From contig JAISWH010000067.1 of assembly GCA_031271125.1 (NCBI GenBank), positions 1 to 33,974 of the forward strand: a stretch of 33,974 bases of DNA. The letters run 5' to 3'. This document shows positions 1-33,974 of this stretch, piece by piece (positions within the stretch are counted from its first letter, which is position 1; each line of letters opens with the position of its first letter). The notes under the pieces are model-generated. The model was not told where the DNA came from. It saw only the letters and a program-made list of their open reading frames with translations, and ran no database searches. Origin of the DNA: Dysgonamonadaceae bacterium (lineage in GTDB: Bacteria; Bacteroidota; Bacteroidia; Bacteroidales; Azobacteroidaceae). A program made the translations under genes and the position numbers.

Positions 1-69
1 CAAATTTGCTGCTCCAAAAACCATCGGAAACAGCAAAAACAAAAACATCATTTTTTTCTTCATTCTCAT
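1..69 (-). CDS. 5' end of a secreted protein gene (partial, runs off the window)
   Basis: Reading leftward from ATG at 69 gives MRMKKKMMFLFLLFPMVFGA followed by AANL before the window ends. A second in-frame ATG lies at 63. The lysine-rich start, hydrophobic stretch and small residues at the end form a typical Sec signal peptide, so the product is exported. Only 23 codons are visible, so the family cannot be named. The 105 bp directly upstream (70-174) show no convincing TTTG/TAnnTTTG promoter on this strand. Beyond that lies the 175-563 inverted-repeat segment, which could supply one. Confidence 0.6.
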   Translation of the reverse strand, partial: MRMKKKMMFLFLLFPMVFGAANL

Positions 70-174
70 CTTTTCAATTATTAATTTTCACATTTTTTAA
101 GTTTTAATACTTTTTTCAATAAAACGCATAAATCACTGTAAATCAATGTCTTATCAAACCAACTTTGTGCTTCC

Positions 175-203
175 AGTGTCTGTCACTGTATTGATGACAG
201 ACA
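175..203 (+). repeat. Left copy of a 29-bp inverted repeat with recombinase-site-like architecture
   Basis: The left arm AGTGTCTGTCA is followed by the 9-nt core CTGTATTGA and the right arm TGACAGACA. The arms pair over 9 bp. The whole 29 bp is the exact reverse complement of 535-563, and identity stops precisely at both ends. An arm/asymmetric-core/arm design is what tyrosine recombinase sites look like; a transposon end or plain hairpin is also possible. Confidence 0.7.
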
Positions 204-403
204 GCGTTTGTAAATGGCTGATTTTAAGATACTTAAGAGGCTTAATGTTTTACAAGTGTTTAACAAATTGTTAAATTGCAAAAAGGAGGCTGAAAAATAT
301 AGCTTATAAATTATTGATAATAAGATAGATAAGTACAATTTTTGTCTTTTTTACTATTTAAACAAGACTAAAAGAACTATAAATCAATAAGTTAAGCGGT
401 ATT

Positions 404-428
404 CTTATTTAGAATGATTCTAAATAAG
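404..428. promoter_or_regulatory. Perfect 12-1-12 palindrome resembling a Fur/PerR-family operator
   Basis: The arms CTTATTTAGAAT and ATTCTAAATAAG pair without mismatch around a single G at 416. The inner TTAGAAT-G-ATTCTAA has the 7-1-7 layout of Fur-family boxes (PerR-type TTATAAT-N-ATTATAA differs at one position per half). It sits in the middle of the segment between the two 29-bp inverted repeats. No run of T follows it, so it is unlikely to be a terminator. Operator function is inferred from shape alone. Confidence 0.45.
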
Positions 429-499
429 GGAGTTGAAAAAGTTGGCGGGACAAAGAAAAGTGTTTGCAAACGGATAGTAATCAATTAGATAGGTGTTCG

Positions 500-507
500 T
501 AACTTTG
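500..507 (+). promoter_or_regulatory. Candidate -7 element inside the inverted-repeat segment, facing right
   Basis: TAACTTTG matches the Bacteroidetes -7 consensus TAnnTTTG, but no TTTG lies 19-21 nt upstream, so it is only half supported. Transcription would start near 514 and run straight through the 535-563 repeat. If the segment inverted, the box would face left toward the exported-protein gene at 1-69. Confidence 0.3.
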
Positions 508-534
508 TGTCGGATTAAAATGCGAAAAATGGAG

Positions 535-563
535 TGTCTGTCATCAATACAGTGACAGACACT
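535..563 (-). repeat. Right copy of the 29-bp inverted repeat
   Basis: It is the exact reverse complement of 175-203: TGTCTGTCA, core TCAATACAG, then TGACAGACACT. With A533 and G534 the stem extends to 11 bp on each side (533-543 with 553-563). The core is in inverted orientation relative to the left copy, so recombination between the two would flip the DNA between them rather than delete it. The rightward transcript would form this hairpin followed by a T-rich tract, so it may also act as a terminator. Confidence 0.7.
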
Positions 564-656
564 TTTGTTAAAATTTTTCGGCAAAGAAAAACGCATTATA
601 ATTTTGACTCCACCAAACTCTCGTCAGAGAGCGTAGGGAAGCCATAGCGCACACCT

Positions 657-688
657 GGATTGCTTCACCCAGCGGGTTCGCAATGACG
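657..688. repeat. REP-like palindromic intergenic repeat
   Basis: The stretch runs from GGATTGC to GCAATGACG and folds with ATTGC (659-663) pairing GCAAT (680-684) and CCC (668-670) pairing GGG (674-676). From memory, GGATTGC...GCAATGACG repeats are widespread in intergenic DNA of many bacterial genomes and metagenome bins. Only one copy is visible here, so repeat status is inferred from that resemblance. Confidence 0.4.
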
Positions 689-726
689 AAGCGACAATTT
701 GAATTGCACCCCAAAGGAATTAAAAT

Positions 727-758
727 TTTGGATATAATGCAATTTTTGATTAATTTTG
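727..758 (+). promoter_or_regulatory. Bacteroidetes-type promoter for the 788-2828 gene run
   Basis: TTTG at 727-730, a 20-nt spacer and TAATTTTG at 751-758 match the primary-sigma consensus of this phylum. The predicted start near 765 leaves a leader of about 23 nt before the ATG at 788. This gives the small conserved gene its own promoter, independent of the inverted-repeat segment upstream. Confidence 0.65.
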
Positions 759-787
759 TTGCATAAATGGAAACTGGCTATTAGAAA

Positions 788-1252
788 ATGAGTTTTAAAA
801 AGGAAATTGAACAATATTTGGAAGGAATTTCCGTATTGGAAGAATCATTTCGGAAAGTGAAGGACTTAGATACTTTGCCTGTGTCATTTTTCAGCACGTC
901 GCTGGATATTTTGAATCAATTGAAAATCGGCCTTTACGAAATGGAATCTTCACAGCTTCAACTGATGACGGCGGTCAATGATCCTGTCGAATTGACCGTT
1001 TTTCTGGGGGACAAAATAAGCAAAAAAATATATGCGGATTTGACAAAGTCGTTGACGATTAATCAACGGTTTATGTTTCTACGGGATTTGTTTAAGGGAA
1101 ATGAAGCGGAAATGAATCAAGTATTTACGCATCTCAATGCATTGCAGACTTTGGAAGAAGCTTTGAATTATTTGAACGACAATCATCCGTTTCCATGGGA
1201 AACCGATGCAGGGGTTGCTTTTAAGGAACTGATGGAAAAACATTTTGCCTGA
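788..1252 (+). CDS. Conserved Bacteroidetes protein of unknown function
   Basis: This 154-residue cytoplasmic protein has no signal peptide or membrane segment and is predicted to be largely helical and acidic. The C-terminal third (about 92-154), starting INQRFMFLRDLFKGNEAEMN and ending in a tryptophan-containing acidic tail, resembles a segment seen in many Bacteroides hypothetical proteins of the form IN.RF.F.R.LF...E.N. That is from memory, not a search. It is the first gene after the promoter at 727-758 and ends 2 nt before rsmI, so the two are almost certainly cotranscribed and probably translationally coupled. No enzymatic motif is visible and I assign no function. Confidence 0.8.
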   Translation: MSFKKEIEQYLEGISVLEESFRKVKDLDTLPVSFFSTSLDILNQLKIGLYEMESSQLQLMTAVNDPVELTVFLGDKISKKIYADLTKSLTINQRFMFLRDLFKGNEAEMNQVFTHLNALQTLEEALNYLNDNHPFPWETDAGVAFKELMEKHFA

Positions 1253-1254
1253 AA

Positions 1255-1932
1255 ATGCGGGAACAAAGCAAATTGTATTTAGTGCCTACTCCGGTGGGAA
1301 ATCTGGAAGATATGACTTCCAGAGCCATCCGGATATTGAAGGAAGCCGGTGTGATTTTGGCGGAAGATACGCGAACGACGGGATTTTTGCTGAAACATTT
1401 CGACATTAAAAATAAAATGTTTTCCCATCATAAATTCAATGAACATCAAACGGTTGAAGGAATTGTTTCGAGGATAAAAACCGGAGAAAATGTTGCTTTG
1501 GTTTCCGATGCGGGTACGCCGGGGATTTCCGATCCGGGATTTTTGCTGGTTCGCGAATGTGTGGGTCAAGGTGTTGAGGTAGAATGTCTTCCGGGAGCAA
1601 CGGCTTTTGTTCCGGCGCTTGTGGATTCCGGTTTGCCGACAGATAGGTTTGTGTTTGAAGGTTTTCTTCCGCAAAAAAAGGGGCGTCAAACGCGTCTGAA
1701 AGAATTAGCCGGAGAAACACGGACGATGATTTTTTATGAATCCCCTTTCCGGCTGGTAAAAACGCTGACTCAGTTGGCGGAACATCTGGGAACGGACAGA
1801 AAAGCTTCCGTTTCAAGGGAAATTTCTAAATTGCATGAGCAAACTGTGCGCGGTACATTAAACGAATTGGTGAGTTATTTTACTCAAAATGAGCCGCGCG
1901 GGGAATTTGTCATTGTGGTTGCCGGTAAATGA
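1255..1932 (+). CDS. rsmI: 16S rRNA (cytidine(1402)-2'-O)-methyltransferase RsmI
   Basis: RsmI uses SAM to methylate the 2'-OH of C1402 in the decoding centre of 16S rRNA, tuning initiation and fidelity. The 225-residue product fits the tetrapyrrole methylase fold: the N-terminal LYLVPTPVGNLEDMTSRAI, the AEDTRTTGFLLKHF segment (about 36-49), the glycine-rich LVSDAGTPGISDPG loop (about 82-95), CLPGATAFVPALVDSG and FYESPFRL are all diagnostic. E. coli RsmI is longer (about 286); the shorter form lacking the C-terminal extension is common in this phylum. The ATG at 1255 follows the upstream TGA by 2 nt. Confidence in family and activity is high. Confidence 0.96.
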   Translation: MREQSKLYLVPTPVGNLEDMTSRAIRILKEAGVILAEDTRTTGFLLKHFDIKNKMFSHHKFNEHQTVEGIVSRIKTGENVALVSDAGTPGISDPGFLLVRECVGQGVEVECLPGATAFVPALVDSGLPTDRFVFEGFLPQKKGRQTRLKELAGETRTMIFYESPFRLVKTLTQLAEHLGTDRKASVSREISKLHEQTVRGTLNELVSYFTQNEPRGEFVIVVAGK

Positions 1933-1967
1933 GAATGATTTAATTATATTATAAAAATTAAAAAACA

Positions 1968-2828
1968 ATGAAAAAGGTAGTGTTATTTTGTGGTATATTG
2001 GCTTTGATTTTGACTTCTTGCATGAAAAATTCGGCAGAATATCAAGCATTAAAAGCCCAACGAGATTCTTTGCTATTAGTCAACGCTCAAAATTCGGCGG
2101 AATTGGACGAAATTGTTATGCTTCTCAATGAAGTGGAAGATAATTTTAAAAGTATCAAATCTGCCGAAAATTATTTGACCGTTCAATCCAATGCTTCCGG
2201 TGAATTGGCGCCTGCGGTGAAGGACAAAATTCGTTCCGACATGCAATTTGTGACGGAAACCTTAAGTAAAAACAGAGAGAAAATTGCCGAATTGGAAAAG
2301 AAGCTGAAAGGTTCTGTCCATCAATCCAAACAGTTGCAACAAACCCTGAATAATCTTCGTCTGCAATTGGATGAAAAAACGATGGCTTTGGTTACCCTGA
2401 ATGAGGAATTAGAACATAAAGACCGGAAAATCACCGAATTAAGTGATAACATCACTACACTTTCGAGAGATGTTCAAGATTTGAGAACTTATTCCAACTT
2501 ACAACAAGAAACCATTGACGCTCAAACGAAAGAATTGAATACGGTTTATTATTGCTTCGGCACTTCTAAAGAATTGAAGAAACAAGGTATTTTGAAAGAC
2601 GAGCAGTTGGGCGCTAATTTCAATAAGGATTATTTTATCAAAGTGAAAGATTTGAACAAGTTAGAAATTGTTCCTTTGTATGCTAAAAAAGGTACGCTTG
2701 TTTCGAAACATCCCGACGGATCTTATGAATTTGTTAAAACCACTAACGGTCAAGTCGAATTGAAGATTTTAGATTCGAAAAACTTTTGGAGTTTAACAAA
2801 ATATTTGGTTGTTCTGGTCAATATGTAA
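1968..2828 (+). CDS. Coiled-coil lipoprotein of unknown function
   Basis: This 286-residue product starts with MKKVVLFCGILALILTSC, a signal peptide ending in a lipobox with Cys18 as the lipidated residue. Residues of about 25-190 are a long heptad-rich helix, with segments such as EKKLKGSVHQSKQLQQTLNN and NEELEHKDRKITELSDN, predicted to be coiled coil. The last 90 residues form a distinct globular part that opens at NTVYYCFGTSKELKKQGILK. The architecture, a lipid-anchored rod with a C-terminal head, suggests an envelope spacer or assembly factor, but no function is known to me. It lies 35 nt after rsmI with no clear promoter between, so it probably belongs to the same transcript. Confidence 0.85.
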   Translation: MKKVVLFCGILALILTSCMKNSAEYQALKAQRDSLLLVNAQNSAELDEIVMLLNEVEDNFKSIKSAENYLTVQSNASGELAPAVKDKIRSDMQFVTETLSKNREKIAELEKKLKGSVHQSKQLQQTLNNLRLQLDEKTMALVTLNEELEHKDRKITELSDNITTLSRDVQDLRTYSNLQQETIDAQTKELNTVYYCFGTSKELKKQGILKDEQLGANFNKDYFIKVKDLNKLEIVPLYAKKGTLVSKHPDGSYEFVKTTNGQVELKILDSKNFWSLTKYLVVLVNM

Positions 2829-2839
2829 TTAAAAGTTTA

Positions 2840-2847
2840 TATATTTG
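2840..2847 (+). promoter_or_regulatory. -7 element of the tRNA-Gly promoter
   Basis: TATATTTG ends 9 nt before the first tRNA base and matches TAnnTTTG. The -33 region is weak: the nearest TTTG (2804-2807) is 32 nt upstream, too far. It begins directly after the lipoprotein stop codon. Confidence 0.45.
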
Positions 2848-2856
2848 CAGCCTCAA

Positions 2857-2929
2857 GCGAAAATAGCTCAGTTGGTAGAGCACGACCTTCCCAAGGTCGG
2901 GGTCGCGGGTTCGAGCCCCGTTTTTCGCT
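2857..2929 (+). tRNA. tRNA-Gly (anticodon CCC)
   Basis: The 73-nt cloverleaf has acceptor GCGAAAA pairing TTTTCGC, D arm GCTC/GAGC, and anticodon stem CGACC/GGTCG around loop TTCCCAA, which gives anticodon CCC reading GGG. The T arm is GCGGG TTCGAGC CCCGT, with the first and last bases pairing as a wobble. Discriminator base T2929 is followed by C, so CCA is not encoded. Confidence 0.95.
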
Positions 2930-2992
2930 CATAAAATCTTATATAATAATACAAAAGTTATCTTTATATCTAAAATATTAATTAGATAAATT

Positions 2993-4237
2993 ATGGCAAG
3001 AATCAAACCGTTTAAAGGGATTCGTCCCCCTGAAAAATATGTAACCGAAGTCGCTTCACGTCCCTATGATGTGTTAAGTTCAACAGAAGCAAGAGCAGAG
3101 GCCAAAGGCAACGAAAAGTCTTTGTATCACATCATCAAACCGGAAATCGATTTTCCCGAAGGAAAAGATGAACATGCTCCCGAAGTGTATGACAAAGCAG
3201 TTGAAAATTTCAAACAATTTAAGGAAAAAGGATGGCTGCTTCAGGATGAAAAGGAAAACTATTATGTGTATGCTCAAACCATGAATGGCCGCACCCAATA
3301 TGGATTGGTCGTTTGTTCGTATGTGGACGATTATCTGAGCGGCCTTATCAAAAAGCACGAATTGACGCGGAAAGACAAAGAAGAAGACCGGATGAAGCAT
3401 GTCCGCATCAACAATGCCAATATCGAACCGGTGTTTTTTGCTTATCCCGACAATCCGTCTCTTGATGCGATTGTTGCGGATACCATCAAGCAAACGCCTG
3501 AGTATGATTTCGTTTCTGCTGATGGTATCGGCCACCATTTTTGGGTCATTAGCGATGACCCCACGATTCGGAAAATTACCGGACTTTTTGCGGAAATACC
3601 TTATTTATATATTGCCGACGGACATCACCGTTCGGCGGCGGCGGCGCTGGTCGGCGCGGAAAAAGCCAAACAAAATCCACATCATACCGGAAAGGAAGAA
3701 TATAATTATTTTATGGCGGTTTGTTTTCCTGCCAATCAACTGAAAATCATGGACTACAATCGCGTAGTGAAAGATTTGAACGGCTTGACTCCCACCGAAT
3801 TTTTGGCTAAACTAAGCCATGATTTTCTGATTACAGAAAAAGGTAAAACGATTTATCATCCGCAGAAATTGCATAATTTTTCCTTGTATTTGGAAGGAAA
3901 TTGGTACTCTTTGGAAGCCAAAACGGGAACTTACGATGACAATGACCCGATCGGCGTACTTGATGTTACTGTTTCTTCCGATTTGATTTTGGATAAAATT
4001 TTGGGCATAAAAGATTTACGCACAGATAAACGCATTGATTTTGTCGGTGGTCTCCGTGGCTTGGAAGAACTGAAGCGCCGCGTAGACAGCGGAGAAATGG
4101 CCGTGGCTCTTGCTCTTTATCCGGTCTCTATGAAACAATTGATTGATATAGCCGATACGGGAAATATCATGCCGCCGAAAACAACTTGGTTTGAGCCGAA
4201 ATTGCGGTCGGGACTGGTGATACATGAATTGAGTTAA
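2993..4237 (+). CDS. DUF1015 family protein
   Basis: The 414-residue protein starts MARIKPFKGIRPPEKYVTEV, the standard opening of DUF1015. The family core is visible at LSGLIKKHELTRKDKEEDR (about 115-133), at the histidine-rich YIADGHHRSAAA (about 206-217), and in the C-terminal DKRIDFVGGLRGLEEL. The HHR motif and conserved acidic residues suggest a metal- or phosphate-dependent enzyme, but the activity is not established to my knowledge. From memory, DUF1015 genes sit next to serC/serA in several Bacteroides genomes, hinting at a serine or phosphoserine link; here that context is missing and the next gene, 33 nt on, is a small-molecule kinase. No signal peptide, so cytoplasmic. Confidence 0.9.
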   Translation: MARIKPFKGIRPPEKYVTEVASRPYDVLSSTEARAEAKGNEKSLYHIIKPEIDFPEGKDEHAPEVYDKAVENFKQFKEKGWLLQDEKENYYVYAQTMNGRTQYGLVVCSYVDDYLSGLIKKHELTRKDKEEDRMKHVRINNANIEPVFFAYPDNPSLDAIVADTIKQTPEYDFVSADGIGHHFWVISDDPTIRKITGLFAEIPYLYIADGHHRSAAAALVGAEKAKQNPHHTGKEEYNYFMAVCFPANQLKIMDYNRVVKDLNGLTPTEFLAKLSHDFLITEKGKTIYHPQKLHNFSLYLEGNWYSLEAKTGTYDDNDPIGVLDVTVSSDLILDKILGIKDLRTDKRIDFVGGLRGLEELKRRVDSGEMAVALALYPVSMKQLIDIADTGNIMPPKTTWFEPKLRSGLVIHELS

Positions 4238-4270
4238 ATTACATATTAATTTTTAATTTTTAGTTTATTT

Positions 4271-5335
4271 ATGAAACATATTGATTTAATACAACATTTT
4301 CAAACAACAGGAACCGTAGTTTCCATAGAGCCTTTAGGTGCAGGACATATTAATGATTCGTTCTTTGTAAAGACTTCGGAATCCGACAACCCCGATTATT
4401 TGCTGCAACGGATTAATCATCAAATATTTAAAGATGTGGAACTGCTGCAAAATAATATCCTGCACGTTACCAATCACATCCGTAAAAAGTTGATTGAGAA
4501 AGGCGAACAAGACATTAGCAGGAAGACATTGACCATTATTCCGGCCAAAGACGGGAAATTGTTTTATTTCGACGGTGAAAACTATTGGCGGGTATATCTT
4601 TTCATCCAAGGAGGGAAAAGTTATGACGCCATTACACCTGCCTTAGCGTATTCTGCCGGAAAAGCCTTCGGCGAGTTTCAGTCCTATTTAGCGGATATTC
4701 CGGATGCAGTTTACGAAACGATTCCCAATTTCCACAACATGGAATTTCGGTTGGAACAATTTCGCGAAGCCGTAGCCAACGATGCGGCCGGCCGGGTAAA
4801 GGACAACAAAGAAATCATCGCGGCAATCGAATCACGCGCCGACGAAATGACTAAGGTCGAACGGATAGGACGGGAAGGAAAATTGCCCAAACGCATCAAT
4901 CATTGTGATACAAAAGTAAATAACGTCTTGTTTGACGAAGAAGGGCAAGTGCTTTGCGTCGTTGATCTCGACACGGTAATGCCCGGTTATGTTGTATCGG
5001 ATTTCGGCGATTTTATCCGGACAGGCGCCAATACCGGTGCGGAAGATGATGCCGATTTAGATAACATAAGCGTTAATTTGGACATTTATACAAGTTATGC
5101 ACAAGGTTATCTGAAAACAGCCCGTTCCTTTTTACTCCCGTTGGAAATCGAATTCTTGCCTTTTGGTGCGCGTTTATTGACTTATATGCAAACCGTTCGT
5201 TTCTTTACCGATTACTTAAATGGAGATACCTATTATAAAACACAGTTTCCGGAACATAACTTGCAACGTACTAAAGCACAGTTGAAGTTATTAGAAGATT
5301 TGGAAGATAAAGAGGAGCAACTTATTTTGAAATAA
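4271..5335 (+). CDS. Aminoglycoside-phosphotransferase-fold sugar kinase (N-acetylhexosamine 1-kinase-like)
   Basis: The 354-residue protein has the APH kinase fold. The nucleotide-binding N-lobe opens with GAGHINDSFFVKT, and the catalytic loop reads NHCDTKVNNVLFDE (about 214-227), matching the HxDxxxxN kinase motif. The metal-binding VVDLDTVMPG follows. The overall pattern, including NDSF near the start and the long C-terminal helical lobe, matches the NahK / mucin-desulfatase-annotated group, which phosphorylates GlcNAc or GalNAc at C1 in host-glycan salvage. The exact sugar cannot be told from sequence. It lies 33 nt after the DUF1015 gene and shares its strand; the pair is bracketed by tRNA-Gly and tRNA-Lys. 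No sugar nucleotidyltransferase or lacto-N-biose phosphorylase is adjacent. Confidence 0.85.
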   Translation: MKHIDLIQHFQTTGTVVSIEPLGAGHINDSFFVKTSESDNPDYLLQRINHQIFKDVELLQNNILHVTNHIRKKLIEKGEQDISRKTLTIIPAKDGKLFYFDGENYWRVYLFIQGGKSYDAITPALAYSAGKAFGEFQSYLADIPDAVYETIPNFHNMEFRLEQFREAVANDAAGRVKDNKEIIAAIESRADEMTKVERIGREGKLPKRINHCDTKVNNVLFDEEGQVLCVVDLDTVMPGYVVSDFGDFIRTGANTGAEDDADLDNISVNLDIYTSYAQGYLKTARSFLLPLEIEFLPFGARLLTYMQTVRFFTDYLNGDTYYKTQFPEHNLQRTKAQLKLLEDLEDKEEQLILK

Positions 5336-5349
5336 TTCACGCAACAATA

Positions 5350-5381
5350 TTTGGATAATCACATTATAAATACTACCTTTG
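5350..5381 (+). promoter_or_regulatory. Promoter of tRNA-Lys
   Basis: TTTG at 5350-5353, a 20-nt spacer and TACCTTTG at 5374-5381 match the Bacteroidetes consensus. The tRNA begins 17 nt downstream. Confidence 0.75.
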
Positions 5382-5397
5382 CACCCGTCTTTAGAAA

Positions 5398-5470
5398 GTC
5401 TCCGTAGCTCAGTTGGTAGAGCAAATGACTCTTAATCATTGGGTCCAGGGTTCGAGTCCCTGCGGGGACA
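5398..5470 (+). tRNA. tRNA-Lys (anticodon CTT)
   Basis: The 73-nt cloverleaf has acceptor GTCTCCG with CGGGGAC (one T-G wobble), D arm GCTC/GAGC, and anticodon stem AATGA/TCATT around loop CTCTTAA, which gives anticodon CTT reading AAG. The T arm is CAGGG TTCGAGT CCCTG and the discriminator is A5470. CCA is not encoded. Confidence 0.95.
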
Positions 5471-5484
5471 CGCTAAAAAGCAAC

Positions 5485-5528
5485 AAACGGCCGAATATTA
5501 ATAAAATAATTCAGCCGTTTTTCTTTTT
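5485..5528. terminator. Rho-independent terminator after tRNA-Lys, probably bidirectional
   Basis: AAACGGC (5485-5491) pairs with GCCGTTT (5514-5520), with inner GAAT/ATTC pairing possible, and is followed by TTTCTTTTT-like sequence. Read on the minus strand the same stem is followed by a short T run, so it can also end the leftward transcript that finishes at 5546. Confidence 0.7.
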
Positions 5529-5545
5529 GCTTACAAATAAGATTT

Positions 5546-5998
5546 TTATTTCCGATGTTTATCCAATATTTCCCGGGCAAACTGCCGCTCAGCTTCCTGA
5601 TAAAGATAAATTTTTCGAGCAGAAATTATTTCGGCAAATTTGGTTATATATTCCCGATCCAACTTGGCTACTTCCACTTCAACATTCTTAATGCGCATTA
5701 TTAACTCCAGATATTCTTCCTCCGTGTGGGTCTTACCTTCGTTTTCGGCGTTCTTAAACTCACGCGTTAATTTTCTTATCTGTTGATTCAGAACAAATTT
5801 TTTTTCTTGTAACTCGTTACAGATAGGCCAAAAAGTTTTGGCTTCATTATCGGTAAGGTTCATTTTTTTGGTAATAAAAACAACCCGCCTTTTTTTAAAG
5901 GATTCAAATTCAGCCTTCTTTTTGCTGTCTTGTGCAAAAAGAAAGAAATTCAGTCCTAAAAGGCTAAACAACAATAACAATATCAATCTTTTTTGCAT
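5546..5998 (-). CDS. Small exported helical protein, Spy/CpxP-like candidate, in an ECF sigma locus
   Basis: The 150-residue product has a signal peptide (MQKRLILLLLFSLLGLNFFLFAQ, cleavage likely after AQ at 23) and then an all-helical, highly charged mature part. Segment KKMNLTDNEAKTFWPICNEL (about 45-64) resembles the LT..Q-type motif of Spy/CpxP-like periplasmic proteins, in which a short helix precedes a long amphipathic one. Homologues in this phylum are often annotated as a sensor of an ECF sigma factor. It is the last gene of a minus-strand run, sigma factor, anti-sigma-like protein, then this gene, with a 27-nt gap to its neighbour, so a periplasmic sensing or chaperone role in that circuit is the natural inference. 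Confidence 0.8.
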   Translation of the reverse strand: MQKRLILLLLFSLLGLNFFLFAQDSKKKAEFESFKKRRVVFITKKMNLTDNEAKTFWPICNELQEKKFVLNQQIRKLTREFKNAENEGKTHTEEEYLELIMRIKNVEVEVAKLDREYITKFAEIISARKIYLYQEAERQFAREILDKHRK

Positions 5999-6025
5999 AT
6001 CCTAAGTCTTTTATTTTTTATTCAC

Positions 6026-6424
6026 TCATTGAATATAACCTATTTCGGCATCTCCCAGAAGTCCCGTCATTGCATCATCATATACAACTTTAATTAATTC
6101 ATCTTCGTAATAGCGGTAAAAATCTTCTATATCATTGGATGAGTTTAAATGAAGACCTTCGGAAGCATAAATTGATTCTTTCTCTTGCCGGCTATCAGGC
6201 TTATCCACAAACAAATTGATCATCAATGCAATACCTGCAAACATCGCAGCCATATAGATCCACGGCTGTACTCTTTCCCACAAACTAATTACTTTTGGTT
6301 GCTCAACAGGGAGGTCCGGTAATTTCGACATTATATCGGCAGTAAAATTCTCGAAATAATCTTCCGGTACTTTAAACGGGTCTGTTTTTTCGATTGAATC
6401 CAACGTAATATTATTCTTTTTCAT
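6026..6424 (-). CDS. Single-pass membrane anti-sigma-like protein
   Basis: Starting at ATG 6424 (MKKNNITLDS) the product is 132 residues; an earlier in-frame ATG at 6445 would add 7 less convincing residues. The cytoplasmic part contains DPFKVPEDYFENF, a motif that I know recurs in Bacteroidetes proteins encoded beside ECF sigma factors. One hydrophobic segment, PWIYMAAMFAGIALMINLFV (about 54-73), follows, then an acidic outside part of about 60 residues ending YYEDELIKVVYDDAMTGLLG. The layout is that of an anti-sigma factor: short cytoplasmic domain, one TM helix, short periplasmic sensor. No zinc-binding HxxxCxxC motif of the ZAS type is present. It is downstream of the sigma gene by 116 nt. 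Confidence 0.78.
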   Translation of the reverse strand: MKKNNITLDSIEKTDPFKVPEDYFENFTADIMSKLPDLPVEQPKVISLWERVQPWIYMAAMFAGIALMINLFVDKPDSRQEKESIYASEGLHLNSSNDIEDFYRYYEDELIKVVYDDAMTGLLGDAEIGYIQ

Positions 6425-6540
6425 ACAATTTGTTTTTAAGGTCATGTGAAGTCCGCTTCCTGCTTCTGCACTTAGGTACGTGTTTCACAATCGCATTTCT
6501 TCTTGTATATATATATAAGACACAATTACCGGCGAAAAGT

Positions 6541-7095
6541 TTAATTGAGATTTAAAAAATCTTCAATTTTTTTTACGGCATGGTGATAAGATGCTTTCGC
6601 TGTGCCGACAGAAGTTCCCAATATTTCAGATATTTTTTCATAGGGCATTTCACCATAATAGCGCATATTGAAAATAATTTTCTGCTTTTCGGGTAATTTA
6701 AAAATGGCTTCTTGGAGTTTCAGTTGGAGTGCATCCCCATCAAAGTAACTATCACTTTCTAATTTTTCGATGGGAAAAGAATCCTTATTATCTAAGGAAA
6801 CATTGTTTTGTGTACGTTGTTTATTGAGGAAAGTAATTGATTCATTAAGAGCTATTCTATAAAGCCAAGAAGATAATTTGGCCTCGCCCCTGAAGAGGTT
6901 GACATTTTTCCATGCTTTGATAAAAGTATCCTGTAGCAAATCATTGGCATCATCGTGCGATAACACCATTTTTCGGATTTGCCGGTATAATTTGTCGCTA
7001 TAAAAAGAAACAATCTGCTCAAATGCATTTTTTTGCAGGTTGATGTCGGTACTCTTCAACTGTCTCAGTGTTTCTTCTTCGTTATATAACTTCAT
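6541..7095 (-). CDS. ECF-family RNA polymerase sigma factor
   Basis: The 184-residue protein has the two-domain ECF layout. Region 2 spans about 25-95 with DANDLLQDTFIKAWKNVNLF (core binding and -10 recognition) and GEAKLSSWLYRIALNESITFL; region 4 spans about 130-182 with LPEKQKIIFNMRYYGEMPYE and an HTH at ISEILGTSVGTAKASYHHAV. Region 1.1 and region 3 are absent, as usual. It is followed by an anti-sigma-like membrane protein and an exported helical protein, suggesting a stress circuit acting across the inner membrane. The gene starts 16 nt after the uxuA stop on the same strand, so at least part of its transcription may come from the uxuA promoter. Confidence 0.94.
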   Translation of the reverse strand: MKLYNEEETLRQLKSTDINLQKNAFEQIVSFYSDKLYRQIRKMVLSHDDANDLLQDTFIKAWKNVNLFRGEAKLSSWLYRIALNESITFLNKQRTQNNVSLDNKDSFPIEKLESDSYFDGDALQLKLQEAIFKLPEKQKIIFNMRYYGEMPYEKISEILGTSVGTAKASYHHAVKKIEDFLNLN

Positions 7096-7111
7096 TCATT
7101 TTAAATTATAA

Positions 7112-8266
7112 TTACGTTAAAACTGCTATCATTCCTGAAACTTCAGCAAACGCATTCATTCGTCCTAAAAAAGAATAACCGGGGTTATATTTTTTATCTA
7201 AGTCCGACAACATCAAAGGTCCGTGATCGACCCGCATGGGAATATCCGGATAAGGTTTGAAAATACGGATCAGTTCCGGCAGATTTGCTCTTCCCGCTAA
7301 ATGGGAAGCTTCAATAAAATCGCCGTTCGGCAAAACATCCGTACTCCGCAAATGCACAAAATGCGTACGGGGAGCAAATTTCCGCGCTAAAACCGGCACA
7401 TCGTTATGAATGCCCGAACCGAGCGAACCGGCACAAAAAGTTAAGCCATTGTGCGGATTATCAACTGCCTTCAGGAGCCAATCAATATCTTCCTCATCAG
7501 TTACAATACGCGGCAAACCCAAAACGGCAAAAGGCGGATCGTCGGGATGGATGCAAAGATTCACATCATGTTCCTGAGCCGTAGGTATTACCCGTTCCAA
7601 AAAATATTTCAGATTTTCTCGCAATTGTTGTTTATCAATTCCTTTGTAATTAGCCAATAAACGTTTGAAAACAGCCACAGGATGTTGTTCTCCTTCACGG
7701 ACATTCCCGTTGATAAATCCTTGTGTTTTAACGATAATCACATCTATCAATTCGTCTTTTTCCTGTGGCGTAATGGTTTTATCCAACTCACGCACCTGAT
7801 GAATAATTTCATCGTCATAATCGGCGGTTGCATTTTCACGTTCGAGAATATAGATGTCAAAATAAGCAAAACGAACTTTATCGAAGTACAAAGTATAAGT
7901 CCCGTTGGCTTGTTTGCGCTTCAAGTCGGTACGAATCCAATCAATAACCGGCATAAAATTATAACAAACCGTCCGTATGCCGCATTTGCCCAGATTGGCC
8001 AAGCTGATTTTATAGTTTTCGATGAGTTGATCTCTATCTCGGCCGGCAAATTTAATAGATTCCGACACGGGAAGACTTTCGACTACCGACCAACGTAAAC
8101 CGGCATCTTCTATATACCGTTTCAAATCGAGGATTTCTTCTTCCGGCCAGATTTCACCGGTAGGAATATGGTGTAAAGCTGTAACAATTCCGGTTACACC
8201 GATTTGTTTCAAATCGGAAAGACTAATAATATCTTTTTTACCAAACCATCTCCAAGTTTTCTCCAT
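7112..8266 (-). CDS. uxuA: Mannonate dehydratase UxuA
   Basis: UxuA dehydrates D-mannonate to 2-keto-3-deoxygluconate in the glucuronate branch of hexuronate breakdown. The 384-residue product matches the family length. It starts MEKTWRWFGKKDIISLSDLK and shows the family blocks GVTGIVTALHHIPTGEIW (about 24-41), NLCIHPDDPPFAVLGLPRIV (metal-binding His and Asp), the CAGSLG block, FVHLRSTD, and the C-terminal RVDHGPLML with YNPGYSFLGR. A TIM-barrel with a divalent metal is expected. No other hexuronate gene (uxaC, uxuB, kdgK) is in the window, and the next gene on the strand is the ECF sigma factor. Confidence 0.96.
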   Translation of the reverse strand: MEKTWRWFGKKDIISLSDLKQIGVTGIVTALHHIPTGEIWPEEEILDLKRYIEDAGLRWSVVESLPVSESIKFAGRDRDQLIENYKISLANLGKCGIRTVCYNFMPVIDWIRTDLKRKQANGTYTLYFDKVRFAYFDIYILERENATADYDDEIIHQVRELDKTITPQEKDELIDVIIVKTQGFINGNVREGEQHPVAVFKRLLANYKGIDKQQLRENLKYFLERVIPTAQEHDVNLCIHPDDPPFAVLGLPRIVTDEEDIDWLLKAVDNPHNGLTFCAGSLGSGIHNDVPVLARKFAPRTHFVHLRSTDVLPNGDFIEASHLAGRANLPELIRIFKPYPDIPMRVDHGPLMLSDLDKKYNPGYSFLGRMNAFAEVSGMIAVLT

Positions 8267-8316
8267 GTTGTGATTTCTTTGTGAAATACGATCAAGCTAC
8301 AGCATTTTTGATTGTG

Positions 8317-8324
8317 CAAAATTA
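8317..8324 (-). promoter_or_regulatory. Candidate -7 element for uxuA
   Basis: On the minus strand TAATTTTG occupies 8324 to 8317; 19 nt upstream is TTCG, one base from the TTTG consensus. This puts a start about 40 nt before the uxuA ATG at 8266. Confidence 0.4.
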
Positions 8325-8381
8325 ATAAAGTTTTATTAAAAAACGAATTGCGAGAGGAAACTTTTTTTTATCCGTAATTTT

Positions 8382-8412
8382 TTTGTAGATTTAAAACAAA
8401 GCAGTATCTTTG
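8382..8412 (+). promoter_or_regulatory. Promoter of tRNA-His
   Basis: TTTG at 8382-8385, a 19-nt spacer and TATCTTTG at 8405-8412 match the Bacteroidetes consensus exactly. The tRNA begins 19 nt further on. Confidence 0.75.
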
Positions 8413-8430
8413 CACCGCAAAAGAAACATG

Positions 8431-8504
8431 GTGGTCGTAGCTCAGTTGGTTAGAGCATCAGATTGTGGTTCTGAGGGTCGTGGGTTCGAACCCCATCTTC
8501 CACC
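8431..8504 (+). tRNA. tRNA-His (anticodon GTG)
   Basis: Anticodon stem TCAGA/TCTGA encloses loop TTGTGGT, giving anticodon GTG. The D arm is GCTC/GAGC and the T arm GTGGG TTCGAAC CCCAT. G8430 can serve as the extra G-1 pairing with discriminator C8504, the tRNA-His identity feature. The acceptor GTGGTCG against CTTCCAC pairs at 1-4 and 7 but has T-T at 5:68 and C-T at 6:67, which is unusual. CCA is not encoded. Confidence 0.9.
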
Positions 8505-8510
8505 CACCTA

Positions 8511-8662
8511 CACAAATAAATCATTAGCGTGTTACTCAATTTACCATTTACGGTTACTTTCCCTTTTTTGATATTGTGCTTGAATTGTCTGTAGTCACCA
8601 TTGACATAGCAAGGTTTGCCTTGTAAAAATATCTTTTTGTTTTCATATAAAAAATTTATGTG
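8511..8662 (-). pseudogene. Degraded HicA-type toxin gene fragment
   Basis: On the minus strand an open frame runs from an in-frame stop at 8663-8665 toward the tRNA without any ATG in the matching part. At 8599-8525 it reads GDYRQFKHNIKKGKVTVNGK then LSNTL. This closely resembles the C-terminal half of HicA mRNA-interferase toxins, whose usual pattern is G.HRQFKHPTKKG.VTV.GK followed by LS. The N-terminal dsRBD-like half with its catalytic His is missing, the expected tail after GKLS is replaced, and there is no HicB antitoxin. It abuts the 3' end of tRNA-His, a common integration spot. The match is from pattern memory, so moderate confidence. Confidence 0.5.
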
Positions 8663-8663
8663 T

Positions 8664-8671
8664 TACCTTTG
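8664..8671 (+). promoter_or_regulatory. -7 element for the T9SS protease gene
   Basis: TACCTTTG matches TAnnTTTG; TTTG at 8636-8639 lies 24 nt upstream, longer than the usual 19-21, so strength is uncertain. The start would fall near 8678, about 20 nt before the ATG at 8698. Confidence 0.4.
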
Positions 8672-8697
8672 TTTTTTATTTATATTTTAGACAAAAA

Positions 8698-11046
8698 ATG
8701 AAACGGAATGGGTTATTCTTTTTTCTAATAAGTTTATTTTCTCTTTCTAACGCAGGAGTTTCAGCCCAAATCAGTCATGGAGGGAAACCTTTTTTTTTGC
8801 AAGATTTACCTTCCCAATCCCCTAAAGGAGGAGTTGTGAGCAGTGTGGTTGAATATCCTGCTGCGGCAAAGTCCCCTTCAGGGGATTCAGGGGTATCCCC
8901 CCAACCCTCTAAAGAGGGAACCGGGAACTTTGAGATGCCTACGTTTGATTTGGATTCAATCATGCGGGAAGATCAGATGGAAGAAAGAAACAGTCTGAGA
9001 TCTTACCGGTTTGCACACAAGTTTTTTACAAAAATAGAAAAAAGGAAAGATGCCGCTTTGACTATTCTTCCTGATGGGACAAAAGTTTGGCAAATCGGGA
9101 TTCGTTCCAACGGCGCTTATTCGATTAATGTTTTGCTGACGGATTTTGAATTGCCGCCGGGTGGAAAATTATTTGCTTATAGTTCCAATTATTCCCATGT
9201 GATAGGTAGTTTTGATTACCGGAATAATTCTCCCGAAAAAATTTTGCCTTTGCGGCCTGTTGCGGGAGAATCCATTATTATTGAATATTCGGAACCGGTT
9301 GATGTTCCGTTTGAAGGCAATTTCACGGTTTCGGAAGTAAATCATGATTATCGCGATTTTTTCAGGAGAGAACCCGGCTCCGACGGCGGCAGTATATTTT
9401 CTTGTATGCCTGACGCATTATGTTCGGAAATGGACAAAAATCCGATTCGCTCAACCGTTTTATTAATGATCAACGGCACGACAGCTTGCACCGGCGTTTT
9501 GGTCAATAATACGGAGGACGACGGTACGCCGTATATCCTGACCGCCGTACATTGTTTAAACGACAGCTTGGAATATGGAATTTATAAAAACAGGGAGCAT
9601 TATATTACAACTTCAGGGACTATCGTCTCCTTTTTTAATTACAATCGTCCTGTTTGCGGAACACAGTTGAAAGGAACAGAGGAAATGACTATGGCCGAAA
9701 CTTATCCGCGTGTAATATTGGAAAGACGTGACGTGGCTTTATTGGAATTACGTGAAAAACCGCCTGTTTATTATGATGCCTATTATGCGGGTTGGAATAT
9801 GGACGAAAGCGGAAGAACCGGAATTCATACCAATTTGCATCATCCGTCGGCAGCTGTTAAAAAATACGGAAAAACGGAAACCGACCTGTCGGTAGTTAAT
9901 TTTTCACCGGAAATTTTTGAGCGTGAATCTCATTGGAAAGTTCCGGCTTGGACGATAGGTTCAACTTACGGCGGATCTTCGGGATCGCCTTTATTTGATT
10001 CGAACGGCTTGGTAGTCGGAACTTTAACCGGCGGAAGTTCGAATTGTAACGGTTCTGCTCCTAATGGGGCTTCCGATTATTTTACCATTTTGTACAAAAG
10101 TTGGGAAACGACCGAACCGGAGGTCGATCAGTTAAAAACCTATCTTGATCCCGGCAATAAAGATTTGAAACAGCAGCCGGGTTTCGATCCGAATCATGAA
10201 AATCCGTTGATCCGTTTGAGTAACATGGATTTTTCCGCCGGCGACGCTTTAGTTGTAAGTAATCTGGAAGCGCCTAATTCGGGCTTTGTCTATGGGAGCA
10301 GTAACCTGGAAACGGTAGAATTTGCCGAGGAATTTACGGTTGAGAATGCAGTTGAAATTTTCGGGGTTTATTTATTTGTTCCTCCATTGTCGGCCAATGA
10401 CGTGTCGGGTGTAGATATTTCCGTATATTCGGGTGAAATTTCACCGGAAAGGCTGCTTCAAACACAAACCTTTTCCCCGAAATATCTGAATTATGATTCT
10501 TCCGGTTTTAATCCGGAAGATAAAAATATGAAAAACACCGGAACAGAGACTTTTGTTTTGTTTGATGAACCGATTAAAATCGCTAAAGGTAAATTTTTCA
10601 TTTCCTATACCATTAACGGAGGTGTTCGGTTTTGTGTTTATAATGCGAAATTTGCAGATGCCGGTAAACGGAATACGGCTTGGGTGAAAGAATCTTCGCA
10701 AGGATGGATCCGGGCGAATGTTTATTTACCGGCCCAGGCGGTGAAAACTTCTTTGGCGATACAGGCTTTGGTGCGCAGCACAAAAATGGACAGCATCCCG
10801 GAATTTCCGGAAAAAACGGAAGATCCCTTGTTTTTCGATTCGAAAAACGCTGTTTTATCGCTTCGGGAATTTCCGAGTGAACCGGTCTCGGTGAATATCT
10901 ATTCTTTGACCGGTGTATTGATGGAAAAAGTGCAATTCGATAAAGATAAAAAATCGGTCTCTCTGGCTAAAAAATCCAAGGGAAGTATCGGTATTGCCCG
11001 GTTAATATTGTCAAATAAGACCTGTTCAAAAAAAATTATTTATTAA
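8698..11046 (+). CDS. Secreted trypsin-fold serine protease with a T9SS C-terminal tail
   Basis: The 782-residue protein has a signal peptide (1 to about 24, ending VSAQ), a pro-region (about 78-235), a trypsin-like domain and a C-terminal sorting tail. The triad is visible: His285 in LTAVHC, Asp345 in RRDVALLEL and Ser428 in YGGSSGSPLF. The overall order resembles Bacteroidetes lysyl-endopeptidase-like enzymes; cleavage specificity cannot be read off safely. A beta-rich region of about 490-700 follows, then a tail (about 720-782) with VNIYSLTGVLMEKV and a basic end KKIIY, the pattern of a type A T9SS sorting domain, so the enzyme is probably exported through the outer membrane and anchored or released. 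Residues about 27-77 are low complexity and encoded by a palindromic repeat that looks inserted in frame. Confidence 0.88.
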   Translation: MKRNGLFFFLISLFSLSNAGVSAQISHGGKPFFLQDLPSQSPKGGVVSSVVEYPAAAKSPSGDSGVSPQPSKEGTGNFEMPTFDLDSIMREDQMEERNSLRSYRFAHKFFTKIEKRKDAALTILPDGTKVWQIGIRSNGAYSINVLLTDFELPPGGKLFAYSSNYSHVIGSFDYRNNSPEKILPLRPVAGESIIIEYSEPVDVPFEGNFTVSEVNHDYRDFFRREPGSDGGSIFSCMPDALCSEMDKNPIRSTVLLMINGTTACTGVLVNNTEDDGTPYILTAVHCLNDSLEYGIYKNREHYITTSGTIVSFFNYNRPVCGTQLKGTEEMTMAETYPRVILERRDVALLELREKPPVYYDAYYAGWNMDESGRTGIHTNLHHPSAAVKKYGKTETDLSVVNFSPEIFERESHWKVPAWTIGSTYGGSSGSPLFDSNGLVVGTLTGGSSNCNGSAPNGASDYFTILYKSWETTEPEVDQLKTYLDPGNKDLKQQPGFDPNHENPLIRLSNMDFSAGDALVVSNLEAPNSGFVYGSSNLETVEFAEEFTVENAVEIFGVYLFVPPLSANDVSGVDISVYSGEISPERLLQTQTFSPKYLNYDSSGFNPEDKNMKNTGTETFVLFDEPIKIAKGKFFISYTINGGVRFCVYNAKFADAGKRNTAWVKESSQGWIRANVYLPAQAVKTSLAIQALVRSTKMDSIPEFPEKTEDPLFFDSKNAVLSLREFPSEPVSVNIYSLTGVLMEKVQFDKDKKSVSLAKKSKGSIGIARLILSNKTCSKKIIY
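8776..8928. repeat. Palindromic repeat inserted in frame in the protease gene
   Basis: This stretch contains several short GC-rich palindromes: CCT AA AGG (8821-8828), TCCCCT TC AGGGGA (8872-8885), GGGG TAT CCCC (8890-8900) and CCCTCT AA AGAGGG (8905-8918). It encodes residues about 27-77, rich in S, P, G and K, between the signal peptide and the pro-region. The reverse strand reads PSLEGWGDTPESPEGDF, a translation I associate with scattered intergenic CCCCTAAAGGGG-type repeats of Bacteroidetes genomes. The frame stays open on both strands. Confidence 0.6.
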
Positions 11047-11093
11047 CATGTTAAAATAACTGTCGATTTTATTAAAAATCAATTTTTAAAATG

Positions 11094-11101
11094 TATATTT
11101 G
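11094..11101 (+). promoter_or_regulatory. -7 element for the OmpA/TPR lipoprotein gene
   Basis: TATATTTG matches TAnnTTTG; the -33 region is only T-rich (TTTT at 11067-11070, 23 nt upstream). It implies a leader of about 60 nt. A 12-bp palindrome TTAACATGTTAA at 11043-11054 overlaps the preceding stop codon. Confidence 0.45.
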
Positions 11102-11171
11102 CCTAAATTTTTGAACACACAAAAATCTGTATAAAATTTCATTTATTAATTATTAAAATTTCGTTAAAATT

Positions 11172-12863
11172 ATGTACAAAAAAATTGCTCTTTATTCATT
11201 TTTAGCTGTGACGGCAGGTTTTCTGGCTGCATGTTCGTCTAGTCTTAAACCGCTTGCAGCCGATTACATCAAGGCTGAACCACAGCCTCTGGAATTGGTA
11301 GCAGGAAAAGTTCCCGTAACAATCAATGCTACCTTTCCTGCTAATTGGTTCAATAAAAAAGCGACTTTGGTCGTAACCCCTGTACTCCGCTATGATGGCG
11401 GCGAAGCGTGGGGAACTTCTTATACCTATCAAGGCGAAAAAGTGGCTGGAAACGGACAAGTTATTCCTCAAAAATCGGGCGGTAATGCGACGTTGAAATC
11501 TTCTTTCGACTATGTGCCGGCTATGCAAAAATCCGATCTTTACCTTACTTTCTCCGCGAAAATAGGTAATAAAGAAGTTCCGTTACCTGAAATTAAAATC
11601 GGCGAAGGTGTTTTGGCTACGGCAGCTTTGCTGAATGCAGGTTCCGAAATTCCGGCAATCGCACCGGACAAATTCCAAAAAGTAATAAAAGAAGCTCATA
11701 ATGCCGACATTATGTTCCTTATCCAACAAGCCGAACTTCGTTCAAGCGAATTGAAAAAAGCAAATTTGGCAGATTGGAAAAACTTAGTTGCAGATGCAAA
11801 TAAAGCTGATAATCAAAAGGTTAATGTGGAAATTTCGGCTTATGCGTCTCCCGACGGTGGTGTTGAACTGAATGAAAAATTGGCCGGAAAACGGGAAGCG
11901 AATACAAACAAATATCTGAAAAACGAGTTGAAAAAATCGAAAGTGAATGCTCCGGTTACTGCACGTTATACCGCTCAGGACTGGGAAGGTTTCAAAGAAT
12001 TGGTTGAAAAATCCAATATTCAGGATAAAAAATTGATTCTCAGTGTTCTTTCGATGTACAAAGATTCCGAACGAAGAGAAAGGGAAATTAAAAACATTTC
12101 TTCCGTATATTCCGTATTGGCCGACGAAATTCTTCCGCAATTAAGACGTTCGAGATTAACGGCTAATATTGAAATCATCGGAAAAAGTGATGAGGAAATT
12201 TCGAAATTAGCCTCCTCTAATCCTAAATCTTTGAACATTGAAGAATTACTGTATGCAGCCACACTGACTAATTCTCTGCCCACAAAAGAAACTATTTACA
12301 AGAAAGTAGTAGAACTTTTCCCCAACGATTATCGCGCTTATAACAACTTAGGTGTAATTGATTATTTGAAGGGCAATCTTTCCGCAGCTGAAGGACTCTT
12401 CAATAAATCGTTGTCATTCGTCGCTTCGCCCGAAGCTAATCTAAACTTAGGTTTGGCAAACATCGCCAAAGGCGACTTGGGCAAAGCGCAACAATTCTTG
12501 GGAAAAGCTTCCGGAGTTTCCGAATTGGGTAATGCAACAGGTTTGATAGACATTGCTAACGGTAATTATTCTAAAGCTGTCGGTTCTTTTGGAAAGGCCG
12601 CAAGCAATAATGCCGCTTTGGCTCAGTTGTTGAATAAAGATTACAGCAATGCGCTTTCGACATTAAATGCTGTCGCCAACCCCAATGCAACTACCTCTTA
12701 TTTGAAAGCCGTTATTGCAGCAAGAACAAATAATCTGGGCAATGTGGTTTCTAATCTGAAACAAGCCATCCGGTTAGATTCTTCTTTGGCTAAAAAAGCC
12801 GCCGCGGATTTGGAATTTGTAAAATATTTTGCAAACAATGAATTCTTGAATATCGTTAAGTAA
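11172..12863 (+). CDS. Lipoprotein with OmpA-like and tetratricopeptide repeat regions
   Basis: The 563-residue product begins with a lipoprotein signal ending GFLAAC, with Cys21 lipidated. Residues of about 30-160 are a beta-rich N-terminal domain. About 215-340 looks like an OmpA-type peptidoglycan-binding region: VEISAYASPDGGVELNEKLA followed by a run of Lys/Arg and KREANTNKYLKNEL is the usual spacing, and RRSRLTANIEIIGKSD may close the domain. TPR-like helical repeats fill about 350-545, for example YRAYNNLGVIDYLKGNLSAA and PEANLNLGLANIAKGDLGKA. The protein is probably anchored in the outer membrane, facing the periplasm, and bridges to the cell wall or to partner proteins. It is monocistronic, with its own -7 box and terminator. 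Confidence 0.88.
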   Translation: MYKKIALYSFLAVTAGFLAACSSSLKPLAADYIKAEPQPLELVAGKVPVTINATFPANWFNKKATLVVTPVLRYDGGEAWGTSYTYQGEKVAGNGQVIPQKSGGNATLKSSFDYVPAMQKSDLYLTFSAKIGNKEVPLPEIKIGEGVLATAALLNAGSEIPAIAPDKFQKVIKEAHNADIMFLIQQAELRSSELKKANLADWKNLVADANKADNQKVNVEISAYASPDGGVELNEKLAGKREANTNKYLKNELKKSKVNAPVTARYTAQDWEGFKELVEKSNIQDKKLILSVLSMYKDSERREREIKNISSVYSVLADEILPQLRRSRLTANIEIIGKSDEEISKLASSNPKSLNIEELLYAATLTNSLPTKETIYKKVVELFPNDYRAYNNLGVIDYLKGNLSAAEGLFNKSLSFVASPEANLNLGLANIAKGDLGKAQQFLGKASGVSELGNATGLIDIANGNYSKAVGSFGKAASNNAALAQLLNKDYSNALSTLNAVANPNATTSYLKAVIAARTNNLGNVVSNLKQAIRLDSSLAKKAAADLEFVKYFANNEFLNIVK

Positions 12864-12882
12864 TTCAATCCTTTTTATACAA

Positions 12883-12921
12883 AAAAGAAAAGCAACTCGA
12901 AAAAGTTGCTTTTCTTTTTTT
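12883..12921. terminator. Strong bidirectional terminator between convergent genes
   Basis: AAAAGAAAAGCAACT (12883-12897) pairs with AGTTGCTTTTCTTTT (12904-12918) around a 6-nt loop, followed by T-rich sequence. The A/T-rich outer stem gives T runs on both strands, serving the lipoprotein gene ending at 12863 and rseP ending at 12948. Confidence 0.85.
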
Positions 12922-12947
12922 GTAATCCGGAAAATTTTGACAATACC

Positions 12948-14252
12948 TTATTTTATAAAAAACCGAAAAATATCATTCCCATTCGCATACACAATTAATA
13001 GCAACAAGAAAACCATTCCGGCAATTTGGGCATATTCCATGAATTTATCATTGGGTTTACGCCCGGAAGCAACTTCATACAAGAGAAACATCACGTGTCC
13101 CCCGTCGAGCGCAGGAATCGGAAGTAAGTTCATGACTCCCAAAACGATAGAAAGAAAAGCCGTCATATTCCAAAAATCCGGCCAACTCCACTGAGCCGGG
13201 AAAAGATTTCCAATCGCGCCAAATCCGCCAATGCTCTTGATACCGGTCTTGGTAAAAAACAAACGCAACTGTAGAACATAAAAAGATATTTTCCTGACTC
13301 CCAAAGAAATACCGGCTGGAAAAGATTGGAAGAAATTATATTTATCGGAAGTATAGATATTTTTTCTTTTTGAAGAAATACCAATTTTGCCCTTTTCATT
13401 TACAAGAACCGTCAATTTAAATTTTTCCGTTCCCCGAAGTAACTCCATTTGAACCTCGGAATCTTTATTTTCCGACAAAACTTTGACAAAGGAGGAAAAC
13501 GCGGCCGTGTTGACGCCATTGACCGAAAGGATTTCATCGCCGACTTTCAAGCCGGCTTTTTCTGCGTTATCGCCCGCAATCAGACTGTCGATTTGAGTGT
13601 TTTGGAAATCCGCCAAAGGCGTCTTTGCGGCTAAAAATTGTTCCTCAAAATTTTCAGGCAACCGGATGCTCTTTTCCTGGCCGCCGCGCAATACGGTTAC
13701 ATTTTCGGAACTTATCACGCGGAACAAATCCAGATCGTCGTAACGAGTCAGACGCTTACCATCTGCAGCAAGCAAAATATCGCCATCCTCCAATCCTGCT
13801 TGATGAGCTACTTCGCTGAAATATAGCGGAGTTTTGTCAATCGGAATATAATTGTCGCCCCAATTCATGACCAAAGCGGAATAAATGAAAAAGGCAAGAA
13901 CAAAATTCATGAGAACGCCGCCAACCATGATTAACAATCGCTGCCAAGCCGGTTTTGTTCTAAACTCCCAGGGTTGGGGCGGTTGAGCTAAGGTTTCCTT
14001 ATCCATGCTCTCGTCAATCATCCCTGATATTTTGACATATCCTCCCAAGGGCAACCAACCGATTCCATATTCGGTCTCGCTGTTCCTGGGCTTGAATTTA
14101 TATAAGGAAAACCAAGGATTAAAAAACAGGTAAAATTTTTCAACTCTGACTTTAAATAGTTTTGACAGAATGAAATGTCCAAATTCATGAACGATAACCA
14201 AGATTGATAAACTCAAAATTAATTGTGCTGCTTTTATTAAGATTGTCTCCAT
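12948..14252 (-). CDS. rseP: RseP-type site-2 protease (intramembrane zinc metalloprotease)
   Basis: RseP-type enzymes cut transmembrane helices of anti-sigma factors and leftover signal peptides within the inner membrane. The 434-residue product has the zinc motif HEFGH (22-26) in the first TM helix and the second ligand motif NLLPIPALDGGH near residue 380. Two PDZ-like regions lie in the periplasmic part, one around VAHQAGLEDGDILLAADGK and one around NAEKAGLKVGDEILSVNGV. Four hydrophobic segments fit the family. With two ECF sigma loci in the window, an anti-sigma substrate nearby is possible (the one-TM protein at 6026-6424), but that link is inference. The usual Bacteroidetes partner dxr is not adjacent. 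Confidence 0.95.
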   Translation of the reverse strand: METILIKAAQLILSLSILVIVHEFGHFILSKLFKVRVEKFYLFFNPWFSLYKFKPRNSETEYGIGWLPLGGYVKISGMIDESMDKETLAQPPQPWEFRTKPAWQRLLIMVGGVLMNFVLAFFIYSALVMNWGDNYIPIDKTPLYFSEVAHQAGLEDGDILLAADGKRLTRYDDLDLFRVISSENVTVLRGGQEKSIRLPENFEEQFLAAKTPLADFQNTQIDSLIAGDNAEKAGLKVGDEILSVNGVNTAAFSSFVKVLSENKDSEVQMELLRGTEKFKLTVLVNEKGKIGISSKRKNIYTSDKYNFFQSFPAGISLGVRKISFYVLQLRLFFTKTGIKSIGGFGAIGNLFPAQWSWPDFWNMTAFLSIVLGVMNLLPIPALDGGHVMFLLYEVASGRKPNDKFMEYAQIAGMVFLLLLIVYANGNDIFRFFIK

Positions 14253-14315
14253 TTTTTACTAAAACTAAAAATTAAGTCCGCTTAAAAACCATCCCTATAC
14301 AGGCAAAACGGAAGA

Positions 14316-14323
14316 CAAAGGTA
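14316..14323 (-). promoter_or_regulatory. -7 element of the rseP promoter
   Basis: Read on the minus strand TACCTTTG occupies 14323 to 14316, matching TAnnTTTG. A TTGG about 21 nt upstream is a weak -33. Transcription would begin near 14309, about 57 nt before the rseP start. Confidence 0.45.
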
Positions 14324-14350
14324 GTAATAAATCCTTGAAATCCACCAATA

Positions 14351-14380
14351 CGGCCACACATTTTCATCATGCGGCCACAT
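14351..14380. repeat. Two direct copies of CGGCCACA in the rseP / lipoprotein intergenic region
   Basis: CGGCCACA occurs at 14351-14358 and again at 14372-14379; on the minus strand each reads TGTGGCCGyAT. The 327-bp gap 14253-14579 otherwise holds the rseP -7 box and a rightward -7 box at 14437. Repeated TGTGGCCG-type motifs are reminiscent of the multiple terminal repeats of IS21-like elements, but no transposase remnant is seen. Confidence 0.3.
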
Positions 14381-14436
14381 TGAGGACTCAGCCCCCTAAT
14401 TTTTATCCGGCTGTGTGTAATTTGAAAATTTTCATG

Positions 14437-14444
14437 TAACTTTG
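14437..14444 (+). promoter_or_regulatory. -7 element for the lipoprotein/ECF sigma operon
   Basis: TAACTTTG matches TAnnTTTG. The nearest TTTG (14421-14424) is only 12 nt upstream, so the -33 is not canonical. A start near 14451 would leave a leader of about 130 nt before ATG 14580. Confidence 0.4.
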
Positions 14445-14579
14445 TCAACAAAATTGGCTTGTTATGAAAAATTTACCGAAATGACTTGCGCTGGGCCGCG
14501 TTTCTTCGTGCAACGTTTCTCTATTTTTATCATTTAACAATAAAACTATTTATTGTTTAATATTAAAATCATTTGTGTT

Positions 14580-15311
14580 ATGAAAAGTTTTATTAAGTTT
14601 TTTATTCTCTTTTTTATTGTTTTCGACTTCACAAGTTGCTTGGATGATAACAATAGCGATCCGCATTATTTCTTTTATGACGAGCCGGCTATTGTTGAAT
14701 TATTGAGCGACAGTTCGATTGTACAAACCGCTTATGGAAAATTTTGTGTCTCTTCCTTGAAAAATGAAGATTTGCAAACGAACGATATTTTATGGTCTTC
14801 GTTTACCGTTGAAAAGAAAGATGAAAATAAAGTTCAAATGCCTGATAATCAGTTTTATTATAAGGCGAACAACTTCCGGTATGACAAAATTGACAGTGCA
14901 AAAGTTATTATACCGGCGAATACGCAAGAATTTGAGTCTTATTTAACCGATGACTACAAGGTAGAGATCGATCGCGCCGTACTGTATAAAACTTACGTTG
15001 ACAGCCTGTTATTTTTTGGATTTGAACATGGTTCATCCGCTGCAAATTTTGAATATGAATTAGTTCTGAATCCGACAATCGAAAGTTCAAACGGCCATCC
15101 GACGCTTTATATCCGGGCAAAAGCTTCTTCCCGTACTCACGACAAGCACATTTTTGCCTTCGAAATGACTGATTTTGTAGATTATTACAAGAGAACTTTT
15201 CCAAGAAAAGACACGATACAATTTAATCTCAAATATTACGTCGAAACAAAAAACGATAAAGATGTTTATCGCGAATTTTTAAGTAATCCGTTATCTTGGC
15301 ATCTCAAATAA
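14580..15311 (+). CDS. Lipoprotein of unknown function (NigD-like at most)
   Basis: From ATG 14580 the product is 243 residues and opens MKSFIKFFILFFIVFDFTSC, a lipoprotein signal with Cys20; an upstream in-frame ATG at 14553 would spoil the signal peptide and is unlikely. The mature protein starts LDDNNSDPHYFFYDE, an acidic linker typical of surface-exposed Bacteroidetes lipoproteins, and is then predominantly beta with many aromatic residues. The size, the acidic start and the final block TIQFNLKYYVETKNDKD are loosely like NigD-like proteins, but I do not recognise the family with confidence. Its 3' end overlaps the following ECF sigma gene by 16 nt, so the two are translationally coupled and likely act together. 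Confidence 0.75.
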   Translation: MKSFIKFFILFFIVFDFTSCLDDNNSDPHYFFYDEPAIVELLSDSSIVQTAYGKFCVSSLKNEDLQTNDILWSSFTVEKKDENKVQMPDNQFYYKANNFRYDKIDSAKVIIPANTQEFESYLTDDYKVEIDRAVLYKTYVDSLLFFGFEHGSSAANFEYELVLNPTIESSNGHPTLYIRAKASSRTHDKHIFAFEMTDFVDYYKRTFPRKDTIQFNLKYYVETKNDKDVYREFLSNPLSWHLK

Positions 15312-15850
15312 ACTACATAGACGAACAGGAGTTAATATCCGGATGTATTCGTAAAGATAATGCCGTAAGGCGTTATCTTTACGAACTTTATGCGCGGCAG
15401 ATGTTGGGCGTTTGTTATCGTTATACCGGTAACAGGCAGGTTTCGGAAGATCTTCTGCACGACGGGTTTATCCGGGTGTTTGAGTCTATTCGCGCATTTC
15501 AGTATCGAGGTGAAGGGTCTTTAAAAGCATGGATAAGCAAAATTTTTGTCAACGTTTCATTAGAATATCTAAGGGCGAACGCCCAAAAAACAACGGTTCC
15601 GTTGGAAGAATGGAAGGAATCGGAATCCTTTCCGGATGAAGAACTTGAATCCATTCCGGCCGATGTTTTGATGCGTTTTATTACCGAACTTCCTGCCGGT
15701 TATCGTACCGTATTCAACCTTTATGTTTTTGAAGAAATGCCGCACAAGGAAATTGCCGGAATCTTGCATATCAATGAAGCATCTTCCCGGTCGCAGTTGG
15801 CGCGCGCTAAAAGTTTTTTGGCGAAAAAAATCAAGAAATATATCAATTAA
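15296..15850 (+). CDS. ECF-family RNA polymerase sigma factor with a TTG start
   Basis: The 184-residue product carries region 2 with QVSEDLLHDGFIRVFESIRA and GEGSLKAWISKIFVNVSLEYL, and region 4 with LPAGYRTVFNLYVFEEMPHK and the HTH EIAGILHINEASSRSQLARA. The only usable start is TTG at 15296: the frame is closed by TAA at 15284-15286 and the next in-frame ATG (MLGVCYRY) would remove part of region 2. The start lies inside the last codons of the upstream lipoprotein gene. No anti-sigma gene follows; instead the next gene is convergent glgP, 20 nt away. Regulation may therefore rely on the coupled lipoprotein or on synthesis level. Confidence 0.92.
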   Translation: MASQINYIDEQELISGCIRKDNAVRRYLYELYARQMLGVCYRYTGNRQVSEDLLHDGFIRVFESIRAFQYRGEGSLKAWISKIFVNVSLEYLRANAQKTTVPLEEWKESESFPDEELESIPADVLMRFITELPAGYRTVFNLYVFEEMPHKEIAGILHINEASSRSQLARAKSFLAKKIKKYIN

Positions 15851-15870
15851 ACGGGAGTTCGGCCCACCAA

Positions 15871-18435
15871 CTAAAAATGAATCCACTTAACATAAGCAAG
15901 ATCCATCCGGTGCGGTAAATCACTGTTGTCGGGATAAATACGCACGCCGAATTTGAAAGGTCCGGCGTCTGAGAGTTCCGATTCGAGAGAATAATAAACC
16001 GTGCTGCCTTCGGTTTTGTCGAGATTCATTTTAAAGACTTTAACCGTCTCGCTTTTGGATACAGGGTCGGAATGAAGCTGCACGACTTCAACGCCCAAAT
16101 CGCCTTTGATCGCATGTTTGTTCAGCACAATCGAAGCTCTTACCGTATCGCCGATTTCGAGTCCTTTCAGAATATTGTCGTCAAATTGAATAGATACAAC
16201 TTCAATGCTGTCCCAATTTTCGGCAACATTTCTTTTCCAAACGGCGATTTCTTTTGCCTTGGTGAAATCATTCGCCGACAATGAGATTGAACGATTGGCT
16301 AATTTGCGGTAAAAACGTTCGACGTAATCTTCAAACATCCGCCGGGTCGTATAATGAGGAACGATTTGCGCGATCGAATTTTTAATATATTGAACCCATT
16401 CGGGTGAAAAACCTTTGTTGTTTTTAGCATAATACAAAGGAATAACTTCGTTTTCGAGCATCGAATAAATGGTTGCGGCATCTAATTCATCCTGGAATTG
16501 CTGATTGTCGTAAGTCCGTTTTTCCGTCAAAGCCCAACCCGCTCCTTCGCGATAACCTTCGTACCACCAACCGTCTAACACGGAAAAATTCAGCACGCCA
16601 TTCATTTCCGCTTTTTCACCCGAAGTTCCCGATGCTTCCAAAGGACGGGTAGGCGTATTCAGCCAAATATCTACGCCGGAAATCAATCGTTTTGCCAGGC
16701 GCATATCGTAATTTTCAAGGAAAATAATTTTTCCAAGAAATTCCGGACGGCGTGATATTTCCACAATCTTTTTAATCAAACCTTGTCCGCCGCCGTCGGC
16801 CGGATGCGCTTTTCCCGTATAAATGATCTGCACGGGATAATCGGGATTATTGACTATCTTCGACAGTCTTTCCAGGTCGGTGAACAAAAGATGGGCGCGC
16901 TTGTAGGTGGCGAAACGGCGTCCGAAACCGATCAGCAAGGCATTCGGATTGATTCTTTCAAGGATGGATACCACTTTGAACGGATCGCCTTGATTTTTCA
17001 GCCAATTGTCTTTGAACGATTCGCGGATGTATTTTACCAGCCTGTGTTTCAATGTTTTGCGTACTTCCCAGATCTCTTCGTCCTCGACTTGGTAAATTTT
17101 TTCCCAAATGGCGGAATTAGACTGGTCTTTATACAAGGCGTCGCCTAAATTCTTTTCGTAAAACTTGCGCCATTCCGAAGCAGCCCAAGTCGGCATGTGA
17201 ACGCCATTGGTTACATATCCCACGTGCATTTCGCCGGGGAAATAGCCTTTCCAGACCGGAGCGAACATTTTCTTTGAAACTTCTCCGTGCAGATAACTCA
17301 CCCCATTAGCTTCCTGAGAAGTATTCAAGGCAAAAACGCTCATCGAAAATTTTTCATTCGTTCCCGGATTGGCGCGTCCCATATCCATAAAGTCTTGCCA
17401 GGAAATTCCCAACTTGGCGGGGAATTGGCTCATATATTTGTTGAACAAAGGTTCTTCAAAATAATCGTGCCCTGCCGGCACAGGAGTATGGCAAGTATAT
17501 AAGGCGGAAGCTCTTACCACTTCCATTGCTTCGTTGAAATTCAAATTCGCATTTCGGATATAATCGACCAAACGCTGTACGTTAATCAAGGCAGCATGAC
17601 CTTCATTGCAATGGTAAATTTGTTTCCTGATACCCAAACGATTCAAAAGCCGGATACCTCCGATTCCCAATAAATATTCCTGTTTGAGTCGGTTTTCGTT
17701 GTCGCCCCCGTATAATTGAGCGGTAATGGCGCGGTCCCATTCGCTGTTTGCGTCTATGTCCGTATCCATGAGGTAGAGTTTAATTCGTCCAACATTCACG
17801 CACCAGACATTGCACCAGACTTTAAAATTATTATAAGGAACTTCAAGTATCAAAGGCAAACCGTTTTCATCCAAAACCTGTTGGATCGGCAAATGCTCGA
17901 AACGTTGCGGCTCGTAATCTGCAACTTGTTGTCCATCAATAGATAATGATTGGTTAAAATAACCGTAACGGTACAAAAATCCGATAGCGGTCAAATCGAC
18001 ATTCATATCGCTGGCTTCTTTGATATAATCGCCGGCTAAAACGCCCAAACCACCGGAATAGATTTTCAGGATATTTGCCAATCCGTATTCCATGCTGAAA
18101 TAGGCAACCGACGGAATATCCGTTCTTTTCGGCTCTTCAATATACGCGCGGAATTTTGCATAAACTTTATGAATAGTTTCCATCAAAGTTTCGTCTTTGG
18201 TTATCGCCTCCAAACGTTTGTAAGACAAACGTTTCAATAACAGGACAGGATTTCCTTCCGTGCTATCCCAAAGTTCCCTGTCGATTTTAGAAAAAAGTTC
18301 CGCCGCTTCATAATTCCACACCCACCAAAGGTTGTGGGCAATTTCATCCAGGATTTTCAATTCCTTGGGCATTTTTGAGTGAATGTTACTTTCTTTCCAG
18401 AAAGGTTCATTCGCATAATTTGCTTTAATTTTCAT
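15871..18435 (-). CDS. glgP: Alpha-glucan (glycogen) phosphorylase, DUF3417-containing type
   Basis: The enzyme releases glucose-1-phosphate from the non-reducing ends of glycogen, using PLP. At 854 residues it is the long bacterial form: an N-terminal DUF3417 region (about 22-115, with [18 protein letters not shown]) and a GT35 catalytic part with [45 protein letters not shown] and [14 protein letters not shown]. The PLP lysine lies in [19 protein letters not shown]. The C-terminal 110 residues form a beta-rich extension. It starts 4 nt after the glycogen synthase gene on the same strand, forming a storage-and-release pair. The glucose-1-phosphate made here can feed the phospho-sugar mutase encoded at 28510-30258. 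Confidence 0.95.
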
Positions 18436-18439
18436 CTGT

Positions 18440-20080
18440 TTATAATTTATAATCCACTAATGCCTTGTTGTACGCTTCATAATAATATTGTATGAAATGT
18501 GTCCAAGACGCCCTTTTTGATAACGTTTGAGCTGAGGATTTTGTTTTTGAAATTTCTTCATTATCTGACTTAGAATAATTGAGAATGTTGTCTTTGATGT
18601 CTTCGGCAACTTGGGAATAGTTGCCGTCGGTACGTTCAATGACTTCAACGCCTTCGGTCAGCCGGTTGCCGGAAACGCCCGCTTCTTTCGCCCACAATCC
18701 GAATCCCGCCAGATTGGTCGTGATGGTCGGAACGCCAAAAGCAATACTTTCGAGCGGTGTGTAACCCCAAGGCTCGTAGTACGAAGGGAATACGGTCAAA
18801 TCCAATCCAATCAACAAATCGTAATACGAGACATTGAAAATCCCGTCGTTCCCATTCAAATAAGAAGGTACAAACACGATTTTTGTTTTGTACTCTTTCT
18901 GATTGAGAAAATCCAGGAAACGGAGATATTCGCAGACCTTGTCATTTTCGGGCATATTCAGGTGATGTGTGTAATACGGGTCGCTCATGGGAAATTGCGG
19001 TAAAGTTTCCTGTCTCATGCGACTCGCCAATTCCGCTCTTGGCCCGCAAATCCAGGCGGGGACGAATATCCAGGCAATAACCTGTCGTTCGGGATTGGCT
19101 TTGCGCACGCGATCCATTGCTTCTATAAAGACGTCAATTCCCTTGTTTTTGTATTCGTATCTTCCTCCGATTGCCAGCAATAAAGCGTTTTCCGCAATTG
19201 ATTCCCCACACAAACGGGATGCGACGTCAATCAGCAACCTGCGGGCTTTTGCCCGTTTTTTATCAAAATCTTTCCCTTCGGGCACAAAATCAAATTCAAA
19301 TCCGTTGGGCGTAACCACATCGGGATTTTTGTCCAATAATTGCCGACATTCCCGGGCTGTCAGCCGGCTGACGGTTGTAAAGCAATCTGCATGGAAAGCA
19401 GCCTGTTTTTCAAGCGAATGTTTGGCTTCCATGTTCAATTCTTCTGCCATTCGGTCGCCGTTGTATTGCTCAAACAAATCGTACAAAGGCTTGTTGTTCC
19501 CGCAAATAGACCGTCCGATGGATGTGGCGTGCGTCGTGAAAACCGTTCCTATCGCAGGGACTTTATCCTTTAAATATAATACGGCCATTCCCAACATCCA
19601 TTCATTCATCTGTGCAATTACTTTTTTACTGTCTAATTGCAAATAACGGTAAAGGCTTTCGATTACCAATCCGGTAGCGTAAGCAAACATGCACGATTCG
19701 TCGTAATCGCCATACGCAGGCATGGAATTAACCCCGAATTTCTCCCACATCCGGTAATATATTTCATTTTTGATGTTGAAATAATTTTGAAAATCAACCA
19801 ACACGGCAACCGGTTTTCCCGGTACATTCCATCGCCCTACCCTTACTGTCAAACCTTCTTTTCCGGCTTGAGCCTGCCATCCTTTCAACAAGGTTTTGTG
19901 CTCTACAAAATCCGGATTATCAACATTTTTCCACAAATCGGGACCTATAAAAACCAACCGGTCTTCCCATTTCTCCCGAAGCGTTTTAGCCCGTGTAGAT
20001 AAAACTGTGTATATTCCTCCTACCTTATTACAAACTTCCCAACTGGATTCAAAAATATAATCCGGCGTTATTAGCTCCAT
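18440..20080 (-). CDS. Glycogen synthase, GT3 (eukaryote-like) family
   Basis: The 546-residue protein transfers glucose from an activated nucleotide sugar to growing glycogen. Its opening [20 protein letters not shown] and the sections [32 protein letters not shown] and [20 protein letters not shown] match the GT3 family, best known from fungal and animal glycogen synthases and also present in Bacteroidetes, rather than the shorter GT5 GlgA. UDP-glucose is the usual donor of GT3 enzymes, but donor choice cannot be proven here. The eukaryotic arginine-rich regulatory cluster is not obvious. It is the first gene of a two-gene minus-strand operon with glgP. A -7 box (minus strand, 20126 to 20119) lies 39 nt upstream. 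Confidence 0.9.
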
Positions 20081-20118
20081 AAATTATTGCATTTTTGTGT
20101 CCTTACAAATTCAGGGTG

Positions 20119-20126
20119 CAAATATA
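20119..20126 (-). promoter_or_regulatory. -7 element for the glycogen operon
   Basis: On the minus strand TATATTTG occupies 20126 to 20119 and is followed by CACCC. No TTTG is seen at the proper -33 distance. It would start transcription about 30 nt before the synthase ATG at 20080. Confidence 0.4.
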
Positions 20127-20179
20127 CGGAATTTTTAACTAAAATATCTAAAAAGTGAAAATCTTATGCGATTGTTTTG

Positions 20180-20187
20180 TAATTTTG
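20180..20187 (+). promoter_or_regulatory. -7 element for the acyltransferase/omega-amidase pair
   Basis: TAATTTTG followed by CAG matches the -7 consensus. The -33 position lacks TTTG. It lies 22 nt before ATG 20210 in the 129-bp divergent gap that also serves the glycogen operon. Confidence 0.4.
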
Positions 20188-20209
20188 CAGTTAAATTATT
20201 GATAAATGA

Positions 20210-20761
20210 ATGATGAAAAATTTTTTTACTTTCCTTTTCGGATTAATCGGATGGAAATCCGTGTTGGATGAAGCAATCCCTTCAAAATGTGTGTTTTGTG
20301 TAGCTCCACATACCAGCAACTGGGATTTTGTACTTGGTATTATTTTCTATAAATCCATAGGAGGAACGATTCGGTTTTTAATGAAAAAAGAATGGTTTTT
20401 CTTCCCGATGAATCTGATTCTCAAATCTTTGGGTGGAATTCCGGTGGATAGGAAGAAAAAAACAGCTGTTTCCGAACAAATGGTGACGCTGTTTCATTCC
20501 AATGAAAATTTCCAATTAGCGATTACACCCGAAGGAACACGAAAAAAAAGTGCAAAGTGGAAAACCGGATTTTATTATATCGCTCTGAATGCCGGCGTTC
20601 CGATTACTTTGGCATATATTGATTATTTTCAAAAAGAAATCGGTGTAATCAAAAATTTTTATCCGACCGGAAACGAGAAACAAGATATTGAAGAAATCAA
20701 ACAATATTATTTCCATATTCGGGCAAAACACCCTAAAAAATTTACAATTAATAATGAATGA
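20210..20761 (+). CDS. PlsC-like glycerolipid acyltransferase
   Basis: The 183-residue protein has the acyltransferase blocks in order: block I HTSNWD (His34 and Asp39 of the HX4D motif), block II around RFLMKKEWFFFP, block III GGIPVDRKK (about 76-84) and TPEGTR, and block IV VPITLAYID. These place it in the PlsC/LPLAT superfamily, which moves acyl chains onto lysophosphatidate or related lipids at the inner membrane. It is shorter than canonical PlsC (about 240) and lacks a long N-terminal hydrophobic region, as in the short LPLAT-like proteins of Bacteroidetes. Its stop overlaps the omega-amidase start by 8 nt, so the two are coupled. The acceptor lipid is unknown. Confidence 0.87.
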   Translation: MMKNFFTFLFGLIGWKSVLDEAIPSKCVFCVAPHTSNWDFVLGIIFYKSIGGTIRFLMKKEWFFFPMNLILKSLGGIPVDRKKKTAVSEQMVTLFHSNENFQLAITPEGTRKKSAKWKTGFYYIALNAGVPITLAYIDYFQKEIGVIKNFYPTGNEKQDIEEIKQYYFHIRAKHPKKFTINNE

Positions 20762-21539
20762 ATTGAGAGTCAGTCTTGTCCAAGCAGATATCGTTTGGGA
20801 AAACAAAGAGAAAAATCTCAAACATTACGGCGATCTCTTGAAAACATTGACCCTAAAAACCGATTTGGTTGTTTTGCCGGAAGTTTTTTCCACCGGATTT
20901 TCCATGCACGCGGGACATTTGGCGGAAACAAACGACGATTGGACAATTTCGACCATCCGCTCATGGTCAAAAGATTTAGGCGCCGCTATTTGCGGCAGCT
21001 TCCTTGCGCGGGATGACGCCGGAAAAGTTTTCAATCGCGGATTTTTCATTACGCCCGAAAACGAAGCCTTTTTTTACGATAAACGCCACCTTTTCCGCAT
21101 GGGCGAAGAAAATGAACATTTTTCCGCCGGCGACCGGAAATTAATCGTTCCTTACAAGGGATGGAATATCCGGCTCATTATCTGTTACGACCTGCGCTTT
21201 CCCGTCTGGACAAGGAATCCCGACAACGAGTACGACTTGCTGGTTTGTCCGGCAAACTGGCCGGCAGTCCGCGCCGACGTTTGGAAAATTCTCTTGCAGG
21301 CGCGCGCTTTGGAAAACCAGGCATACGTGTGCGGAGTGAATCGCATCGGAACCGACGGCGTCAATATTCACTACCGGGGCGAATCGGCGCTCCTTGATTT
21401 TAAGGCGCATCCCATCGTTGAAACGGAACAGAATCAAACTTCCGTCGCGACCGGCATTATACAAAAAGATGCATTAGCCGGTTTCCGGGAAAAATTTCCG
21501 GTTTGGATGGATGCGGACAGATTTTTTATTTCTTCTTAA
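20754..21539 (+). CDS. Omega-amidase (YafV/NIT2-like, nitrilase superfamily)
   Basis: The enzyme hydrolyses alpha-ketoglutaramate and alpha-ketosuccinamate, clearing transamination by-products. From ATG 20754 (MNELRVSLVQADIVW) it has 261 residues, the family length; the longer frame from 20688 would read back into the acyltransferase gene. The nitrilase triad is visible: Glu43 in VLPEVFSTGF, Lys110 in YDKRHLFRMGEE and Cys144 in IICYDLRFP. The GFSMHAG and FSAGDRK segments match the YafV subgroup. The gene overlaps the upstream acyltransferase stop by 8 nt, with the ATG and TGA interleaved. Cytoplasmic. Confidence 0.93.
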   Translation: MNELRVSLVQADIVWENKEKNLKHYGDLLKTLTLKTDLVVLPEVFSTGFSMHAGHLAETNDDWTISTIRSWSKDLGAAICGSFLARDDAGKVFNRGFFITPENEAFFYDKRHLFRMGEENEHFSAGDRKLIVPYKGWNIRLIICYDLRFPVWTRNPDNEYDLLVCPANWPAVRADVWKILLQARALENQAYVCGVNRIGTDGVNIHYRGESALLDFKAHPIVETEQNQTSVATGIIQKDALAGFREKFPVWMDADRFFISS

Positions 21540-21564
21540 ATTTTATTATTCCATGATTTTTACT

Positions 21565-21572
21565 TATTTTTG
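21565..21572 (+). promoter_or_regulatory. -7 element for the hpt operon
   Basis: TATTTTTG followed by CA matches TAnnTTTG. The -33 is only T-rich. Start near 21579 would leave a leader of about 16 nt to ATG 21595. Confidence 0.4.
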
Positions 21573-21594
21573 CACATAATTTGTGGACACAAAA

Positions 21595-22131
21595 ATGACG
21601 GAAATCCAACTAAAAGATAAAAAATTTGAACTCTTTATTCCTGAAAAGGTTATTATAAAAGAGATTAAGAGAGTGGCCAAAGACATCACACATGATATGA
21701 AAGAAAAGAAACCTTTGTTTATTTGTGTGTTAAATGGAGCGTTTATATTCGCTTCCGATTTGATAAAAAGGATTAATATCCCCTGCGAAATTGATTTTAT
21801 TCGCCTGAAATCTTATCAAGGTACACAGTCGTCCGGATCGATTAAAGAAGTACAAGGATTTGTTACTAAAATTGAAAACCGTCATGTAGTGATTATTGAG
21901 GACATTATTGATACCGGCCATACCATATCTTATCTGAAAAACAAGTTGAACGGTGAAAATTCCGCATCTGTGAAAACCGCCTGTTTGCTTTTTAAGCCCA
22001 ATGCCTTAGAGACAGGCGTCAAACCGGATTATTGCGCATTAGAAATACCAAACGATTTTATTGTCGGATATGGCTTGGATTATGACGGATTAGGAAGAAA
22101 TTTGAGAAATATTTACAAAATAAAAAGTTAG
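21595..22131 (+). CDS. hpt: Hypoxanthine phosphoribosyltransferase
   Basis: Hpt salvages hypoxanthine and guanine to IMP and GMP using PRPP. From ATG 21595 (MTEIQLKDKKFEL) the product is 178 residues; an in-frame GTG at 21583 would add four residues and is less likely. The PRPP-binding loop VVIIEDIIDTGHT is intact, as are the N-terminal FICVLNGAFIFASDLIKRI, the flexible-loop segment KSYQGTQSSG and the purine-contacting DFIVGYGLDY. It heads a tightly packed run with adk (16-nt gap), obgE and a CyuA-like gene, linking purine salvage with nucleotide kinase and ribosome-GTPase functions. hpt-adk-obg is a recurrent Bacteroidetes gene order, from memory. Confidence 0.95.
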   Translation: MTEIQLKDKKFELFIPEKVIIKEIKRVAKDITHDMKEKKPLFICVLNGAFIFASDLIKRINIPCEIDFIRLKSYQGTQSSGSIKEVQGFVTKIENRHVVIIEDIIDTGHTISYLKNKLNGENSASVKTACLLFKPNALETGVKPDYCALEIPNDFIVGYGLDYDGLGRNLRNIYKIKS

Positions 22132-22147
22132 CATAAAAAAAATAAAT

Positions 22148-22732
22148 ATGTTGAATATTGTTGTTTTTGGTGCTCCCGGTTGTGGCAAAGGCACGCAAAG
22201 CGAGTTGATTGTCAAAAATTATGATTTATTTCATATTTCTACAGGTAGCACATTACGGTCGGAAATAGAGAAACAAACCGAATTGGGCAAATTGGCCGAA
22301 GAATACATTAACAACGGTCACTTGCTTCCCGACGATTTGACAATTAAAATGTTGGTTGATATTCTGGAATCAAATCCGGATGAAAAAGGTTTTATTTTCG
22401 ACGGTTTCCCCCGAACGATAGTACAAGCGGAAACCTTAGATCGGCTGTTGCGCGAAAGAAATACGGGAATCACTGCCGGCTTTAACCTTGACGTTGAAGA
22501 AGAAATGCTGATAGAACGCATGTCGAAGCGGGGAAAAGAGCAGGGCCGTTGCGACGATACACCCGATACGATCCGGAAACGTCTGGAAATCTACCGAATC
22601 CGCACCGAACCTTTGATTGCTTATTACAAAAAGCAAGGGAAACTGTTCATGATAAAAGGTAATAAGCCTGTTGAAGACGTCTTTGAAAGCATCCGGGAAA
22701 TTTTAGACCGGCTCATTTATCAAAATAAATAA
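22148..22732 (+). CDS. adk: Adenylate kinase
   Basis: Adk interconverts ATP+AMP and 2 ADP. The 194-residue product has the P-loop [10 protein letters not shown] (8-17), the AMP-binding [10 protein letters not shown] and [12 protein letters not shown], and the LID segment [20 protein letters not shown] with catalytic Arg residues. The LID is the short type: four-cysteine zinc binding and the long insertion seen in E. coli-type enzymes of about 214 residues are absent. It starts 16 nt after hpt and ends 2 nt before obgE, so all are cotranscribed. Cytoplasmic and essential in most bacteria. Confidence 0.96.
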
Positions 22733-22734
22733 GC

Positions 22735-23871
22735 ATGGGAGAATCGAACTTCGTAGATTATGTGAAAATTTATACCCGTTCGGGAAAAGGCGGTAGAGGT
22801 TCTACCCATTTCCGGCGGGAAAAGTACATCCCTTTCGGAGGCCCCGACGGCGGCGACGGCGGTGATGGAGGTAACGTAATTCTGCGAGGCGACCGGAACC
22901 ACTGGACTTTACTTCATCTTAAATTTGAACGTCATATCCTGGCCGGACACGGACAAGGCGGTTCGGGACGGTTAAGCAAAGGGAAAGACGGGGAAGATAA
23001 AACGATCCATGTCCCTCTGGGAACGGTTGTTTTCGACGGTGAGACCGGTGAATTTATTACCGATATTAGTCGCGACGGACAGGAATTTATGCTGCTGAAA
23101 GGCGGACGGGGCGGAAAAGGAAACAATTACTTCAAAACGGCGACCAATCAAGCGCCCAAATATGCACAACCCGGTGAGCCTTATCAGGAAAAAAAGATTA
23201 TCCTGCAATTGAAACTATTGGCCGACGTGGGTTTAGTGGGCTTTCCGAATGTCGGAAAATCAACTTTGCTTTCCGTCGTTTCGGCGGCCAAACCCAAAAT
23301 TGCCGATTATCCGTTCACCACGCTCGAACCGAGCTTGGGAATCGTAAACGTTCGCGACAGCTATTCTTTTGTGATGGCGGATATTCCCGGAATCATCGAA
23401 GGAGCAAGCGAAGGTAAAGGTTTGGGATTCAGATTCCTGCGACACATTGAGCGAAATTCCGCCTTGCTTTTCCTTGTTCCGGCCGATTCCAAAGACATCA
23501 AAGAAGATTATGAAACTTTGTTGAACGAACTGATCCGCTATAATCCCGAATTGGCCGATAAACAAAAGATCCTGGCTATTTCAAAATCCGACATGCTGGA
23601 CGACGAACTGGAACAGGCTTTAACCGAAGATTTACCGGAAGGCGTTCCTTTCGTTTTTATTTCTTCGTTTACCCAAAAAGGAATTCCGGCTTTGAAAGAC
23701 CTGCTTTGGAAAACCTTGAACGAACAACCGTTTCACGATTTGGAAAGTATTGTTCACAAACCGATGGACGTCCGTTTGGAAGATTTGGAAGATGATTTTG
23801 ATTACGAACCGGAGGCTGATGACGACACCGCCGGGGAAAATGATTACGCCGGATTTGATTTGGATGAATGA
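22735..23871 (+). CDS. obgE: GTPase ObgE (ribosome assembly)
   Basis: Obg binds the 50S precursor and senses guanine nucleotide levels. The 378-residue product has the glycine-rich Obg fold (about 1-160; [39 protein letters not shown]) and then the G domain: G1 GFPNVGKS, G2 TT in YPFTTLEP, G3 DIPG in [12 protein letters not shown], and G4 SKSD, a variant of NKxD. G5 lies at [12 protein letters not shown]. The C-terminal 45 residues are very acidic ([15 protein letters not shown]), as in many Bacteroidetes Obg proteins. It follows adk by 2 nt and overlaps the next gene by 4 nt (ATGA). Confidence 0.96.
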
Positions 23872-25154
23872 TTATGCAATTTTCCGAAAAAGAGTTGATC
23901 ATACAACTCATTAAGCAAGAGGTAGTTCCGGCAATCGGATGCACGGAACCGGTAGCTGTTGCATTTGCTGTTGCCAAAGCCACAGAAATATTAGGCGTCA
24001 TTCCCGATCAAATAAAGGTGTATCTATCCGCCAATGTTTTGAAAAATGCGATGGGCGTAGGCATCCCCGGAACCGGTATGATTGGATTGCCGATTGCCGT
24101 CGCTTTGGGCGCGTTGATTGGCAAAAGCGAGTATCAATTGGAAGTGTTGAAAGACCTCGCCCCCGAAGCTGTAATCCGGGGCAAACAGATGATCGCAGAT
24201 AAAAAAATCAATATTTCCCTGAAAAAAGACGCTCCGGACCGACTTTACATCGAAGCAATTGTGACCAAAGGAAATGAAACTGCTAAAACCGTTGTCTGTT
24301 CGGAACATACAAAAATTGTAACTGTCGAAAAAAACGGGACAATTCTCTTTGAGGAGCCGCTAACCAACACTTCGGAAGAAAAAACACAATCCTGTGATTT
24401 GAATTTGGAAAAAGTCTACCGTTTTTCCATGGATACGCCTTTGGAAGAAATCCGGTTTATTCTCGAATCGGCGCGGTTGAATAAAGCGGCTGCGTTTTCG
24501 GCTTTCCAACATCAATATGGTCATGCTTTGGGGAAGACCTTAGTGGCGTCGTATGAAAAAGGAATCATGGGAAATAGCATGTTGCCCAAGATTTTAGCCT
24601 GCACTTCCGCCGCTTGCGACGCACGTATGGCCGGCGCAATGATTCCGGTGATGACCAATTCGGGCAGCGGGAATCAGGGAATTACGGCGACTTTACCGGT
24701 GGTTGTTTATGCCGAAGAAACCGGAAAATCCGAAGAAGCGTTGATTCGTGCGCTGACTCTAAGCCATTTGACGGTTATTTACATCAAACAGAGCATGGGG
24801 CGTCTTTCCGCTTTATGCGGTTGTGTAGTTGCTTCGACCGGATCGGCCTGCGGAATCACTTACTTGATGGGCGGCGGTTATCGCGAAATCGGTTACGCCG
24901 TTCAGAACATGATTGCCAATTTAGCCGGCGTAATTTGCGACGGCGCTAAACCCAGCTGTTCGCTGAAAGTATCGAGCAGCGTTACCACCGCTTTATTTGC
25001 CGCCATGATGGCAATGGAAGGAAAATATGTCACTTCGGTGGAAGGAATTATAGATGAAAATGTAGATAAATCAATTCAAAACTTAACGCGCATAGCATCC
25101 GAAGGAATGAACGAAACGGATAAAATGATTTTGGAAATAATGACAACAAAATAG
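23868..25154 (+). CDS. UPF0597/CyuA-type L-cysteine desulfidase-like protein
   Basis: The 428-residue protein matches the UPF0597 (YhaM/CyuA) family, some members of which are [4Fe-4S] enzymes releasing sulfide, ammonia and pyruvate from L-cysteine; the wider fold is shared with the L-serine dehydratase alpha subunit. Family features are [20 protein letters not shown] near the start, [58 protein letters not shown] and [12 protein letters not shown]. The conserved cysteines in GCTEP and CDGAKPSC fit cluster binding. Start is ATG 23868, overlapping the obgE stop by 4 nt; ATG 23874 is also possible. Substrate may be cysteine or a related amino acid; sequence alone does not decide. Confidence 0.88.
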
Positions 25155-25181
25155 AATTATTTTAAAACAAACTATATACAG

Positions 25182-26516
25182 ATGAAAATTATCATCGCAG
25201 GAGCCGGCGAAGTAGGCGCTTATCTGGCAAAACTACTTTCTCAGGAAAACCAAGACATCGTCTTTATGGATCCTGACGAAGACAAATTGAATGTCCCTTA
25301 CGGTCTTGAAATCATGACCGCCGTTGGAAATCCGACGTCCATCAATGATTTGAAAGCGGCCGGGGTAAAACAGGCAGAGATGTTTATCGCTGTTACGCCC
25401 GAAGAATCCATCAATATGACGGCTTGCATGTTGGCGACCAATCTCGGCGCACAAACGACGATTGCCCGCGTAAGCAATACCGAATATCTGCTCCCTAAGA
25501 ACATGGAATTTTTTTCCAAGCTGGGGATTGATTCCTTGATATGCCCTGAAGTATTGGCTGCCGAAGAAATAGTAAGCGCATTGAAAAACCCCTGGACACG
25601 CCAATGGTCGGAATTGGCCGGCAGAAAATTAATTCTTGTAGGCGCGAAAATCAGGGACAACGCCGCCATAATTAATAAGTATCTTTATGACCTGTCGCAA
25701 GGGGAAAGATTTTATCATATCGTTGCGATTAAGCGGGAAAACGAAACGATTATTCCGCGAGGGTCAGACCAAATACTTTCCGGCGATATTGTGTTTTTTA
25801 CGACAACGCCCAAATATATTCCCAACATCAAAACCTTTGCCGGGAAAGACAATATCAATATCAACCGGATAACCATCATGGGCGGTAGCCGGATCGCCCT
25901 GAAAGTCTGCGAAAATTTGCCGGACAGCATCCAAATCAAATTGATTGAAAAAGACAAAGAAAAAAGTTACCGTTTGGCCGAAAAAATGCGAAGTAATGTA
26001 ATGATACTTAACGGCGACGGTCGCAATACGGACCTTCTCATCCGGGAAAATATCGAAAAGTGCGATGCATTTATCGCCTTGACTTCCAATTCCGAAGCGA
26101 ATATTTTGGCTTGTGTGACGGCCAAAAGTCTGGGCGTTCCCAAAACAGTCGCCGAAGTAGAAAACGTGGATTATATACAGATGGCAGAAAAATTGGATAT
26201 CGGTACGGTTATCAATAAAAAACTGATTGCCGTAAGCCATATCTATCAATTCCTTTTGAATGCCGATGTTTCGACAGTGAAAAGCATGACTTTCGCCAAT
26301 GCGGAAGTAGCCGAATTAGTCGCCCGTCCCCATTCCAAAGTTACCCGCAAACCCGTCAAAGAATTGAACTTGCCCAAAGATATGACTTTAGGCGGAAGAA
26401 TCCGGAATGGCGCAGTAACCATCATTGATGGCGACACCCAAATTGAAGCCGGCGATCACGTCGTCGTCTTCTGTTTAAATGCCGCCGTGCGTAAAATCGA
26501 AGATTATTTCAAATGA
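25182..26516 (+). CDS. trkA: Trk potassium uptake regulator TrkA
   Basis: TrkA is the cytoplasmic gating subunit of the Trk K+ channel. The 444-residue product holds two tandem RCK units: the first begins MKIIIAGAGEVGAYLAKLLS (Rossmann GxGxxG, with the acidic end of strand two at FMDPDED) and is followed by a TrkA-C domain (about 140-218); the second begins at about 229 with ITIMGGSRIALKVCENL and is followed by another TrkA-C domain to about 444. This two-fold NAD(H)/nucleotide-binding layout is standard for full-length TrkA. It overlaps trkH by 4 nt (ATGA), giving an obvious two-gene operon. Confidence 0.95.
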   Translation: MKIIIAGAGEVGAYLAKLLSQENQDIVFMDPDEDKLNVPYGLEIMTAVGNPTSINDLKAAGVKQAEMFIAVTPEESINMTACMLATNLGAQTTIARVSNTEYLLPKNMEFFSKLGIDSLICPEVLAAEEIVSALKNPWTRQWSELAGRKLILVGAKIRDNAAIINKYLYDLSQGERFYHIVAIKRENETIIPRGSDQILSGDIVFFTTTPKYIPNIKTFAGKDNININRITIMGGSRIALKVCENLPDSIQIKLIEKDKEKSYRLAEKMRSNVMILNGDGRNTDLLIRENIEKCDAFIALTSNSEANILACVTAKSLGVPKTVAEVENVDYIQMAEKLDIGTVINKKLIAVSHIYQFLLNADVSTVKSMTFANAEVAELVARPHSKVTRKPVKELNLPKDMTLGGRIRNGAVTIIDGDTQIEAGDHVVVFCLNAAVRKIEDYFK

Positions 26517-27973
26517 GATTCGTTAATTGGAAATTTGTATTTCGTGTCATCGGATTAACCCTGATGTTAGAATCCGTTTTCATGTTCTTTACGGCGGGCG
26601 TATCCTTTTATTTGAAAGAAATGAATGGCGTTTTCGTTCTTTCCGGAATTATCACGCTATTCGCAGGATTAATTCTTTTCTTTCGTTCCGACTTCAAGAC
26701 CAAATTTAAAATCATTGGGAAAAAGGAAAGCTGCCTCAGCGTAACCTTTGCATGGATATCGTTTGCCATTTTCGGCTCATTGCCGTTTCTTTTTAGTGGA
26801 CAAACAAGTTCTTTCACCGACGCCGTTTTCGAATCGACTTCGGGCATAACGACCACCGGCGCTTCCGTCCTCAACTATGTCGAATCCTTGCCGAAAGGCA
26901 TTTTGTTCTGGCGCAGTTTGATACAATGGTTGGGCGGTCTTGGAATCATCGTATTTTCGTTGGCGCTGTTTCCGTTGATGGGCGGAGGCGCCGCTCATTT
27001 GTTCGACTCGGAAGCAACCGGACTCACCCACGACAAATTCCGGCCGCGCGTCAATGAAATGGCCAAAAGGCTTTGGCTCATTTATGTATCATTCACCGGC
27101 GTGCTGGTCGCCCTTTTGATAGCCGGCGAGATGAGCGTTTTTGATGCGATATGCCATGCTTTTTCCACCATCTCCACCGGCGGATTTTCGACCAAAGGGT
27201 CTAACATTGCTTATTGGGATTCCATTTATATAGAAACCATTACTTGTATCTTCATGCTGATTGGCGCCACCAATTTTGCTTTGCTTTATTTTTTGTTTAA
27301 GGGGAAATTCAAAAAGTTTTTTCACGATGAAGAATTGCGGTGGTTTGCGGCTATCATTCTGGCGATGGGATCATTCATAGCCGTTTGTTTGCAGTGGGGC
27401 AAGGAATGGGATCAAATAGCCGATTCGGTTCGCATTGCTTTTTTCAGGGTAATATCCGTCATTACCGGAACCGGTTTTTCGACAGGCGATTTTATCCAAT
27501 GGAGTCCGGCCTATTGGATTCCGTTTATGTTCATGATGTTTATTTGCGGATGCGCCGGCTCGACCAGCGGCGGGATGAAAGTCATCCGCGTTGTGGTTTT
27601 GATAAAAAACACTTTTTACGAATTTAAACGCTTAACGCATCCACGCGCCATTATTCCCGTGCGCATCAACGGGGAAGCCTTATCTTTCGAAACGGTTCAG
27701 CGTTTGCTGGCATTTGCGTTTCTTTATATCTTGATTATTTTTGTCAGTTGGGGGATACTTGTTTTCTCCGGAATGACTTTTATGGAAGCCTTAGTTGCGG
27801 CGCTGTCATCGCTGGGTAATACGGGACTTGGGTTTGCGGAAAACGGACCTTCCGGCAGTTTTGTCGATATACCGACATTTGCCAAATGGTATATGGCTTT
27901 TCTGATGGTTGTGGGGCGCGTGGAAATTTTTACGGTGCTGATTCTGTTTATACCGACATTCTGGAAAAATTAA
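26513..27973 (+). CDS. trkH: Trk-type potassium channel subunit TrkH
   Basis: The 486-residue inner-membrane protein forms the K+ pore gated by TrkA. Four selectivity-filter repeats are visible in order: TSGITTTGASVL, STISTGGFST, VITGTGFSTGDF and SSLGNTGLGF, each after a re-entrant pore helix. Around ten hydrophobic segments are present. The gating-loop glycines in CGCAGSTSGGMKV, a signature of TrkH/KtrB proteins, follow the third filter. The start overlaps the trkA stop. The stop codon at 27971-27973 is 2 nt from the stop codon of the convergent gene, and no terminator hairpin is visible between them, so transcripts may overlap. Confidence 0.95.
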   Translation: MRFVNWKFVFRVIGLTLMLESVFMFFTAGVSFYLKEMNGVFVLSGIITLFAGLILFFRSDFKTKFKIIGKKESCLSVTFAWISFAIFGSLPFLFSGQTSSFTDAVFESTSGITTTGASVLNYVESLPKGILFWRSLIQWLGGLGIIVFSLALFPLMGGGAAHLFDSEATGLTHDKFRPRVNEMAKRLWLIYVSFTGVLVALLIAGEMSVFDAICHAFSTISTGGFSTKGSNIAYWDSIYIETITCIFMLIGATNFALLYFLFKGKFKKFFHDEELRWFAAIILAMGSFIAVCLQWGKEWDQIADSVRIAFFRVISVITGTGFSTGDFIQWSPAYWIPFMFMMFICGCAGSTSGGMKVIRVVVLIKNTFYEFKRLTHPRAIIPVRINGEALSFETVQRLLAFAFLYILIIFVSWGILVFSGMTFMEALVAALSSLGNTGLGFAENGPSGSFVDIPTFAKWYMAFLMVVGRVEIFTVLILFIPTFWKN

Positions 27974-27975
27974 TC

Positions 27976-28293
27976 TTACCGGACAACAAATTTTTTCACA
28001 ACACCGTCCAATTTGAAAATATAAATAGCTCGCGGAAGATTCAGTTCATAATCTCCGGCGGGAGTTTTTATTTCTATTTGCCGAACCTTATTTCCGAGGA
28101 TGGTAAATATTTCGACCCGTCGTCCTACCGGTGCATTCCTTAATGTTAATTTATTGTTAATCAATATCATTTCGGGCATAACAAGCTCTTCCGCCACCGC
28201 AGTCTGTTTCTTATTTTGTTTGTCTTGAGCGAAAGTAACAGTCCCACAGTAGCAAGAAAAAAAGAATATTATGATTAATACAATTGGTTTCAT
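27976..28293 (-). CDS. Short secreted protein consisting mainly of a T9SS-type C-terminal tail
   Basis: The 105-residue product has a signal peptide (about 1-23, ending TVTFAQ) and a mature part of only about 80 residues. After a short lysine-rich linker the rest (about 48-105) matches the type A sorting-domain pattern: NAPVGRRVEIFTILGNKVRQ, then a turn, DYELNLPRAIYIFKL and the basic end KKFVVR. Normally such a tail follows a large cargo domain; here nothing precedes it. It has its own promoter (CTTG at 28350-28347, 19 nt, TACTTTTG at 28327-28320, minus strand). It could be a truncated relic or a genuine small surface protein. It is convergent with trkH. Confidence 0.75.
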   Translation of the reverse strand: MKPIVLIIIFFFSCYCGTVTFAQDKQNKKQTAVAEELVMPEMILINNKLTLRNAPVGRRVEIFTILGNKVRQIEIKTPAGDYELNLPRAIYIFKLDGVVKKFVVR

Positions 28294-28319
28294 AAAAACG
28301 CAACGAATCTATTTTATTG

Positions 28320-28350
28320 CAAAAGTAATACTTTTTGTTTAATTTACAAG
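28320..28350 (-). promoter_or_regulatory. Promoter of the short T9SS-tail protein gene
   Basis: On the minus strand CTTG (28350-28347), a 19-nt spacer and TACTTTTG (28327-28320) differ from the consensus only in the first -33 base. Start lies about 20 nt upstream of ATG 28293. Confidence 0.55.
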
Positions 28351-28382
28351 CTATTTATCACAGATTTTCAAGTATAATCCGA

Positions 28383-28405
28383 TGCAATTGATTACGCCAA
28401 TTGCA
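28383..28405. promoter_or_regulatory. Palindromic operator candidate upstream of the phospho-sugar mutase promoter
   Basis: TGCAATTG (28383-28390) and CAATTGCA (28398-28405) form a perfect 8-bp inverted repeat around a 7-nt centre, ending 20 nt before the -33 element at 28425. Its position fits an activator or repressor site shared by the divergent genes. No regulator is identified. Confidence 0.35.
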
Positions 28406-28424
28406 CTTCCTCGTGTACAATTTT

Positions 28425-28456
28425 CTTGTTATTCTCGTTTATTCCAATTATCTTTG
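28425..28456 (+). promoter_or_regulatory. Promoter of the phospho-sugar mutase gene
   Basis: CTTG at 28425-28428, a 20-nt spacer and TATCTTTG at 28449-28456 match the Bacteroidetes consensus with one -33 mismatch. Start near 28463 gives a leader of about 47 nt and rules out the in-frame ATG at 28426 as the translation start. Confidence 0.6.
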
Positions 28457-28509
28457 CCTCATATTTTCAAACTAAACTTTACATTATATATAAACTAAAA
28501 ACGCTTGTT

Positions 28510-30258
28510 ATGTACGACGAAAAATTATTACACCAAATAAAAGCGAAAGCCAACGGATGGCTCTCTCCCGAATACGACGAGGCAACCCGTAAGGAAGTAA
28601 AAATTTTGTTGGAAAAAGAAGACACAACCGATCTTATCGAAGCTTTTTACAAAGATTTGGAATTTGGAACGGGCGGACTTCGCGGAATTATGGGCGCCGG
28701 CTCAAACCGGATGAACAAATATACGGTGGGCGCCGCAACCCAAGGTTTAGCCAATTACTTGAAAAAGGAATTTGCCGCCTTGCCGCAAATCAGTGTAGTA
28801 ATCGGGCATGACTGCCGCAACAACAGCCGCCTGTTTGCCGAAATTTCGGCGGATATTTTTTCGGCCAACGGAATAAAAGCCTACTTATTTCCCGATTTGC
28901 GCCCGACGCCGGAAATAAGTTACGCCATTCGCAAATTGGGATGTCAAAGCGGCATTGTGATTACAGCTTCCCATAATCCCAAAGAATACAACGGTTACAA
29001 AGCGTATTGGAACGACGGCGCGCAAGTAATCGCTCCGCACGACCGCAACATTATTGCCGAAGTCAATAACGTTTCTTCCGTGAAGGACATTCATTTCAAG
29101 AAAAATCCGGCCTTGATCCAACTGCTTGATGAAACGATCGACAAACTGTTTATCGACGACCTGTTGTCGATTTCTCTTTCGCCCGAAGCCATTGCCCGCC
29201 ACAAAGACATTAAAATCGTATACACGCCGATTCATGGTACAGGAATCACCCTGATTCCCGACGCTTTGAAAGCGATGGGATTCACGCAAATCATTCATGT
29301 TCCCGAACAGGACGTGGTGAGCGGCGATTTCCCGACCGTAGTTTCCCCGAATCCCGAAGAATCCGCCGCACTGAAAATGGCGGTAGAGAAAGCCATTGAG
29401 ACCGGAGCCGATCTGGTAATGGCTTCCGACCCCGACGCCGACAGGGTAGGCGCCGCAGTGCGCAACGAACAAGGCGAGTTTGTTTTGTTAAACGGAAATC
29501 AAACGCTTCTGATTTACCTGTATTATTTGATTACCCGTTGGCGGGAATTGGGAAAACTGGAAGGAAACGAATACGTGGTAAAAACCATCGTTTCAACCGA
29601 ATTAGTGAAAACCATCGCCAAAAAGAACGGCGTGAAACTGTATGACTGTTACACCGGATTCAAATGGATTGCCAATGTGATGCGTCAAAATGAAAATAAA
29701 CTGACCTACATCGGCGGAGGGGAAGAAAGTTACGGATTCCTGGCCGAGCCTTTTGTCCGCGATAAAGACGCCGTATCAGGCTGTATGCTTTTGGCTGAAA
29801 TTGCGGCTTGGGCGGCCGATAACGGCAAAACGATTTACACGCTCCTGCAAGATATTTATGTGGAATATGGATTTTCAAAAGAAAAAGGCATTTCAGTCGT
29901 CAAACAAGGAAAATCGGGTGCGGAGGAAATCGAAGAAATGATGAAAAACTACCGTCAAAACCCAATGACGGAATTAGCCGGATCGAAAGTGATTTTCATC
30001 AAAGACTTTGCTAAACTGACCGGAAAAGACCTCATTGAGGACGAAACCGTGTCATTGAATATGCCGACAACATCCAATGTACTTCAATATTTTACCGAAG
30101 ATAAAACAAAGGTTTCCATTCGTCCTTCGGGTACGGAGCCGAAGATAAAATTTTATGTGGAAATTCACGGCAAAGTGGATGCCCGTGAAGATTTGGCTGC
30201 CGCTGAAACTGCCGCTGACGCTAAGATCGCAGAAGTTAGCAAGTCTTTGGGGATATGA
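28510..30258 (+). CDS. Phospho-sugar mutase (phosphoglucomutase/phosphomannomutase, PgcA/PGM2-like)
   Basis: The enzyme interconverts sugar 1- and 6-phosphates through a phosphoserine intermediate. From ATG 28510 (MYDEKLLHQIKAKANGWLSP) the product is 582 residues, the size of PgcA/PGM2-type enzymes. The active serine lies in GIVITASHNPKEYNGYK, the metal loop is DPDADRVGA, the sugar loop is GGGEESYGFL and the phosphate loop is IRPSGTEPKIKFY. An upstream ATG at 28426 lies inside the promoter and is rejected. With the glycogen genes elsewhere in the window, glucose-1-phosphate to glucose-6-phosphate conversion is the likeliest role; mannose phosphates may also be used. The next gene starts 10 nt after its stop. 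Confidence 0.94.
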   Translation: MYDEKLLHQIKAKANGWLSPEYDEATRKEVKILLEKEDTTDLIEAFYKDLEFGTGGLRGIMGAGSNRMNKYTVGAATQGLANYLKKEFAALPQISVVIGHDCRNNSRLFAEISADIFSANGIKAYLFPDLRPTPEISYAIRKLGCQSGIVITASHNPKEYNGYKAYWNDGAQVIAPHDRNIIAEVNNVSSVKDIHFKKNPALIQLLDETIDKLFIDDLLSISLSPEAIARHKDIKIVYTPIHGTGITLIPDALKAMGFTQIIHVPEQDVVSGDFPTVVSPNPEESAALKMAVEKAIETGADLVMASDPDADRVGAAVRNEQGEFVLLNGNQTLLIYLYYLITRWRELGKLEGNEYVVKTIVSTELVKTIAKKNGVKLYDCYTGFKWIANVMRQNENKLTYIGGGEESYGFLAEPFVRDKDAVSGCMLLAEIAAWAADNGKTIYTLLQDIYVEYGFSKEKGISVVKQGKSGAEEIEEMMKNYRQNPMTELAGSKVIFIKDFAKLTGKDLIEDETVSLNMPTTSNVLQYFTEDKTKVSIRPSGTEPKIKFYVEIHGKVDAREDLAAAETAADAKIAEVSKSLGI

Positions 30259-30268
30259 TATAACTAAC

Positions 30269-30955
30269 ATGAAACAAACAATAGACACTTTTTCCGGCTT
30301 CTCTCCCGAGACTTTCAAGTTCTTCAACGAGTTGAAAGAATACAATTATAAACCTTGGTTCGACGAACATAAACCGATTTATGAGGGGGAAGTCGTGCGA
30401 CCATTGAAAGCCTTGGTATACATCATGGCGCCGGCTATGTATGCCATTGATCCTCAAATCAATACGAATCCGAATAAAGTTGTTTCGAGGATTTACCGAG
30501 ATGTCCGTTTTTCAAAGGATAAAGCGCCTTACCGGACGGCCATGTGGATTAGTTTCCAACGTTTATTGACCGATTGGCAGAACTTTCCGGGTTATTACCT
30601 GGAAATTTCCGACAGCGGTTATTCCTACGGAATGGGCTTGTATCTTCCCAAAAAGAAGGAAATGGACGCTTTCCGTTCAAAGGTTGAATATGAACCGGAG
30701 TATTTTCGTGAAATGACGGCGGATTTGATTGGAAAGCATGCTTTTATCATTGGCGGAGAAGCATATAAACGGCAGATAAATAACAACTTGCCGGAATATT
30801 TTCAGCAATGGATACAACGGAAAAGCATTTATCTGTACAAACAATTTCCGGTTGGAAGCGAGTTGTTTTCTGCCGATTTTGCACAATTTTTAGCGAATGA
30901 ATATTCCCTGTTGCAGCCTTTGTACGATTATTTGGTTGATGTTGGTGAAGATTGA
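30269..30955 (+). CDS. DUF2461 family protein
   Basis: From ATG 30269 (MKQTIDTFSGFSPETFKFFN) the product is 228 residues, the usual DUF2461 length; a longer frame from 30155 runs back into the mutase gene and is rejected. Family marks are the NYKPWFDEHKPIYEGEVVRP segment and the block NKVVSRIYRDVRFSKDKAPY followed by RTAMWISF, and the central GYYLEISDSGYSYGMGLYLP. No function is established. It has no signal peptide and is probably cytoplasmic. It starts 10 nt after the mutase stop and is 21 nt before the S46 peptidase gene, so the three may be cotranscribed. Confidence 0.92.
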   Translation: MKQTIDTFSGFSPETFKFFNELKEYNYKPWFDEHKPIYEGEVVRPLKALVYIMAPAMYAIDPQINTNPNKVVSRIYRDVRFSKDKAPYRTAMWISFQRLLTDWQNFPGYYLEISDSGYSYGMGLYLPKKKEMDAFRSKVEYEPEYFREMTADLIGKHAFIIGGEAYKRQINNNLPEYFQQWIQRKSIYLYKQFPVGSELFSADFAQFLANEYSLLQPLYDYLVDVGED

Positions 30956-30976
30956 ATTTATTATAAATGACTAATT

Positions 30977-33094
30977 ATGAAACGAATAACATTATTTCTT
31001 TTATCCATTTGGGTCTGTTTGATTGCATCGGCAGACGAAGGCATGTGGATGCTCAATAATCTGAAAGAATCCAATTGGGCGAGAATGAGAGAATTAGGAT
31101 TTATGTTAAGTCCGCAACAGTTGTACGACACCCTTCAACCCTCTTTGAAAGACGCAGTCATTCAATTCAACGGAGGATGTACAGGTATCACCGTATCGGA
31201 CAAAGGGTTAATATTTACGAATCACCATTGCGGATACGGTGCAATTCAATCGAAAAGTACGGTAGAAAACAATTACCTTCGCGACGGATTCGTAGCCAAT
31301 GCGATAGAGGATGAAATACCGATTCCCAACATGTTTGTTCGTTATTTAATCAAGACAGAGGATGTAAGCGGGGAAGTACTTGCCGACGTTACATCCGGAA
31401 TGGATGAAAAAGCGCGTTTGGATGAAATCAAACGGAAAGTCGGGGAAATTGAGAAACGAAACAGCGTCGATTCCCTGTCCATTCAGGCGGAAGTAACATC
31501 CTATTTTGCTTACAACGCTTTTTATCTGAATACCTATCTGGTTTTAACCGACATCCGCCTGGTTTTTGCGCCGCCCTCGTCCGTAGGGAAATTCGGAGGC
31601 GACACGGACAATTGGATGTGGCCGCGTCACACTTGCGATTTCAGTGTTTTCCGCGCTTATGTCAATCCCGAACACAAAAAGGGTTATCATGAAGAAAATA
31701 TTCCGTATCAACCCAAATATGTAGCGCCGGTATCTTTGAAAGGCTACAAAGAAAATGCTTTCGCGATGACCATCGGTTTTCCGGGACGCACCAGCCGGTA
31801 CTTGTCGTCGTGGGGCGTGGAACAACGCGTCAAAAGCATCAATGAACCGCGTATTGAAGTGCGCGGAATCAAACAGGATATTTGGAACGAAGCCATGTTG
31901 CAATCCGACGCGGTGCGAATCAAATACGCTTCCAAATATGCGAGGAGTGCCAATTATTGGAAAAATTCCATCGGCATGAATCGGGGTCTGGCGAGAATGG
32001 GCGTGATTGAACGGAAGCAAGCGCTTGAAAATGAATTTCGTAAATGGTTGGATGCTCATCCCGACAAAAAAAACGTTTACGGTTCGACTTTGGATTTATT
32101 AGAAAAAGCCTATACTTCAAGCCGTGAAATACAACGCATTTCCACTTTTTTGAACGAAGCCGTTTCCGGTGCGGAAATCATTGGTTTTGCCCACAATGCT
32201 TCTTCGATAAATGCGAAGAATAGGGACGAATTTTTTGAACAAAACATTCGTCCGGCCTACAAAGATTACGAAGCGGCATTGGACGAAAAAGTATTGGCGG
32301 CGATGTTGCAAGTGATGAAGAAGAATATTCCCGTACAGGAACTTCCCGACATTTTTCAGGTAATAGAAAAAAAATACAAAGGAAACTATGCCCGGTATGC
32401 GGCCGACGTATTCAAAAAATCGGTTATCCCTTATCCCGATAAATTGAAAGAAATCTTCTTGAATCCGAAAAAAGCCAAGCAATTGGAAAAAGACCCCGCT
32501 GTGCGTTTAGCCCAATCGGCGCGGAAAGTTCAAACCAAATACCGTGAACTGACAGCCAATTCCCGATACGATATTATCAAAGGCGAACGTTTGTTTTTCG
32601 CCGGATTGGAAGAGATGAAACCGGAAATAAATTTCCCCTCCGACGCCAATTCCACCATGCGGGCGAGCTACGGAAGCATAAACGGTTACGTTCCTTACGA
32701 CGGCGCCTGGTACGATTATTACACGACAACCAAGGGCGTTTTTGAAAAATATAAAAAAGATGATCCCGAGTTTCATGTTCAATCCGAATTATTGAGCTTA
32801 TTGGGCAGCGGCGATTTCGGCGTTTACGGAAATGGCAACGGCACGATGAACACTGATTTTCTATCCGACAACGACATTACGGGCGGTAATTCGGGAAGTC
32901 CCATTTTTGACGGGAAAGGCTGTGTGATTGGTTTGGCTTTCGATGGCAATTGGGAAGCAATGAGCGGAGATATTGCTTTTGAGGCTAATATTCAGCGTTG
33001 TATCGGCGTTGATATTCGCTATGTTTTGTTTATGATCGACAAGTGGGGACATGCCGATCGCTTGTTGGATGAAATAAAATTCGATAATGAGTAA
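30977..33094 (+). CDS. dpp7: S46 dipeptidyl-peptidase, DPP7-type
   Basis: S46 enzymes remove dipeptides from the N-terminus of oligopeptides in the periplasm, feeding amino-acid fermentation. The 705-residue product has a signal peptide (1 to about 19, ending IASA). The catalytic His is His84 in FTNHHCGYGA, the Asp lies in the GGDTDNWMWPRHTCDF block and the Ser is Ser639 in GGNSGSPIFDG. The P1-specificity position, 18 residues after the catalytic Ser, is Gly657 in FDGNWEAMSGD; DPP7 has Gly there, while acidic-specific DPP11 has Arg, so hydrophobic P1 preference is expected. The helical insert domain (about 280-570) that caps the active site is present. It follows DUF2461 by 21 nt. Confidence 0.95.
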   Translation: MKRITLFLLSIWVCLIASADEGMWMLNNLKESNWARMRELGFMLSPQQLYDTLQPSLKDAVIQFNGGCTGITVSDKGLIFTNHHCGYGAIQSKSTVENNYLRDGFVANAIEDEIPIPNMFVRYLIKTEDVSGEVLADVTSGMDEKARLDEIKRKVGEIEKRNSVDSLSIQAEVTSYFAYNAFYLNTYLVLTDIRLVFAPPSSVGKFGGDTDNWMWPRHTCDFSVFRAYVNPEHKKGYHEENIPYQPKYVAPVSLKGYKENAFAMTIGFPGRTSRYLSSWGVEQRVKSINEPRIEVRGIKQDIWNEAMLQSDAVRIKYASKYARSANYWKNSIGMNRGLARMGVIERKQALENEFRKWLDAHPDKKNVYGSTLDLLEKAYTSSREIQRISTFLNEAVSGAEIIGFAHNASSINAKNRDEFFEQNIRPAYKDYEAALDEKVLAAMLQVMKKNIPVQELPDIFQVIEKKYKGNYARYAADVFKKSVIPYPDKLKEIFLNPKKAKQLEKDPAVRLAQSARKVQTKYRELTANSRYDIIKGERLFFAGLEEMKPEINFPSDANSTMRASYGSINGYVPYDGAWYDYYTTTKGVFEKYKKDDPEFHVQSELLSLLGSGDFGVYGNGNGTMNTDFLSDNDITGGNSGSPIFDGKGCVIGLAFDGNWEAMSGDIAFEANIQRCIGVDIRYVLFMIDKWGHADRLLDEIKFDNE

Positions 33095-33161
33095 GATTAA
33101 AAGTAAAGCAGGGCTAATTCGGCATTTTTATGTGTCTGTGTATATATTGAGGAATTTTATG

Positions 33162-33169
33162 TATATTTG
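33162..33169 (+). promoter_or_regulatory. -7 element for the terminal TPR gene
   Basis: TATATTTG matches TAnnTTTG; no proper -33 TTTG is present. The start near 33176 gives a leader of about 50 nt to ATG 33227. Confidence 0.4.
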
Positions 33170-33226
33170 GCTCCGTTATGGGACGAGTAAATATACCAAT
33201 ATTTAAGGTTTAAACTAATTTTTTAA

Positions 33227-33974
33227 ATGTACACTTATCACTTACGCATTTATGTGTTCTCCGTTTTATTTCTGCTGCCGCTTGTTGGTGCGGCACAGCA
33301 GAGCCTTCAGCAGCAAAAGGATTCACTGCGACGGGTCATTGCCCTGGCTGAGGGCGAAGAAAAGTTAAGAATCTATCCCCGCTTAGTGGGCCTCTACATG
33401 CCGGACGTCTGGCAGGAGCATGTCATCGACACGATCTTTGCCATCTACGACGAGATGGACGCCGAAGCCCGGCAACAAGGCAACCTGGGCGACCAGGGAC
33501 TTACCCGGGTGAACAAACTGACGGCCCTGGCCAACAAGCAGTCGTATGACGAACTCATACGGCAAGCCCCCGAATACCTGGATTTTCTTGCCGTGAACGA
33601 ACTGTGGAGGCAGTACGGCCAAGCGTACTTTCTCTTGACCGAAGCCTATCGGAGCAAGGGAGAATACGAGCAGGCACTCCATGAAGCGCAGACCCTTTAC
33701 AGTCATGCGAAAGAACGGCAGGAGGCGGGAGGTATGGGCATGGCTTTCTATGCGATGGCGAGGATTTACAGCAGTCAGCGGCGGTTTGCGGAGCAGGAAA
33801 AATGTCTCCGCGAATCGATGGCGTTATTGCAGGACAGTACGCTTTACCTGAATATCTTAGCCAATGTCTATACCGGTTTAGGCTATAATTTAGTGGCGCA
33901 ACAGCGCTACGACGAAGCCTTGCAGATTGCCGCCGAATCCGAAGACGTAAACCGCCGCTACGAAAAAGCCTCCA
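33227..33974 (+). CDS. Exported TPR protein, 5' part (probable sensor or regulator, runs off the window)
   Basis: From ATG 33227 the frame is open to the window end (249 codons). It starts MYTYHLRIYVFSVLFLLPLV and continues with GAAQQ, a Sec signal peptide. The rest is helical, with TPR-like units such as AYFLLTEAYRSKGEYEQALH (about 133-152) and ANVYTGLGYNLVAQQRYDEA (about 213-232). In this phylum, exported TPR arrays of this size usually sit in front of a transmembrane helix and a histidine kinase or LuxR-type HTH, so a membrane sensor is likely, but that part is not visible. Codon use is much more G/C-ending (GCC, CTG, CGG, GAC) than in the rest of the window. Confidence 0.8.
   Translation, partial: MYTYHLRIYVFSVLFLLPLVGAAQQSLQQQKDSLRRVIALAEGEEKLRIYPRLVGLYMPDVWQEHVIDTIFAIYDEMDAEARQQGNLGDQGLTRVNKLTALANKQSYDELIRQAPEYLDFLAVNELWRQYGQAYFLLTEAYRSKGEYEQALHEAQTLYSHAKERQEAGGMGMAFYAMARIYSSQRRFAEQEKCLRESMALLQDSTLYLNILANVYTGLGYNLVAQQRYDEALQIAAESEDVNRRYEKAS

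Follow-up and report, generated by a model that had tools for sequence, protein, structure and literature searches.

At one end of a contig from an uncultured member of the Bacteroidales, an intergenic unit of 389 bp bounded by inverted arms stands upstream of a secreted-protein gene, which raises the question of whether it is a DNA inversion switch, a mobile element or a structural repeat. The window, i.e., the whole stretch of 33,974 nucleotides that was analyzed, is contig C59 of a 2.55-Mb metagenome-assembled genome (MAG) of 197 contigs and 82.7% completeness. As suggested by our comparison of sequences, the unit is very probably an inverton, an invertible promoter whose sites belong to the tyrosine-recombinase type.

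Architecture of the unit and its relatives in the genome

The arms at 175-203 and 535-563 are 100% complementary over 29 nt with 331 nt between them, exactly as the original prediction had stated, and its arm-core-arm description was borne out by a 27-nt site, TGTCTGTCA-CTGTATTGA-TGACAGACA, present in both arms, to which each 29-nt arm adds two outer bases. The features of the unit are as follows.

1-69, minus strand: 5' end, truncated where the contig ends, of a secreted-protein gene from a set of paralogues; starts MRMKKKMMFLFLLFPMVFGAANL
70-174, minus strand: conserved leader from the gene to the proximal site
175-203, plus strand: putative gene-proximal recombination site with core CTGTATTGA; 27-nt site at 177-203
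204-534, no strand: candidate invertible segment of 331 bp; 330-342 nt between sites in own-genome copies of subfamily sub1
404-428, no strand: palindrome CTTATTTAGAAT-C-ATTCTAAATAAG, a possible regulator site; self-inverted match there in 16 copies including the window
460-507, plus strand: putative promoter module with -7 box TAACTTTG at 500-507, directed away from the gene (OFF)
535-563, minus strand: putative gene-distal recombination site with the same core inverted; 27-nt site at 535-561
564-574, plus strand: conserved outer flank TTTGTTAAAA; site and flank form a hairpin followed by T-rich DNA

The TAACTTTG box lies 35 nt from the distal site and on inversion would move to 238-231, directed toward the gene at 69-1, as had been foreseen. 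The window indeed carries no recombinase, none of the genome's PF00589 and PF00239 matches being located on contig C59. In the proposed mechanism, a recombinase would pair the two inverted 27-nt sites, swap strands within a core of 7-9 nt and flip the 331-bp segment. In the current orientation the promoter would fire away from the secreted-protein gene (OFF), and once flipped it would read via the proximal site and the leader into that gene (ON). The hairpin of the distal site together with the T-rich flank might possibly act as a terminator in the OFF state. The palindrome at 404-428, a perfect 12-bp one inside the segment, is retained in many copies and presumably resembles a metal- or stress-regulator box.

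Comparison with the rest of the genome revealed full-length relatives with 85-91% identity and, in total, 41 aligned places, some of them partial (35 fetched stretches plus the window), which rules out a lone switch. The genome search for further sites that had been recommended returned 88 occurrences of the 27-nt site with no more than 2 mismatches, where the reversed control gave 1; G001, a genome of the same genus, holds 23 sites (control 1) and five other genus members hold 0-3 (controls 0-1). At 29 of the 41 places a left flank of at least 150 nt was available, and the start of a family gene was recognized by eye in 26 of these 29; the gene of L039 is broken, while L023, of whose leader only about 45 nt are left, and L031 have none. 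Junctions were classed, with the core always in the same direction and rows read by eye, by their outer sides L (leader) and R and inner sides iL and iR, the regular combinations being L-iL and R-iR. The same leader directly abuts the proximal site in 28 of the 31 two-site sub1 copies, the exceptions being L034_8066 (a 12-nt stub of R flank between leader and site), L013_3 (no flank) and L031 (an R-type flank). The earlier statement that identity stops sharply at the ends of the arms was therefore right inside the copy and wrong across copies, where homology extends on the left via the leader as far as the gene and on the right over some 10 nt (TTTGTTAAAA), past which the right flanks diverge; since it runs past both ends, the repeated unit is larger than 175-563.

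A composite N-terminal query of the secreted family gave 47 matches in the genome. Two family proteins were tested for domains, one of which carries Big_2 domains and a sub-threshold FISUMP match and the other a sub-threshold Lcl_C match. Among solved structures, 0 sequences were retrieved at E up to 1 with a profile built from three family proteins. Because the approximately 40 copies stand mostly upstream of paralogous Ig-like, FISUMP/Lcl_C-like secreted proteins, they would control a mostly silent surface or secreted repertoire.

Inverted site pairs thus bound an intergenic segment upstream of a gene, as in an inverton, and the many dispersed copies with terminal inverted repeats at 41 places are equally what would be seen if the sites were the ends of a non-autonomous transposon (MITE) spread by transposition, the main alternative named originally. 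Three elements that stand alone, with no family gene and R-type flanks left and right (L031 3068-3453, L086 1024-1410 and L093 1423-1807), speak for such spread, as do the 39 nt beyond the sites of L031, which form 95% inverted repeats, and the R-flank stub in L034_8066. However, the dispersal of some 40 copies was only one half of that expectation: flanks are not unrelated, the copies mostly share the homologous leader and a paralogous gene, and no target-site duplication was seen by eye in the flanks examined. Transposition also gives no reason for the conserved outward box, for the matched cores or for the inverted copy L202 described below, and we consider a MITE improbable. The spacing of 330-342 nt and the gene linkage do not suggest a REP/REPIN identity.

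On the right side of the window, the outer flank of the element lies directly upstream of the gene at 788-1932. A helicase gene, a gene of this 788 type and rsmI are consecutive in G001 and G018 (L093 2063-4145; L247; L248), and in the window's genome the helicase is located on contig C187 with a different neighbor; four further helicase loci were covered with only short downstream DNA. A rearrangement breakpoint apparently lies at the element beside the 788 gene.

Promoter-like box and orientation of the copies

An outward TAnnTTT[GA] box lying no more than 60 nt from the distal site was found in 43 of 43 two-site copies, which belong to three subfamilies in two species (31 sub1, 3 sub2 and 9 from G001) and in which the distal end was set by similarity to the window, and an exact inward TAnnTTTG at up to this distance from the proximal site in 0 of 43. 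The box would hence face the gene in one orientation only, as in an inverton, and the predicted switch design of inverted sites with an outward box is conserved throughout these copies. The per-copy chance of an outward box, computed on 42 of the 43, is 0.13-0.16. The leader is present in 39 of the 43 (29 sub1, 3 sub2 and 7 G001), with the box pointing away from the gene (OFF); the 43 include L031, L086 and L093, all without a family gene. Exact TAnnTTTG occurs in 22/31 sub1, 3/3 sub2 and 8/9 G001 copies and begins at a distance of 33-35 nt from the site; 58 nt was read for one sub2 copy, the third, whose slice was 25 nt off.

TAnnTTTG is given as the -7 sequence of Bacteroides in a study of that genus (PMC4747536). 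By reading, no -33 element was recognizable at the usual distance. Over the final ~105 nt, the sub1 and G001 consensus sequences are alike at 17-19 bases of each 30-base window, as compared with 3-13 in the rest. Between sub1 and sub2, ungapped comparison gave 6-14 of 30 throughout, the distal end being no better than elsewhere, and a common promoter module is visible by eye with a 2-nt shift. We infer that the box would be an active promoter.

All 29 leader-bearing sub1 copies of the window's genome share one orientation, so frequent random switching is not seen. The inverted state is represented there by L124, an L-iR junction in a decayed, inverted and truncated copy in which the site connects the leader with the wrong segment end. 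R-iL junctions were found in L031, L086 and L093 (the latter two judged from their flanks), lone sites between L and R in L160 and before a gene at L034:5084, and, by eye, a promoter module in L123 that is directed toward the gene and adjoins a broken site. A consensus assembly displays only the commoner orientation. The surface-layer gene BT1927 of B. thetaiotaomicron is reported to be on in about one cell per 1,000 during growth in rich medium (PMC12548429). Given such assemblies and such rarity, uniform OFF is compatible with rare switching and also with locking.

By locking we mean that the family descends from invertible promoters whose copies have ceased to flip in the window's species and are now fixed OFF or otherwise regulated, a reading that overlaps with the inverton explanation and that we regard as unlikely. 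The single orientation of the 29 sub1 copies and the decay of those own-genome copies whose promoter faces the gene (L124 and, by eye, L123) agree with it, whereas a mostly-OFF population would give the same picture in a consensus assembly, and cores remain matched in 32 of the 34 own-genome pairs despite shuffled halves of the segment, as set out in the following section. Across the assemblies, opposite orientations are displayed by the inverted sister locus L202 and the inverted relic L124, and the window copy is displayed in one orientation only.

Matched cores, mosaic segments and candidate recombinases

Cores are identical within the pair in the 32 pairs just mentioned. Core mismatches amount to 2/279 bases in sub1, 0/27 in sub2, 1/81 in G001, 1/9 in L076 (a copy from another MAG, see below) and 0/153 over seven core types in Dysgonomonas; the corresponding arm mismatches are 20/558, 3/54, 3/162, 1/18 and 39/306, so that the contrast between core and arm is clear in sub1 and Dysgonomonas only. 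Mixed cores were found in 2 of the 31 sub1 pairs, 1 of the 9 G001 pairs and L076. At core position 3 the sub1 pairs comprise 22 G/G, 7 A/A and 2 G/A (Fisher 1.4e-5, relatedness being ignored), and placing the A state on the segment tree requires 6 changes on the left and 8 on the right.

The two halves of the sub1 segment have uncorrelated distances (Mantel r 0.095, p 0.17), and 0 of 31 copies have the same nearest neighbor in both halves; the cores nevertheless match in 29 of 31. The cores therefore stay linked though the intervening DNA does not, and the combination of matched cores and shuffled halves argues for continuing exchange or selection. The arm variant TGTCTGTCT occurs in the left outer arm of 9 of the 31 sub1 copies and in the right outer arm of 0 of 31, a one-sided distribution that would fit exchange within the core that leaves the arms unconverted. 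Since the window's genome is an incomplete MAG, its mosaic copies could partly be assembly chimeras. Switching presumably continues today in the window's species.

Core matching might also reflect base pairing, if the sites were RNA or DNA hairpins that pair by complementary loops or terminate transcription. The site folds as a strong hairpin (by folding only), the two sites by construction have complementary loops, and both mixed sub1 copies are G/A, the kind that G-U pairing tolerates. However, a transcript over both sites would require a promoter, none of which was found, and physical inversion in L202 and L124 is left unexplained, which makes this structural reading highly improbable.

Tyrosine recombinase genes stand beside the segment in L190, L191, L206, L207 and L208 of Dysgonomonas, with PF00589 above cut-off in 5/5, and an HTH_18/AraC-family gene lies inside the segment or behind the site in L190, L191 and L206. 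The window's genome contains a comparable cassette on contig C14, in which a family gene (5475-2146), a site (5543), an AraC-family gene, TAACTTTG (6708), a site (6746) and a tyrosine recombinase follow one another; its TAACTTTG is outward, 38 nt before the distal site, and its arms differ from the window's sites. The C14 recombinase is 49-62% and the C58 recombinase 43-45% identical to the Dysgonomonas cassette recombinases, and the recombinase of G001 shares just 21-29% identity with the rest. The presence of C58-like proteins does not track the site, because 30 of the 38 genus genomes encode such proteins and the five other genus members tested have at most 3 sites. An Mpi-family serine recombinase scores 341 bits in the window's genome (cut-off 272) and the family is above cut-off in 8 of 38 genus genomes; no Mpi-family gene was found in the G001 assembly, which is 53% complete. 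One intact gene of this family and partial or broken copies were noted (L142 375-965 on G000 C27; L135 7222-7533; G000 C168 and C34). The inverted repeats near the Mpi-type gene (the 5 longest of 6) and near the C58 recombinase include no such site. A tyrosine recombinase of C14 or C58 type is the favored candidate, which would presumably act on the window sites in trans.

Several other candidates were rejected. The recombinase matches on C159 and C77, which neighbor the genes of pyruvate kinase and elongation factor Tu, were taken to be the housekeeping XerD and XerC. A diversity-generating retroelement was dismissed, the only RVT_1 locus found being a 585-aa ORF on C159 that we assume to be of group II intron type. 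Phage origin was dismissed on 0 matches of the exact-arm pattern in IMG/VR.

Occurrence in other genomes and comparison with known systems

The exact-arm pattern matched 13 stretches among GTDB contigs, 8 of which lie in unrelated groups and were taken as chance. In the stretch from Dysgonomonas sp. 521, a named strain whose record carries no MAG label, a second site follows at a distance of 320 nt and a homologous secreted gene is present. When 3 mismatches are allowed, this genome holds 61 sites (control 28), G055, the source of L076, 22 (control 2) and G056, the source of L073, 24 (control 18). From 19 fetched stretches plus L072 we obtained 17 Dysgonomonas pairs (L203, L204 and L206 being single sites), and cores are identical in 17/17, with seven types; shuffling gave a mean of 5.0 and a maximum of 12. 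The box is outward near the distal site in 11 of 16 pairs (L205 was not scanned), faces the gene in L190, at a distance of 38 nt from the proximal site, and is absent in exact form near an end in L072, L201, L202 and L207 (4/16). Family genes gave 42 matches in this strain, and by coordinates some stand in tandem behind one switch.

Of four sister copies, L201, L072 and L205 have the same orientation relative to the leader and L202 is inverted (1/4). Against L201, the inner part of L202 is identical at 308/317 positions when flipped and 113/249 unflipped, with a left flank identical at 119/119; the inner arms travel with the segment, and the inversion thus lies exactly between the sites. L201, L202 and L205 are near contig ends, and the gene is covered for L072 and L202 only. 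With this copy and the decayed L124, inversion at such sites, as originally proposed, is seen in both genomes, and the switch reading is supported in substance by the sequences.

L076 158-536 is the same element with an outward TACTTTTG and one base different between its cores, in a MAG named Prevotellaceae Pc512_bin92 whose bin label may be wrong. Its genome, G055, has 0 family-gene matches, a signal-peptide-like start alone remaining at the contig end. A scan of 33 regions upstream of family genes in 8 genus genomes for inverted pairs 100-700 nt apart (6 regions had <300 bp upstream) found the site pair only in L122, from the own genome. Other inverted repeats appeared in L104, L106, L116, L121, L130, L132 and L133. 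Those of L132 and L133 (G012) are arms of 95 and 87 nt upstream of family genes, and L110 (G006), a weak possible analogue, has 20-nt arms separated by 265 nt ahead of a family gene.

What the repertoire serves can be proposed only tentatively. A gut Bacteroidales symbiont might use nearly identical promoter switches to keep approximately 40 variable secreted proteins silent with one or few on per cell, in the manner of antigenic variation, while exchange of switches between loci shuffles flanks and chromosome order; we hold this as a possibility on the doubtful side. If the inverton reading is true, the invertible promoters that share one site type are unusually numerous here, both in an uncultured member of the Bacteroidales and in a named Dysgonomonas strain, and promoter inversion would extend to a FISUMP-like secreted family. 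Matched cores with shuffled halves could moreover be a signature for spotting active recombination sites in assemblies without reads. In the open-access literature searched, no paper was found on FISUMP and inversion, and among the matches listed for phase variation, invertons, Mpi and shufflons no title or abstract describes this switch family.

Among known systems, the layout resembles the S-layer locus BT1927 of B. thetaiotaomicron, where a surface protein is preceded by an invertible promoter between inverted repeats and is mostly OFF (PMC12548429). The likeness is one of layout, the protein family differs, and here there are approximately 40 loci of one site type together with cassettes carrying AraC-family genes. 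Mpi, Tsr0667 and Tsr19 of Bacteroides fragilis likewise combine one trans-acting invertase with many distant promoters, 13 regions in the case of Mpi (PMC4747536), whereas the present family has about three times more loci and its recombinase is more likely a tyrosine recombinase of C14 or C58 type. The human-gut inverton groups of PhaseFinder type are defined by their inverted repeats and have an embedded Bacteroidota promoter motif (PMC11892184); they are likened here by description, and the family reported here differs from them in its hosts and genes.
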